A program made the position numbers and the translations under genes. From Prevotellaceae bacterium (GTDB lineage Bacteria > Bacteroidota > Bacteroidia > Bacteroidales > Bacteroidaceae), in assembly GCA_031262085.1 (NCBI GenBank), contig JAISIN010000043.1, positions 1-55,553 on the forward strand: a stretch of DNA of 55,553 nucleotides, written 5' to 3'. Positions 1 through 55,553 of this stretch are shown here, one piece after another (within the stretch, counting starts at the first letter, position 1; the number at the start of each line of letters is the position of its first letter). The notes below the pieces were generated by a model. It worked only from the letters and a program-made list of their open reading frames with translations. It was not told the origin of the DNA and ran no database searches.

Positions 1-128
1 GACAGGGTGTTTTCTAACTTTATATATTTTCGCGTGAGAACATATTATATATAGTACATATATGCATATACGTATATATACATTTAATAAAGTTGAAAAA
101 TACCCTGTCCACCCTGTCTACCCTGTCG
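1..128. repeat. Inverted repeat flanking AT-rich core, plus three 9-bp direct repeats
   Basis: Bases 1-23 and 87-109 form an imperfect inverted repeat: both arms, read inward, begin GACAGGGT and share TTTT and AACTTTAT with three mismatches. The about 60 bases between them are almost purely A and T with alternating TATA runs. Right after, ACCCTGTC plus one variable base occurs three times head to tail (102-110, 111-119, 120-128). No convincing gene lies here. The layout resembles a protein-binding or origin-like site, or the end of a mobile segment, but its role is not known. The window edge cuts the left side, so the repeat may extend further. Confidence 0.6.
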
Positions 129-190
129 CTTTGCGTCACCTTGTTCAAGAACAGAGCAAGGGAATTTATCATGATAAAACAGGTTAGATA

Positions 191-322
191 TCAAAGGGAA
201 ATCCGGCTCACTTCAAAGGGAAATCCGGTTCACTTCAAAGGGAGATCTGCATCAGATGAAAGGGAGTTTTGCCCCACATCAAAGGGAGATCTGCCTCACA
301 TCAAAGGGAGATAATTTTGCCC
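191..322. repeat. Six-copy 22-bp tandem repeat
   Basis: Six units of exactly 22 bp begin at 191, 213, 235, 257, 279 and 301. Each starts T(C/G)AAAGGGA and the second half varies. The first two units differ at one position and the later ones are more diverged. The direct, head-to-tail, spacer-free layout resembles iterons or a minisatellite, not a CRISPR. Open frames through it are repeat-encoded and not convincing genes. Confidence 0.8.
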
Positions 323-459
323 AAAACATTGTCTGTTGCGACCATTTACTTTCTGACATTCTTATGATTGGTTTGTGCACTTACTTGACCGGCGGCACTG
401 ATTATGCAGAATTAGAATCCTGTTTGCTTGCATACGGTCGCAACATTATATATGCTTAA
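313..459 (+). pseudogene. Remnant of an ISAs1-family transposase N-terminus
   Basis: A short frame ending at 459 encodes a stretch containing LLSDILMIGLCTYLTGG followed by TDYAELE. This resembles the N-terminal, DDE_Tnp_1-associated region of ISAs1/H-repeat transposases, where a His-Leu, hydrophobic ALC, GA(D/N), IEEF pattern is usual. Only about 45 residues remain; the catalytic domain is absent, so this is a dead fragment. It marks past transposition at the left edge of the island. The identification rests on motif resemblance only. Confidence 0.45.
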
Positions 460-601
460 TTTAGTCATTCTGGCTTGTTGGTGGGATACTTGTATTTTCT
501 ATCATTTCTTCTTGGTGGGGGCAAATTGTCTGTAAATACCAATATATTGGCTATTGGTTGAAAAAGTGGATATTTTCTTGAAAAAGTTGCTTCTTTTATG
601 A

Positions 602-630
602 TTGTTGTATCAAAACAACTTGTATATTTG
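602..630 (+). promoter_or_regulatory. Bacteroidetes-type promoter before the structured RNA
   Basis: TATATTTG at 623-630 fits the Bacteroidetes -7 consensus TAnnTTTG exactly. A TTG at 602-604 lies about 18 bases upstream as a possible -33 element. Transcription would start near 637. This is the nearest good promoter upstream of the eight-gene operon; no exact TAnnTTTG is present between the terminator at 885 and the gene at 964. Confidence 0.55.
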
Positions 631-636
631 CGGCAT

Positions 637-885
637 CTTTGGCGGGGAAGTTATTTGAAGCCGAAGATGACATATTGAGAAACGAAAGCGTTTATGATAT
701 TATCCTGCTATGAAATCTGGACAATTTCAACTATCCGGGATAATAGACAAGGACGCTCACGTCAATGCTATATACTCACCTCAGTGGTGGTTTATATAAC
801 AGAGGCGTGGGCTATTGTTTGTTATCGGGTAGTAGGCAGTCCAGAGCCTCATGGCGGTAATTAGCGATAGTTCCACGCTTTTTTT
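637..885 (+). ncRNA. Candidate structured non-coding RNA or attenuator leader
   Basis: About 250 bases without a plausible gene fold into a row of hairpins: 680-684/689-693 (AAACG, loop AAAG), 699-705/738-744 (ATTATCC/GGATAAT) enclosing 712-716/724-728, 752-755/760-763 (GACG, loop CTCA), and 769-774/793-798 with 777-780/786-789 inside. A final stem, 805-815/867-878 (GCGTGG and CTAT pairing with ATAG and CCACGC), is followed by seven Ts. A good promoter sits immediately upstream. It could be an independent small RNA (6S-like RNA is one candidate to test) or a leader whose terminator regulates the operon starting 79 bases later. It does not show RNase P or tmRNA hallmarks. Confidence 0.5.
805..885 (+). 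terminator. Rho-independent terminator closing the structured RNA
   Basis: GCGTGG at 805-810 pairs with CCACGC at 873-878, extended by CTAT/ATAG, with a long structured apical region, and runs straight into a T7 tract (879-885). It lies 79 bases before the first gene of the operon, so it either ends a small RNA or attenuates the operon. Confidence 0.6.
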
Positions 886-963
886 GTGTGCTAATATTCG
901 ACATACGAATTTGCTCTTGTTAATATTCATATTTCAATATATAACCTGTTAAAATGGAAAACA

Positions 964-2043
964 ATGAAACAGAACAACTTCTTTAGAATCTTCGCTTTCG
1001 TGGCATTTCTCCTATTGTTAGGAGTAAGTTGCTGGGCGACTGTCGAGTCTTTACATCTGCTGTTACCCTCGTGGCCCATCATCTTGTTTTGGGCAGTCAC
1101 TATCATATTCTTTGTCGTAGCCTCTATGGGGTCTACATTGATAGTGAATAGCTTTAATCAGAAGATTAGAGTGGATAATCGTGGCTGGGCATTGATTGGT
1201 GGCATCATCTTGATACTTGCTTTCTGGCTCTGTTTTTCATTGCCAACAAATACGCACACCTTCTTTTATCGTGCGGCAGTTAAAGATGTACTAATCCGTG
1301 ACCTAACAGAAACGAAAGGCAAGCTGCAAGATTTGGCGAATGATGGCGAAGCCGGCAAGATCATAGCGCAAGAGAAAGCGGATTTCCAAAACAAAATAGA
1401 TGCCATCTTTTCAAAGTTTGCCGCCGAAATCAACAATCCTGGCAATCCCGGTTGGGCAGACAAAGCCGAAGCTGTTATTATAGAGCTGGAGGGTGAACTT
1501 GGTACAATTCAACGTCTAAAGCTTAAATGCAACAGCTTTCAGTGTCGGCAAGAATTGATTCAAGCCATGCGCAAGCAAGTTGATAACCTGATGGAATCCA
1601 AATTGAGCACTGTGTATAAAACCCGGTTGGAAAATATCAATCGTGGGTTGGATAAACCGGCTATCAATAAGTTAATTACTCAAATACAGAAAGTGCAAGA
1701 TAAGATTGAAAACAACCCTAACAACAATGACGAACCGACCGTTGAGACGACCAATACGCTATCGCAAGCCTACAAAATCATCGAAAAGTACAGCGATGTA
1801 CTTATCAGCAATTTTGATCGGGATTACCTCGCTATGACCAAAATAGCCAAAGAAGATAAGAAAGTGTATGCCGGCGTATCCAAAACAGAGCGTATGCGTA
1901 GCGTAATAGATGTTTGGAAAGATTTCTTCGCCGGGAAATATGCAGGTCGAGGGTTCGTCTTTTGGATAATGATAGCTGCGCTTGTAGATATAGCGGGCTT
2001 TATATTCTTCGGTATTGTATTTGCTAAGAGAAATAATTTCTAA
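964..2043 (+). CDS. Four-helix inner-membrane protein with cytosolic or periplasmic coiled-coil region (first gene of unknown system)
   Basis: I do not recognise this 359-residue family. Three hydrophobic segments lie near the N-terminus (about residues 8-28, 36-58, 74-93) and one at the C-terminus (about 331-353), leaving a middle region of roughly 235 residues that is rich in Lys, Glu and Gln and looks helical or coiled-coil. The middle region has two cysteines in a CNSFQC pattern (about residues 190-195). It is the first gene of a tight, same-strand run, 21 bases before a GTPase-like gene, so it probably forms the membrane base for that protein. It follows the structured RNA and terminator at 637-885. 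The sequence is AT-rich relative to the housekeeping genes further right. No function is assigned. Confidence 0.8.
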   Translation: MKQNNFFRIFAFVAFLLLLGVSCWATVESLHLLLPSWPIILFWAVTIIFFVVASMGSTLIVNSFNQKIRVDNRGWALIGGIILILAFWLCFSLPTNTHTFFYRAAVKDVLIRDLTETKGKLQDLANDGEAGKIIAQEKADFQNKIDAIFSKFAAEINNPGNPGWADKAEAVIIELEGELGTIQRLKLKCNSFQCRQELIQAMRKQVDNLMESKLSTVYKTRLENINRGLDKPAINKLITQIQKVQDKIENNPNNNDEPTVETTNTLSQAYKIIEKYSDVLISNFDRDYLAMTKIAKEDKKVYAGVSKTERMRSVIDVWKDFFAGKYAGRGFVFWIMIAALVDIAGFIFFGIVFAKRNNF

Positions 2044-2064
2044 TAATTTAAGATAACACTAAGT

Positions 2065-2994
2065 ATGGCTGAAAGAAGTAACATAGATGTGGAGGTGGAT
2101 TATAGATCTTCACATTCGACGGTAGGTGGTAGTTCGGTTCAAAATAGTAGGACTACTCGTGATTATGGCTTGACGGAAGAAGAAGAAAATGACGTTAATG
2201 CGATAACAGTTTCAATTACTGACCCATCGCCTGTTGTCGTTTTGTTTGGTGCGGGAGAATCTGGTAAGACGATGACTTTAGTGCGTTTAACCCGATATCT
2301 TTTGAAGAATGGGTATCAAGTGGAACCCGATCGAATTTTTCGACCAAGTAATTCAAAGAGATATCAAGAACGATGTGACACTTTTATAAATAGCGTAAAT
2401 AGTGATTCTGCGCCTGGTCGAACTAATAAATTGAACTTTATGCTGATAAAAGTAATGAATAAGCATGGCGAACCTATTTGTCAAATCTTGGAAGCGCCAG
2501 GTGAACATTATTTTAAGGCAGATGACCCGGAACAAGATTTCCCACCTTACATTAAACGAATCTGTAACATTAACAATCCAAAGACTTGGGTATTTATTGT
2601 CGAAAAAGACTGGGAAACTCCAGCAACAAGAGCCAACTACACTAATCGAATTTTGGCAATGGAAGGACTTATTGAATCCGAAGATAAGATCATATTTACA
2701 TGTCATAAAGCAGACAAGCATAAGAGTTTATTTTCCGGCGGCGTACCGAATACGACACAATTTTTCAGAGAAATAGAGAATCAATATGCAGGCATTTTTA
2801 GAAAATATCAAAATCAGAACCCCATAACAAGCCTTTTTTATAAGTACAAATTCGATTTTCTGGTTTTCTCTGCAGGTTCATTTAATAAGAAAACAGAACA
2901 GGATGGTGAGACTTACACTCCAGGCAAAGACAAATATCCAGAAAAGTTATGGAGTACTATTCTGAAAAACGTAAAGGGTAGTTGGTTCAAATAA
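2065..2994 (+). CDS. P-loop GTPase-like protein with atypical switch motifs
   Basis: This 309-residue soluble protein has a clear Walker A/G1 motif, GAGESGKT, at residues 62-69, after a beta strand of hydrophobic residues. A G3-like motif, EAPGE (143-147), follows a hydrophobic strand where DxxG is expected, so Asp is replaced by Glu. HKAD at 214-217, after the strand IIFTC, takes the place of the G4 NKxD motif. The order and spacing suggest a TRAFAC-type GTPase, but nucleotide specificity cannot be read from altered motifs. The first 45 residues are polar and probably disordered. It lies between membrane-protein genes with 21- and 24-base gaps, so it is likely the nucleotide-driven switch of the complex. 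It has no visible transmembrane segment. Confidence 0.75.
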   Translation: MAERSNIDVEVDYRSSHSTVGGSSVQNSRTTRDYGLTEEEENDVNAITVSITDPSPVVVLFGAGESGKTMTLVRLTRYLLKNGYQVEPDRIFRPSNSKRYQERCDTFINSVNSDSAPGRTNKLNFMLIKVMNKHGEPICQILEAPGEHYFKADDPEQDFPPYIKRICNINNPKTWVFIVEKDWETPATRANYTNRILAMEGLIESEDKIIFTCHKADKHKSLFSGGVPNTTQFFREIENQYAGIFRKYQNQNPITSLFYKYKFDFLVFSAGSFNKKTEQDGETYTPGKDKYPEKLWSTILKNVKGSWFK

Positions 2995-3018
2995 TCAAAA
3001 GCTGTTAAATAATCAAGT

Positions 3019-4845
3019 ATGAACTTTAAATTTTACATGTTTGGCGGTCCGAAGATATTCGATTTATATCATGGAAATGCAGAAGAATTGGCTTATTTTC
3101 AGCAGTTTGATGACGAAAGCAACAAGGAGAATACGCAACTGACCATTCATCGTAGAACGAATGGTCAGGTTATGTACCTTTATCTTAAACACAATTTTCT
3201 TACATCCACGAATCGCAGAAATGCGTTTTGGGGAATGGCGATAGCGTTCAATAATGAGTATATTGCCGATGTGAACACTTTGTGCTTCTTATTTGATGAA
3301 GTTTACAATAAAATCTTACAAGAAAGGGTGCTGTTTGAAGAGATAAGCGGAAATCCAACTGTACAAGCCAAATTCTTAGTACCACTATTTTCCGATGCTG
3401 AATTTGAAGTAAAACGAATAGAAGATGTCGTTCGTAAAAACATTGAAAAGAATTTCACTAAAGATATTCTTCAGATTGATACATCTTTTCAGGAAGGGCG
3501 AGCAAATGTAGTACGAAGGATGAGCTATCCAGAGAGTCAGTCTGATAGTAATTCTGAGATTATATCTGCACTGCGAGCATATAGATGGGTATCACTATCA
3601 CCTGATTATAAAACAGGTGATAGTGACGATCTTTCAGTTGAGAAAATAAAAGAGCTGAAAGATAATCCAAAGTACATTAAAGATCGCGTGCTTGAAGCAT
3701 TCAAACAAATTGCAATGTCTCGAGAAAACATCACTATAAATGTTGATGAGATTATCGCAAAATATGGGGGCGCTATAAATATCACTTTAACAGAGATAGA
3801 ACCTTATCTTAGTATTCATCCCGATTTGGAGAACACAATGAAAGAGTATAGAACTCTTAAAAGCTACATTAATGATTTAGATAAAGCATGGCGTGAGAAA
3901 CAGGGTGTTCCAAAACCACCTATATTGGATACAACGGTTAGAGATCCAAATGACCCCTATCAGGGAGGCTCAAAAACGCTACCTCCACCTCCCCCTTATG
4001 AAAGGAACAATTGGAAAGGAAAGATTATAGGAGTAGGAGGAGTGATAATCTTATTTGCGATAGTAGGACTGTCGGTACGATTTTGTTCATCGAAAGATAC
4101 GGAAACGCCTACACAAGAACCAACATCTGGCACCACATCAAGCCCCACGCAGACAGTAGTTATGAGTCGTGATGTTATTAAGCAGAAATTGCAAGTAATG
4201 GTAGAAGAAGCGCTGCAACTTTGTAAAGAAGGGGAATATGCTGAATCCGCAAATGCATGGAAAGAATACGGTGCATATCAACAACAGCATGATTCTATAA
4301 AGGGAGATGCTTATAGCTCATGGGGAGTACTTGTAAAAGAGATGGAAAACTATGCAAACATAAAAGAAAACTATGCCTCCCATTATTCTTCTGCACAGAA
4401 TTTTGAAAAACAAAAGAAATATGATGAAGCTATAAAAGAATACAAAATCTGTATAGATTTATTGATTGCTCTCCCAGATTCTCAAATGACAAATAATAAG
4501 AAGGTCTGCAATGAAGCAATAGCTCGTTGTAAAAAAGCCAAAGCGTCCGCGGAATCAACAACTTCCAGTGTAACTATCATGGTTAAACAACGTAATAAAG
4601 ATGTGAAAATGGATAAAGGATATGTTAATGTAACTCCAGGTCAGATCACTGTCTCGGTTAAAAAACCTTTATCTAACGGTAAATGGGAATGCGAAAATCA
4701 GCATATAGTAATAAAAGAACAAAATGAAGAAAAAGCTACACTTCAAGCTGATGGAAATGATTTTTGGACATGTAAGCTGTATTATAAAGTTAATGGTCAG
4801 ACTAAAGAGACGATCAATTTTAAAAGAAAAGAACTAAGTAAGTAA
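3019..4845 (+). CDS. Membrane protein with shared N-terminal domain (copy 1), TPR-like periplasmic region and C-terminal beta domain
   Basis: The 608 residues divide as follows: an N-terminal domain (about 1-150) shared with the proteins at 7204 and 9283; a helical linker; a proline run at about 321-326; one transmembrane segment (about 336-354); then, presumably outside, a Thr/Ser/Pro-rich stretch, two TPR-like helical pairs (about 385-505, including FEKQKKYDEAIKEYK) and a beta-rich end (about 515-608). The shared domain is marked by MNF-x-FY at the start, G72 and Y81 nine residues apart, LFD ending at D93 twelve residues later, and R133 and F146 thirteen apart. With the membrane segment, the shared domain should be cytosolic, beside the GTPase. 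The downstream gene is now separated by an IS630 element. Function unknown. Confidence 0.8.
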   Translation: MNFKFYMFGGPKIFDLYHGNAEELAYFQQFDDESNKENTQLTIHRRTNGQVMYLYLKHNFLTSTNRRNAFWGMAIAFNNEYIADVNTLCFLFDEVYNKILQERVLFEEISGNPTVQAKFLVPLFSDAEFEVKRIEDVVRKNIEKNFTKDILQIDTSFQEGRANVVRRMSYPESQSDSNSEIISALRAYRWVSLSPDYKTGDSDDLSVEKIKELKDNPKYIKDRVLEAFKQIAMSRENITINVDEIIAKYGGAINITLTEIEPYLSIHPDLENTMKEYRTLKSYINDLDKAWREKQGVPKPPILDTTVRDPNDPYQGGSKTLPPPPPYERNNWKGKIIGVGGVIILFAIVGLSVRFCSSKDTETPTQEPTSGTTSSPTQTVVMSRDVIKQKLQVMVEEALQLCKEGEYAESANAWKEYGAYQQQHDSIKGDAYSSWGVLVKEMENYANIKENYASHYSSAQNFEKQKKYDEAIKEYKICIDLLIALPDSQMTNNKKVCNEAIARCKKAKASAESTTSSVTIMVKQRNKDVKMDKGYVNVTPGQITVSVKKPLSNGKWECENQHIVIKEQNEEKATLQADGNDFWTCKLYYKVNGQTKETINFKRKELSK

Positions 4846-4851
4846 TCAAAA

Positions 4852-5487
4852 TTAAGCAGCATTATGCGTATAATGAATAATCGACTGCGTCCCTATTGCA
4901 GCCAGCGCCCTGTTAGTTGTATAGTGCAAGACATCTTGGTTCACATAATCCTGCGGTCTGAGCCATTTTCCTTTCAATATTCTCCAGAGTGTTTCAGCGA
5001 TGTTCAGATGAGGGGAATAGGGTGGCAAATAGAACAGGAACAGTCCTCTCTTCTCCCAAACTTTGCGCAATTCCCTTATCTTCTTGTTTCGATGCACACT
5101 CGCATTGTCAAGGACGACAAACGTTTGCTTCCTTACCTTGAGGGAGAACGCATCAAGGAAGTCAACGACTTCATAGGCAGTGATACTCCCCTTGGTGGTG
5201 AAGCCTTCATACCGGTTGTCTCTGCTAATCATACCGAACAAATTAAGCCTGGTGCTCCTTTGGGAAGGGACAAACACATCTTCTCCCGGCAAATGCCAGC
5301 CATAAGGAACGTACCCTTCGGTACAGATGTGGCTTTCATCAGCATAATAGAGGTCAATAAGACCTTGACAATTCTGCTGTTCAAGTTCTTGCAGCTTCTC
5401 GGACTTATACTCGTAGAGCTGCGGCGAGGGGACTCCCCTTGGGCGTTTTCTTATACGCTTATATCTTGCGCCAATGCGGATAAAAAA
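4852..5487 (-). CDS. IS630-type transposase OrfB (DDE catalytic half), made by -1 frameshift from OrfA
   Basis: In the -1 frame relative to OrfA, the reading continues IRIGARYKRIRKRPRG and carries the three DDE landmarks of the family: YYADES (first Asp), VVLDNASVH (second Asp) and YSPHLNIAETLWRILK (Glu, in the typical SPxLNxIE setting). The frame is open beyond the junction up to 5937, but that upstream part has no resemblance to a transposase; family structure places the real join at 5481-5487. The C-terminus at 4852 may read a few residues past the inverted repeat. All catalytic residues are present, so the element may be active. Confidence 0.8.
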   Translation of the reverse strand, partial: FFIRIGARYKRIRKRPRGVPSPQLYEYKSEKLQELEQQNCQGLIDLYYADESHICTEGYVPYGWHLPGEDVFVPSQRSTRLNLFGMISRDNRYEGFTTKGSITAYEVVDFLDAFSLKVRKQTFVVLDNASVHRNKKIRELRKVWEKRGLFLFYLPPYSPHLNIAETLWRILKGKWLRPQDYVNQDVLHYTTNRALAAIGTQSIIHYTHNAA

Positions 5488-5867
5488 CGTTTGAACGTCA
5501 TATCGCTTGCCTCCTTGCCGGTAGCTTGCTGCCAAGAGGCTTTTACCCTGCTCACACTTTGCCTGTCCTGTTCGATTGCCGCACGAACTGCAGACTCGTC
5601 CGAGGAGTCCATAATGGGCTTCCGACCTCGTCCCGGACGGGTTTGCAGTCCCGCAATACCTTCCGACAGGTATCGCTTTACCCAAGAGTTCACCGATACC
5701 AGACTCATGTCCGTTTGTGCCCCTACTTCTACGGAAGTCAACCCCTCCGCTTTCAGAAGAATGACGCGGCAGCGCATGCGAAAGCAATGGCTCGTACCAC
5801 GGCGGAAACCTTTCTCCAACTCGGCAAGTTGGGATTCCGTCAATTCCAGTTTCTTTATTTGTCCCAT
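5451..5867 (-). CDS. IS630-type transposase OrfA (DNA-binding half)
   Basis: The 138-residue product is the N-terminal helix-turn-helix half of an IS630 transposase: paired helix-turn-helix segments (about residues 35-75, with GLTSVEVGAQTDMSLVSVN), then the linker RPGRGRKP typical of the family and a second winged-helix-like region. It ends shortly after a T TTT TTA heptamer, where a -1 shift joins it to the catalytic half. OrfA alone would bind the terminal repeats but cannot cut DNA. Confidence 0.85.
   Translation of the reverse strand: MGQIKKLELTESQLAELEKGFRRGTSHCFRMRCRVILLKAEGLTSVEVGAQTDMSLVSVNSWVKRYLSEGIAGLQTRPGRGRKPIMDSSDESAVRAAIEQDRQSVSRVKASWQQATGKEASDMTFKRFLSALAQDISV
5481..5487 (-). 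promoter_or_regulatory. Programmed -1 frameshift heptamer T TTT TTA
   Basis: On the minus strand OrfA reads ...AAA CGT TTT TTA TCC...; the underlying heptamer is T TTT TTA in the correct phase (X XXY YYZ). Slipping back one base gives CGT TTT TTT ATC CGC, which enters the OrfB frame and restores a continuous IS630 transposase. This is the usual way IS elements limit transposase production. Confidence 0.8.
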
Positions 5868-5957
5868 TGATAGACCTTCTTATTTTATGAGAGCACAAAG
5901 AAACGATAATTATCTGATATAAACTAATTATGTACATCTACTTATAATAATATCCGT

Positions 5958-6671
5958 ATGAAAACAAAAGTATTTTTCACAATAGCATTACTTGCGTACA
6001 CATTTGAAATAAGTGCGCAGCAACAAACTTCACAGGTCATTATGGAGTTTAAATCAGTAATGGAAAACGAAGAAACCATCAAAACCAAATTGTTAAACTA
6101 TGGAATTGAAATTCTCGACATTGATTTAACAGATCAGACAGTTGTAATAAGATACATTTCGGACAATAAGTATTTCGGTACTAAGAAAAAGAAAAATGAT
6201 ATGATAAATAAGATAAAGGAAACGATCATTCATATCAATACTAAGCCGCTTAAAGACTATAAGAAAAAGCCAATGGTAGCAGTTCCAGAGAAACTGACTC
6301 CGCTAATAAATCAATATCTTGATATTGATAATGAAAGTATCTTTTCAGATAGTTGTTATGCCAGAATTGCAAACATAGATGTAGCAGAGATTCCTCTACG
6401 GAGTCGATCCTATTTTTTATTGGTGAGGAATATTTATAATCTAAAAAGTCTTGTGCAGACTATCGAAAATAGAATGAAAGAAGATGTGGGTGAAGCCCCT
6501 GAAAGGAACGATTCTATTGAGAGCCAACTTGAAGCTGCTATGAATATCTATGACATAATTAGTAATACTGACCAATGTGTCAAGTCATGTCTTTCGGAAA
6601 GTCAGAATAAGTTTTATCAGGATCTTGTCAAAAAGCTCGATGAACGCAATGGAGAATTCTATAGCAAATGA
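5958..6671 (+). CDS. Secreted protein of unknown function in the GTPase-vWA cluster
   Basis: This 237-residue protein begins with a typical signal peptide (Lys-Thr-Lys, then a hydrophobic stretch to about residue 19, cleavage likely at SAQQQ). The mature part is polar with predicted alternating helices, has a cysteine pair near residues 196-200 (CVKSC), and shows no membrane segment. It is the first gene after the IS630 element, 20-90 bases beyond its end, and before a lipoprotein-like gene. It is therefore likely a periplasmic partner of the membrane proteins. I do not recognise the family. The original spacing to the gene at 3019-4845 would have been short before the insertion. Confidence 0.7.
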   Translation: MKTKVFFTIALLAYTFEISAQQQTSQVIMEFKSVMENEETIKTKLLNYGIEILDIDLTDQTVVIRYISDNKYFGTKKKKNDMINKIKETIIHINTKPLKDYKKKPMVAVPEKLTPLINQYLDIDNESIFSDSCYARIANIDVAEIPLRSRSYFLLVRNIYNLKSLVQTIENRMKEDVGEAPERNDSIESQLEAAMNIYDIISNTDQCVKSCLSESQNKFYQDLVKKLDERNGEFYSK

Positions 6672-6734
6672 TGATAACGCGTAAGAGTATTTTTGTTATA
6701 GCACAAAACCCACATTGACAACTATGGATATTCC

Positions 6735-7199
6735 ATGATCGTGAATACATATATCTCTATATTATCACTCGTATTGTTCTGTCTATCTCTATCTTGTTGT
6801 AGTGGCTGTACAGAACAATCTGATACCTCGTGGGCTGATGTAAGTGATTATGGTGACTATGATACCGATCATAAAAGTGCGACCGGTCATGATTTTGTAG
6901 ATATTTCAGAAATAGGGATCGTTGGTTTTGGTAAGAATAACGCCGTTAACGACGACACGCCATACGTACAATATGCAGACTATAAAGTCAGCATCAATAT
7001 AAATAGAGAGTCTCTACTACGGGTGCCGGAAAAGTATTGGGAATGGAAAAACAATCCCCCAACTTATAGATTAGCGGAGAACGATTGTACAACCTTTGCG
7101 ATGGATATAGCCGACGCAGCGGGTATCTATTACGGTCCAAGATGGTTAATACAGTTTCCTGCTGGCTTTATGCGGGAAATGAGAACATATAATGCTTAA
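6735..7199 (+). CDS. Small lipoprotein-like protein with permuted papain-fold (NlpC/P60-like) motifs
   Basis: This 154-residue protein has a hydrophobic leader ending in a cysteine cluster, LSCCSGC (residues 19-25), which suggests a lipoprotein or membrane-tethered form; the lipobox is not canonical. The mature part has TGHDFVDIS (H52) followed by a GFG strand and, near the end, YRLAENDCTTFAMDI (C118). A His in a G-H-x-F-V strand before a Cys in an N-x-C-T-x-F helix is the order seen in circularly permuted papain-fold hydrolases, including several peptidases and toxins. This suggests a thiol hydrolase acting on peptide or lipid in the periplasm, but substrate is unknown. It overlaps the next reading frame if that starts at 7192. 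An ATG 11 bases upstream is closed by a stop, supporting 6735. Confidence 0.65.
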   Translation: MIVNTYISILSLVLFCLSLSCCSGCTEQSDTSWADVSDYGDYDTDHKSATGHDFVDISEIGIVGFGKNNAVNDDTPYVQYADYKVSININRESLLRVPEKYWEWKNNPPTYRLAENDCTTFAMDIADAAGIYYGPRWLIQFPAGFMREMRTYNA

Positions 7200-7203
7200 T
7201 GAT

Positions 7204-7956
7204 ATGAACTACTCCCACTATATATTCTGTAAAAAAGACAAAGATTTCTCGTGTTATCCAGTTCCAAAAGATTCCCAATTGCAAGATTGGATAACAAGCA
7301 GTTCAAACAGCACACAGTTGATTGAACATATTAGTGATCCTATTGTCTATTATATTTATACAAAAAGAATATCCCCAGATAATGACACCTTTGGCATCTG
7401 CTTAAAGTTTAATAGAACTTATTTCCCAAAGATTAATAACTTTTTTGTACTTCTTGATCGCGCTATAGAAACAGAACTCATACAAGCAGGAAAACTTTTG
7501 TCATTAAATGCTGATGGAAACATTTACTGCATTATAGAAAGCTTCCAGAAAAGTAAAATAGACATAGATAGGTTCTTTCATTTCCTCAAGCAAATAATTA
7601 GGGATAATGATTTTTGTGATTTATCAAAACTCCCCGAAGAGGACAAAAAGCGACTAAGCTATAGCACTATCGGTGAAGCATCTGAATATATAATCAATAG
7701 CATTAGAAAGAGTGGATTTAGCGATACCTCGACTCAAGAAACTAAGACAAGTAACGATGTAACAACAGACAAACCAATAACAAAAAAAAGTCTTCTCACG
7801 TGGTTAGGTTGCTCTGCTATATTGCCGGTCATATCAGTCGTTTTATTCTTTATTATCTTACCCTTTAATTGGTATATTCTGTATGTTATGGTTCCCTTTG
7901 TTTTGATGGGAATATTTGTATCCTATATTTATCGGCATTTGAAAAGGCAGATATGA
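7204..7956 (+). CDS. Membrane protein with shared N-terminal domain (copy 2) and C-terminal transmembrane hairpin
   Basis: I chose the ATG at 7204 over the one at 7192 because it gives MNYSHY, matching MNFKFY and MNFSFY of the paralogues at 3019 and 9283. The 250-residue product has the shared domain at about 1-140 (G64 and Y73 nine apart, D85 twelve later in FVLLD), a polar linker, and two membrane helices (about 198-220 and 222-243) with a basic tail. It lacks the coiled-coil or TPR region of the other two copies and so would present almost nothing outside the membrane. Its stop overlaps the next start (ATGA at 7953-7956), so translation is probably coupled to the vWA gene. Function unknown. 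Confidence 0.75.
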   Translation: MNYSHYIFCKKDKDFSCYPVPKDSQLQDWITSSSNSTQLIEHISDPIVYYIYTKRISPDNDTFGICLKFNRTYFPKINNFFVLLDRAIETELIQAGKLLSLNADGNIYCIIESFQKSKIDIDRFFHFLKQIIRDNDFCDLSKLPEEDKKRLSYSTIGEASEYIINSIRKSGFSDTSTQETKTSNDVTTDKPITKKSLLTWLGCSAILPVISVVLFFIILPFNWYILYVMVPFVLMGIFVSYIYRHLKRQI

Positions 7957-9275
7957 AAGATGAAGCGACAAAAAAAGGGATAGGACGTAAAACAGAGTGG
8001 CTAATTCGCAAGTCAAAAAAAGATCCATTTTCTGTTTTAGGCATATTCATCGCGATTGCCGGTATTGCTTTCTCATCCATTCTGGACATATTGTCTCAGG
8101 GAGATAGTATCTCAAAATCAATAGATGTTCTATACAGCAAAAGCATTAAAGTAAAGTGGGGAGATTTAATTGCAAAAAAAGATGGGGATGCCAATAAGGT
8201 AAATATTATTTTTATTGTTGATAACTCAGGCTCGACAAACTATAATATAACAGATCAATCATTGCTCGAGAATATTAACATGGCTATGAATGATGCACAA
8301 CTCTTAGATATTAGCCATACTGATAAAGGTTATCAGTGTGAACCCCTATACTCTGAAGTTGTACGAGCACAATTAATGCTTTTGCTTAACAAAATAATGA
8401 ATGATTCAATAAATGGTACATACGAGATAAAAGCATTTTCTAAATATGCAACATCTATAGATAAAAAGGATATAAAATCTCTAAGTAAGGAGAATATCAA
8501 AAAAATAGTTAATTCCTTAACATTTGAAGGGGTAAAAACGGATTTTGTAACGAGTCTAAAAAATATAGTAGATGAATACAAAAACGCATCAGACAAAGAG
8601 ATTTATACTTTCATTTTTCTAAGTGATTTTGTTCACGAATTTGATGATATGAATAAAAAGAATGACGACATTGCTAGTATAACAGGCGCACTTAAGATGA
8701 TGAGAGAGAAATCCGTATTTTCAAATATTTATATTGATACTGTATTAATAAAAGAGCGGAAAAGTAAAGATTTGAATAAAAAGCTTTTCGTCGACGAACT
8801 TTTTGAGAAAGTAATTCAATTAGAGTTTAAAAAAATAAGTTTCTTAGATCATGGATTTTCTGTTGATTATCATATTAGTACACACCCATTGCGTTTCTAT
8901 TTTTCATCACACATGAATGATTCTACCACAATACACATAACTAATCTACCTAAATCCACTCACATAGGTGTGAAGAAGCATAAAGGCGAAGATAGCAGAC
9001 AAAAATTTTCTGTGGGAGGAAAACCATTATACGATAGCGAACCATACGAGCATTTTAACGACGATATATTGGATGTGACCATAACAGGACACATACCGGA
9101 ACAATATCCATTTGCAGAGTTGACTATAAGAAATGATAATAACAACCTTGATTACAATTTTGAAATTATATTTTTCAAGAGAATACCAGAACCTTTCCGA
9201 TGGATTATTCCACTATATATCTGTGTATTATGTTGTTATTTAGCACTATTATTTGCGCCATTAAAAAACAGGTAA
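7953..9275 (+). CDS. von Willebrand factor A domain protein anchored by N- and C-terminal membrane helices
   Basis: The start at 7953 overlaps the preceding stop as ATGA; an upstream in-frame ATG at 7869 would read through the preceding gene and is less likely. The 440-residue protein has a transmembrane segment at about 27-45, a vWA domain from about 80 to 290, and a second transmembrane segment near the C-terminus (about 417-435). The MIDAS is complete: D90-N-S92-G-S94, a Thr in KTDF (T196) and the Asp of FLSDF (D225). The region between the vWA domain and the last helix looks beta-rich. A metal-binding vWA domain outside the membrane would act as an adhesion or assembly module. It lies 7 bases before the third paralogue gene. 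Confidence 0.85.
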   Translation: MKDEATKKGIGRKTEWLIRKSKKDPFSVLGIFIAIAGIAFSSILDILSQGDSISKSIDVLYSKSIKVKWGDLIAKKDGDANKVNIIFIVDNSGSTNYNITDQSLLENINMAMNDAQLLDISHTDKGYQCEPLYSEVVRAQLMLLLNKIMNDSINGTYEIKAFSKYATSIDKKDIKSLSKENIKKIVNSLTFEGVKTDFVTSLKNIVDEYKNASDKEIYTFIFLSDFVHEFDDMNKKNDDIASITGALKMMREKSVFSNIYIDTVLIKERKSKDLNKKLFVDELFEKVIQLEFKKISFLDHGFSVDYHISTHPLRFYFSSHMNDSTTIHITNLPKSTHIGVKKHKGEDSRQKFSVGGKPLYDSEPYEHFNDDILDVTITGHIPEQYPFAELTIRNDNNNLDYNFEIIFFKRIPEPFRWIIPLYICVLCCYLALLFAPLKNR

Positions 9276-9282
9276 TCTCAAT

Positions 9283-10896
9283 ATGAACTTCAGTTTCTAC
9301 ATTTACGGCACCCCTAACGGCTATAATCAATGCCCAGCCGATGGCAATGGTACATTTCTTCAAGAGTGTGCGATAGAAAATTCTGTAGAATCACAACTCA
9401 CCATTCTTCGTAAGGAACAATTGGTGTACTATGCTTATCGCCGCAAATTGCAAGAAAAATCGGGTAACTACCTTGGTTTTTGTTTGGTATTCAATGGTAT
9501 CTATTGTACGGATACAAAGAAGCTATTTGTACTTTTCGATCACGTCTTTGATGACGTTTTAATGAAAGGGGATTTCTTGCGGTTTGAAAAGGGGAAAGCC
9601 ATTTTTGTTATCAATAAGTTTACCGAGAAGCCCATCGAACTTGAACGTATTCAGAATGTATTCAAGCGTGACTTGGAGAATAATTTTAATCGTAGTTTTT
9701 CCTCTATTCCTATTTCATTTAAACATGATGGCGGAAAGAAAACGGTTTTAGTAAAAGATGCAAATGAAAGCATCAATTCTGCTATTGCCAATTTTAATTG
9801 CGTACATATCACCAATAATGAAGTAACGCCATCTGAATTGGAACGTATGAATAAGATGATAAATCGTTTAGATATAGAAAAACAAGAGTTGGAGAGAAAA
9901 TACCAGAAGGTTTTCGCCCAAAAGAAGCAATACAAAATTGTCACATTATTACTCTTACTGCTTATTATGGGAGGTTTCATATTTTATAAAGTTCTTTCAG
10001 ACAAAAACAAAAATATAGAATCGCAAGCAAATGATATTAGCACACTTCACCAAGCAAATGACGCATTGCAAAATACGATAAATAGACAGCATGGTCATAT
10101 TGATTCTATTCAGGTTTTATACAAGAATATGGAAGGTAAATATAATACGTCTCTTTCAAATTATGCGACACTTGAAAATAAATATGATACTGTACGTAAT
10201 GAACTGGAGGAGGTAAAGCGAAAATACGAATCAGCCCGTCAATCACAGGCAGAAATAGAGCAGAAGTATGAGGCACTTTGCCGAGAGAATAACAATCTTG
10301 AAAGAGAGTATAATTTATTTAAGAGTTCAATTCTTTCAAATTATGCGACACTTGAAAATAAATATGATACTGTACGTAATGAACTGGAGGAGGTAAAGCG
10401 AAAATACGAATCAGCCCGTCAATCACAGGCAGAAATAGGGCGGAAGTATGAGGCGCTTCGCCGAGAGAATAACCATCTTGAAAGAGATTATAATTCATTC
10501 AAGAATTCAATAGCAAATGTATTTCCTATTATTATAACTGACGTTCAAATGGCAAATGTTGATTATGAGGGTAATATATTAACAGATTATGGGAAAAACA
10601 TTTATAGCAGAAATACAATGTATTTAGAGCCTAAAATATTTTATACGGGTTTGGTGCATAAAGCGATTACATTAAATGTAAAATTATTCAAGCCTAATGG
10701 ATCGTTGAGTACTGGAAATTCATCGCCGCCAGGCTATAGCTTTTCTCGTAATAGTACGTTTCGGACAGGGAAAGATAGTTTGACATTATCCGGATGGGGT
10801 GGAAACGACAAAGGGCATTGGTCGAAAGGCAATTATAGAATAGAATTTTGGTATGGAGACATTTGCATAAGTAGTCACAAATTCACAATATATTGA
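9283..10896 (+). CDS. Membrane protein with shared N-terminal domain (copy 3), duplicated coiled coil and C-terminal beta-sandwich-like domain
   Basis: The 537 residues contain the shared N-terminal domain (about 1-150; G65/Y74, D86 in LFVLFD, R122/F135), a short coiled coil (about 185-215), one membrane helix (about 219-237), a long coiled coil (about 240-410) and a C-terminal domain of about 125 residues rich in aromatic strands, ending in GHWSKGNYRIEFWYGD and a FTIY tail. The coiled coil contains a 60-residue tandem duplication (residues 291-350 and 351-410). The C-terminal ending resembles beta domains seen at the ends of other Bacteroidetes surface or stress proteins, by my recollection only. 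It is the last gene of the cluster. Function unknown; topology matches the 608-residue copy 1. Confidence 0.8.
   Translation: MNFSFYIYGTPNGYNQCPADGNGTFLQECAIENSVESQLTILRKEQLVYYAYRRKLQEKSGNYLGFCLVFNGIYCTDTKKLFVLFDHVFDDVLMKGDFLRFEKGKAIFVINKFTEKPIELERIQNVFKRDLENNFNRSFSSIPISFKHDGGKKTVLVKDANESINSAIANFNCVHITNNEVTPSELERMNKMINRLDIEKQELERKYQKVFAQKKQYKIVTLLLLLLIMGGFIFYKVLSDKNKNIESQANDISTLHQANDALQNTINRQHGHIDSIQVLYKNMEGKYNTSLSNYATLENKYDTVRNELEEVKRKYESARQSQAEIEQKYEALCRENNNLEREYNLFKSSILSNYATLENKYDTVRNELEEVKRKYESARQSQAEIGRKYEALRRENNHLERDYNSFKNSIANVFPIIITDVQMANVDYEGNILTDYGKNIYSRNTMYLEPKIFYTGLVHKAITLNVKLFKPNGSLSTGNSSPPGYSFSRNSTFRTGKDSLTLSGWGGNDKGHWSKGNYRIEFWYGDICISSHKFTIY
10152..10511 (+). repeat. 180-bp in-frame tandem duplication within a coiled-coil gene
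   Basis: Two direct copies, 10152-10331 and 10332-10511, each encode 60 residues of heptad-rich sequence beginning LSNYATLENKYDTV. The first about 108 bases are identical, while the last about 70 differ at roughly ten positions. Copy number could change coiled-coil length without shifting frame. Confidence 0.9.
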
Positions 10897-11090
10897 CCTA
10901 CATAGAATGACTATCACTGCTCTAATGGCTGACGGATGGAGAAAACGGATCATGCCCGCCCACCTTCGTTTAAAACGAATGCGCCCAAAGAAACTTATCC
11001 ATCGTGCTTGTCACCCTATGCTTTTTCATCCAAACAGTTGGTAATGAGAAATAAAATGCAGAGCTTTGCAGCCAACAAAAGAACCGCCTC

Positions 11091-12215
11091 ATGATGGAAG
11101 CTCTCAGAAAATTGCCGATAGGCATACAAAGTTTTGAAAAAATACGTACCGGAAACTATCTGTACGTCGACAAAACCGCTTATGTATATAAGCTGGCTTT
11201 GCTTGAAACGCCCTATTTCCTAAGTCGTCCACGCCGCTTCGGGAAGAGTTTGTTTCTCTCTACCCTGAAAGCTTATTTTCAAGGGAAGAAAGAACTCTTC
11301 GAGGGTTTAATCATTGCCAAATTAGAAAAAGATTGGTTCGAGTATCCGGTATTTCATTTGGATATGAATGTTGACAAAACGATTGACATGCTATCTTTCA
11401 TAAGTATATTGGATACCAATCTTCGGGATTTAGAGGAAGTGTGGAGTAAAGATCCGGCAGAAGAGACACCCGCCGCTCGTCTGAAAGGCTTAATCAAACG
11501 TGCGCACGAGCAGACCGGTCGTAAGGTTGTAGTGCTTATCGACGAATACGACAAGCCTTTATTGGATACGATTGATAAGAAAGAGCTGCATGAACAGATC
11601 TATGCACAATTGGGCGGATTCTATGCCATGTTGAAATCTGCCGACGAGCACTTGAAGTTTCTCTTCCTCACCGGCATCACCAAGTTTGCCCAACTCAACG
11701 TATTCAGTCAATTAAACCAATTGGATGACATTAGCCTGCAAGACCCCTACGCCGGCATCTGCGGCATTACCGAAGAGGAATTGCTACACAACTTCCAACC
11801 CGAACTGCATGCGTTGGCAGAAAACAACGGACAAACCTACGAGGAAGCCGTCGACGAAATGAAAAAGCGATACGACGGCTACCATTTTGCGCGCAAAAGC
11901 CCGGATATATATAATCCCTTCAGCGTGTTGAATGTGTTGAACACAAAAGTCTATCGCGATTATTGGTTCAAAACCGGAACGCCCACCGCACTGGTCAAAC
12001 TTGTCAAGAAGCAGGGACTTCCCGCCTCCTATATCGAATGTGGCGTTCGGGCACGCGAAAGCGATATCGAAGAGTTTCGCGTCGGGCAAGACGATTTGGT
12101 GCCTTTTTTGTATCAAAGCGGCTACCTCACTATCAAGGAATACAAAAAGGAATTCGATACATATGTGCTCGGTTTTCCCAACGAAGAGGTAGCGTATGGA
12201 TGCCGTTTTGTCTAA
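11091..12215 (+). pseudogene. C-terminally truncated AAA-ATPase-like/PD-(D/E)XK (DUF1703-type) protein
   Basis: The 374 residues match the N-terminal AAA-ATPase-like domain of a family that is very common in Bacteroidales: LPIGIQSFEKIR at the start, a Walker A variant RRFGKSLFLST, Walker B VVVLIDEYDKPLLD and a FLFLTGITKFAQ strand. Full members are about 510-530 residues and end in a PD-(D/E)XK nuclease domain. Here the frame stops soon after LGFPNEEVAYG, where the nuclease domain should begin, so about 140 residues are missing and unrelated sequence follows. The ATPase part may still be made. A second initiator ATG lies three bases after the first. The gene converges on the pgpH-like gene and marks the right edge of the island. 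Confidence 0.8.
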
Positions 12216-12291
12216 GTTCTCGATTTTGGTACCGACATCGAGCAAGATGGCACGGTCATTACCTTCGATGATGTAGTTAGACTCATTGTCA

Positions 12292-14352
12292 CTATTTCTT
12301 CAACTCCGGATAGCTGATGCGTGTGTGATAAATCGTTTTCAGCTTCTCTTTGAATACCGATTTCACAGTAGCTATATCCTTGAACGTGATGGGGCAGTTG
12401 AGGAAGAAGCCCTCCTTCATCTGTCCGTCGATCATCTTGTCTACCAAATTATTGATGCTCTCTTCGGTGTACTCCTGCAGGCTGCGCGAAGCAGCTTCTA
12501 CGCCATCTGCCATCATCAGGATAGCTGTTTCGCGGGTGAAAGGGTTGGGACCGGGGTAGGTGAATAGCTCGTCGTTCGGCTCCTCGCCCGGATGTTCGTT
12601 CTTCCACGAGATGTAGAAGTACTTCACTTTGCCGCGTCCGTGGTGGGTACTAATGAAATCTTTGATCACCTTGGGTAGATTGTTCTTCTCTGCCAGCTTC
12701 AACCCGTCGGTAACGTGGCTGATGATGATTTGTGCGCTCTGCTCGTAGGGCAGATTCTTGTGGGGATTGACCCCGCCCAACTGATTCTCGGTAAAGAATA
12801 CCGGATTTTCCATCTTTCCGATGTCGTGATAGAGTGCGCCGGTACGTACCAATTGGCTCTTGGCACCGATGCGGTTGGCAGCTTCGGCAGCCAGATTTGC
12901 CACCTGCATGGAGTGTTGAAAGGTGCCCGGTACCGTTTCGGACATACGTCGCAACAGCGGTGTGTTGATGTTCGACAGCTCTACCAGCGTCACGTTCGAG
13001 GTAAAACCGAATGCTTTCTCCAACAGGAACAACAGCGGATAGGTGAAGAGCAACAGTATTCCGTTGACGACGAAGTAGAGATACATGCTCCAATTGATCT
13101 TCGACAGGTCGTTTTCGGTAATCAGCTCGATAGAGAAGTACATCACCACGTAGGTCAACACCACATAGAGCGACGTATGGATGAGTTGCGATCGTTGCGA
13201 CAACTCGCGCAGACTGTATATTGCCACCAATCCGGCAGAGATTTGCAGCAAGATGAACTCGTGCGGGTAGCTCAGACAGATGGAGCAGATGAAGATGGTA
13301 ACCGCATGGGTAAGAAACGCCGTGCGCGAATCGAGAAAGACCCTGATGATGATGGGTAGCATGGCATAAGGTATCACATATACGTTCAGAATATGCTCGG
13401 ATACCATGATCGAGGTGATTACGCAGTAGAGCACGATGAGCAGAAACAGCAGGGTGAGGCTGCTCTTATGCTCGTAGTAATCCTTGCGGAACAACTCGAG
13501 GTAGAGCATAAAGCAGAGCATGAAGATGCCTACGAAGAGTATCTGCCCGGTCAGTATCAGGTGTCGCTGTCCGATGGTCTCGCTCCGCTTGGCAGATTCC
13601 TTTTGCAAGCTTTGGAGGATGCGGTAAACGGTGGGAGTCACGATTTCGCCGCGGTCGATAATTTTCTGCCCGCTCTGCACAATGCCGTTTGCCCACGAAT
13701 AGTTATCCAACAGCTCTTTGCGAGCAGTCTCCGAACGGGTGGCATCGTAAGTCAGGTTGGGAACGATATATTCATTGATGGGGCATCGTCGCAGGATGGC
13801 AGGTATATAGCGGGCTGTGTCTGCCATAAGCACTTGGTTGTAGGCTGCCTTCACAGAGAAGAGCTGTCTGACACTGCGCGGATAAGCCAACTTATCGTCG
13901 ACGAGCATGACCGCATCGATACTGTCTACAGCCAACCGGTCGATGTCTTCGGTCGGGAGTATGCCCACCTGATAAATCTCCGTCAGGCAGTGCTCGATGT
14001 GCCGCACATAGTCTACGGCAGGAAGCAGTTCGCGCAAGTGCGACTGATAGTCGGCTTGCAGCCGCTTCACGGCATTCTGCTCGGTATCCTTGTTCAGTAC
14101 GTAGTAAGGATGAAAGGTAGCCATGATACTGTCTTGCTCGCGCTTCACGGTGGCGTCGTCTTTGTAGATCGGGAAATCGAAAGTCGCCATCAACTGACCG
14201 TACTTCCAGGGCTTGTCGATGTCGAATTGATAATTGAACTTACTGTCGCGCGGCAGAAAGTAGGTGATAACAGCTACTGTGCCGATAAATATCAGTGCTT
14301 TATAGAGCAAATCTTTATAAGAAAATGCTCTTCCGGGCTTGAGGATGTCCAT
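12292..14352 (-). CDS. PgpH/YqfF-type 7TM receptor with HD (HDIG) phosphohydrolase domain
   Basis: The 686-residue protein has an N-terminal membrane helix (about 20-35), an extracytoplasmic 7TMR-HDED-type region (about 40-270), seven membrane helices (about 275-470) and a cytosolic HD domain with YHDIGKMENP, FISTHHGRGK and MMADGVEA. In Firmicutes, homologues (PgpH) hydrolyse cyclic di-AMP; the same is inferred but not shown here. The length fits Bacteroidetes members. It is divergent from gltX across about 110 bases; TACTTTTC, one base off the -7 consensus, lies at 14373-14380 on the minus strand as a possible promoter. Its 3' end faces the truncated AAA gene. Confidence 0.85.
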   Translation of the reverse strand: MDILKPGRAFSYKDLLYKALIFIGTVAVITYFLPRDSKFNYQFDIDKPWKYGQLMATFDFPIYKDDATVKREQDSIMATFHPYYVLNKDTEQNAVKRLQADYQSHLRELLPAVDYVRHIEHCLTEIYQVGILPTEDIDRLAVDSIDAVMLVDDKLAYPRSVRQLFSVKAAYNQVLMADTARYIPAILRRCPINEYIVPNLTYDATRSETARKELLDNYSWANGIVQSGQKIIDRGEIVTPTVYRILQSLQKESAKRSETIGQRHLILTGQILFVGIFMLCFMLYLELFRKDYYEHKSSLTLLFLLIVLYCVITSIMVSEHILNVYVIPYAMLPIIIRVFLDSRTAFLTHAVTIFICSICLSYPHEFILLQISAGLVAIYSLRELSQRSQLIHTSLYVVLTYVVMYFSIELITENDLSKINWSMYLYFVVNGILLLFTYPLLFLLEKAFGFTSNVTLVELSNINTPLLRRMSETVPGTFQHSMQVANLAAEAANRIGAKSQLVRTGALYHDIGKMENPVFFTENQLGGVNPHKNLPYEQSAQIIISHVTDGLKLAEKNNLPKVIKDFISTHHGRGKVKYFYISWKNEHPGEEPNDELFTYPGPNPFTRETAILMMADGVEAASRSLQEYTEESINNLVDKMIDGQMKEGFFLNCPITFKDIATVKSVFKEKLKTIYHTRISYPELKK

Positions 14353-14412
14353 AATAGGTGACTTTTAGGGGCGAAAAGTACGAAAAAAAACAGTAGTATG
14401 GAAAAAAAGGTT

Positions 14413-14420
14413 TAATTTTG
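14413..14420 (+). promoter_or_regulatory. Promoter -7 element for gltX
   Basis: TAATTTTG matches TAnnTTTG and lies 41 bases before the gltX start. A clear -33 TTTG at the usual distance is not seen. Confidence 0.5.
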
Positions 14421-14461
14421 CCGCCACTTATCAAAGATTTATCCGTAATTAAAACAAAATA

Positions 14462-15982
14462 ATGACAGATAGAGACGTTCGAGTGCGTTTTGCTCCCAGT
14501 CCGACAGGGGCACTGCATATTGGCGGTGTGCGTACCGCCTTGTTTAATTATCTTTTTGCCCGTCAGCATGGCGGCACATTCATCCTTCGTATAGAGGATA
14601 CCGATTCTACCCGCTTTGTGCCGGGCGCCGAAGAGTATATACTCGAATCGTTTCGCTGGTTGGGCATACCCTTCGACGAAGGGGTGGGGTTTGGTGGAGA
14701 ATATGGTCCCTATCGCCAATCGGAGCGACGCGACATCTACCGAGAATATGTCGACCAACTGCTTGCCGACGGCAAAGCTTATCTTGCCTTTGATACTCCG
14801 CAGGAGCTGAACGACCGGCGTGCTGCCATTCCCAACTTTCAATACGATGCCTCTACACGCCTGTCGATGCGTAACTCCTTGACGCTTCCCCCAGAGGAGG
14901 TCGATGCGTTGCTCGCTGTCGGCGCTCAATACGTGGTGCGGTTTAAGATAGACCCCGATCGTTCGGTGACAGTCAACGACCTGTTGCGCGGCGAGGTCGT
15001 TGTAAACTCTTCCACCCTCGATGACAAGGTTCTGTATAAATCTGCCGACCAACTCCCCACCTATCATCTGGCAAACATTGTCGACGACCATCTGATGAAG
15101 ATCTCTCACGTCATTCGCGGCGAAGAGTGGCTCCCGTCTGCTCCGCTGCACGTGTTGCTTTATCAGGCGTTCGGGTGGGAAGATACCATGCCAGCCTTTG
15201 CTCACCTGTCGCTTCTGCTCAAGCCCGAAGGCAATGGCAAACTGAGTAAACGCGATGCCGACCGGCTGGGATTTCCCATCTTTCCGCTTTCGTGGACCGA
15301 CCCTAAAACGGGTGAGCAGTCGGTGGGCTATCGCGAAGCCGACTATCTGCCCGATGCCTTGATCAACTTCCTCGCCCTGCTGGGGTGGAGTCCGGGCGAC
15401 GATCGTGAAATATTCGGCATGGACGACCTGTTGCGAGAGTTCGACCTCAGCCATTGCAGTCGTGCCGGTGTGAAGTTCAACTATCAAAAAGCGGTCTGGT
15501 TTAATCACGAATACATGCTCATGAAGAGCGACGAAGAGATAGCCCGACTGTTTGCTCCCATTGTAGCCGAACAGGGTATTGACGCCTCTTTTGAGAAAAT
15601 ACGTACCGTAGTGGGTATGATGAAGAACCGCGTTAACTTCGTCAAAGAGTTGTGGGAGCTGTGCAGCTTCTTCTTTGTGGCGCCGGAAACGTATGACGAA
15701 AAGACCGTCAAGAAGCGGTGGAAAGCCGATTCGCCCGAGCAAATGACCGAATTGATGGAACTGCTTGCCGGTTTGGACGATTTCAGTATAGAACATCAGG
15801 AACAGGTGGTCATGGCATGGATTGCAGATCGGGGTTATCACAGCGGCAACATCATGAATGCTTTCAGACTCACGCTGGTGGGCGAAGGGAAAGGACCGCA
15901 CATGTTCGACATTTCGTGGGTGTTGGGCAAGGAGGAGACACTGAAACGTATGAAACGGGCGATTGCCGTATTGCCACATTAG
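14462..15982 (+). CDS. gltX: Glutamyl-tRNA synthetase
   Basis: This 506-residue class I synthetase charges tRNA-Glu. It starts [15 protein letters not shown] with the HIGH-type signature, has the RIEDTDSTR strand, and the KMSKS-type loop as [10 protein letters not shown]. The C-terminal anticodon-binding helical bundle is complete. Length and motifs are normal for the family. The start at 14462 lies shortly downstream of a TAATTTTG promoter element. The waaA gene follows after 14 bases and is probably cotranscribed. A long open frame antisense to it is an artefact of codon composition. Confidence 0.97.
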
Positions 15983-15996
15983 CTCCATCCATTCGC

Positions 15997-17220
15997 ATGT
16001 TATTATATAATATAGGTATAGCTGTCTACGACATCCTGATACATCTCGATGCTCCTTTCAGTCGGAAGCCCCGCAAAATGATGAAGGGACATTGGGTGGT
16101 GTATGAACTGTTGCGCCAGCAAATAGAGAAAGACAAACAATACATCTGGTTTCATGCCGCTTCACTGGGTGAGTTCGAGCAGGGGCGCCCGCTTATGGAA
16201 CGCATCCGTGCGCGCTATCCCGGCTATGGCATCTTGCTTACTTTCTTCTCGCCGTCGGGTTATGAGGTGCGTAAAAACTATCGGGGAGCCGATGTTATTT
16301 GTTATCTGCCTTTCGACAAGCCGCGCAATGTGAAGAAGTTCCTCGACATTGCTAACCCTTGCATGGCTTTCTTCATTAAGTATGAGTTTTGGAAGAACTA
16401 TCTGGATGAACTGCACCGGCGTCGTATCCCTGTGTATAGTGTGTCGTCCATCTTCCGTCGCGGACAGGTATTCTTTAAATGGTATGGAGGTACTTATCGC
16501 AAGGTGCTCAATAACTTCGACCATCTGTTTGTGCAGAACGAACGCTCCAAACGCTATCTTGCCAAACTGAACGTTACCCGCGTAACGGTGGTGGGCGACA
16601 CGCGCTTCGATCGGGTGTTGCAGATACGTAGCGAAGCAAAGGAATTGCCGTTGGTGGAGCAGTTCAAACAAAACCGAACCGTGCTGGTGGCAGGCAGTTC
16701 ATGGCAACCCGACGAAGACCTTTTTATCGATTATTTTAACCGCAACCCCGAGCTGAAGCTTATTATCGCTCCACACGTCATCGACGAAAACCATCTGGTC
16801 GAGATTATCGGCAAGTTGCGCCGTCCTTACATACGCTATTCGCGTGCCGACGAACGAAATATATGTCGCGCCGATTGCCTCATTATCGACTGTTACGGTT
16901 TGCTCTCGTCTATCTATCGCTATGGCGAAATCGCATACATCGGCGGCGGATTCGGCGTGGGTATTCACAACACACTCGAGGCGGCAGTCTATGGCATTCC
17001 CGTCATCTTTGGTCCTAAATATCAGAAGTTCATGGAAGCGGCGCATCTGATTGATAACGGCGGAGCTTTCTCCATCGAAAACGGCGAAGCGTTGGACATA
17101 CTGCTCGATCGCTTGCTATCAGACCCTGATTATCTCGCTGATGCGGGAAAGCACGCCGGCAACTATGTAGTGGAGAACTCGGGAGCTACAGACAAGATAA
17201 TGGAGATGATTAACTTCTAA
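15997..17220 (+). CDS. waaA: 3-deoxy-D-manno-octulosonic acid transferase
   Basis: This glycosyltransferase adds Kdo to lipid A precursors at the inner membrane. I start it at 15997 (MLLYNIGIAVYD), giving 407 residues, because the frame upstream is the gltX gene in another phase and has no family resemblance. Motifs include a membrane-anchoring N-terminal segment, WFHAASLGEFEQGRPL (the conserved Glu of the KdtA family), TFFSPSGYEV, and in the C-terminal GT-B half, GGGFGVGIHNTLEAA. It follows gltX by 14 bases and is followed by a 22-bp repeat array and a bidirectional terminator. Confidence 0.95.
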   Translation: MLLYNIGIAVYDILIHLDAPFSRKPRKMMKGHWVVYELLRQQIEKDKQYIWFHAASLGEFEQGRPLMERIRARYPGYGILLTFFSPSGYEVRKNYRGADVICYLPFDKPRNVKKFLDIANPCMAFFIKYEFWKNYLDELHRRRIPVYSVSSIFRRGQVFFKWYGGTYRKVLNNFDHLFVQNERSKRYLAKLNVTRVTVVGDTRFDRVLQIRSEAKELPLVEQFKQNRTVLVAGSSWQPDEDLFIDYFNRNPELKLIIAPHVIDENHLVEIIGKLRRPYIRYSRADERNICRADCLIIDCYGLLSSIYRYGEIAYIGGGFGVGIHNTLEAAVYGIPVIFGPKYQKFMEAAHLIDNGGAFSIENGEALDILLDRLLSDPDYLADAGKHAGNYVVENSGATDKIMEMINF

Positions 17221-17234
17221 GGAGAACCGTAAAG

Positions 17235-17340
17235 TATCTCGCCTCGGCAAGTTCTTTATCTCGTCTCGGCAAGTTCTTCATCTCGCTTCGGAAAGTTCTT
17301 TATCTCGCTTCGGAAAGTTCTTCATCTTGCCTCGGCAAGT
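17235..17340. repeat. 22-bp tandem repeat after waaA
   Basis: Units start at 17235, 17257, 17279, 17301 and 17323 (last one partial, 18 bp). The consensus is (T/C)ATCTCG(C/T)(C/T)TCGG(C/A)AAGTTCTT; units differ at a few positions. The array starts 14 bases after the waaA stop. No dyad symmetry within the unit. Confidence 0.9.
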
Positions 17341-17441
17341 ATCGAGTAGAAGAACCCGTAAGGTTGAGTAGAAGATTTCGCGAAAATGAGTAGAAAAGGC
17401 TTGGCTGTACTACCATACCAAAATGGAAGTCTCCAAAAGAA

Positions 17442-17472
17442 AAGCGGAAAGTCATTGTCTGACTTTCCGCTT
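17442..17472. terminator. Bidirectional intrinsic terminator between waaA and tRNA-His
   Basis: A perfect 12-bp stem, AAGCGGAAAGTC/GACTTTCCGCTT, with a 7-base loop. Downstream on the plus strand is AACCTTTTATTTTT, and on the minus strand TTCTTTTGG, so it can end transcripts of waaA (plus) and of tRNA-His (minus). Confidence 0.8.
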
Positions 17473-17502
17473 AACCTTTTATTTTTAAGTGATTTATTAT
17501 CG

Positions 17503-17577
17503 GGTGACTGATGGGATTCGAACCCACGACATTCAGAACCACAATCTGACGCTCTAACCAGCTGAACTACAGTCACC
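17503..17577 (-). tRNA. tRNA-His (anticodon GTG)
   Basis: The minus strand folds as a standard cloverleaf: acceptor GGTGACTG pairs with CAGTCACC over eight base pairs, the D arm contains AGTTCAGCTGGTTAGAGC, the anticodon loop is TTGTGGT (GTG), and the T arm is GTGGGTTCGAATCCCAT. The eighth pair, an encoded G(-1) opposite C73, is the histidine identity feature. CCA is not encoded. A terminator at 17442-17472 lies 30 bases downstream. Confidence 0.97.
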
Positions 17578-17683
17578 ATTTTGATGGTGCTTTCCGTAAA
17601 AGCGGTGCAAAGATAGATGTTATTTTTGATAACGCAAATTATTGTGTCACATTTTTGTGGAAATAGCCTATCGAGCTTCGCTT

Positions 17684-18787
17684 TTACTCTTCGCGTACAT
17701 CGCCTATATTGTACTTGTTTAGTAAACGTCGGGCATGGTTAACGAAGATGTTTAGTCGTTGTCGGGCATTGGAGGGAAGTCGGGCTATGGAGAGCGAATC
17801 TATCGGGCACAACCGGTAATTTTGCTCTTGGGTAAGTGCGGGACGTGCTGTCCATACCAAGCTGTAGCTACACTGTTTCAGGTAGGTGCGGGGAATGATA
17901 CGGTCGACGGTATTTTTTTCGAGCGTCATCGTGAAGATTAACCCGCCGTCTGTATTTGCCCGACTCATATTGGAGATAAAATTGCCTAATGAGTAGACGA
18001 TGGCATGCTTGCTGCCTCCGAGACTGTCGGTACGTATCTCTATCGGTTGAATGACATGCGGATGCGAGCCAATCACATGCGTCACTCCCCGTTGAAGCAG
18101 CCAATCGGCGAGCTGTCGTTGTTCGGCGTTTGGGAGAGATTGGTATTCGTTGCCCCAATGCATACAGGCAATGATCACGTCGGGCTGCCAGGCGCGGGCT
18201 ATGTTTATATCTTGCAATATGCTGTCCTTATCAATGTAGTTTACCCGATTGGGTGGGGTAGGGCGTATGCCATTGGTGCCATACGTGTAGTTGAGCAATG
18301 CGATGCGAAACCCCTTCTTTAGTAGGAACAGTGGGTACCGTTTCGAACGTTCTTCGGCAGTGCGGTAAGTGCCGGTGTGGGGTATATGTAGGGAATCGAG
18401 CAGCCGGATGGTTCGTTCCAATCCTTTTTGTCGGCGGTCGAGGCAATGATTATTGGCAGTGAGCAACACATCGAAACCGGCATCGCGGATGGCGTAAAGA
18501 TATTCGTCGGGAGAGTTGAATGCGGGATAGCCGGTATACGGAGTATGAGCAAAGGTGGTTTCCAGATTGGCTATCGCCAAGTCGGCGTTGCCAATCCGGG
18601 AGCATACGTCGGCAAAGCAGGGTGTGTAGTCGTAAGTACCGTCGGCGGTACGGGCTGCATTAATCTGCTCCTTATGTTGCATCAGATCGCCTGCAAACAG
18701 TAGTGTAATCTGTTGCTGTCCGTAGAGCGTACTGCTATTCGAGAAGAACAGCAGTACGGCAATCCCTATACTTCGAATCGGTATCAC
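17684..18787 (-). CDS. CapA-family (poly-gamma-glutamate synthesis type) metallophosphatase-like protein
   Basis: The 367-residue protein has a signal peptide (hydrophobic to about residue 22, then GQQQ) and the PGA_cap/CapA fold: LLFAGDLMQH at the first strand, NLETT, TANNHCLDR (the GNHD-like motif), ACMHWGNEY and IGSHPHVIQPIE. Members are periplasmic or membrane-bound calcineurin-like proteins linked to capsule or peptidoglycan peptides; substrate here is unknown. Downstream of folD with only 4 bases between, probably in the ffh-folD operon. Confidence 0.88.
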   Translation of the reverse strand: MIPIRSIGIAVLLFFSNSSTLYGQQQITLLFAGDLMQHKEQINAARTADGTYDYTPCFADVCSRIGNADLAIANLETTFAHTPYTGYPAFNSPDEYLYAIRDAGFDVLLTANNHCLDRRQKGLERTIRLLDSLHIPHTGTYRTAEERSKRYPLFLLKKGFRIALLNYTYGTNGIRPTPPNRVNYIDKDSILQDINIARAWQPDVIIACMHWGNEYQSLPNAEQRQLADWLLQRGVTHVIGSHPHVIQPIEIRTDSLGGSKHAIVYSLGNFISNMSRANTDGGLIFTMTLEKNTVDRIIPRTYLKQCSYSLVWTARPALTQEQNYRLCPIDSLSIARLPSNARQRLNIFVNHARRLLNKYNIGDVREE

Positions 18788-18791
18788 ACGG

Positions 18792-19673
18792 TCAAGGGTA
18801 GATGGCTTTCTTACCTGCCAATAACGTGTTTTTCATCAGCGAGACGATGGTCATCGGTCCTACTCCTCCGGGTACGGGAGTGATGTATGAGCAATGAGGC
18901 GCAACCTCTTCGAACAGCACGTCGCCGGTGAGTTTAAATCCCGATTTACGAGAGGCATCGGGCACGCGGGTGGTACCTACGTCGATAACTACGGCGCCCT
19001 CTTTGACCATGTCGGCTTTTACAAAGTTGGGTTGCCCCATGGCAGCAATGAGAATATCGGCTTCGCGGCACTCTTTCACCAAGTCGGCGCTGTGGCTGTG
19101 GCATACGGTAACGGTGGCGTCGCCCGGATAAGTTTTCTGCATCATCAGGGTAGCCATTGGTTTGCCAACGATGTTGCTGCGTCCCAAGACGACACATTTT
19201 TTGCCCGAAGTGGCAATTTCGTATCGTTTGAGCAGTTCAAGGATACCGTTCGGGGTGGCAGAGACGTAGCAAGGCAGTCCGATAGCCATGCGTCCCACGT
19301 TAATGGGGTGAAATCCGTCTACATCTTTGCGGTAGTCGATGGTTTCGATAACTTTCTGTTCGGAGAGGTGACGGGGCAGGGGTAATTGTACGATAAATCC
19401 GTCGACATCGGCATCTTGGTTCAATTGGCGTATGCCTGCCAGCAGTTCATCTTCGGTTACGTCGGCTTCATAACGAATCAAAGTGGAAGTGAATCCACAT
19501 ACCCGGCACGCTTTTACTTTATTGGCTACGTAGGTTTCACTGCCGCCATCGTGCCCTACGAGTATGGCTGCCAGATGAGGGCGTTTACCGCCTGCCGCTA
19601 CAATCTCTGCTACTTCGGTGGCAATTTCTTGTTTGATTTGTTCGGAAATGGCTTTCCCGTCTATAATGGTCAT
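18792..19673 (-). CDS. folD: Bifunctional methylenetetrahydrofolate dehydrogenase/cyclohydrolase
   Basis: This 293-residue enzyme interconverts methylene-, methenyl- and formyl-tetrahydrofolate, using NADP. Family marks are [14 protein letters not shown] (with the catalytic Lys), [27 protein letters not shown] (nucleotide-binding loop) and the C-terminal [12 protein letters not shown]. The usual PCTPxG motif reads SATPNG, a change seen in some Bacteroidetes. It lies 38 bases after ffh and 4 before the CapA-type gene on the same strand. Confidence 0.95.
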
Positions 19674-19711
19674 ATCAATAGATTATATAGAGATAAAAAG
19701 TGAATATCGAA

Positions 19712-21046
19712 TTATCTTCGTTTCGAAGATTTCTTTTTGCCCGTTTTGACTATCTTTTCGTTCGATGTCATTCTCATCATTTTGCGGGCATCATCGAACT
19801 GCTTGATGAGGCGGTTGACCGTTTGTAGATCGGTCCCGCTACCTTTGGCTATACGTGCGCGTCGGGAGCTGTTGAGTATATCGGGGTTGGATCGTTCGTA
19901 GGGCGTCATGGACCGGATAACAGATTCGGTAACAGTGAAGGCGTTTTCGTCGATTTCAATGTTTTTGAGTAGTTTGCCTATACCACCGGGCATCATAGAT
20001 ATCAACTCTTTGAGGTTGCCCATTTTTTTGATTTGGTTTATCTGACTGAGAAAGTCATTCAAATCGAATTGGTTTCTGGCAATTTTCTTTCGCAGGCGTC
20101 GGGCTTCTTCCTCGTCGTATTGCTCTTGGGCACGTTCGACTAAAGAAACAATGTCGCCCATTCCCAAGATGCGGTCTGCCATACGTGAGGGGTGGAACTG
20201 GTCGATGGCGTCTAACTTCTCACCCGTACCGACAAACATGATGGGTTTGTTGACTACCGAACGAATGGATAGCGCTGCACCGCCGCGGGTGTCGCCGTCG
20301 AGTTTGGTCAACACTACGCCGGTAAAGTCAAGGCGGTCGTTGAATTCCTTGGCGGTATTCACAGCATCTTGTCCGGTCATCGAATCGACCACGAACAGAA
20401 TCGTTTGCGGTTGTATGGTGTTCTTGATGTTGGTGATTTCGTCCATCATCTGTTCGTCGATAGCCAAACGACCGGCAGTATCGACAATAATCACGTCGCA
20501 TCCTTTGGATTTGGCTTCTGTAATGCCTCGTTGGGCAATGCCTATGGGGTCGTTCACATGCTCTTCGCCATAGAAGGCTACCTTAATGTCTTGCGACAGA
20601 ATTTTCAGTTGATCTACGGCGGCAGGTCGATAGGTGTCGCATGCTACGAGCATGGGGCGTTTGTTCTTTTTCGTTTTGAGCATACGCGCCAGTTTGCCTG
20701 CGAAGGTGGTTTTACCCGAGCCTTGCAAACCAGCCATGAGAATGATGGTGGGTTTTTCTTGCAGGTTGAGTTCCGTTGTTTGACCTCCCATGAGCTGGGT
20801 CAGTTCATCGTGTACGATTTTCACCATCAGTTGACCGGGTTTGATGGCGGTCAGCACGTTTTGTCCCAACGCTTTTTCCCTAACGGTATCGGTAAAGGTC
20901 TTGGCTACTTTATAGTTTACGTCGGCTTCGAGCAATGCCTTACGCACATCTTTCAGTGTTTCGGCAACATTGATCTCGGTAATTTTACCTTCACCTTTCA
21001 GGAGTTTGAGTGATCTGTCTAATTTTTCGCTTAAATTATCGAACAT
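19712..21046 (-). CDS. ffh: Signal recognition particle GTPase
   Basis: Ffh (444 residues) binds signal sequences and delivers ribosomes to FtsY at the membrane. The N domain, G domain (GLQGSGKTTFAGKLA, DTAGR, TKLDGD) and Met-rich M domain (MMPGGIGKLL, then the SGTDLQTVNRLIKQF region) are all complete, with a basic tail ending in KKKSSKRR. A textbook promoter lies 59 bases upstream of the start (21105-21136). folD and the CapA-type gene follow on the same strand. Confidence 0.97.
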   Translation of the reverse strand: MFDNLSEKLDRSLKLLKGEGKITEINVAETLKDVRKALLEADVNYKVAKTFTDTVREKALGQNVLTAIKPGQLMVKIVHDELTQLMGGQTTELNLQEKPTIILMAGLQGSGKTTFAGKLARMLKTKKNKRPMLVACDTYRPAAVDQLKILSQDIKVAFYGEEHVNDPIGIAQRGITEAKSKGCDVIIVDTAGRLAIDEQMMDEITNIKNTIQPQTILFVVDSMTGQDAVNTAKEFNDRLDFTGVVLTKLDGDTRGGAALSIRSVVNKPIMFVGTGEKLDAIDQFHPSRMADRILGMGDIVSLVERAQEQYDEEEARRLRKKIARNQFDLNDFLSQINQIKKMGNLKELISMMPGGIGKLLKNIEIDENAFTVTESVIRSMTPYERSNPDILNSSRRARIAKGSGTDLQTVNRLIKQFDDARKMMRMTSNEKIVKTGKKKSSKRR

Positions 21047-21104
21047 GGTGACTACTTGTTAGTATATTGATTAAAATATGATTTGATACATTATTTATGG
21101 AGCG

Positions 21105-21136
21105 CAAAAATAGTGCTTTCTGCCTAAAACAGCAAA
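21105..21136 (-). promoter_or_regulatory. Complete Bacteroidetes promoter for ffh
   Basis: On the minus strand, TTTG (21133-21136) is followed by exactly 20 bases and TATTTTTG (21105-21112), a full match to the TTTG/TAnnTTTG consensus and spacing. It sits between the nadD stop and the ffh start, giving ffh its own transcript. Confidence 0.85.
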
Positions 21137-21137
21137 T

Positions 21138-21710
21138 TTATAGCAGCGTCTGCTTTTGAAGGTGCTCGTAGACGGCAGGATGCAGGAAGTAGCGTATATC
21201 TTTGCCATCGTGCAGCGCCCGGCGAATGAAGGTGGAACTGATTTCGAATGTCGGGGCATCGTGCACGACCCGTATGCGTTGCGATTCGACATAGTCGGGT
21301 ACCGGATGATGAGGGCGAGGGTAGATGATGAGATCGTTTTCTGCCAGCAATCGTTTGCTGTCATACCATTGTGGAAAGATGTGCCAATTATCCGATCCTA
21401 TGATGAGGTGAAATGTCCGTTCGGGATAGAGTTGCTTCAATCTGTCGAGTGTCCGGACGGTGTAGAGTGGGTGCGGCAGTCGAAATTCAATATCGGAAGC
21501 TTGAAATTTAGGATATTCGGCAATAGCTAATTTAACCAGTTCCAACCGAAGCTGTTTGTCGAGTAACGCAGATTCTTCTTTAAGGGGATTGCGGGGCGAA
21601 ACAAGAAACCATAACTCATCTAATCCGGCATATTCGCAAAGGTAGTTGGCTAAAGCCAGATGTCCGATGTGTATGGGATTAAACGATCCTCCCAAGATAC
21701 CTGTTTTCAT
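21138..21710 (-). CDS. nadD: Nicotinate-nucleotide adenylyltransferase
   Basis: This 190-residue enzyme makes nicotinate adenine dinucleotide in NAD synthesis. The nucleotidyltransferase signatures [15 protein letters not shown] and [10 protein letters not shown] are both present, with LIIGSDNW in the middle. Its start overlaps the gmk stop by four bases (ATGA), showing translational coupling with gmk. Probably in the yicC-gmk-nadD operon. Confidence 0.95.
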
Positions 21711-22273
21711 GAAATAAGGAAGTTAGTGATGAGTTGAAGGGCTTCCGACTTGGCTTTTCCCAATTCATTGTTGATGATAATTTTATCAAAGCGGGGTGCA
21801 AACGAGAGTTCATATTCGGCTTTGGCAATACGGCGCTCAATCATTTCGGGTGAATCGGTGGCTCTGTCGGTCAGCCTGCGTCTAAGCTCTTCGACCGAAG
21901 GAGGCAGAATAAATACCGACAGCGCTTGCGCTCCGTAGTGCTGCTTGATGTGGCAGCCGCCTACAACATCTACGTCGAAGATCACGTTCTGTCCATTGGC
22001 AAGCAGATTCTCTACTTGCGACTTCATGGTACCGTAGTAGCGACCCTCGTACACCTCTTCGTATTCTAAAAAGTCGCCGACAGCTATTCGCCTGCTAAAC
22101 TCTTCGGGCGAGAGGAAGAAATAATCAATGCCGTTCTGTTCGGAGCCGCGTGGCGGGCGATTGGTTGCCGAGATAGAAAATGCCAGATTCAATGCAGGTT
22201 GTTGCAGAAGGTAGTTGACGATGGTCGATTTGCCGGCACCCGAAGGCGCTGAGAAAATGATTAGTTTACTCAT
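21707..22273 (-). CDS. gmk: Guanylate kinase
   Basis: This 188-residue kinase phosphorylates GMP to GDP. Features are the P-loop [12 protein letters not shown], the GMP-binding region with SATNRPPRG and the [12 protein letters not shown] segment, and the lid [12 protein letters not shown]. The length is typical. It lies 16 bases after the yicC-family gene and overlaps nadD by four bases. Confidence 0.96.
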
Positions 22274-22289
22274 TACAATGTCTTACTCT

Positions 22290-23168
22290 TTACATGACGT
22301 TCAATACCTGTTCTTTAATCTGTTCCAGTTCGTCTTTCATCTGAACCACGATTTTCTGCATATCGGCATGATTGGATTTGCTGCCCAGCGTATTGATTTC
22401 GCGTCCCATCTCTTGCGCAATGAATCCCAGCTTTTTGCCTTGTCCGTTTCCGCTTTCCAGCGTGCTGATGAAGTATTTCAAATGATTGGTGAGTCGTTGT
22501 TTCTCTTCGTTTACATCGAGTTTTTCGATGTAGTAGATGAGTTCCTGTTCGAATCGGTTCTTATCGTAATCTACGCTGAGTGTTTTCTCCAAGGCTTCGG
22601 TAATGCGCTCTTTTACTCTCTCGATACGCTCTTTCTCGTAAGGAGTTATGCTGTCGAGCAAGCGGCTGATGTTGGCAATCTTTTCGCGGAACTTTTTTTC
22701 GAGGGCATCCCCTTCCTGATGTCTAAAGTTGATGAGTTGTTCGATTGCTTGTTGCAAGGCTACTTGTGCCGCATTCCATTCCTCTTCGTTCAACTCTTGT
22801 GTGTCGGTGCGTGTCATGACGTCGGGCAGTCTTAGTAATGTACCAAACCAGTCGCCGGGTTCAGGGATGCCGGTTGTTTGATGAATCTCTTTGATTTGTT
22901 GGTAGTAGGCAGCTACCAGATTCTGATTGATAGGGATGTTGGGTTCGCTTCCTTCCTTTTTATCAACCCATAAACTGAAGTCTATTTTACCTCGTTCGAG
23001 CGCTTTAGCAATGCGGTTGCGTATGTCCATCTCTTTCTCTCTGTACAGGGGAGCGATTCGAGTCGACAAATCCAATGCTTTGCTGTTGAGCGATTTAATC
23101 TCTACATTGATTTTCTTATCGGGCATTTCGGCAATGGCTTTACCGTAGCCTGTCATGGATTGTATCAT
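22290..23168 (-). CDS. YicC-family endoribonuclease-like protein
   Basis: The 292-residue product starts MIQSMTGYGKA, the family signature, and ends with the conserved DUF1732 part (QEMGREINTLGSKS, KDELEQIKEQVLNVM). E. coli YicC has been linked to small-RNA decay and is reported to be an RNase; the role here is inferred. In many bacteria it precedes gmk, as here, and the gap is 16 bases. A TACTTTTG promoter element lies 46 bases upstream, divergent from tsaB. Confidence 0.93.
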   Translation of the reverse strand: MIQSMTGYGKAIAEMPDKKINVEIKSLNSKALDLSTRIAPLYREKEMDIRNRIAKALERGKIDFSLWVDKKEGSEPNIPINQNLVAAYYQQIKEIHQTTGIPEPGDWFGTLLRLPDVMTRTDTQELNEEEWNAAQVALQQAIEQLINFRHQEGDALEKKFREKIANISRLLDSITPYEKERIERVKERITEALEKTLSVDYDKNRFEQELIYYIEKLDVNEEKQRLTNHLKYFISTLESGNGQGKKLGFIAQEMGREINTLGSKSNHADMQKIVVQMKDELEQIKEQVLNVM

Positions 23169-23213
23169 ATCATAAGTTTATTTAACCTTGTCCAAACAAC
23201 ACTAAGTTTTGCG

Positions 23214-23221
23214 CAAAAGTA
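23214..23221 (-). promoter_or_regulatory. Promoter -7 element for the yicC-gmk-nadD operon
   Basis: TACTTTTG on the minus strand fits TAnnTTTG and places the transcript start about 40 bases before the yicC-family start codon. No clear TTTG at -33. Confidence 0.6.
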
Positions 23222-23253
23222 CAGCATTATTTTAATTACTGAAAACTTTCTTG

Positions 23254-23261
23254 TATTTTTG
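23254..23261 (+). promoter_or_regulatory. Promoter -7 element for tsaB
   Basis: TATTTTTG fits TAnnTTTG; a TTTA at 23231-23234 lies 19 bases before it as a weak -33. Because the start site falls near 23268, an in-frame ATG at 23251 cannot be used, which fixes the tsaB start at 23290. Confidence 0.65.
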
Positions 23262-23289
23262 CGACATTTTAAATAGAGAATTAAGCGTA

Positions 23290-23982
23290 ATGTCGCATAT
23301 ATTACATATAGAAACTTCTACTTCAGCCTGTTCGGTTGCCGTAAGCGAAGAGGGTCAATTGGTGTTTTACAAAGAAGACTTGAGCGGGCAGTCGCACGCC
23401 GTAGCGTTGGGAATATTTGTAGATGAGGCGCTTTCGTTTGCCGATAGCCATGCCATGCCGATCGAGGCTGTGGCTGTGAGTTGTGGTCCCGGATCATACA
23501 CCGGACTTCGTATTGGTGTTTCCATGGCGAAAGGTTTATGTTACGGACGTAATCTTCCGCTTATCGGATTGCCTACCTTGCAGGTGTTGTGTGTGCCCGT
23601 GTTGCTCTATCACGACGAACTTCCCGATGATGCTTTGCTCTGTCCTATGATTGATGCCCGACGCATGGAGGTTTATGCCGCCGTGTACGACCGTGCTTTG
23701 CATACAGTACGCGATATTGCAGCCGATGTGGTAGATGAGCACTTTTGTGTAGCGTATCTGAATCAACATCCGGTTTATTTCTTTGGCGACGGATCCGACA
23801 AATGTAAGAAGCATTTGACGCATCCCAATGCCCGCTTCATTGATAACATCCGCCCGCTTGCCAAATATATGTTCCCATTGGCAGAGCAAGCCATGGCGAA
23901 AAAAGAGTTTCAAGATGTAGCTTACTTTGAACCCTTCTATTTGAAAGAGTTTGTTGCCTCCAAACCTAAGAAGCTCTTTTGA
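23290..23982 (+). CDS. tsaB: tRNA threonylcarbamoyladenosine modification protein TsaB
   Basis: TsaB (230 residues) pairs with TsaD and TsaE to install t6A at position 37 of ANN-decoding tRNAs. The ASKHA-fold start HIETSTSACSVAV and the conserved CGPGSYTGLRIGV segment are present, and the C-terminus ends in FYLKEFVASKPKKLF. Start chosen at 23290 because of the promoter at 23254-23261. A DUF4290 gene follows after 9 bases. Confidence 0.94.
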   Translation: MSHILHIETSTSACSVAVSEEGQLVFYKEDLSGQSHAVALGIFVDEALSFADSHAMPIEAVAVSCGPGSYTGLRIGVSMAKGLCYGRNLPLIGLPTLQVLCVPVLLYHDELPDDALLCPMIDARRMEVYAAVYDRALHTVRDIAADVVDEHFCVAYLNQHPVYFFGDGSDKCKKHLTHPNARFIDNIRPLAKYMFPLAEQAMAKKEFQDVAYFEPFYLKEFVASKPKKLF

Positions 23983-23991
23983 ATCAATCAT

Positions 23992-24666
23992 TTGAATCAT
24001 TATAATAATCAAACTTATAAAACTGTGCAATATAATACTCAACAAAAAGCTATGGCACTACCCGAATACGGGAGAAGTGTGCAAAACATGGTCGACTATG
24101 CTATGACCATTTCCGATAGAGCCGAACGGCAACGTTGCGCCAATACCATTATCAATATTATGGGGGGGATGTTTCCTCATCTGCGCGATGTGCCCGACTT
24201 CAAACATAAATTGTGGGATCATCTTGCTATCATGGCGAACTTCAAACTCGATATAGACTATCCTTATGAGGTCATTCGTAAAGACAATCTTATTACGAAG
24301 CCCGATCCGATACCCTATCCGAGTACAAAAATACGGTATCGTCACTACGGTCGCACGATTGAGGTGTTGATCAAGAAGGCATGTGGGTTTCCGGAGGGAA
24401 ATGAGAAGGACAATCTGGTCGCCTTGATTTGCAATCATCTCAAGAAAGATTACATCACATGGAACAAAGAATCGGTCGACGAAGGAAAGATCGCCGAAGA
24501 CTTGTATGAGTATTCTAACGGGAAACTGCTCATGACCGATAATATCGTTCGTCTGATGGAGTATCGCATGGCGCAGAACTACACGCCGCAACAACCCACC
24601 CGTCAGCAACCGCAGCAACCCATCGGTAGCAATAAAAAGAAAAAGAACAAAAAGCAAAAGTACTGA
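23992..24666 (+). CDS. DUF4290 protein
   Basis: This 224-residue protein is a member of a Bacteroidetes-restricted family of unknown function (DUF4290), recognised by LPEYGRSVQNMVDYA and WDHLAIMANFKLDIDYPYE. The body is helical; the tail is Gln/Pro-rich and then Lys-rich (KKKKNKKQK), likely disordered and nucleic-acid compatible. Starts at 23992 or at the later Met before ALPEYGR are both possible. It is one gene of a compact tsaB-DUF4290-murA-rimM run, with its stop overlapping the murA start by one base. Confidence 0.85.
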   Translation: MNHYNNQTYKTVQYNTQQKAMALPEYGRSVQNMVDYAMTISDRAERQRCANTIINIMGGMFPHLRDVPDFKHKLWDHLAIMANFKLDIDYPYEVIRKDNLITKPDPIPYPSTKIRYRHYGRTIEVLIKKACGFPEGNEKDNLVALICNHLKKDYITWNKESVDEGKIAEDLYEYSNGKLLMTDNIVRLMEYRMAQNYTPQQPTRQQPQQPIGSNKKKKNKKQKY

Positions 24667-25970
24667 TGGCATCGTTCGTCATTGAAGGAGGGCATACGCT
24701 CCAAGGTGAGATTTACCCGCAAGGCGCGAAAAACGAGGTATTGCAGATTCTCTGTGCTACTTTGCTGACCGCCGAACAGGTAACGGTCAACAACATCCCC
24801 AACATTCTGGATGTGAATAACCTTATTCAATTGATGTGCGAAATGGGAGTGACCGTATATAAAAAAGGTGCGGGTTCATATATCTTTCAAGCCCTGCAAC
24901 CCGATCTGGTTTATCTGGAAAGCAATGAGTTCTTGAAACGGTGTGCTTCGCTGCGGGGAACAATCATGTTGATAGGTCCCTTGGTAGCCCGATTTCGAAA
25001 AGCAATGATAGCCAAGCCGGGAGGCGATAAGATAGGACGTCGCCGATTGGATACGCACTTCATCGGTATTCAAAAATTGGGAGCCTCGTTTGGTTATAAC
25101 TCACAGCGCGAAACTTACGAGGTGACTGCCGATACACTGCAAGGTACTTCCATGTTGCTGGATGAAGCCTCGGTTACCGGAACTGCCAATATCGTGATGG
25201 CTGCCGTACTTGCCAAGGGTGTTACCACCATTTACAATGCAGCGTGCGAGCCTTATGTGCAGCAACTCTGCCGGATGCTCAACCGCATGGGAGCAAAGAT
25301 TAGCGGTATCGCGTCCAATCTGCTGACCATTGAGGGCGTTGACGAATTGCATGGTACCGAACACACCATTCTGCCCGACATGATCGAAGTGGGAAGTTTC
25401 ATCGGCATGGCTGCCATGACACAGAGCGAACTTACCATCAAGCATGTATCATACCGTAATTTGGGCATCATTCCCGATAGCTTTCGTCGGTTAGGCATTC
25501 GCTTGGAGCAGCGCGACGACGATATTTACGTGCCGGCACAAGAGAGCTACCGGATCGAATCGTTTATCGACGGCTCCATCATGACCATAGCCGATGCCCC
25601 TTGGCCGGGACTGACCCCCGATCTGCTGAGTGTGATGCTGGTGGTTGCTACGCAAGCCAAAGGGAGTGTACTGATTCATCAGAAGATGTTCGAAAGCCGC
25701 CTCTTCTTTGTTGACCGACTCATCGACATGGGAGCACAAATCATTTTGTGCGACCCGCATCGTGCCGTGGTGATTGGCCATAATCGCGAAATGCGACTAC
25801 ACGGAGCCAACATGATTTCGCCCGATATACGTGCCGGCATAGCGCTGCTGATTGCAGCCATGAGTGCCGACGGAGTGAGCCGGATACACAATATTGAACA
25901 AATAGATCGAGGCTATCAAGACATCGAACAGCGATTGAATGCCATCGGAGCCAAAATAACCAGAATATGA
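24666..25970 (+). CDS. murA: UDP-N-acetylglucosamine 1-carboxyvinyltransferase, Asp-type active site
   Basis: MurA (434 residues) performs the first committed step of peptidoglycan synthesis, transferring enolpyruvate to UDP-GlcNAc. Family marks are [10 protein letters not shown] near the start and repeated enolpyruvyl-transferase folds. In the catalytic loop the usual PGGC reads [15 protein letters not shown], so Asp121 takes the place of the fosfomycin-reactive Cys. Asp at this place is known in other bacteria to keep activity while preventing fosfomycin attack. It overlaps rimM by four bases (ATGA). Confidence 0.95.
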
Positions 25971-26518
25971 TAACCCGGGACGAAGTATATAAAATAGGCA
26001 TACTGAATAAACCGCACGGCATACGCGGTGAATTGCTGTTTACCTTTACCGATGATGTGTTCGACCGCATAGATGCCGACTATCTGCTTTGCCTGCTCGA
26101 CGGCATCTTGGTACCTTTCTTTATCGAGGAGTACCGCTTCCGCTCAGATACTACCGTCTTGATGAAATTTGAAGGGGTCGATACCAAAGAACAAGCACAA
26201 CCATTTACCGGCACCGAAGTCTATTTCCCGATTGCGTACGCCGACGTTGCACCTGTCGACGAGTTGTCGTGGAACTATTTTATCGGTTTCCGTGTAATTG
26301 ATGCGATGCACGATGTGTTGGGTACCATTGTCGATGTAGATACTACCACCATCAATACACTCTTTGTGCTGAAACGAAGCAACGGCAGCGAATTGTTGAT
26401 TCCGGCTCAGGAGACATTCATCGTAGCCATAGACAAAAAACTGCAGCTCATGACTGTTGACCTCCCCGAAGGGTTACTCACCATAGATCAATTGACGGAT
26501 GACGAAGACGAAGAATAA
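25967..26518 (+). CDS. rimM: 16S rRNA processing protein RimM
   Basis: RimM (183 residues) assists maturation of the 30S head region. The N-terminal domain starts [17 protein letters not shown] and the C-terminal PRC-barrel has [13 protein letters not shown] and [10 protein letters not shown]. It overlaps murA at its start and the M23 peptidase at its end (20 bases), so translation is coupled. Length is normal. Confidence 0.94.
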
Positions 26519-27371
26519 GCGTTATAAGATATTCTGGAACAACATTAAGTTCAAGTACAAATTCTCCATCATCAATGAGAATACGCTCGAAGAAGTGTGG
26601 GGGTTGCGCATTTCCAAGCTGAACGGCATCTCGGTGCTGTTGTTTGTGCTGTTGTTGTTGTTTGGCATTGCTGCCGTTATCATAGCCTATACTCCTTTGC
26701 GCAATTATCTGCCCGGTTATATGAACAGCGAAGTGCGCGGATTGGTGGTCGACAATATGCTGCGGGTCGATTCGTTGCAGAAAGCGCTGAGCCGACAGAA
26801 TATGTATATCATGAATATTCAAGATATTTTTCGCGGTGCAGTACGTGCCGACACGGTGACTTCGATAGATTCGCTTACCAACTTGCGTGCCGATACGCTG
26901 ATGAGGCGTACCGAACGCGAAGCCGAGTTCCGTCGACAGTACGAAGAGGCCGAAAAATACAACCTGACCAGCTTGTCGGAACGCCCCGACGTAGAGGGAG
27001 TGATATTTTATCGCCCGATACGCGGCGTGATTACCGAACAATACGATGTAGAGAAGAAGCATTACGGCGTAGATGTGGCTGCTGTTCCGGGCGAGAGCAT
27101 ACTGGCTACACTCGATGGCGTGGTATTGCTTAGTAACTATACCGCAGAAGATAAATATGTGATAGAGGTGCTTCATGCACAAGATTTTATATCGGTCTAT
27201 AAGCATTGCGGTTCGCTCATGAAGAGACAAGGCGATGATGTACGTGCCGGTGAATCTATCGCGTTGGTCGGTACATCCGAAAAGCAGGATGAGGTCGATG
27301 CACCGCATATCCATTTTGAATTGTGGCATAAAGGACGGGCTGTGAATCCCGAACTTTATGTGGTGTTTTAA
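26499..27371 (+). CDS. M23-family membrane-anchored peptidoglycan endopeptidase
   Basis: The 290-residue protein has a short basic cytosolic N-terminus, one membrane helix (about residues 44-66), a coiled-coil-like linker and a C-terminal LytM/M23 domain with HYGVDVAA (first zinc His and Asp) and [11 protein letters not shown] (the HxH motif). All zinc ligands are present, so it may cut peptide crosslinks; many such proteins also act as cell-division activators. The start overlaps rimM by 20 bases. dxr follows after 33 bases. Confidence 0.9.
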
Positions 27372-27404
27372 CAAGTATACCATTATTCTATATTCAACAG
27401 ATCA

Positions 27405-28565
27405 ATGAAGAAGCAGATAGCGATTCTCGGTTCTACCGGTTCTATCGGTACGCAAGCATTGCAGGTTATCGATGAGCATCCCGACTTGTACGAAGCTTAT
27501 GTGCTGACAGCTCATAACCATGTAGAGCAACTTATCGCACAGGCTCGCCGTTACCTGCCCGAAGCGGTAGTGATAGCCAACGAAGCGCATTACAAAAAGC
27601 TGACAGAGGCGTTGAGCGGCTTACCCATAAAGGTTTATGCCGGTGCAGATGCACTCTGTCAGATCGTCGAAGATTCAAACATCGACATGGTACTCACTGC
27701 TATGGTAGGTTATGCCGGTTTGAAACCCACCATGAATGCCCTTCGTGCCCGCAAGCCCATTGCGTTAGCCAATAAAGAGACGCTGGTGGTGGCAGGCGAA
27801 TTGATAAGCGAGCTTGCCCGTTTGTGCGGAACACCCGTTCTGCCTGTCGATTCGGAACACTCGGCCATCTTTCAATGTCTGGCAGGCGAGGGAAGTAATC
27901 CGATAGAGAAAGTGATATTGACGGCATCGGGAGGTCCGTTTCGTACTTATACGGCAGAACAGTTGGCTACCGTCACCAAAGCACAAGCCCTACACCATCC
28001 CAACTGGGAGATGGGTGCAAAGATTACCATTGATTCGGCTTCCATGATGAACAAAGGATTCGAAGTGATGGAGGCGCGTTGGCTCTTTGGTGTGCGACCG
28101 GAACAGATAGAAGTGGTGGTACATCCGCAGTCCATCATTCACTCCATGGTACAGTTCGAAGACGGAGCGGTGAAGGCACAGTTGGGCATGCCCGATATGC
28201 GGTTGCCCATTCAGTATGCGTTCTCCTATCCCGATCGGGTGAAATCGGGCTTCCCGCGTGTTGATTTCTCCCGATGTACCCATTTAACCTTCGAACAGCC
28301 CGATATTTCACGTTTTCGCAATTTGGCACTGGCTTACGAAGCGTTGCATCGTGGCGGCAATATGCCTTGCATACTCAATGCTGCCAATGAAGTCGTGGTG
28401 GCAGCTTTCTTGCGCGATGAAATATCATTCCTCGACATGAGCCGGGTTATCGAAGAGACTATGCGTACAGCCTCCTTTATCGGAAAACCTCAATACGAGG
28501 ACTATGTAGCTACCGACGATGAAGCACGGCGTATAGCTTGCGAGCTGATAAAAATGCCTCTGTGA
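27405..28565 (+). CDS. dxr: 1-deoxy-D-xylulose 5-phosphate reductoisomerase
   Basis: This 386-residue NADPH enzyme makes 2-C-methylerythritol 4-phosphate in the MEP isoprenoid pathway. Motifs include GSTGSIGTQAL (NADPH binding), ANKETLVVAGE, PVDSEHSAIFQ (metal-binding Asp and Glu) and MMNKGFEVMEARWLF. The length is normal. It lies between the M23 peptidase and rseP, as in many Bacteroidetes. Confidence 0.97.
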   Translation: MKKQIAILGSTGSIGTQALQVIDEHPDLYEAYVLTAHNHVEQLIAQARRYLPEAVVIANEAHYKKLTEALSGLPIKVYAGADALCQIVEDSNIDMVLTAMVGYAGLKPTMNALRARKPIALANKETLVVAGELISELARLCGTPVLPVDSEHSAIFQCLAGEGSNPIEKVILTASGGPFRTYTAEQLATVTKAQALHHPNWEMGAKITIDSASMMNKGFEVMEARWLFGVRPEQIEVVVHPQSIIHSMVQFEDGAVKAQLGMPDMRLPIQYAFSYPDRVKSGFPRVDFSRCTHLTFEQPDISRFRNLALAYEALHRGGNMPCILNAANEVVVAAFLRDEISFLDMSRVIEETMRTASFIGKPQYEDYVATDDEARRIACELIKMPL

Positions 28566-28625
28566 TATACATTCAACAAAGAAATTAATATTTTAGTATC
28601 AACAAGTAACTAATAAAAACAATAG

Positions 28626-29960
28626 ATGGAAACATTTTTCATTCGTGCTCTACAACTTGTGATGAGCTTGTCGTTGCTCGTAATCATTCATGAGGGAGGA
28701 CATTTCCTGTTTGCCCGCTTATTTAAAACACGTGTCGAGAAGTTTTGTCTTTTCTTCGATCCGTGGTTTACACTGTTCAAGTGGAAGCCCAAACACAGCG
28801 AAACAGAATATGGTATCGGATGGCTGCCCTTGGGCGGTTATGTCAAAATATCGGGTATGATAGACGAATCCATGGACTTGGAGCAAATGAAGCAACCCAT
28901 GCAACCGTGGGAGTTTCGTGCCAAGCCGGCATGGCAGCGGTTACTCATCATGACAGGTGGGGTGCTATTTAACTTTCTGCTGGCGCTTTTCATCTACTCC
29001 ATGATACTCTTCGCTTGGGGCGACAGCTATGTGCCGGTGCAGAAGGTGCCGCTGGGCATGGACTTTAACGAAACAACCAAGGCTGCCGGCTTTCGCGACG
29101 GCGACATTTTGTTGAGCGCCGACGGCAAACCGCTGACGCGTATGAACAGCGACTTGCTTTCTGCCATCGTCGACGCCCGTCAGGTAACCGTGTTGCGCAA
29201 CGGTCAGGAGGCTTCCGTCTATATCCCCGACGACATGATGGATCAATTGCTCGCAGACAGTGTGCGCTTCGCAGCTTTTCGCTATCCGTTTGTGGTAGAT
29301 AGCCTTTCGGCAAACGGCGCCGCCATGCGTGCCGGATTGCAGCGTGGCGACAGCATTACACAGCTCGACGGACGCCATATCTCCTTCAGTGACTTCGACC
29401 GCGAAAAGATGCGCCGGCGTCAGGAGAAAGGCGCTTCGCATGCCATGTTGTTGACTTATGTTCGTGCCGGCGTCACCGACACAGTGACTGTTGTCACCGA
29501 TTCGCTCTTTAATGTCGGCATCTATCCCGTCACTTTGACTTCCCGATTGTTGCCGGTGATTCATACCGATTACAGCTTTTTCGCTTCATTCCCTGCCGGC
29601 ATCAAGCTGGGAGTAGAGACCTTGATGGGTTACGTGTCACAGATGAAGTATGTCTTCTCCAAAGAGGGCGCCAAGCAGTTGGGCGGATTTGGTACCATTG
29701 GCAGCATCTTTCCGGCTACATGGGATTGGCATCAATTCTGGTACATGACGGCATTTCTCAGCATCATTCTTGCTTTTATGAACATCCTGCCTATTCCTGC
29801 GCTCGACGGGGGGCATGTGTTGTTCCTGCTCTACGAAGTGATTACCCGTCGCAAGCCCAGTGATAAGTTTATGGAGCGTGCACAAATGGTCGGCATGGCG
29901 CTGCTTGTGCTTTTGTTGGTATGGGCAAACTTCAATGATGTGGTGCGATTCTTTTTCTAA
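28626..29960 (+). CDS. rseP: RseP-type site-2 intramembrane zinc metalloprotease
   Basis: The 444-residue membrane protein has the zinc motif HEGGH in IIHEGGHFLFARLF (first helix), two PDZ domains in the middle (about residues 135-320) and the C-terminal IPALDGGHVLFLLYE motif that supplies the third ligand. It cleaves transmembrane substrates such as anti-sigma factors or signal peptide remnants; substrates here are unknown. It lies 60 bases after dxr and 12 before ruvA. Confidence 0.93.
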   Translation: METFFIRALQLVMSLSLLVIIHEGGHFLFARLFKTRVEKFCLFFDPWFTLFKWKPKHSETEYGIGWLPLGGYVKISGMIDESMDLEQMKQPMQPWEFRAKPAWQRLLIMTGGVLFNFLLALFIYSMILFAWGDSYVPVQKVPLGMDFNETTKAAGFRDGDILLSADGKPLTRMNSDLLSAIVDARQVTVLRNGQEASVYIPDDMMDQLLADSVRFAAFRYPFVVDSLSANGAAMRAGLQRGDSITQLDGRHISFSDFDREKMRRRQEKGASHAMLLTYVRAGVTDTVTVVTDSLFNVGIYPVTLTSRLLPVIHTDYSFFASFPAGIKLGVETLMGYVSQMKYVFSKEGAKQLGGFGTIGSIFPATWDWHQFWYMTAFLSIILAFMNILPIPALDGGHVLFLLYEVITRRKPSDKFMERAQMVGMALLVLLLVWANFNDVVRFFF

Positions 29961-29972
29961 CTCCTTACAAGC

Positions 29973-30581
29973 ATGATAGAATACCTTCGCGGCACATTAG
30001 CCGAACTTACTCCGACCCTTGCTGTTGTAGAGTGCCATGGAGTAGGATATGCAGCCGGAATCTCTCTGAACACCTACGCAGCGATTCAAGGTAAGAAAGA
30101 GTGCAAACTTTACATCTACGAAGCCATTCGTGAAGATGCATACCAGCTTTATGGCTTTGCTGAGCGGCAGGAACGCGAACTGTTCCTGCTACTTATATCC
30201 GTGTCGGGCATTGGCGGCAATACGGCACGGATGATACTTTCAGCTCTTTCGCCTACCGAGCTGGTAAACGTTATCAGCACCGAAAATGCTACGTTGCTGA
30301 AGAGCGTCAAAGGTATCGGACTGAAAACCGCACAGCGCATCATTGTCGACCTCAAAGATAAGATAAAGACAGGTACCGTAGCCGCCGCCTCTGCCGATGC
30401 TGCCGGATTGAGCGGATTGTTGAACACCGCCTCCGTAGAGGTGCAAGAAGAGGCTGTTGCCGCACTCACCATGCTCGGCTTTCAGCAGTCGGCTTCGCAA
30501 AAGGTGGTGCTGGCTATCCTCAAAGAAGAACCCGATGCCCGTGTCGAACAAGTCATCAAGCTGGCATTGAAACGGTTGTAA
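29973..30581 (+). CDS. ruvA: Holliday junction DNA helicase subunit RuvA
   Basis: RuvA (202 residues) recognises four-way junctions and loads RuvB. The OB domain starts [14 protein letters not shown], two helix-hairpin-helix motifs include [13 protein letters not shown] and [13 protein letters not shown], and the C-terminal domain that contacts RuvB is present. A perfect short palindrome (ACGGTTGT, A, ACAACCGT) overlaps the stop at 30572-30588; it has no T-run. Confidence 0.96.
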
Positions 30582-30681
30582 CAACCGTAAATGGCAGGTT
30601 GCTTGGAGTTGTCTAAACCTGAATTCATGAAAAGAATGCTTTAAAATACAAGTATTTGTTTTACTATTAGACAGAAACTTG

Positions 30682-30689
30682 TATATTTG
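30682..30689 (+). promoter_or_regulatory. Promoter -7 element for the sensor kinase gene
   Basis: TATATTTG fits TAnnTTTG; TTTG at 30655-30658 lies 23 bases upstream, a little long for a -33 element. It overlaps an in-frame ATG at 30687, which therefore cannot be the start and supports the start at 30744. Confidence 0.65.
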
Positions 30690-30743
30690 CACACAATTAC
30701 GGACAGATCTCTGTTTAATCGATTAAAGTACAAAGACGAGTTT

Positions 30744-33392
30744 ATGAAAAAAAGCTTTATGCTTACCTCGATAGTGACGTTGTTGTGTTTGCTGACTTGC
30801 AATCAGCTGATTGCCTCCGAAAAGCAAAGCGCATACAATGTGCTTTTCATACAATCTTACGATACCCGTACACCTTGGCACAATGAGCTGACCGAGGGGT
30901 TGCATTACGGATTGGAGAAGAATGGCATTCATGCAAAAGTTACGGTCGAATACCTCAATGCTTCTTATTGGAACTATCCGGAAGAGCAACTCATTATGCG
31001 TCGTATCTGCGAACGCGCCCGTCAACGTGAAACCGATGTGATAGTAACCGCAGGCGACGAAGCATTCTATTCGCTGATGCATTGCGGCGATTCATTGCCT
31101 CACCAATTGCCTGTGGTGGTGACAGGTATTAAATTCACCGCTTCCGACCGTTTGGATTATCCCAATGTATGTGGCTATACTACCCGCATCGATTTTCTGC
31201 AATTGCTCGAAAATGCCTATCGCATCTTCCCCAAGCGTACCGAAATAGTGGCATTGCGCGACAATAGCCTGACCGGCAAGCTGGGTATTGCTGCCCTCGA
31301 CAGCGCTTTTCAGAGTTTTAAAATACATCATCCCGACTATAAACTCTATGTGTTGAATGTAGAAGGCGACGACGCCATGCGCGCCGTTACCAGCATCTGC
31401 TATCCGCAGAATGCTTACAATCGTATTGCCATTGCTCCTAAATGGACTAACTTTATGAGTTTTGTCGGTAAGAACAGCAAGGCTCCTGTCTTTGCCGGTC
31501 AAAACGAAGCGCTGACCAATGGGGTATTTTGTGTACACGACGTGATTCCGCTGGAAGAGACCGAAGCGGCAGCCGATCTGGTGTCGCAGATATTGCGTGG
31601 CGTTCAGCCGTCGTCTTTTAGCATACGCGAATTGCCGGGCAAACTGATCTACGACTACAAGCAATTGGAGTTCTTCCGTATTCCGCAGGAATATGTGCGA
31701 AACGGCACGGTACTCAACATCCCTGTTGCGGTGCGATACCGTGTACTGGTAGTGATGGGATATGTCTTTACTGCCGGACTACTCATTCTGCTTATTCTCT
31801 GGATCAACACGATGCGCCGCCGCGAAGTGCGTCGTCGGACATATGCCCAAACGCGACTGTTGATACAGAATCGATTGGTAGAGCAGCGTAATGAGTATGA
31901 TAATATTTTTAATTCTATTCGCGACGGGCTGGTGACCTACGACATCGATTTCCGTATTCACTTCGTCAATCAATCTATGGCGTCTATGGTTAGTATGGAT
32001 GATGATACGGTTACATCGCGCAACTACGAAGGCAAGGCAGCCGGTACCATTTTCCGCCTTTATGTGGCAGGCGAGAACGTGATATACCGGCTCTTGAAGC
32101 AGGCGCGCGATACGTTGAGTATTGTTCCTTTCCCCGAAAATGCCTTTATGCTCGTGGTATCTACCGGAAACTATTTCCCCGTATCGGGCGAGGTGGTACC
32201 CGTATATTCGGGCGGCAAGCTCACGGGCATTGCTATCTGTTGCCGTAACATTTCCGACGAGGAAATGAATAAACGGTTCTTTAATTTGGCGATCGAATTT
32301 AGTTCGGTATTCCCTTGGTCGTATTCCATACAAACCAATCTCTTTACGATGGCAGGCAAGTTCCTCGACTATTTCGATGTCAAGGAAGAAGATAAGGACG
32401 ATTACACCCTCGATAAACTGATGGAGCTGGTACATCCCGACGATATTGAAGGCATGAAAGGCTTCATGAATGTGTGCAAGGGCGAACTGTCGGATGCCAA
32501 TGGCGTAGCACGTTTTCGCAACGGATTGGGCAAATACGAATGGGTGACCTATCACTGCGTGGCTTACAAGGGATTCGACGCCAACGAACCCTACATGCTA
32601 TTGGGCGTCTGTCAGAGCATTCAGAAGTTCAAGGATACCGAAGCCGAGCTGACTGCTGCCCGCGACCGTGCTTTGCAAGCCGACAAACTGAAGTCGGCAT
32701 TCCTTGCCAACATGAGTCACGAGATACGTACACCGCTTAACTCTATCGTAGGGTTCAGCGACTTGTTGCGCGACATCGATTCCTTCTCGCGCGAAGATGT
32801 GAAGCAGTTTATTGATACCATCAACATCAACTGCACCCTGTTGCTGGCGCTGATCAGCGATATCCTCGATTTGGCACGTATCGAAGCCGGGTCTATGGAC
32901 TTCCATTTTGCCGGCTATAATTTGTCGTTTATCATGCAGCAGATATACGATTCGCAGCGTCTTACCATGCCCGAAGGGGTAAAACTGCTGATCGACCTTC
33001 CCGGGGGCGACGGCAAAACCATCGAAACCGATACCGTCAGACTGAAGCAAGTCATCAATAACTTCATCAACAACGCCAAGAAGTTTACCCATCAAGGATA
33101 CATCAAGATTGGTTACACCACCGAGCGTTCGGGATGGACCTGCTTCTTTGTCGAAGATACGGGTAAAGGTATATCCGAAGAAGATCAAAAGCACATCTTT
33201 GAACGCTTCTACAAAGTCGACAGCTTTACACAAGGCGCCGGGTTGGGATTGAGCATCTGCCAAACCATTGTCGAACGTTTCAACGGAAAGATGGAGGTCT
33301 CTTCGGAACTCGGCAAGGGAACCCGCTTCTCCGTCAGGGTGCCCGACGTGCATGTAGAACGGGAGGTGCAGATGCCGTCGACCACTTTTTGA
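30744..33392 (+). CDS. Membrane histidine kinase with ABC-type substrate-binding sensor and PAS-like region
   Basis: The 882-residue protein has a signal-anchor start (MKKSFMLTS, hydrophobic to about residue 25), a periplasmic domain (about 28-310) resembling ABC transporter substrate-binding proteins of PF04392 type (VLFIQSYDTRTPWHNEL), a membrane helix (about 334-354), two PAS-like regions (about 390-520 and 530-630), a HisKA domain with FLANMSHEIRTPLNS (phospho-acceptor His659) and an HATPase with NNAKKFTHQGY and GAGLGLSIC. No receiver is attached, and no response regulator lies next to it. A shorter paralogue is at 51224. The signal sensed is unknown. Confidence 0.9.
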   Translation: MKKSFMLTSIVTLLCLLTCNQLIASEKQSAYNVLFIQSYDTRTPWHNELTEGLHYGLEKNGIHAKVTVEYLNASYWNYPEEQLIMRRICERARQRETDVIVTAGDEAFYSLMHCGDSLPHQLPVVVTGIKFTASDRLDYPNVCGYTTRIDFLQLLENAYRIFPKRTEIVALRDNSLTGKLGIAALDSAFQSFKIHHPDYKLYVLNVEGDDAMRAVTSICYPQNAYNRIAIAPKWTNFMSFVGKNSKAPVFAGQNEALTNGVFCVHDVIPLEETEAAADLVSQILRGVQPSSFSIRELPGKLIYDYKQLEFFRIPQEYVRNGTVLNIPVAVRYRVLVVMGYVFTAGLLILLILWINTMRRREVRRRTYAQTRLLIQNRLVEQRNEYDNIFNSIRDGLVTYDIDFRIHFVNQSMASMVSMDDDTVTSRNYEGKAAGTIFRLYVAGENVIYRLLKQARDTLSIVPFPENAFMLVVSTGNYFPVSGEVVPVYSGGKLTGIAICCRNISDEEMNKRFFNLAIEFSSVFPWSYSIQTNLFTMAGKFLDYFDVKEEDKDDYTLDKLMELVHPDDIEGMKGFMNVCKGELSDANGVARFRNGLGKYEWVTYHCVAYKGFDANEPYMLLGVCQSIQKFKDTEAELTAARDRALQADKLKSAFLANMSHEIRTPLNSIVGFSDLLRDIDSFSREDVKQFIDTININCTLLLALISDILDLARIEAGSMDFHFAGYNLSFIMQQIYDSQRLTMPEGVKLLIDLPGGDGKTIETDTVRLKQVINNFINNAKKFTHQGYIKIGYTTERSGWTCFFVEDTGKGISEEDQKHIFERFYKVDSFTQGAGLGLSICQTIVERFNGKMEVSSELGKGTRFSVRVPDVHVEREVQMPSTTF

Positions 33393-33400
33393 ATGGAGAA

Positions 33401-33432
33401 TTGACCTTTTCAATTTAAAAGACGTACATTTG
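33401..33432 (+). promoter_or_regulatory. Promoter for the aminotransferase-permease pair
   Basis: TTG at 33401-33403, 21 bases, then TACATTTG at 33425-33432, matching TAnnTTTG with good spacing; 28 bases before the start codon at 33461. Confidence 0.65.
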
Positions 33433-33460
33433 CAGCCTCAAATGATAAAATAACAACTAT

Positions 33461-34660
33461 ATGCCTGTTATATCCGTTCGAGGCGAAGAAATGCCCGCCT
33501 CACCGATTCGAAAACTTGCTCCCCTTGCCGATGCCGCTAAAGTACGCGGTACACACGTTTTTCACCTCAATATCGGACAGCCCGATTTGCCGACGCCACA
33601 GGTAGCGATTGATGCCATTCGCAACATCGACCGCACGGTGTTGGAGTATACCCCTAGCGCCGGTAACCGCAGTTACCGCGAAAAGTTAGTGGGCTACTAT
33701 GCCAAGTTCAATATCTCCCTTACTGCCGACGACATCATTATCACCAGCGGCGGTTCGGAGGCTGTTCTCTTTTCGTTTCTGGCGTGCCTCAATCCGGGCG
33801 ACGAGATTATAGTGCCCGAACCGGCGTATGCCAACTACATGGCTTTCGCCATTTCGGCAGGAGCGGTGATACGTACCATTGCCACGACCATTGAGGAGGG
33901 ATTCTCGCTTCCCAAAGTCGAAAAATTCGAAGAGCTGATCAACGAACGCACACGCGCCATCCTGATTTGTAATCCCAATAATCCTACCGGATACCTCTAC
34001 TCGCGTCGCGAGATGAACCAAATACGCGATTTGGTAAAGAAGTACGATCTCTTTTTGTTCTCCGATGAGGTGTATCGGGAGTTCATCTATACCGGTTCTC
34101 CTTATATTTCTGCCTGCCACTTGGCAGGCATTGAGCAAAATGTGGTGCTGATAGATTCCGTATCGAAGCGCTATTCGGAGTGTGGCATTCGCATCGGTGC
34201 ACTGATAACCAAGAACAAAGAGATACGCAGTGCCGTGATGAAGTTTTGTCAGGCGCGCCTCAGTCCGCCTTTGGTGGGGCAGATAGCTGCCGAAGCTTCG
34301 CTTGATGCGGATGAAGATTACATGCGCGATGTGTACGACGAGTATGTAGAGCGTCGCAAATGTTTAATCGACGGCTTGAATCGTATTCCGGGTGTTTACT
34401 CGCCCATCCCGATGGGCGCTTTCTATACGGTAGCCAAGTTACCCGTCGACGATTCCGACCGCTTCTGTGCTTGGTGTCTGTCCGACTTCGAGTACGAAGG
34501 GCAGACGGTGTTCATGGCTCCGGCTTCGGGTTTCTACACCACGCCGAATACGGGACGCAACGAGGTGCGCATTGCTTATGTACTGAAGAAGGAAGATCTG
34601 ATGCGCGCCCTCTTTATCTTGGAAAAAGCGCTGGAGCGTTATCCGGGGCGTGTAGAATAA
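33461..34660 (+). CDS. PLP-dependent aminotransferase, class I/II
   Basis: This 399-residue fold-type I enzyme has NIGQPDLPTPQVA near the N-terminus, LICNPNNPTGYLYS (the Asn contacting PLP), SDEVYREFIY, and the PLP lysine K236 in DSVSKRYSECGIRIG. The sequence resembles aspartate or branched-chain-type aminotransferases; substrate cannot be set from the sequence. The stop overlaps the next start at 34660, so it is coupled to a LolE-like permease with no evident biochemical link. Confidence 0.9.
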   Translation: MPVISVRGEEMPASPIRKLAPLADAAKVRGTHVFHLNIGQPDLPTPQVAIDAIRNIDRTVLEYTPSAGNRSYREKLVGYYAKFNISLTADDIIITSGGSEAVLFSFLACLNPGDEIIVPEPAYANYMAFAISAGAVIRTIATTIEEGFSLPKVEKFEELINERTRAILICNPNNPTGYLYSRREMNQIRDLVKKYDLFLFSDEVYREFIYTGSPYISACHLAGIEQNVVLIDSVSKRYSECGIRIGALITKNKEIRSAVMKFCQARLSPPLVGQIAAEASLDADEDYMRDVYDEYVERRKCLIDGLNRIPGVYSPIPMGAFYTVAKLPVDDSDRFCAWCLSDFEYEGQTVFMAPASGFYTTPNTGRNEVRIAYVLKKEDLMRALFILEKALERYPGRVE

Positions 34661-35904
34661 TGAGTTTCTCCTATTTCATCGCACAACGCATCTATCGCGG
34701 TCGACGTCAAAGCCGGCAGGCATCTCGTCCGGCGGTGCTGATTGCCCTTACGGGGGTAGCCATCGGATTGGCTGTGATGATTGTAACGGTGTCGGTGGTG
34801 ATAGGCTTCAAACGCGAAGTGCGCGAGAAGGTATCGGGCTTCGCGCTGCATATTCAAATCGGCAATGCCGACGCTTCGCGCTCGTACGAAACACAGCCGG
34901 TGGTGGTCGATAGCGCACTGCTGACCGAGCTTGCCGCACAACCCGAAGTGGTGCACGTGCAACGCTATTCCACCAAGCCGGGCATGATCAAGACTGCCGA
35001 CGACTTTCAGGGCATGGTGCTCAAGGGGGTGGGGCAGGAGTTCGACGATTCATTCTTTCGCGATCATCTGCTCGAAGGCGAGATACCGCACTTCAGCGAT
35101 TCGGCTTCGAGCAATCAAGTGCTTATATCACATTCGCTGGCAGAGAAACTGCATCTGAAGCCGGGCGACAAGCTCGATACTTATTATGTGCAGGAGAATG
35201 TGCGTGCCCGCAGGTTGACTATTGCCGGCATCTATCAAACCAACTTCTCCGAGTACGACAATCTGTTCCTGATAGCCGATCTCTATTTGGTCAATCGCCT
35301 GAACAACTGGAAGTCCGGGCAGGTGAGTGGTGCCGAACTGCGCATAGCAAACTATGACCATCTGGACGACGTTACTTGGCATATTGCCGACTTGTTGAGC
35401 GAGCGCACCGACCGTTACGGCGGGAGCTACTGCGCACTCAACGTAGAACAGCTCAATCCGCAGCTTTTTGCATGGTTGGGCATTCTGGATGTCAATATTT
35501 GGGTTATATTGTTGCTGATGACGGGCGTGTCGGGCTTTACGATGGTATCGGGTTTGCTCATCATTATTATCGAACGTACCTCCATGATAGGTATCCTGAA
35601 ATCACTCGGCGCCGACAATATCACGATTCGCAAGGTCTTTCTCTGGTTCTCGGTCTTCCTGATCGGAAAGGGTATGTTATGGGGAAACCTGATCGGGTTG
35701 GCGTTTTATGTGCTGCAATCGGGCTTGGGTATTTTCCGGCTCGACCCTGATACGTACTATATGGATACTGTGCCGGTATCGTTCAATCTGCTTATCTTCT
35801 TGTTGCTGAATGTCGGCACACTACTTGTGTCGGTATTGATGTTGCTTGCTCCGTCGTATCTCATTACGCGGATTCATCCGGCAAGCTCTATGCGGTATGA
35901 GTAG
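34660..35904 (+). CDS. LolC/LolE-like (FtsX-type) ABC transporter permease
   Basis: Start chosen at 34660 (MSFSYFIAQRIYRGRR), overlapping the previous stop; the longer frame from 34360 lies inside the aminotransferase gene and has no family resemblance. The 414-residue protein has one N-terminal membrane helix (about 24-46), a large periplasmic domain and three C-terminal helices including ERTSMIGILKSLGAD, a FtsX/LolE signature. It probably works in lipoprotein release or export with an ATPase encoded elsewhere. Followed by a repeat array that forms a long palindrome. Confidence 0.88.
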   Translation: MSFSYFIAQRIYRGRRQSRQASRPAVLIALTGVAIGLAVMIVTVSVVIGFKREVREKVSGFALHIQIGNADASRSYETQPVVVDSALLTELAAQPEVVHVQRYSTKPGMIKTADDFQGMVLKGVGQEFDDSFFRDHLLEGEIPHFSDSASSNQVLISHSLAEKLHLKPGDKLDTYYVQENVRARRLTIAGIYQTNFSEYDNLFLIADLYLVNRLNNWKSGQVSGAELRIANYDHLDDVTWHIADLLSERTDRYGGSYCALNVEQLNPQLFAWLGILDVNIWVILLLMTGVSGFTMVSGLLIIIIERTSMIGILKSLGADNITIRKVFLWFSVFLIGKGMLWGNLIGLAFYVLQSGLGIFRLDPDTYYMDTVPVSFNLLIFLLLNVGTLLVSVLMLLAPSYLITRIHPASSMRYE

Positions 35905-35980
35905 TTGCTTGTCACTTCAATATACTTTTTCTAACCAGCGCGCAAAGAATACATCCTTCTATATTGTCGGTTCATAATTG

Positions 35981-36070
35981 GCGTCCAACGGTGCTTGGAC
36001 GCCCGTCTAACGGTGGTTGGACGCGCGTCTAACGGCCGTTGGACGCGCGTCCAACCACCGTTAGACGGGT
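35981..36070. repeat. 22-bp tandem array forming a 68-bp near-perfect palindrome
   Basis: Four 22-bp units start at 35983, 36005, 36027 and 36049. The last unit is inverted, so bases 36002-36027 and 36044-36069 are exact reverse complements (26 bp), and the 16 bases between them are themselves self-complementary with one G-T mismatch; 36002-36069 is thus almost one continuous palindrome. Bases 35981-36002 also form a separate hairpin (GCGTCCAA/TTGGACGC). No T-run follows, so it is not a standard intrinsic terminator. The gap 35905-36233 holds nothing else but a promoter element. Confidence 0.9.
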
Positions 36071-36184
36071 GTAAAGAAGGGATGTTTATCGCTCAATTTC
36101 CCTGTCAACACCGATCGGATGATAGAGCGAGAAGTGTTGATGATTAAATTTGCGCATAGCGATGGACGATGATAGAATATTGTC

Positions 36185-36192
36185 TATCTTTG
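36185..36192 (+). promoter_or_regulatory. Promoter -7 element for the helicase gene
   Basis: TATCTTTG fits TAnnTTTG and lies 41 bases before the GTG start at 36234. No TTTG at the proper -33 distance. Confidence 0.5.
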
Positions 36193-36233
36193 TGGGCATA
36201 AAAAGTAATGGATGGATAGAAGTCCGATTTTAG

Positions 36234-38375
36234 GTGGAAGAGAACTTTGAACTGACCCGTGCCCGCGAGTTTATAGAAAACACCGGCACACATCTTTTCC
36301 TTACCGGAAAAGCCGGTACGGGCAAGACCACCTTTTTGCGAAAGCTAAAAGAGAAAGCCACCAAGCGTATGGTCGTAGTGGCGCCTACCGGCATTGCAGC
36401 CATCAATGCGTCGGGGGTAACGATACATTCGTTCTTTCAGTTGCCGTTTGCTCCGTATCTCCCCGACAGTTCGTTTAGCGCTGCCGACCCCAAGGAGAGA
36501 TTCCGCTACAACTTCAGCAAAGAGAAAATCAGAATCCTGAACAGCATTGACCTGTTGGTGATTGACGAGATCAGCATGGTGCGCGCCGACTTGCTCGATG
36601 CTATTGATGAGGTATTGCGCCGTACCCGCCGCAACGATGTCGCTTTCGGTGGTGTGCAACTGCTGATGATAGGCGACTTGCAACAGCTCGCTCCGGTAGT
36701 CAAAGAGGAGGAGTGGATGCTGCTGAGCCGCTACTACGACACCCCCTATTTCTTCTCCAGCCGCGCCTTGAAGCGTTCGTACTATTGCACCATCGAACTG
36801 AAAAAGGTGTACCGGCAAAACGACAGCGACTTTCTGATGCTGCTCAATAAAATCCGCGAGAATCAATTCGATGCCGACGTGTTGGCTGCACTGAATCGTC
36901 GCTGTATTCCCAACTTCCGTCCGCCGCACGAAGCCGGATATATCCGGCTGACCACCCATAATCGGCAAGCCAAGTATATCAACAACACTGAACTGATGCA
37001 ATTGCCGGGAGCAGCCTTCACCTTTCATGCCGAGGTAGAAGGCAAGTATCCCGATTATATCTATCCCACCGACGAGGTGTTGCGACTGAAGCAGGGAGCG
37101 CAGGTGATGTTTGTGAAAAACGATTCGTCGGGCGACCATCGCTATTACAACGGCATGATAGGAAAAGTGGTACGGGTATCGAACGACCGGATAGAAGTGC
37201 TGCCGCAAGGCGAAGCTAACCCGATAACCGTGCACCACGAGGAGTGGGCAAATGCCAAATATGTGCTCAATGAAGAGACCAAAGAGATTACCGAAGAGAA
37301 AGAGGGCGTGTTCAAACAGTATCCGCTCAAACTGGCGTGGGCTATTACCGTTCACAAAAGTCAGGGACTGACGTTCGAACGGGCAATTATCGACGTAAGC
37401 AATTCGTTTGCACACGGACAAACCTACGTAGCCCTAAGCCGCTGCAAGACACTCGAAGGGGTGGTGTTAAGCCGACCCTTGACCGGCGCTGCCATGATCA
37501 GAGACCAAGTGGTAGAGCAATATACCCAAGCGATGTCGGAGCATTTTCCCGATGATGCCACTTTGCAGACGATGCAACGCAACTACTTCTTCGGGCTGCT
37601 GGGTGAGCTTTTCGATTTCATGCCGTTAGACCGCTTGTTTAAACGCTATGTTCGGCTACTCGACGAGAACTTCTACCGCCGTTATCCCAAGCTGCTGGCA
37701 GCATGTAAAGCCGAAAACCTGCGATGGGAACAGGAGGTGACGGATGTGGCGAAGCGCTCGATGGCGCGCTATGCCGATCTGATGAATGCCACTGCCGATT
37801 ATGTCTCCGACACACTGTTGCAGGAGCGTATCCGCAGTGGAGCCGGTTATTTCCGGAAGCAACTGCTTCCGCTCCAAGCATTGCTGCAAACGCAGGTAGA
37901 TACCGACAATAAACTCCTGAAGACGCAGTTCAACACCCTTGTCGGCGATCTGAACACGCAATTGGAACAGAAAGAGAAACTGATGGAATATGTATCCGCC
38001 TCGGGCTTCCATGTCGGCAATTTCTTGAAAAAACGCGCCATACTCGGATTGGATACAAGCAAACTGTCTTCGGGTAAAGAGAAGGCGTCGCGCACCGCAC
38101 GCAGCGAACGCCCTGCCAAAGAACCGGCTGCCGTTCAAGCCGACATCTTGCACCGCGAACTGTACGGACAGTTGGTGAAATGGCGCAATGCCCAAGCTGC
38201 CGAACAAAAAGTGCCGGTCTACACCATCATTCAACAGAAAGCCATGCAGGGAATAGCCAACCTGCTCCCTAAAGATGAATATGCGCTCCACCAGATTCCA
38301 TACTTGGGCGAGAAAGGGGTGAAGAAGTATGGCAATGAAATACTTGAGATAGTAAGAAAATATATAAATAGTTAA
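36234..38375 (+). CDS. Pif1-like/RecD-related SF1 helicase with C-terminal HRDC-like tail
   Basis: Start is GTG at 36234, directly after an in-frame TAG; no upstream ATG is in frame, so a non-ATG start is needed. The 713-residue protein carries helicase motifs in order: LTGKAGTGKTTFLRKL (Walker A), APTGIAAINASG (Ia), LLVIDEISMV (Walker B), MIGDLQQLAPVV (III), and near residue 380, AWAITVHKSQGLTFERAII plus TYVALSRCKTLEG (V and VI). The C-terminal 90 residues, ending in LGEKGVKKYGNEILEIVRKYI, look HRDC-like. Likely a 5'-3' DNA helicase for replication or repair. DHDPS-family gene follows after 14 bases. Confidence 0.88.
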   Translation: MEENFELTRAREFIENTGTHLFLTGKAGTGKTTFLRKLKEKATKRMVVVAPTGIAAINASGVTIHSFFQLPFAPYLPDSSFSAADPKERFRYNFSKEKIRILNSIDLLVIDEISMVRADLLDAIDEVLRRTRRNDVAFGGVQLLMIGDLQQLAPVVKEEEWMLLSRYYDTPYFFSSRALKRSYYCTIELKKVYRQNDSDFLMLLNKIRENQFDADVLAALNRRCIPNFRPPHEAGYIRLTTHNRQAKYINNTELMQLPGAAFTFHAEVEGKYPDYIYPTDEVLRLKQGAQVMFVKNDSSGDHRYYNGMIGKVVRVSNDRIEVLPQGEANPITVHHEEWANAKYVLNEETKEITEEKEGVFKQYPLKLAWAITVHKSQGLTFERAIIDVSNSFAHGQTYVALSRCKTLEGVVLSRPLTGAAMIRDQVVEQYTQAMSEHFPDDATLQTMQRNYFFGLLGELFDFMPLDRLFKRYVRLLDENFYRRYPKLLAACKAENLRWEQEVTDVAKRSMARYADLMNATADYVSDTLLQERIRSGAGYFRKQLLPLQALLQTQVDTDNKLLKTQFNTLVGDLNTQLEQKEKLMEYVSASGFHVGNFLKKRAILGLDTSKLSSGKEKASRTARSERPAKEPAAVQADILHRELYGQLVKWRNAQAAEQKVPVYTIIQQKAMQGIANLLPKDEYALHQIPYLGEKGVKKYGNEILEIVRKYINS

Positions 38376-38389
38376 ACAAACGTACTACT

Positions 38390-39313
38390 ATGAATCATTT
38401 GAAACCGAATGTCCCGTTGCGGGGCATCATTCCTTCTCTTGTCACTCCGTTGCTTGATAACGATACGCTCGATATGAAAGGCTTGGAGAATCTCATTGAA
38501 CGCCTCATCAAGGGCGGTGTGCACGGATTGTTCGTTCTCGGTACTACCGGCGAGGCGCAAAGCATCAGCTACGACTTGCGTCGCCGGATGATAGAAGAGA
38601 CTGCCCGCATCAATCAAAATCGATTGCCGCTGTTGGTGGGCATCTCCGATACCAGTGTCCGCGAAAGTATCAACCTTGCCGAACTGGCTGCCAAGCATGG
38701 CGCCGACGCCGTAGTATCGGCTCCACCTTATCATTATGCACCCGGTCAGGTCGAACTGGCAGAGTTCTATCTTAGTTTGGCAGACCGCCTCCCGCTGCCC
38801 CTCTTTCTCAGCAACATGCCCGGCTATACCCGGGTGAACTTCGCTCCCGAAACCATCCGCAGTATTGCCCGCAATAAGAAGGTGGTCGGCTTCAAAGACA
38901 GCTCTACCAATGCAGCCTACTTCCAGAGCGTGATGACCACGATGGCAGACCGTCCCGACTTCTCTATGCTGGTGGGTCCCGAAGAGATGACCGGCGAGCT
39001 GGTGCTGATGGGCGCTCATGGCGGTGTGAACGGCGGTGCCAACATGTTTCCGCATCTTTATGTAGAGATGTATCATGCTGCTGCGGCAGGCAATGTTGAA
39101 ACGTTGCGACGGTTACAAAAGATCGTCATGCAGATCTCCACTACCATCTACACCGCAGGCAAGTCCGGCAGCAACTACGTCAAAGGAGTGAAGTGTGCCC
39201 TCTACTTGCTGAATGTATGCAGCGATTACGTGGCAACGCCGTTTCATAAATGCAATCAACCTGAGGCGGAGCGCGTGCGTGCCGCATTGATCGACATAGT
39301 GAAGCAGCTATGA
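38390..39313 (+). CDS. Dihydrodipicolinate synthase-family (class I aldolase-like) enzyme
   Basis: The 307-residue TIM-barrel protein has the family landmarks GVHGLFVLGTTGEAQSI, the Schiff-base lysine K169 in VVGFKDSST, and GGVNGGANMFP. The Tyr-bearing motif reads LSNMPGYT, where DapA usually has YNVPSRT, so it is not clearly lysine-pathway DapA; N-acetylneuraminate lyase or a sugar-acid aldolase are alternatives. It lies 14 bases after the helicase gene. Confidence 0.85.
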   Translation: MNHLKPNVPLRGIIPSLVTPLLDNDTLDMKGLENLIERLIKGGVHGLFVLGTTGEAQSISYDLRRRMIEETARINQNRLPLLVGISDTSVRESINLAELAAKHGADAVVSAPPYHYAPGQVELAEFYLSLADRLPLPLFLSNMPGYTRVNFAPETIRSIARNKKVVGFKDSSTNAAYFQSVMTTMADRPDFSMLVGPEEMTGELVLMGAHGGVNGGANMFPHLYVEMYHAAAAGNVETLRRLQKIVMQISTTIYTAGKSGSNYVKGVKCALYLLNVCSDYVATPFHKCNQPEAERVRAALIDIVKQL

Positions 39314-39422
39314 ACCTAAAGAGAACCCTGCGGGGCTTTCATCTAAGCAGTTAATCTAAATTAACCCAAGCGTCAACTTCTTTAACCTACGAAGTCATAA
39401 ACTATTTGTTTTTTAGCTTGTC

Positions 39423-39458
39423 TATAATGCAGTGAGTAAGCAAGAAGATTGCATTATA
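39423..39458. promoter_or_regulatory. Operator-like inverted repeat upstream of the export operon
   Basis: TATAATGCA (39423-39431) and its exact reverse complement TGCATTATA (39450-39458) are separated by 18 bases, so the arm centres are 27 bases apart, and they lie 28 bases before the tolC-type start. It could be a regulator site or part of a leader hairpin. Nothing else of note was seen between 39314 and 39485. Confidence 0.4.
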
Positions 39459-39485
39459 TTGATATAGATTAAAGTACAAACAGGT

Positions 39486-40889
39486 ATGATTACAGTAAGA
39501 AGATTGACCCTGATGACTTTGTTGGCAGGTGTTGCGTTGGCGGTGAGCGCGCAGCAGCAACCCGAGCTACAGCAGCAGTCAGCACAACAGCCCGAGCAGT
39601 CGCAGCAGCCCGAACAGTGGACGCTGCAATTGTGTATCGACTACGCTATGGCACACAACATCACGCTGCAACGCAACCGCCTCAGTGCGGAGAGCGCAAA
39701 CGTTGATGTGAAGACGGCGCAGGCAGCGCTCTTTCCCAGCTTGTCGGGAAGCATTAGCCAACGATTGACGAATCGTCCCAACAGTCCGTCGACAACCTAT
39801 GTCGACGACAACGGCAACGTACAGACAAGCAGCACCAAGACTTCGTACAACGGTACGTATGGATTGAACCTCAACTGGACGCTCTACAACGGTGGGCGAA
39901 ACACCCGGACGATCAAGCAGCAGAAAATGAACAATCGCATGGCCGAGCTGGCTGTCGATGAGAGCGCCAACAGCATCGAAGAGAACATCGCACAACTGTA
40001 TGTGCAGATTCTTTATGCCACCGAGGCTGTGAAAGTGAGCGAATCGACCCTCGCTGTGAGCCAAGCCGAGCGCGACCGAGCCAAGCTGCTGCTGGATGCC
40101 GGAAGTCTTGCCCGCAGCGACTTGGCACAGTTGGAATCGCAGGTGAGCGACGACCGCTATCAGCTTGTCACTGCCCAAGCCAACTTGCAAGACTACAAGC
40201 TGCAGTTGAAACAGCTTCTCGAATTGGATGGCGATGTGGAGATGAATCTCTTTATCCCCGAGCTGGGCAACGAGCATGTGCTCTCACCCTTGCCTGCCAA
40301 GGCAGATGTCTATCGCGCAGCCCTCACCCTTCGTCCGGAAATCGAATCGAGCAAGCTCAGTGTCGAAGCTGCCGACTTGGAAGTGCGTATAGCGAAGGCG
40401 GGGTATCTCCCTTCGCTGAGCCTTACTGCCGGTATCGGATCGTCGAATATCAACGGTAGCGACTTCACTTTCGCCGAACAAATAAAGCAGAACTGGAACA
40501 ACTCGCTGGGATTGACCATCAGCATTCCTATCTTTAGCAACCGTCAAACCAAAAGCGCTGTCGACAAAGCTAAAATACAACTGTTGAGCAGTCAGCTCGA
40601 CCTTACCGACCAGCAGAAAACCCTGTATCGCACCATCGAAACCTTGTGGCTCGATGCCAACAGCGCCCAGCAGCAATATGCCGCCGCCGTGGAAAAGTTG
40701 CGCAGCTCGCAGGAGAGCTACGACTTGGTGCAGGAACAATTCAACGTGGGTATGAAGAACACTGTGGAACTACTCACCGAGAAGAACAACCTGCTCAGTG
40801 CACAGCAACAGATGTTGCAAGCCAAATACACAGCCGTACTCAACGAGCAATTACTGAAGTTTTATCAAGGGGAGACAATTAAATTATAA
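39486..40889 (+). CDS. TolC-family outer membrane efflux protein
   Basis: The 467-residue protein has a signal peptide (hydrophobic to about residue 21, then SAQQQ), a Gln/Pro-rich spacer (about 22-42) and two repeats of the outer-membrane-efflux fold: WTLQLCIDYAMAHNITLQ, GLNLNWTLYNGG, and the later LGLTISIPIFSN. It forms the outer-membrane channel for export. First gene of a tolC-macA-macB-macB-like operon, 6 bases before the periplasmic adaptor gene. Confidence 0.93.
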   Translation: MITVRRLTLMTLLAGVALAVSAQQQPELQQQSAQQPEQSQQPEQWTLQLCIDYAMAHNITLQRNRLSAESANVDVKTAQAALFPSLSGSISQRLTNRPNSPSTTYVDDNGNVQTSSTKTSYNGTYGLNLNWTLYNGGRNTRTIKQQKMNNRMAELAVDESANSIEENIAQLYVQILYATEAVKVSESTLAVSQAERDRAKLLLDAGSLARSDLAQLESQVSDDRYQLVTAQANLQDYKLQLKQLLELDGDVEMNLFIPELGNEHVLSPLPAKADVYRAALTLRPEIESSKLSVEAADLEVRIAKAGYLPSLSLTAGIGSSNINGSDFTFAEQIKQNWNNSLGLTISIPIFSNRQTKSAVDKAKIQLLSSQLDLTDQQKTLYRTIETLWLDANSAQQQYAAAVEKLRSSQESYDLVQEQFNVGMKNTVELLTEKNNLLSAQQQMLQAKYTAVLNEQLLKFYQGETIKL

Positions 40890-40895
40890 CAGAAT

Positions 40896-42107
40896 ATGAA
40901 CAAGAAACAGCTTATTATCGTCGTCATTGTGGTACTTGCCATCGCAGGCATAGCCTACTGGATGCTGGGCGGCAGTGCAAAGAATCGAAAGATTGCCTAT
41001 GAAATGACCACCGTGAAGCGGGGAGATGTAGCCCTGTCGGTCACGGCAACCGGTACCATCGAACCTGTCACCGAAGTAGAGGTGGGTACACAAGTAAGTG
41101 GTATCATCGACAAGATCTATGTAGATTACAATTCTACCGTAAAGAAGGGTGAGCTTATTGCCGAAATGGACAAGATTACCTTGCAGAGCGAACTCGCCTC
41201 GCAACGCGCCAATTACGACGGCGCTAAAGCGGAGTACACTTATCAGGAGAAGAATTACGAGCGCAACAAGGAGCTTCACGCCAAGCAGCTCATCAGCGAC
41301 ACCGACTACGAAACCAGTCTCTACAACTACCAGAAAGCCAAAAGCGCTTATGCCAGCAGCGAGGCTGCACTGGCAAAAGCACAACGCAACCTGTCGTATG
41401 CCACCATCACTTCGCCCATCGACGGAGTGGTCATCAGTCGCGACGTGGAAGCCGGACAAACGGTGGCATCGGGCTTCGAGACACCTACGCTCTTTACCAT
41501 CGCTGCCGACCTCACACAGATGCAGGTAGTGGCAGATGTAGATGAAGCAGATATAGGCAATGTAGAAGAGGGACAACGCGTCAGCTTCACCGTCGATGCC
41601 TATCCCAACGACACCTTCAATGGACGGGTGACACAGGTGCGACTTGGAACGGCAAGCACGTCGAGCGCTGCCAGCTCGTCGAGTAGCACGGTAGTGACCT
41701 ACGAAGTTGTGATTTCGGCTCCCAATCCCGACCTCAAGCTGAAGCCGCGCCTTACTGCCAATGTCACCATCTACACCGTCGACAAGCAGAATGTGCTTTG
41801 TGTACCGTCGCGTGCGTTACGCTTCACACCTGCTGCGCCATTGGTAGGAAAGGACGCCGTAATCAACGATTGCGAGGGTGCGCATAAACTCTGGACGCGC
41901 AACGGTAACACGTTTACCGCCCACGCCGTACAACCGGGTATTACCAATGGCATTGTAACCGAGATTACCGGCGGCATCGACGAAAACACTTCCGTAGTGC
42001 TCGATGCTACCATGAGCGCCGGAGCCGTAACACCACCGGTCGGGGGTACCGGCGAATCTGCCGAGCGTAGCCCGTTCATGCCCGGACCACCGGCAGGAAG
42101 GAGGTAG
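40896..42107 (+). CDS. MacA-like periplasmic adaptor (membrane fusion) subunit
   Basis: The 403-residue protein has one N-terminal membrane helix (about 5-22), a lipoyl/barrel-sandwich half with VEVGTQVSGIIDKIYVDYNS, a coiled-coil hairpin (about 90-160), the partner half TSPIDGVVISRDVEAGQTV, and a beta-barrel; the C-terminus is Pro/Gly-rich (PPVGGTG, PGPPAG). It joins the TolC-type channel to the MacB-type transporter. Gap to the next gene is 2 bases. Confidence 0.93.
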   Translation: MNKKQLIIVVIVVLAIAGIAYWMLGGSAKNRKIAYEMTTVKRGDVALSVTATGTIEPVTEVEVGTQVSGIIDKIYVDYNSTVKKGELIAEMDKITLQSELASQRANYDGAKAEYTYQEKNYERNKELHAKQLISDTDYETSLYNYQKAKSAYASSEAALAKAQRNLSYATITSPIDGVVISRDVEAGQTVASGFETPTLFTIAADLTQMQVVADVDEADIGNVEEGQRVSFTVDAYPNDTFNGRVTQVRLGTASTSSAASSSSSTVVTYEVVISAPNPDLKLKPRLTANVTIYTVDKQNVLCVPSRALRFTPAAPLVGKDAVINDCEGAHKLWTRNGNTFTAHAVQPGITNGIVTEITGGIDENTSVVLDATMSAGAVTPPVGGTGESAERSPFMPGPPAGRR

Positions 42108-42109
42108 AT

Positions 42110-42856
42110 ATGAGCAAAACAGTTATTGAATTGCAGAACATCCGCCGCGACTTTATAGTAGGCGATGAGACCGTACATGCTTTACGTGGCGTCAGCTTCA
42201 GCATCAGCGAAGGTGAGTTTGTTACCATCATGGGGTCGTCGGGTTCGGGCAAATCTACGTTGTTGAATACATTGGGGTGTCTCGACACCCCTACCAGCGG
42301 CGAATATCTGCTCGACGGCATCTCGGTGCGCACCATGAGTAAGCCGCAACGTGCCGTGTTGCGCAATCGAAAGATCGGTTTCGTGTTTCAGAGCTACAAT
42401 CTGCTGCCCAAGACCACCTCTATCGAAAACGTAGAGCTGCCGCTGATGTACAACCCGTCGGTCTCGGCATCCGAACGCCGGCGTCGTGCCATCCAAGCCT
42501 TGCAGGATGTAGGGCTGGGCGACCGTCTGGAACACAAGTCGAACCAGATGTCGGGCGGACAGATGCAACGCGTGGCTATTGCCCGTGCGTTGGTCAACAA
42601 CCCCGCAGTGATTCTTGCCGATGAGGCAACGGGTAACCTCGATACCCATACCTCGTATGAGATTCTGGTACTCTTTCAGAAGCTGCACAGCGAGGGGCGC
42701 ACCATTATATTTGTCACCCACAATCCCGAAATAGCCGGATACAGCAGTCGCAATATCCGCCTGCGCGACGGCAAGGTGATCGAAGATAAACCCAATTCGG
42801 ACATTCGCTCGGCTGCCGAAACGCTGGCGAGTCTGCCCGCACCGCAGGAAGAGTGA
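42110..42856 (+). CDS. MacB/LolD-type ABC transporter ATP-binding subunit
   Basis: The 248-residue ATPase has Walker [13 protein letters not shown]-loop [10 protein letters not shown], signature [15 protein letters not shown] and Walker [13 protein letters not shown], all intact. It is a separate ATPase, with the permease encoded 55 bases downstream. It powers the MacA-linked export of an unknown substrate. Confidence 0.95.
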
Positions 42857-42911
42857 CTTCTTGCCGAATCAGAATTTGCAGAATGACAGAATTTACAGAA
42901 TCGATAAATAA

Positions 42912-44132
42912 ATGAACGGAACCAATCTTTTTAAAATAGCCCTGCGTGCGTTGGCTAACAACAAACTGCGTGCTTTCCTCACCATGCTGGGCATCATCAT
43001 CGGAGTGGCATCGGTCATTACGATGCTTGCTATCGGACAAGGGTCGAAGCGCAGCATTCAAGAACAGATTTCGGAGATGGGGTCGAACATGATCATGATT
43101 CGTCCCGGAGCCGAACGACGGGGTGGTGTGCGACAAGACCCAACGGCGATGCAGACGTTGAAGCTGACTGATTATGCCACGTTGCGCGACGAGACCAATT
43201 TTATAGATCACGTCAGTCCGGTGGTCTCTTCAAGCGGACAGCTCATTGCCGGCAACAACAACTATCCGGCTTCGATAACGGGAGTTGATGTGTCGTACCT
43301 CAACATTCGCCAACTTTCCGTCGAAAACGGAGAGATGTTTACCGAAGCCGACGTGCATGGAGCGACGAAGGTGTGCGTCATCGGTAAGACCATTGTCGAC
43401 AATCTATTTCCGGGAGGTAAAGACCCCGTAGGACATACCATTCGCATCAACCAAGTACCGTTGCGCGTGGTGGGAGTACTCAAGTCGAAAGGTTACAACT
43501 CCATGGGACAAGATCAGGATGCGGTAGTGCTGGCTCCCTATACCACCGTCATGAAGCGATTACTGGCTATCACTTACTTGCAAGATATCTTTGCCTCTGC
43601 CGTAAGCGAAGATATGACCGACTATGCCATCGACGAAGCGACCTCGCTGCTGCGCCGTAATCACAAGCTGACAGCCGGCAAGGAAGACGACTTTACCATC
43701 CGTAGCCAGCAGGAGCTGAGTACGATGCTCAATTCTACCACCGACCTGATGACTACGCTTTTGGCATGTATCGCCGGCATTTCACTACTGGTGGGCGGCA
43801 TCGGTATTATGAATATCATGTACGTATCGGTTACCGAGCGTACTCGTGAGATAGGTCTGCGCATGTCGGTCGGTGCGCGTGGCATCGACATTTTGGCGCA
43901 ATTCCTGATCGAAGCGATTCTTATCAGCATCACCGGAGGAATTATCGGCGTTTTATTTGGCTGCGGAGCCTCGTATATTGTAAAGAGCGTAGCTCACTGG
44001 CCTATCTATATTCAGATGTGGAGTGTGCTCCTGTCGTTTGTGGTCTGCACGGTGACCGGCGTCTTCTTTGGCTGGTATCCGGCTAAGAAAGCTGCCGACT
44101 TGGATCCGATTGAGGCAATACGATACGAGTAG
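42912..44132 (+). CDS. MacB-type ABC transporter permease subunit
   Basis: The 406-residue permease has an N-terminal membrane helix after NKLRAFLTMLGIIIG, a periplasmic MacB domain (about 45-260), and three C-terminal helices with GIGIMNIMYVSVTERTREIGLR and the tail ADLDPIEAIRYE. Topology fits export of lipids, peptides or small toxic compounds via mechanotransmission. It is convergent with, and only 17 bases from, the hybrid two-component regulator gene. Confidence 0.94.
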   Translation: MNGTNLFKIALRALANNKLRAFLTMLGIIIGVASVITMLAIGQGSKRSIQEQISEMGSNMIMIRPGAERRGGVRQDPTAMQTLKLTDYATLRDETNFIDHVSPVVSSSGQLIAGNNNYPASITGVDVSYLNIRQLSVENGEMFTEADVHGATKVCVIGKTIVDNLFPGGKDPVGHTIRINQVPLRVVGVLKSKGYNSMGQDQDAVVLAPYTTVMKRLLAITYLQDIFASAVSEDMTDYAIDEATSLLRRNHKLTAGKEDDFTIRSQQELSTMLNSTTDLMTTLLACIAGISLLVGGIGIMNIMYVSVTERTREIGLRMSVGARGIDILAQFLIEAILISITGGIIGVLFGCGASYIVKSVAHWPIYIQMWSVLLSFVVCTVTGVFFGWYPAKKAADLDPIEAIRYE

Positions 44133-44149
44133 TGTGGTACGAACCTCGC

Positions 44150-47100
44150 CTATTGATTCATTTGAAGCAGTTCGCTGGGGGTAATGTTAAAGTTCTTGGT
44201 AAAGGTGCGGCTGAAGTATTTGGGGTCGCTGAACCCTACTTCGTCGGATATCTCGTTGATGTTCATCTGCCGGGTCTCTCTGTTCTTGAGAATGAGGGCA
44301 TGTGCCAGGTTGAGGCGGTAATTGCGGATAAACTGTCCGGCAGACTGACCAATCAGACTGTTAAGCTTTCGGTTCATCAGCGATGTGCTGATGCCGACAG
44401 CTTGGCAGAAGTCGCTTACGCTAAACTCACTGTTGCGGTAGTTCTCCTTGACCACCTGCATGATGCGGTCGATGAACTGCTTGTCTTTCGATTCTTCTTC
44501 GATGTGCAGGGCTTCAACGTCCATGTTGTCGATAAACCGCCGTTGGTAGCGCTTGCGATTTTCGAGAATGTTTTCGATGCGTGTCAGCAGCAACGTTTCG
44601 TCAAAAGGTTTTAGCAGGTATTCGTCTACTCCCATGCGGTAGCTTTCCAAGCGGGCTTCCGAAGAGGTCTTGGCAGTGAGCATCAGGAACGGGATGTGCG
44701 AGATGGCAAACGACTGCTTAACGCGGCGCGACAGCTCTATGCCGTCCATGACGGGCATCATCAGGTCGCTGATGATAAAATCGACCGGTGTGGTTTCGAG
44801 CAGTCGGAGGGCTTCTTCGCCGTTGCATGCTTCGAGCACCTGATAGTGTTCGCGCAAAATGGAGCGGATATAGTTGCGCATGTCGTCGTTGTCTTCGACG
44901 ACAAGGAGGGTCAGAGACGATTGTCCCTTGACCGGTAGCGGTTTGGCAGACAAGGCGGTTGTCTCTGCATCTTCTTGTCTGACATCGGGCGCACCGGCGG
45001 GAACTTCGGGTAGCGGTATGAGGATGCGGAACGACGATCCGCGGGTGTGATTGTTGTGCGCTGTAATCTTGCCTCCGTGCAGTTGTACGATATGCTTGCA
45101 CAGATAGAGTCCGATGCCACTGCCGGCTTGTCCGTACATGGGGTATTTCTTCTGGTTCTGCGACTGATAGAAGCGGTCGAATATCTGCTGAATGTCGTTA
45201 TGGGGAATTCCGGTTCCGGTGTCGCTTACACAGATGTATAGTTTGGGTTCTTCGTTTGCTCTGCACGTGTTGAGGGTGGCAATGTAGACCGATACCGATC
45301 CGCCGTTTGGGGTAAACTTGATGGCGTTGCTTAGCAGGTTGACCAATACCTTGTGCATTGCCTCCTCGTCGTACACCAATTCAGGATGGGGCAAGTGGAG
45401 GAAAGCGTGCAGGGTGATCTTGCGTTCGGCAGCAAACGATTCGAATGGAGTGAGCAGTGTGTGCATGAAATGTATAAAGTTGCCGCGCTTGGGGTGTATG
45501 TCGAAATGTCCCGATTCGACTTTGCGGAAGTCCATCAGTTGGTTAACCAATGAGAGCAGATATTTGGAATTGCGCTCCACAAAGTTCAGTTGCTCTATCA
45601 CTTGCGGGTTGTAGCTGAGGCGTAGTGCACGTTCAATCGGACCGATGATGAGCGTTATCGGGGTGCGAAACTCGTGGGTGATGTTGGTAAAGAACTGTAT
45701 CTTGTCCAAGGTTAGCTCTTGTATCTTGCGGGTCATGCGTCCGAGTTGCACCTTCTGGCGGGTGATCTTTTCGTTCTGTTGCTTCAGGGTGAGGTTTTGT
45801 GCAGCCAGTTCGGCGGTGCGCTTTTCGACGGTCTGCTCCAGTAACTGCTGCATTCGTTTCAAGTTGCGGATGCGCAATTGATAGATTTGCCACACGGTGA
45901 CGATAGCCAGTGTGATTATCAACAGCAGAAACCACGTTGTTTTGTAGAAAAAGGGTGCAATGGTGATGCGCAGTTCGGTGATAGGTTCTGTCTGTGTCCG
46001 TTCGTCGGGGGTATATTTCACTTGCAGGGTATAGTTTCCCGGTCGGAGGTTGGTGTATCCGGCAAAGCGGCGGTTTCCGGGCACTTGCATCCACTCTTTA
46101 TCGAACCCCAGCAGGCGGTAGCTATAAGTGGCAGTATTGTCGGTCTCATAGTTGAGCGCCGAAAATTCCAATGAGAACGATTTGTCGCGTTCGTGCAAAA
46201 ACAAATGCCGGGTAACGGCAATGTCGACAGGCAGTTGCTCACTGCCCGGATAGATCTCTTCGTTGCCGATGCGCAGGCGTGTGAAGCGTACATGTCCCTG
46301 TGGGGCGGCTGTTTTGATCGGTAAGCTTTCGATGGCAGTCAGTCCTGCTACCGTGCCGAAGTAGAGAATACCGTCGGCAGCGCGACACGATGCGTTCCAA
46401 TAGAATTGTGCATCGTCTAATCCGTCTTGTCGATCGTAATTGATAAATAGCTCTTCGCGGGGGTAATAGCACGACAGTCCGTTGTTGGTTCCGATCCACA
46501 GATGTCCGTGTTCGTCTTCAAGGATGCTTCGCACACTACTGTTGGCAAGTCCGTTGGGAATGCTGTAAGCGGTAAAGGTTTCGCCTCCTTCTTTGTCCAC
46601 GTTTCGGCGATAGATTCCATATCCGTTGCTGCCCAACCATAGCGTGCCGTCTCTGCTTTCGCAGAAGCAGGTGATGCGTTCGGTGAGTCGGGAGGTGGGA
46701 TCGTCGAGCTTGTAGGGAAGGTGGCGATAACTAAAGAGGGCTCCGTCCGATCGATTTGATAAACGCGAATGCAAGTCTATAATATAAACTCCTTGTTGGC
46801 TTCCTATCCATAGATTTCCCTCCTTGTCGATGATAGAGCCGATGCATCCCGGTATCTGTTCTGCTTCGTGATTGGCAAAAGGCGAGAACAGTTTCTGCTC
46901 TTCCGAATCGTAAAAGAATAGTCCGCGGTTGGTTCCTATCCATATCCCGTTGTTGATGGGGTCATAGGTGAGCACACCGACGAAGAGCAGCGGTTGGTGG
47001 TTCTCCGGAAACGAGGTGATGGTTTGCAATATCCGTCGCGGCGACCGACGGTCGAGCAGGTTGATGCCTCCTCCCCATGTACCTATCCAGAGATAGTCGT

Positions 47101-48382
47101 TGCGGTCGGCAGTGATGGCGCTTACCGAGTTGTGAATGAGGTGTCCGCTCTCGTAGGTATAGTGGGTAAAGTTGCGGTTCCCCCGCTCTTTGCGGTTGAG
47201 ACCACCCTCTACGGTTCCTACCCAGAGCACTCCCTTTCGGTCTTCATAGATGGCATTGACCGGGTTGTACGACAGGCTGGCAGGTTCTTCTCTGTCGTAT
47301 CGGTAGTTGTGGATGCGCAGTCGTTTGGGAGTGAGCTTGTTGATGCCTCCGCTTTCGGTGCCTATCCATATGGTCTCTCCGATGACAAGCAGGCAATTGA
47401 CGAAGTTGCTGTTCAATCCCGTCTGTCCGCTGCCCGGCGGCATGGTGGTGAGGTGGTCGAAATCATCGGTTCCCGGATTGTAAATATTGATGCCGCGTAA
47501 GGTGGCAATGAGCAGTTGTTTATCGGCAGTGAATGTCATGTCGGTGGGGAAGTTCTGCGAGAGCGATCCGGGCTGGTCGGGATGGTGCAGATACTCCTTG
47601 AGTGTATCGTTGCTGCGGGTATAGCGGAACAGCCCTTTGTCGGTCGAAATCCATACGCGATCGTCGCGCGCCAGAAAGTCTGTAAAGTTGATGTCGGGAG
47701 TAAAGATAAGGCGGTCGGACAAAGGTTGCTGTTCCAACAAGCCGTTGCTGTCGGGGACGAGTTTGTATATTTGTCCGCCGATGCCTGTCCACAGTTTTCC
47801 GTCTTCGTCGACATCGCGCATGACAATAGATTCGTTGCGCAGCCTGGCAGGCGACAGTGCGTGTACGGTAGCTACTACACCTGTTGGTTCGAACGCGATG
47901 CGGTAGACCGTGTTGCCGCATTGCGCCCAGATGTTGCCTTGCGTATCGCTTATCACAGAGGTGGCAGGTTGTTGCAGAATGTCGGTAAGCAGATGTTGCG
48001 GGTCGGCAAGTTGCACCGATTGCAGGGTACACAGATCCATAATGTCTATGCCCCCTTCGGAGGCTATCCATAATCGCCGGAAGCGGTCTTCGTGCACATT
48101 GCGGATGAAGTTGCTCTGCAGTTTGCAGTGCGGAGTGTTAGGGGTGAAGTACACAAACTCATAGCCGTCGTAGCGCGCCAGTCCGCCGCCGGCAGTCGAT
48201 ATCCACAAGAATCCGTTTGAGTCTTGGTAGATATCGTCTACGAAGTTGTGTGGCAAACCATCGATCATGGTAATACCGGTGATATTGTACTTGTCGGCAA
48301 AGTGTTCCTGAGCCAACAACGAATGCGATACAAGCAGGCAGCAACTGTATATTATGAAGCGCGCAAGGATATTGTTTTTCAT
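44150..48382 (-). CDS. Hybrid two-component system regulator (propeller sensor-kinase-receiver-AraC)
   Basis: Start chosen at 48382 (MKNNILARF, then a signal-anchor) because the promoter at 48403-48432 starts transcription about there, ruling out the ATG at 48415. The 1410-residue protein has two-component-regulator propeller repeats (about 35-700; several D-x-x-G-x-L-W-(I/V)-G blades), a Y_Y_Y domain, a membrane helix, HisKA with FTNITHEFRTP (H903), HATPase with LSNAIKFTPNG, receiver with ISDLMMPVMDG (D1206) and a C-terminal AraC HTH. In Bacteroidetes this class usually senses carbohydrates and controls polysaccharide loci, but no SusC/D genes are here; the adjacent export operon is a possible target. 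Confidence 0.93.
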   Translation of the reverse strand: MKNNILARFIIYSCCLLVSHSLLAQEHFADKYNITGITMIDGLPHNFVDDIYQDSNGFLWISTAGGGLARYDGYEFVYFTPNTPHCKLQSNFIRNVHEDRFRRLWIASEGGIDIMDLCTLQSVQLADPQHLLTDILQQPATSVISDTQGNIWAQCGNTVYRIAFEPTGVVATVHALSPARLRNESIVMRDVDEDGKLWTGIGGQIYKLVPDSNGLLEQQPLSDRLIFTPDINFTDFLARDDRVWISTDKGLFRYTRSNDTLKEYLHHPDQPGSLSQNFPTDMTFTADKQLLIATLRGINIYNPGTDDFDHLTTMPPGSGQTGLNSNFVNCLLVIGETIWIGTESGGINKLTPKRLRIHNYRYDREEPASLSYNPVNAIYEDRKGVLWVGTVEGGLNRKERGNRNFTHYTYESGHLIHNSVSAITADRNDYLWIGTWGGGINLLDRRSPRRILQTITSFPENHQPLLFVGVLTYDPINNGIWIGTNRGLFFYDSEEQKLFSPFANHEAEQIPGCIGSIIDKEGNLWIGSQQGVYIIDLHSRLSNRSDGALFSYRHLPYKLDDPTSRLTERITCFCESRDGTLWLGSNGYGIYRRNVDKEGGETFTAYSIPNGLANSSVRSILEDEHGHLWIGTNNGLSCYYPREELFINYDRQDGLDDAQFYWNASCRAADGILYFGTVAGLTAIESLPIKTAAPQGHVRFTRLRIGNEEIYPGSEQLPVDIAVTRHLFLHERDKSFSLEFSALNYETDNTATYSYRLLGFDKEWMQVPGNRRFAGYTNLRPGNYTLQVKYTPDERTQTEPITELRITIAPFFYKTTWFLLLIITLAIVTVWQIYQLRIRNLKRMQQLLEQTVEKRTAELAAQNLTLKQQNEKITRQKVQLGRMTRKIQELTLDKIQFFTNITHEFRTPITLIIGPIERALRLSYNPQVIEQLNFVERNSKYLLSLVNQLMDFRKVESGHFDIHPKRGNFIHFMHTLLTPFESFAAERKITLHAFLHLPHPELVYDEEAMHKVLVNLLSNAIKFTPNGGSVSVYIATLNTCRANEEPKLYICVSDTGTGIPHNDIQQIFDRFYQSQNQKKYPMYGQAGSGIGLYLCKHIVQLHGGKITAHNNHTRGSSFRILIPLPEVPAGAPDVRQEDAETTALSAKPLPVKGQSSLTLLVVEDNDDMRNYIRSILREHYQVLEACNGEEALRLLETTPVDFIISDLMMPVMDGIELSRRVKQSFAISHIPFLMLTAKTSSEARLESYRMGVDEYLLKPFDETLLLTRIENILENRKRYQRRFIDNMDVEALHIEEESKDKQFIDRIMQVVKENYRNSEFSVSDFCQAVGISTSLMNRKLNSLIGQSAGQFIRNYRLNLAHALILKNRETRQMNINEISDEVGFSDPKYFSRTFTKNFNITPSELLQMNQ

Positions 48383-48402
48383 TGTTTGGGTATTTATGGC
48401 GG

Positions 48403-48432
48403 CAAAGATATACATATAAATGTTAAAGTCAA
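48403..48432 (-). promoter_or_regulatory. Promoter for the hybrid two-component regulator
   Basis: On the minus strand TTG (48430-48432) is followed by 19 bases and TATCTTTG (48403-48410), fitting the Bacteroidetes consensus; 20 bases before the ATG at 48382. Confidence 0.7.
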
Positions 48433-48638
48433 TACATTTGTCATTGATACATTTTGCCGTTTTATATATAATCTATATACTTGCATCGTTATTCATGTAA
48501 ATAGATCATGTAAAACCGTTAGTTAGTAGCTAAATTCTCTTAGTTTATTGACTTTTTTGGCTTGAGTCTCAATAGGTAGTTTGTGTATATGTACTTCGAG
48601 TATAGTTTGTGTATGCTTTGTTTGATTAGTTGTAAGCG

Positions 48639-48707
48639 CTCGATGTGAATCGAAGGGTTACAAATTAGTTGTTAAGATTTCTTTTTTATTCTCTCGATGT
48701 GAATCGA
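48639..48707. repeat. Two copies of CTCGATGTGAATCGA
   Basis: A 15-bp element, containing the dyad TCGAT/ATCGA around GTGA, occurs at 48639-48653 and at 48693-48707 in the gap between the divergent regulator and NlpC genes. Possible binding site for a dimeric regulator. The rest of the gap is AT-rich and holds no gene. Confidence 0.45.
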
Positions 48708-48760
48708 CACTTGACGTTTTCATGGATTTTAATTGCATAAAACTTATACTCGGGAGTCTC

Positions 48761-48802
48761 GTGGAGGTGTAAATGACTGTTTCGCGGTCACTACATCTCC
48801 AC
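48761..48802. other. Strong unassigned hairpin
   Basis: GTGGAGGTGTAAATGAC pairs with GTCACTACATCTCCAC over 16 positions with one wobble and one bulge, loop about nine bases. It lies in the gap before the NlpC gene. It lacks a T-run, so it may be a leader or a small-RNA structure. Confidence 0.45.
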
Positions 48803-48933
48803 ATTCTTTATTAATATTGAAAACTATTCCCGACCAGGGCAACCGCATCAAATCTAATGGGGCTAACATGGCGGATAGTCAGCGCATGAACCCAAAAATA
48901 TTGTATATTATGATACTGCATAGAAAAAAACAT

Positions 48934-48941
48934 TATCTTTG
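48934..48941 (+). promoter_or_regulatory. Promoter -7 element for the NlpC/P60-epimerase pair
   Basis: TATCTTTG fits TAnnTTTG; it overlaps an in-frame ATG at 48939, which therefore cannot be the start. The gene start is at 48975 or 48981. Confidence 0.6.
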
Positions 48942-48980
48942 CCATCGCTTAATTCACTAAGTACGAAACACTCAATGATT

Positions 48981-49961
48981 ATGAAGAGAATTGTAGTTTT
49001 TATCTTTCTACTATGTCTGATGCTTCTTCCCATATCTGCCATACAGAGAGGAGAGGTTATATCCGACGGTTACGGTATTGTTAACCTGTCGGTGTGTAAT
49101 ATGCGTGCCGAGGCGGAGTTTACTTCGGAGATGACTACGCAAGGACTGTTGGGTATGCCCGTTCGCATACTCGAACATAAGGATTGGTACCGGATAGAGC
49201 TGCCCGACGGCTACGTGGGTTGGGTGCATCGGGCTGCCATTGTGCCGGTAAGCAGGGCGAAATTGCACGAATGGAACCTTGCCGAAAAGGTCATCGTCAC
49301 CGCACACTACGGCTTTGTTTACTCCGAGCCGGACGACGATTCGCAACCCGTATCCGACGTGGTGGCAGGCGATCGTTTGAAGTGGGAAGGTCGGAAAGGA
49401 AAGTTCTATCGTGTATCTTATCCCGATGGACGCGTGGGCTATCTGCACCGCAACTTGGGCATGCCCGAACACAAATGGCGTAAAGCATTGAAGCAAGATG
49501 CAGCCTCCATCATTCGCACCGCATACACCCTGATGGGAGTGCCTTATCTCTGGGCAGGTACCTCTTCCAAAGGAATGGATTGCAGCGGATTCATCCGGAC
49601 GATTCTTTATATGCACGATATCATCATACCCCGCGATGCCGGTCCGCAATCGCGCACGGGACAGTCTATTGTGATTGCTCCCGACTTTAGCAATCTGCAA
49701 CCGGGCGATCTGATATTCTTCGGTAGAAAAGCAACCACCGATAAGAAGGAACGGGTCGACCACGTAGGTATGTATGTGGGCAACAAGCGGTTTATTCATT
49801 CGCAGGGTCATGTGCATGTCAGTAGTCTCGACCCTGCCGACCCACTGTTCGATGAGTTCAATCTGAACAGATTACTCTTCGCCCGACGGATACTCCCTTA
49901 TATCAACAAGGAAGATAAAGAGTTGAATACAACCGAGACAAATTCGTTTTATCGATTATAA
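48981..49961 (+). CDS. SH3-NlpC/P60 peptidoglycan hydrolase (gamma-D-glutamyl peptidase type)
   Basis: The 326-residue protein starts MKRIVVFIF (or six bases earlier, at 48975) with a signal peptide ending near PISAIQ. Two SH3b-like domains (about 25-180) precede an NlpC/P60 domain with the catalytic Cys201 in MDCSGFIRT, His261 in VDHVGMYVG and a third polar residue near H273. Such enzymes cleave the D-Glu-to-diamino-acid bond in muropeptides, releasing L-Ala-D-Glu. The next gene encodes an epimerase for that dipeptide, 9 bases away, so the two form a muropeptide-degrading pair. Confidence 0.9.
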   Translation: MKRIVVFIFLLCLMLLPISAIQRGEVISDGYGIVNLSVCNMRAEAEFTSEMTTQGLLGMPVRILEHKDWYRIELPDGYVGWVHRAAIVPVSRAKLHEWNLAEKVIVTAHYGFVYSEPDDDSQPVSDVVAGDRLKWEGRKGKFYRVSYPDGRVGYLHRNLGMPEHKWRKALKQDAASIIRTAYTLMGVPYLWAGTSSKGMDCSGFIRTILYMHDIIIPRDAGPQSRTGQSIVIAPDFSNLQPGDLIFFGRKATTDKKERVDHVGMYVGNKRFIHSQGHVHVSSLDPADPLFDEFNLNRLLFARRILPYINKEDKELNTTETNSFYRL

Positions 49962-49970
49962 TATAAGATT

Positions 49971-51191
49971 ATGCTTACCAGAAGAAACTTTCTTAAAACA
50001 GCAGCTTTGGCAGCAGTCGGTTCAGGACTGGCAATCGACAAACTTTTTGCTGTAAGCAAAGTGTATCCCCTCACCGGCAACATGAATCGGAATCTGCAGG
50101 ATAAAATGCAGATTGCAGGTAAGGAAGCGCCTGCTTTGTTTAATATCAATAAGAGTGGACTGAATGTCGGACGACTGCAAATGACCTTCTTCCCTTACGA
50201 GCTGAAGTTGCGGCACGTATTTACCGTTGCCACCAACTCGCGCACTACCACCCCCGATGTACAAGTGGAGATCACCTGCGATGGCATAACCGGATACGGC
50301 GAAGCATCCATGCCTCCCTATCTGGGCGAATCGACAGAGAGCGTGATGACGTTTCTGCGCAAAGTAGACCTCTCTCCTTTTAACGACCCGTTTCAATTAG
50401 AAGATATACTGACTTACATAGACAGTTTGTCGGTTGGCGATACGGCTGCCAAAGCTGCCGTCGATATTGCCCTGCACGACTTGGTAGGTAAGATGCTGGG
50501 TGCACCGTGGTACAAGATTTGGGGGTTCGATCCTGCCAAAGCACCTTCGACCACCTTCACTATTGGCATAGATACCCCCGACGTAGTGCGGCAGAAGACC
50601 TTGGAATGTGCCGACCGCTTTAATATATTAAAGGTAAAGGTGGGACGCGACAACGACAAAGAGATGATTAGCACCATCCGCTCCGTAACCAATCTGCCCA
50701 TTGCCGTAGATGCCAATCAAGGATGGACAGACAAGCACTACGCACTCGACATGATTCACTGGCTCAAAGAACAGGGCGTGGTGATGGTAGAGCAACCCAT
50801 GTCGAAAACCCGACCTGACGATAATGCGTGGATCACTGCGCACAGCCCGCTACCCATCTTTGCCGACGAATCACTGCAGCGGCTCAAAGATATACTCCCT
50901 TTGAAAGATGCCTATACCGGCATTAACATCAAGTTAATGAAGTGTACCGGTATGCGCGAAGCACACAAGATGTTCACCATGGCGCGTGCCTTGGGTATGA
51001 AGGTGATGCTGGGTTGTATGACCGAAACCTCGTGTGCCGTATCGGCTGCCGCCCAACTATCGCCTGTTGTCGATTTTGCCGATCTGGACGGTAATTTGCT
51101 CATCTCCAACGACCGCTTCAGGGGGATGGAAGTGGTTAAAGGACGAATTACTTTGCCCGATCGCCCCGGTATCGGTGTAGTCAAACTATAA
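49971..51191 (+). CDS. Enolase-superfamily dipeptide (L-Ala-D/L-Glu) epimerase with Tat-type signal
   Basis: The 406-residue protein starts with a twin-arginine type signal (TRRNFLKTAALAAVG), followed by an enolase-fold N-terminal cap and a barrel with the catalytic set: KVK (K221/K223), D247 in VDANQG, E274 in VEQPM, D299 in ADES and K321 in NIKLMK. This set matches L-Ala-D/L-Glu epimerases. The signal suggests that it folds in the cytosol before export and acts in the periplasm on dipeptides released by the NlpC enzyme encoded next to it. Confidence 0.88.
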   Translation: MLTRRNFLKTAALAAVGSGLAIDKLFAVSKVYPLTGNMNRNLQDKMQIAGKEAPALFNINKSGLNVGRLQMTFFPYELKLRHVFTVATNSRTTTPDVQVEITCDGITGYGEASMPPYLGESTESVMTFLRKVDLSPFNDPFQLEDILTYIDSLSVGDTAAKAAVDIALHDLVGKMLGAPWYKIWGFDPAKAPSTTFTIGIDTPDVVRQKTLECADRFNILKVKVGRDNDKEMISTIRSVTNLPIAVDANQGWTDKHYALDMIHWLKEQGVVMVEQPMSKTRPDDNAWITAHSPLPIFADESLQRLKDILPLKDAYTGINIKLMKCTGMREAHKMFTMARALGMKVMLGCMTETSCAVSAAAQLSPVVDFADLDGNLLISNDRFRGMEVVKGRITLPDRPGIGVVKL

Positions 51192-51223
51192 CAGATCGGT
51201 TGTATCACTCAAAACAAAACAGC

Positions 51224-53155
51224 ATGATATTATTCGAGAAAAGATTGAATATGCTCCGGATGCTTCTTCTGCCCATGCTCTTGATGAGTTTGTCTGTATT
51301 TGCATCCGACGATGTGAATGGGAAAAACCCCATTCTGATCATTAGTTCCTATAATCCCGATTCGCGAAACACTTCGCAGAATGTGTCTGATTTCGTTGAC
51401 GAGTTTGAAGACTTGGGTGGTAATGCGCCGATTGTATTGGAGAACATGAATTGCAAAAGCTTCTCGGAAGCCAAGTTGTGGAAAGGGCGCATGCGCGACC
51501 TGCTAAGCAAGTATCGCGGAAGCCGCCTCCCTTCGCTGATTGTGCTGATAGGGCAGGAGGCATGGACAGCCTACTTGTCGCAAGAAAAACAAGACAGCAT
51601 ACCTGTGATGGTGGCGCTTGCCAGTCGCAATGCCATTCTGTTGCCCGATGAGAGCGTTGACCTGAAGACATGGGTGCCCGAATCGATCGATGCACTCAAC
51701 GAACTGCCCAGCCACAACGTTAAAAGCGGGTTCGTGTACGAGTATGACGTGGCTGCCAATATCCGTCTGATCCGCGACCTTTACCCCGACACGAAAAACA
51801 TCGCGTTCATCTCGGACAATACCTACGGAGGGGTAGCGCTGCAAATGCACGTAAAAGAAGAGATGGCAAACTTTCCCGACCTCCATCTGATTATGCTCGA
51901 CGGGCGTAATCATACCCTATACGACCTGATTGACGAGATACGCGCACTCCCCCAGCATACCGCTCTGCTGATTGGTACGTGGCGTGTCGATATGAACGAC
52001 GGCTATTTCATGAAGAATGCCACCTACATGATGATGGATGTGTCGGCTCATATACCCGCCTTCTCTATTACCTCCGTCGGCATGGGTTATTGGGCTATTG
52101 GAGGGGTGATGCCCAACTATCGGGTAGTGGGGCGCGAAATGGCGCGGCAAGCCGTCAAATGGCTCAAGTCGCCGCGAGATGGAAAACCCGATATCGAGTT
52201 TATTCCCAATCGGATGCTTCTCGATTACAAGCAAGTGAAAGAGCGGAAAATAGACCTCCATAAGATTAAAGGAAAAATAGAACTGACCAACAAAACACCG
52301 TCGCTCTACGAACAGTACACCAAAGAGATATGGACCTTCTCTATTGCGTTCTTCCTGCTGCTGGCAGGGTTTATTGTAGCGCTCTCGTTCTATTATCACA
52401 CCAAGCGAATCAAGAATAAGTTAGAAATTTCGGAGAACCAACTGCGCATAGCCAAAGACGAAGCCGAAGAATCTAACCGGCTCAAAGGCGCTTTCCTTGC
52501 CAACATGAGTCATGAGATACGTACTCCGCTCAATGCCATTGTGGGATTCTCGGACGTGCTGGCATTCGGCGAGATCAGCGAAGAAGAGAAGCAGGGGTAT
52601 GCCGATATCATCAAAGTCAATTCGGATATATTGCTCCGACTGATTGGCGACATTCTCGACATGTCGCGTTTAGAGTCGGGACATGTAGCGTTCGAATACG
52701 AGCTGTGCAACGTCGTTCAGTTGTGCCGACAGATGCTTGCCTCGGTCGAGCAAACCACCGGCAGCAAAAATAATCGCTTCGTCTTTGTATGCAGCATGGA
52801 TTCGTTTACCATGCAAACCGACCAACAACGCTTGCAACAGGTCATCATCAACCTGCTTACCAACGCCAATAAATTTACGCAAGATGGCACCATCACGCTC
52901 TCGTTGCAGGTAGATGACGAGAAGCAACTGGCATACTTTAGCGTAGAAGATACCGGATGCGGTATACCTGCCGAAAAACAACATCTCATCTTCGGACGCT
53001 TCGAGAAGCTGAATGAGTTTGCTCAAGGCACCGGATTAGGACTTTCGATCTGCAAACTGACCGTTGCCAAGTGGGGCGGAGAGATATGGATCGATCCCGA
53101 CTATACCGGCGGAGCACGTTTCGTGTTTACGCATCCCACCCATATAAATCTGTAA
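51224..53155 (+). CDS. Membrane histidine kinase with ABC-type substrate-binding sensor (second copy)
   Basis: Start taken at 51224 (643 residues); 51200 is a possible earlier ATG. The product has a signal-anchor (about 10-25), a periplasmic PF04392-like domain (about 30-340, starting with ILIISSYNPDSRNTSQ), a membrane helix (about 370-392), HisKA with ANMSHEIRTPLNA (His430) and an HATPase with NLLTNANKFTQDG and GTGLGLSIC. Unlike the copy at 30744 it lacks PAS domains. It follows the epimerase gene by 32 bases and may sense a peptidoglycan or small-molecule cue; no receiver or partner regulator is adjacent. Confidence 0.9.
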   Translation: MILFEKRLNMLRMLLLPMLLMSLSVFASDDVNGKNPILIISSYNPDSRNTSQNVSDFVDEFEDLGGNAPIVLENMNCKSFSEAKLWKGRMRDLLSKYRGSRLPSLIVLIGQEAWTAYLSQEKQDSIPVMVALASRNAILLPDESVDLKTWVPESIDALNELPSHNVKSGFVYEYDVAANIRLIRDLYPDTKNIAFISDNTYGGVALQMHVKEEMANFPDLHLIMLDGRNHTLYDLIDEIRALPQHTALLIGTWRVDMNDGYFMKNATYMMMDVSAHIPAFSITSVGMGYWAIGGVMPNYRVVGREMARQAVKWLKSPRDGKPDIEFIPNRMLLDYKQVKERKIDLHKIKGKIELTNKTPSLYEQYTKEIWTFSIAFFLLLAGFIVALSFYYHTKRIKNKLEISENQLRIAKDEAEESNRLKGAFLANMSHEIRTPLNAIVGFSDVLAFGEISEEEKQGYADIIKVNSDILLRLIGDILDMSRLESGHVAFEYELCNVVQLCRQMLASVEQTTGSKNNRFVFVCSMDSFTMQTDQQRLQQVIINLLTNANKFTQDGTITLSLQVDDEKQLAYFSVEDTGCGIPAEKQHLIFGRFEKLNEFAQGTGLGLSICKLTVAKWGGEIWIDPDYTGGARFVFTHPTHINL

Positions 53156-53180
53156 TACTTTTTAATACATCCAGTATCCC

Positions 53181-54923
53181 ATGTTTTACCGTAAACTATC
53201 AGGCTTGTTGCTGCTGCTACTGTCGATGGCAGGATGTGTGCAACAGAAATCCGACGTTGAATTAGTGATTGTCCAAACCAGCGACATTCATGGAAATTTC
53301 TATCCCGAACCCTCCATCGGTAACGATCGGTTACCGTCGAGCCTGACCAATATCTGTTCTTACGTCAACGAGCAGCGCGCCCAATATGGCGACAATCTGC
53401 TGTTGTTCGATAATGGCGACATCTTGCAGGGTCAACCCATTGTGTACTACTATAACTATGTGGATACGACCTCTATGCATCTGGCAGCCGCCATGCTGAA
53501 CTATATGGGATACAACGTAGGCAATGTGGGTAATCACGACATCGAAGCGGGCGAAAACGTGTTCAACCGCTGGACAAAGGATTGCAACTTTCCCATTCTG
53601 GGAGCAAATATCGTAGACACCCTCACCGGACAACCGTACTTTACCCCCTATACGGTTCTGAAACGCGACGGCGTTAAGATTGCCGTATTGGGCATGGTGA
53701 CTCCTGCCATCCCGATATGGGTGCCCGAAGATAAATGGGCAGGATTGCGTTTCGACGATATGATGGAGACTGCCCGCAAGTGGTTGCCCATCATCAAACA
53801 GAAGGAGAACCCCGACCTCCTAATCGGACTGTTTCATGCCGGAGCCAACGCCTACACCGTAGACCGCAGGTATCGCGAGAATGCCGCCGTCGAGGTGGCA
53901 GAGCAAGTCCCCGGCTTCGATGTTGTACTGATGGGGCACGACCACTTGCAGTCCTGCAAGAAGGTGAAGAATGTTGCCGGCGATTCGGTACTCGTGATCA
54001 ATCCCGGACACGATGCAGAGGCAGTTGCCCGGATCCGAATCAAACTGAAACTGAACGAAGGAACCATTGTCGGCAAAGAGATAACCGGACATCTGGAGAT
54101 GATGAAAAACTATCCGCCCAGTAAGAGTTTTCAAGCATACTTCTCGCGTCAGGAGCAGCGCATCCGGTCATACGTGCAGACCAAGATAGGCAGCATCTCC
54201 AAAACCATCTCTACCCGCGACGCATACTTCGGACCGAATGCCTTCGTCAGTCTCATTCACCAGATACAGTTAGAGGTGTGCAATGCCGACATCTCGCTGG
54301 CTTCGCCGCTGTCGTACAACACGGAGATACGCCAAGGCGACGTCACGATGGGCGACATCTTCCGTTTTTATACGTTCGAGAATCAGCTGTACACCATCGA
54401 GATGTACGGTCGTGAGATACGCGACGAGCTGGAAATGTCGTACAATCAGTGGACCAATCGTATGCTTTCACCCGACGAACACCTGTTGTTGCTGCGCGAA
54501 CAACCTTTGGGAGGCACCGGCGAACGTTCGTACTTCGTAAATTATACCTCTAATTTCGATTCGGCAGCAGGCATCTATTACACCGTCGATGTGACCCGCC
54601 CTATGGGCAATAAAATAACCATCACCGGCTTGACCGACGGACGTCCGTTTGAACTCGACCGCCTTTATCGCGTAGCAGTCAACTCTTATCGAGCCAATGG
54701 CGGCGGTGAAATGCTGATCAAAGGGGGCGGCATCTCCTCCGACGAGCTGAAGCATCGGGTGCTGTACAAGTCGCCTTACGACTTTCGCTATTACCTCCGC
54801 AAATACTTTCAGCGGAATAAGGTGGTTACGCCGCAGATCTTGGGCACTTGGCGGTTTGAACCCCAAAAATGGACTGCGCCCGCAGCCAAACGCGATTACG
54901 AGTATCTATTCGGAGAGAAATAG
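53181..54923 (+). CDS. Lipoprotein of the 5'-nucleotidase/2',3'-cyclic phosphodiesterase family
   Basis: The 580-residue protein has a lipoprotein signal (LLLLLLSMAGC, Cys about residue 18). The N-terminal metallophosphatase domain has TSDIHG, DNGDILQG, GNHD and GHDH metal-binding motifs, and the C-terminal 5'-nucleotidase domain has SPLSYNTEI and YRVAVNSYRANGGGEM. It would hydrolyse nucleotides or related phosphates in the periplasm or at the cell surface. It lies 25 bases after the kinase gene. Followed by a 23-bp repeat array. Confidence 0.92.
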   Translation: MFYRKLSGLLLLLLSMAGCVQQKSDVELVIVQTSDIHGNFYPEPSIGNDRLPSSLTNICSYVNEQRAQYGDNLLLFDNGDILQGQPIVYYYNYVDTTSMHLAAAMLNYMGYNVGNVGNHDIEAGENVFNRWTKDCNFPILGANIVDTLTGQPYFTPYTVLKRDGVKIAVLGMVTPAIPIWVPEDKWAGLRFDDMMETARKWLPIIKQKENPDLLIGLFHAGANAYTVDRRYRENAAVEVAEQVPGFDVVLMGHDHLQSCKKVKNVAGDSVLVINPGHDAEAVARIRIKLKLNEGTIVGKEITGHLEMMKNYPPSKSFQAYFSRQEQRIRSYVQTKIGSISKTISTRDAYFGPNAFVSLIHQIQLEVCNADISLASPLSYNTEIRQGDVTMGDIFRFYTFENQLYTIEMYGREIRDELEMSYNQWTNRMLSPDEHLLLLREQPLGGTGERSYFVNYTSNFDSAAGIYYTVDVTRPMGNKITITGLTDGRPFELDRLYRVAVNSYRANGGGEMLIKGGGISSDELKHRVLYKSPYDFRYYLRKYFQRNKVVTPQILGTWRFEPQKWTAPAAKRDYEYLFGEK

Positions 54924-54971
54924 CCATACTTTATGACCGACAACGAATCGCAACTTCAACAGGGTACCGTA

Positions 54972-55127
54972 TTGCAGGTTCGTCAATAACTCTATTGCAG
55001 GTTCGTCAATAACTCTATTGCAGGTTCGTCAATAACTCTATTGCAGGTTCGTCAATAGCTCTATTGCAGGTTCGTCAATAACTCTATTGCAGGTTCGTCA
55101 ATAACGCTATTGCAGGTTCGACAAATT
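54972..55127. repeat. 23-bp tandem repeat, about seven copies
   Basis: Units begin at 54972, 54995, 55018, 55041, 55064, 55087 and 55110, consensus TTGCAGGTTCGTCAATAACTCTA, nearly identical (one G for A in unit 4, one G for T in unit 6; the last unit is partial). It starts about 50 bases after the 5'-nucleotidase stop. No spacers, so not CRISPR. Confidence 0.92.
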
Positions 55128-55139
55128 ATCTTTTCATAT

Positions 55140-55171
55140 TTTGTATAACCGACAAATTTGCTCTACTTTTG
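55140..55171 (+). promoter_or_regulatory. Complete Bacteroidetes promoter for the nuclease gene
   Basis: TTTG (55140-55143), exactly 20 bases, then TACTTTTG (55164-55171), fully matching the consensus; 32 bases before the start at 55204. Confidence 0.8.
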
Positions 55172-55203
55172 CTCCCATAATCATTAAGACACTAAAAAAC
55201 AAT

Positions 55204-55553
55204 ATGGAGCCAAGCAAATATATTCGTTTCGATTGGGCAATCAAGCGTCTGTTGCGCCAGAAAGCCAACTTTGTGGTGTTGGAGGGCTTCCTCTCCGTTC
55301 TGATCGGCGAGAAGATTCGTATTGTAGAGATATTGGAGAGCGAAGGTAATCAAGAAGCTGCCGATGATAAATACAACCGCGTAGACATTAAAGCGCGCGA
55401 CAGCAAAGATGAGATTATCATCATTGAGGTGCAAAACACGCGCGAGCTTGCCTTTATGGAGCGCATCTTGTATGGTACTGCCAAAGCGGTCACCGAGCAC
55501 ATCCACTTGGGAGAATCTTTTAAAGAAATCAAGAAAATCTACTCCATCAGCAT
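55204..55553 (+). CDS. Rpn/PD-(D/E)XK nuclease-family transposase-like protein, 3' cut by the window edge
   Basis: The open frame runs from ATG at 55204 to the window end (116 residues visible). It begins MEPSKYIRFDWAIKRLLR and has the nuclease core, YNRVDIKAR with the Asp and IIIIEVQNTRE with the ExQ motif, typical of the PD-(D/E)XK 'transposase' family that is widespread in Bacteroidales and related to Rpn recombination-promoting nucleases. Function is probably DNA cleavage; true cellular role is unclear. The rest of the gene lies outside the window. Confidence 0.85.
   Translation, partial: MEPSKYIRFDWAIKRLLRQKANFVVLEGFLSVLIGEKIRIVEILESEGNQEAADDKYNRVDIKARDSKDEIIIIEVQNTRELAFMERILYGTAKAVTEHIHLGESFKEIKKIYSIS

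What the first reader, a model, noticed from the sequence alone, without database searches (positions are those of the whole stretch)
964..10896. Eight-gene GTPase-like/vWA/triplicated-domain membrane cluster, candidate undescribed system
Seen: one strand, gaps of 0-30 bases apart from one IS insertion, a P-loop GTPase-like protein, a two-anchor vWA protein with intact MIDAS, three paralogous membrane proteins, a four-helix membrane protein, a secreted protein and a papain-fold-like lipoprotein. Known: vWA domains paired with NTPases often form assembly or conflict modules. Inferred: an envelope-spanning, nucleotide-switched machine, perhaps for defence or inter-bacterial conflict, with cytosolic shared domains contacting the GTPase and periplasmic coiled coils, beta domains and hydrolase outside. 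I do not recognise this gene set as a named system.
Basis: partly seen in the sequence, partly recalled or inferred. Interest (0 to 1): 0.9.

Follow-up and report, generated by a model that had tools for sequence, protein, structure and literature searches.

The report
Longin-GTPase membrane switch, swappable envelope hydrolase
A run of eight bacterial genes encodes a GTPase-like protein, three membrane proteins whose leading parts are predicted to fold as longin domains (partners of small GTPases in our own cells), and a likely lipoprotein enzyme whose place is taken in relatives by unrelated protease-like lipoproteins, so the set likely works as a switch for an enzyme outside the inner membrane.

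The parts
964..2043 (+). A: four-helix membrane protein with a region of about 240 aa between helices 3 and 4; polar residues in or next to the membrane helices are invariant (S22, T26, S29, W88, S92, T95, N96, H98, D342)
   Evidence: Hydropathy; these residues unchanged in all 45 or 46 rows with a letter there, window included; directly before B in 45 of 45 other loci with a called B
2065..2994 (+). B: TRAFAC-like GTPase, G1 FGAGESGKT, switch II LEAPGEHYF, G4 CHKAD, G5 FSAG
   Evidence: 32-row alignment; 557 proteins at E<=0.001, itself included; weak Pfam G-alpha and SRPRB matches below cut-off
3019..4845 (+). C: N-terminal longin domain (about 1-195), one TM helix (335-353), C-terminal region predicted outside the inner membrane with weak TPR-like signal
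   Evidence: hmmsearch 1.5e-20 with a model not trained on C; hydropathy, basic residues 2 before and 2 after the helix, so sidedness undecided for C alone; Pfam MIT/TPR matches below cut-off
4846..5957 (-). IS630-like insertion between C and D; both neighbours keep intact ORFs
   Evidence: ORFs on - strand; only two short fragments elsewhere in the genome; family name from recall
5958..6671 (+). D: secreted protein (signal peptide by eye), conserved in the subclade around the window
   Evidence: phmmer to L010 1e-6 and L015 7.7e-5; grouping with L009, L011, L014, L021 and L045 was made by eye, and an HMM of the group reaches L017, L022, L026, L028 and L043
6735..7199 (+). E: lipoprotein with a likely permuted papain-like (NlpC/P60, Lnb_N) domain; occupies the exchangeable hydrolase slot, directly before longin gene F
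   Evidence: Pfam Lnb_N 0.0049 below cut-off; relative P0122 carries PF13387; His (GH) before Cys (DC) conserved in P0121-P0123; leader matches L013 and L009 slot proteins
7192..7956 (+). F: longin domain followed by two C-terminal hydrophobic stretches; extra longin protein of this locus
   Evidence: phmmer with H 6e-11; 205-223 by hydropathy, the second stretch by eye
7953..9275 (+). G: vWA protein with two TM anchors (26-44, 417-435), MIDAS intact; rare accessory
   Evidence: relative P0125 has an F-like TM pair in front of it (by eye)
9283..10896 (+). H: longin domain (1-180), TM (219-237), long coiled coil, C-terminal Ig-like beta sandwich (about 415-537)
   Evidence: AlphaFold models; fold matches

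Best explanation
It is most likely a GTP-dependent switch that would signal through membrane-anchored longin-fold proteins to an exchangeable hydrolase lipoprotein in the cell envelope. Shown: B carries the G1, G3, G4 and G5 motifs of a GTPase, with a Glu (not Gln) after the switch-II Gly. C, F and H share one N-terminal domain, modelled with high confidence as an unpermuted longin, followed by hydrophobic helices. A sits directly before B in all 45 other loci where both were called. A lipoprotein lies directly before a longin gene (F in the window), and its enzyme-like domain is exchanged between relatives (aspartic protease, subtilisin-like, or permuted NlpC/P60-like). Inferred: the longin domains lie in the cytosol and bind B, as longins bind Rag, Rab and Arf-type GTPases elsewhere. 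GTP loading or hydrolysis changes how the longin proteins and A assemble. That change is passed through the TM helices to the outer parts of C and H (TPR-like region; coiled coil plus Ig-like domain). The outer parts then release or activate the lipoprotein hydrolase, which acts on envelope proteins or lipids. F plus G (longin plus vWA) would be an optional added receptor or adhesion arm of this locus. I commit to inside-out signalling (cytosolic GTPase to outside enzyme) over outside-in at about 60:40.
Against: No interaction between B and the longins was tested, and no longin match exists by sequence. Seven of 33 long loci lack the aspartic-protease lipoprotein; two of these have a subtilisin-type lipoprotein (in L021 it lies after H, not before), one (L010) has an unknown slot protein, and four (L023, L025, L037, L040) have no slot enzyme that I recognised. 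Pfam Peptidase_S8 itself does not match L009, only the fervidolysin-type prodomain does. H-type longin genes stand without B in two further genomes of the order set. The leader similarity includes the hydrophobic signal peptide, so its E-values (9.2e-6, 7.5e-5 in 658 ORFs) are modest. E's activity is inferred from a distant family below cut-off and could be acyl transfer or lipid hydrolysis rather than peptide cleavage. Foldseek alone gives no match at E<=0.001 for the longin model. Sidedness rests on basic residues before the helix in F and H; C shows no bias.
Confidence: 0.5

Rival explanations
1. A conflict (defence or abortive) system: the GTPase senses an invader or damage in the cytosol and the envelope hydrolase then harms the cell's own envelope, like the GTPase-centric systems of Kaur et al. 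2020 but with effectors outside the inner membrane. (This concerns purpose and can hold together with the switch mechanism.)
For: Exchangeable effector domains, patchy distribution (4 of 393 order genomes), switch-II Glu shared with DO-GTPases, peptidase effectors reported for GAP1-N1 systems (PMC7159879, sections 27 and 28 read). Permuted NlpC/P60 relatives include a lipid-attacking toxin (PMC12994826, passages). Some flanking proteins do match PADLOC models, for example PDC-S01 in 2 and a PN-superfamily effector in 2 of 124.
Against: Of 48 PADLOC families matched by 124 flanking proteins, none occurs in more than 2 members, and no background was computed; Pfam matches of the flanks are varied. 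No match on plasmids or in phage records.
Confidence: 0.25
2. Envelope upkeep: the switch controls local processing of envelope proteins or lipids during growth or stress, with C and H as outside sensors (outside-in signalling) and no role in conflict.
For: Receptor-like layout of C and H, strongly conserved A with polar residues in the membrane, varied chromosomal neighbourhoods.
Against: Patchy presence (4 of 393 order genomes) and domain exchange in the enzyme slot are unusual for upkeep functions.
Confidence: 0.3
3. A nucleotide-gated ion or proton pathway: A, with an invariant Asp in helix 4 and invariant Ser/Thr/Trp/His in or next to helices 1 and 3, is the working part; B and the longins gate it and the lipoprotein is secondary.
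For: D342 in 45 of 45, and S22, T26, S29, W88, S92, T95, N96 and H98 in all rows with a letter there; A is directly before B in 45 of 45 loci.
Against: No useful match of A to solved structures by profile (best E 0.05, a four-helix bundle); residue pattern alone.
Confidence: 0.15
4. It is a member of the DO-GTPase/GAP1 family of systems that has diverged.
For: Switch-II Glu, GTPase followed by a partner gene, swappable effectors; hhalign of B against DO-GTPase2 aligns 195 columns with G1, G3 and G4 in register (P 0.0012; control B against the longin profile P 0.11).
Against: hhalign probability only 20% and, for DO-GTPase1, 19% over 51 P-loop columns; no GAP1-N1 match by hhalign or HMM; no GAP1, GASH or FNIII domain in family scans.
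Confidence: 0.2

Closest known systems
DO-GTPase/GAP1 GTPase-centric conflict systems (Kaur et al. 2020, PMC7159879)
   Same: TRAFAC-type GTPase with a conserved Glu at Walker B/switch II, partner gene downstream, TM components, exchangeable effectors including peptidases
   Different: No GAP1-N, GASH or FNIII domain found; Pfam DO-GTPase models not over cut-off for B; the partner is a longin fold with TM helices; the enzyme is a lipoprotein, not a cytosolic effector
MglA/MglB (Ras-like GTPase with Roadblock GAP)
   Same: Bacterial GTPase predicted to be paired with a regulator of the longin/roadblock superfamily
   Different: The partner here is an unpermuted longin fused to TM helices and outside domains; a membrane protein and a hydrolase are encoded alongside. 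Roadblock and longin are related by circular permutation (PMC3521125, passages)
Rag GTPases with FLCN/FNIP (Lst4/Lst7) and GATOR1; SRP receptor SRX-SRbeta
   Same: Longin domain and GTPase; Lst4 and the FLCN/FNIP complex are among the top three structure matches; the HKxD form of the G4 motif is recalled for RagA
   Different: Eukaryotic, not coupled to an outside hydrolase; B is not assigned to Rag by sequence (Gtr1_RagA matched 2 of 32 rows at best 0.023)
TagF of type VI secretion
   Different: TagF is a T6SS regulator (recalled); the Pfam scan of the eight proteins shows no T6SS family
Lnb/DUF4105 permuted NlpC/P60 enzymes
   Same: E resembles the Lnb_N domain, with His before Cys
   Different: E is a small lipoprotein tied to the GTPase cluster; Lnb is the Bacteroides lipoprotein N-acyltransferase (PMC12994826, passages)

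Membership tests
Longin domain fold | Topology b1-b2-a1-b3-b4-b5-a2-a3 | tested here: met
   Model of H 1-182: E3-9 E15-17 H23-31 E37-44 E47-55 E63-71 H78-95 ... H117-134, pLDDT 94.9
Longin domain fold | Structure match to known longins over most of the domain | tested here: met
Longin domain fold | Sequence-profile match to a longin family | tested here: not met
   No longin family in the Pfam rows shown or PDB sequences up to E 1
Longin domain fold | Binds a GTPase | not testable with these tools
   No complex prediction offered
DO-GTPase/GAP1 systems | GTPase with conserved Walker B Glu | tested here: met
   E143 and G146 invariant, E147 at least 90%, in 32 rows; the Glu after this Gly is also invariant in 8 DO-GTPase1 and 8 DO-GTPase2 rows. 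Which Glu the paper means was not checked
DO-GTPase/GAP1 systems | Pfam DO-GTPase1/2 over cut-off | tested here: not met
   None for B; DO-GTPase1 in 2 of 32 rows at best 0.043
DO-GTPase/GAP1 systems | GAP1 partner (GAP1-N domain) | tested here: not met
   hhalign E 0.79 against 9 GAP1-N1 rows, GAP1-N1 HMM finds no longin protein better than E 0.85, Pfam none for C, F, H. GAP1-N2 was tested only by Pfam
DO-GTPase/GAP1 systems | GASH or FNIII component | tested here: not met
   No such domain in the Pfam and NCBIfam scans of all eight proteins
DO-GTPase/GAP1 systems | Variable effector domains | tested here: met
   Three enzyme types in the slot across relatives
DO-GTPase/GAP1 systems | Mobile gene neighbourhoods | tested here: inconclusive
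   Patchy in 4 of 393 genomes, but no match on plasmids or phages
MglA/MglB | Roadblock (permuted) GAP | tested here: inconclusive
Permuted NlpC/P60 (Lnb_N) for E | Pfam Lnb_N over cut-off | tested here: inconclusive
   E 16.9 bits against 22.2; relative P0122 at 69% carries PF13387
Permuted NlpC/P60 (Lnb_N) for E | Catalytic His before Cys | tested here: met
   TGH ... DCTTF in P0121-P0123, by eye; activity not tested
vWA for G | MIDAS DxSxS...T...D | tested here: met
   D90, S92, S94, T196, D225 invariant in 3 of 3
vWA for G | Pfam VWA over cut-off | tested here: not met
   Absent for G; the four PF00092 places in the genome do not include the window
Clan AA aspartic protease (slot in relatives) | Pfam gag-asp_proteas over cut-off and D-T/S-G | tested here: met
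   L011, the one scanned, 46.9 bits against 28.2; Asp 34 of 34, Gly 33 of 34

The most novel reading that the evidence does not exclude
A categorically new bacterial signalling machine: transmembrane longin receptors, the fold that eukaryotes use to control Rag, Rab and Arf GTPases, carry the state of a cytosolic G protein across the inner membrane and fire interchangeable proteases or lipid-cutting enzymes in the envelope. It would be a bacterial G-protein-coupled envelope switch, and possibly kin of the source from which longin-GTPase pairing arose.
Probability: 0.35. Interest if true: 0.9.

Novelty: new variant of a known kind. Interest (0 to 1): 0.72.

Why it matters
Longin-GTPase pairs are a hallmark of eukaryotic and Asgard membrane control. 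The well-known bacterial counterpart is the permuted roadblock (MglB; [quoted passage not shown] A bacterial operon that regularly pairs a G protein with tethered longins would make the origin of that pairing directly testable. It would also show how a cytosolic nucleotide switch can command enzymes outside the membrane. The exchangeable enzyme slot offers new envelope proteases and lipid-acting enzymes in Bacteroidota, Bacteroides fragilis and Parabacteroides distasonis strains among them.

Tried and rejected
Pfam, NCBIfam and PADLOC on the eight proteins: nothing over a curated cut-off. H's coiled coil gave many chance coiled-coil matches, B matched PADLOC mad8 only over the P-loop region (37-126, 20.6 bits), and C and D had one weak PADLOC match each. 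GAP1-N1 as the identity of the shared domain: suggested by a by-eye likeness, rejected by hhalign, HMM and a global hhalign run of my own. The GTPase profile against PDB sequences found SRP-type P-loops and one 6-phosphofructo-2-kinase. PF20012 gave 0 of 198 genomes of the order set and 3 of 395 of the phylum set, so GAP1 rows were taken from plasmid records. The PDB profile for A gave nothing useful. The full-length H fold search was filled by its C-terminal Ig-like domain, so the N-terminal domain was modelled alone, with 55 of the 60 copies listed. MglB chains were not among the rows, which excludes nothing. Defence-island test of flanks: no theme seen, no background computed. The vWA protein as core component: rejected. 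My first motif count of the slot protease missed nine proteins because the pattern excluded Tyr before Asp; all nine show YDTG by eye, column counts are, and my lipobox pattern matched 28 of 34. Ten paper searches, seen as listings, showed no description of this gene set in open PMC papers; subscription papers and preprints were not searchable.
Full report
WHAT IS THERE. Eight + strand ORFs lie at 964-10896: A 964-2043, B 2065-2994, C 3019-4845, D 5958-6671, E 6735-7199, F 7192-7956, G 7953-9275 and H 9283-10896. An IS630-like element lies between C and D. Gaps are 21, 24, 1112, 63, -8, -4 and 7 bases. No protein passes a curated cut-off in Pfam or NCBIfam, and PADLOC gives only weak matches.

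CONSERVATION. 557 proteins match B at E<=0.001, B itself included, but it is patchy: 4 of 393 genomes of the order, own genome included, each in a different genus. One scan of genome contigs gave 43 loci, which together with three from the order search make 46 loci besides the window. In 45 of the 45 with a called B, A lies directly before it (in L019 neither A nor B was called by my simple ORF caller, although tblastn found B there). The gene after B carries the shared domain in 42 of 46 (window included). Of the four misses, L010 is a spurious antisense ORF, and L008, L027 and L050 look like divergent versions by eye. At least two copies of the domain are present in 31 of 34 loci with 5 kb or more after B, window included. 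Of 33 such loci without the window, 26 have a lipoprotein protease, and in all 26 it lies directly before a shared-domain gene. It is fulfilled for G: no relative of G was found in the other loci.

B IS A GTPASE BY MOTIF. The 32-row alignment (window and 31 relatives) has invariant key residues in G1 (FGAGESGKT), switch II (LEAPGEHYF), G4 (CHKAD) and G5 (FSAG). Pfam matches of the 32 rows are weak. The TRAFAC-type ones are G-alpha (7 rows, best 6.9e-6), SRPRB (5), Gtr1_RagA (2) and DO-GTPase1 (2), beside general P-loop families such as AAA_22 in 18 rows. An HKxD form of G4 is also found in RagA (recalled, not from a call).

THE ENZYME SLOT IS EXCHANGEABLE. 34 loci have a lipoprotein with a retropepsin-like aspartic protease (L011, the one scanned, PF13975 46.9 bits, cut-off 28.2). 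Its catalytic Asp is in 34 of 34 and an N-terminal Cys column in 33 of 34. In L009, the nearest relative locus of the window, the slot holds a subtilisin-like lipoprotein: a fervidolysin-type prodomain at 8e-8 (Peptidase_S8 itself did not match), with the D, H and GTS motifs read by eye. In L021 such a lipoprotein, clustering with that of L009 (PF00082, 22.7 bits against 21.8), follows H. In the window the slot holds E, Lnb_N-like, with His before Cys. A relative of E, P0123, carries the same domain behind a region homologous to the L010 slot protein (BLASTP 6e-13). E's first 48 residues match the leader of the L013 aspartic protease (9.2e-6) and of the L009 subtilisin-like protein (7.5e-5). 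The GTPase tree puts window, L009 and L010 together (98/93) beside two aspartic-protease loci (96/96; 45 rows), which suggests that the enzyme was replaced under a conserved core. DUF4105/Lnb-type enzymes act on lipids or lipoproteins (PMC12994826, passages), so E may be a lipid-acting enzyme rather than a peptidase. Four long loci (L023, L025, L037, L040) have no slot enzyme that I recognised.

A. Four TM helices. S22 and T26 (helix 1), S29 (just after it), W88 and S92 (helix 3), T95, N96 and H98 (just outside helix 3) and D342 (helix 4) are unchanged in all rows with a letter there (45 or 46, window included). Polar residues kept this strictly in a membrane suggest an ion path or a catalytic or assembly centre (inference).

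F AND G. Two relatives of the vWA protein were found among 5.8 billion proteins, with an invariant MIDAS. One of them carries an F-like TM pair at its N-terminus (by eye), which suggests that F and G act together. They sit between E and H and are best read as an added arm.

MECHANISM. Likely order (inferred): a cytosolic cue sets the nucleotide state of B; B docks on the longin domains; the change passes through the TM helices and A; the outer domains of C and H free or activate the slot hydrolase. None of these steps was tested.

KNOWN SYSTEMS. Kaur et al. 2020 (PMC7159879, sections 27 and 28 and passages read) describe GTPase-centric systems with DO-GTPases (Walker B Glu), GAP1, GASH or FNIII proteins and variable effectors including peptidases. 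The logic is alike. hhalign of B against eight DO-GTPase2 rows aligns 195 columns with motifs in register, but with probability 20% (P 0.0012); against DO-GTPase1 only the P-loop region aligns (51 columns, P 0.0013). One negative control, B against the longin profile, gave P 0.11. GAP1-N1 shows no relation to the longin domain by sequence. So the set works like those systems but is not filed as a member. Roadblock and longin are permuted relatives (PMC3521125, passages), and 41 longins are counted in Lokiarchaeum (PMC4917890, passages).

CONTEXT. 124 flanking proteins (of 136 selected, from loci up to L039) matched 48 PADLOC families, none in more than 2 members, and 161 Pfam families, none in more than 3, some of mobile-element type (DUF5906 in 3, VapE-like in 2; 25 families shown). 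No match was found in plasmid or phage records, and one in IMG/VR (not examined). In the order set, shared-domain genes occur in all four B genomes, in two genomes where B was not found (G211, G357; orphan H-like genes), and as one weak match to a coiled-coil protein (G246).

VERDICT. A real, conserved, unnamed module whose shared domain is a longin and whose enzyme slot is swapped. Fold and operon: high confidence. Switch mechanism: moderate. Purpose: open.

Noticed in passing
10152-10511: A 180-base tandem duplication (95% matches, in frame) lengthens the coiled coil of H by 60 residues.
   Followed up: no
190-312: 22-base tandem repeat, 5.6 copies, near the contig start upstream of A.
   Followed up: no
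4846-5957: IS630-like element; elsewhere in the genome only two short fragments on C38. Two overlapping - strand ORFs suggest a frame-shifted transposase.
   Followed up: partly
L068 3-8260: Distant look-alike: subtilase with TM (PF00082 4.5e-48), a TM coiled-coil-type protein like A by eye, a GTPase over the DO-GTPase1 cut-off (32.4 bits) and a protein whose start looks longin-like by eye. The longin HMM gave it no listed match (list cut). It may bridge this set to DO-GTPase systems.
   Followed up: partly
L055 24-2311: Weak matches of the B profile (3e-6) and the A profile (6.9e-5) in adjacent genes: perhaps a divergent relative.
   Followed up: no
L023 14375-15055; L025 5816-6496: These two sister loci without slot protease share a same-strand gene after H; in L023 it is a PNP_UDP_1 nucleoside phosphorylase (4e-39). 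New effector or plain synteny is open.
   Followed up: no
L012, L033, L042, L047: Short contigs binned as Bacillota or Verrucomicrobiota carry the set; perhaps misbinned Bacteroidota contigs.
   Followed up: no
L092 3344-4678, L093 4186-5550: Orphan H-like longin genes without B nearby, with a TM gene with MORN-like repeats (by eye) next to them.
   Followed up: partly
11091-12215: Next gene resembles the multi-copy Bacteroidales AAA-ATPase-like family (recalled, not searched).
   Followed up: no
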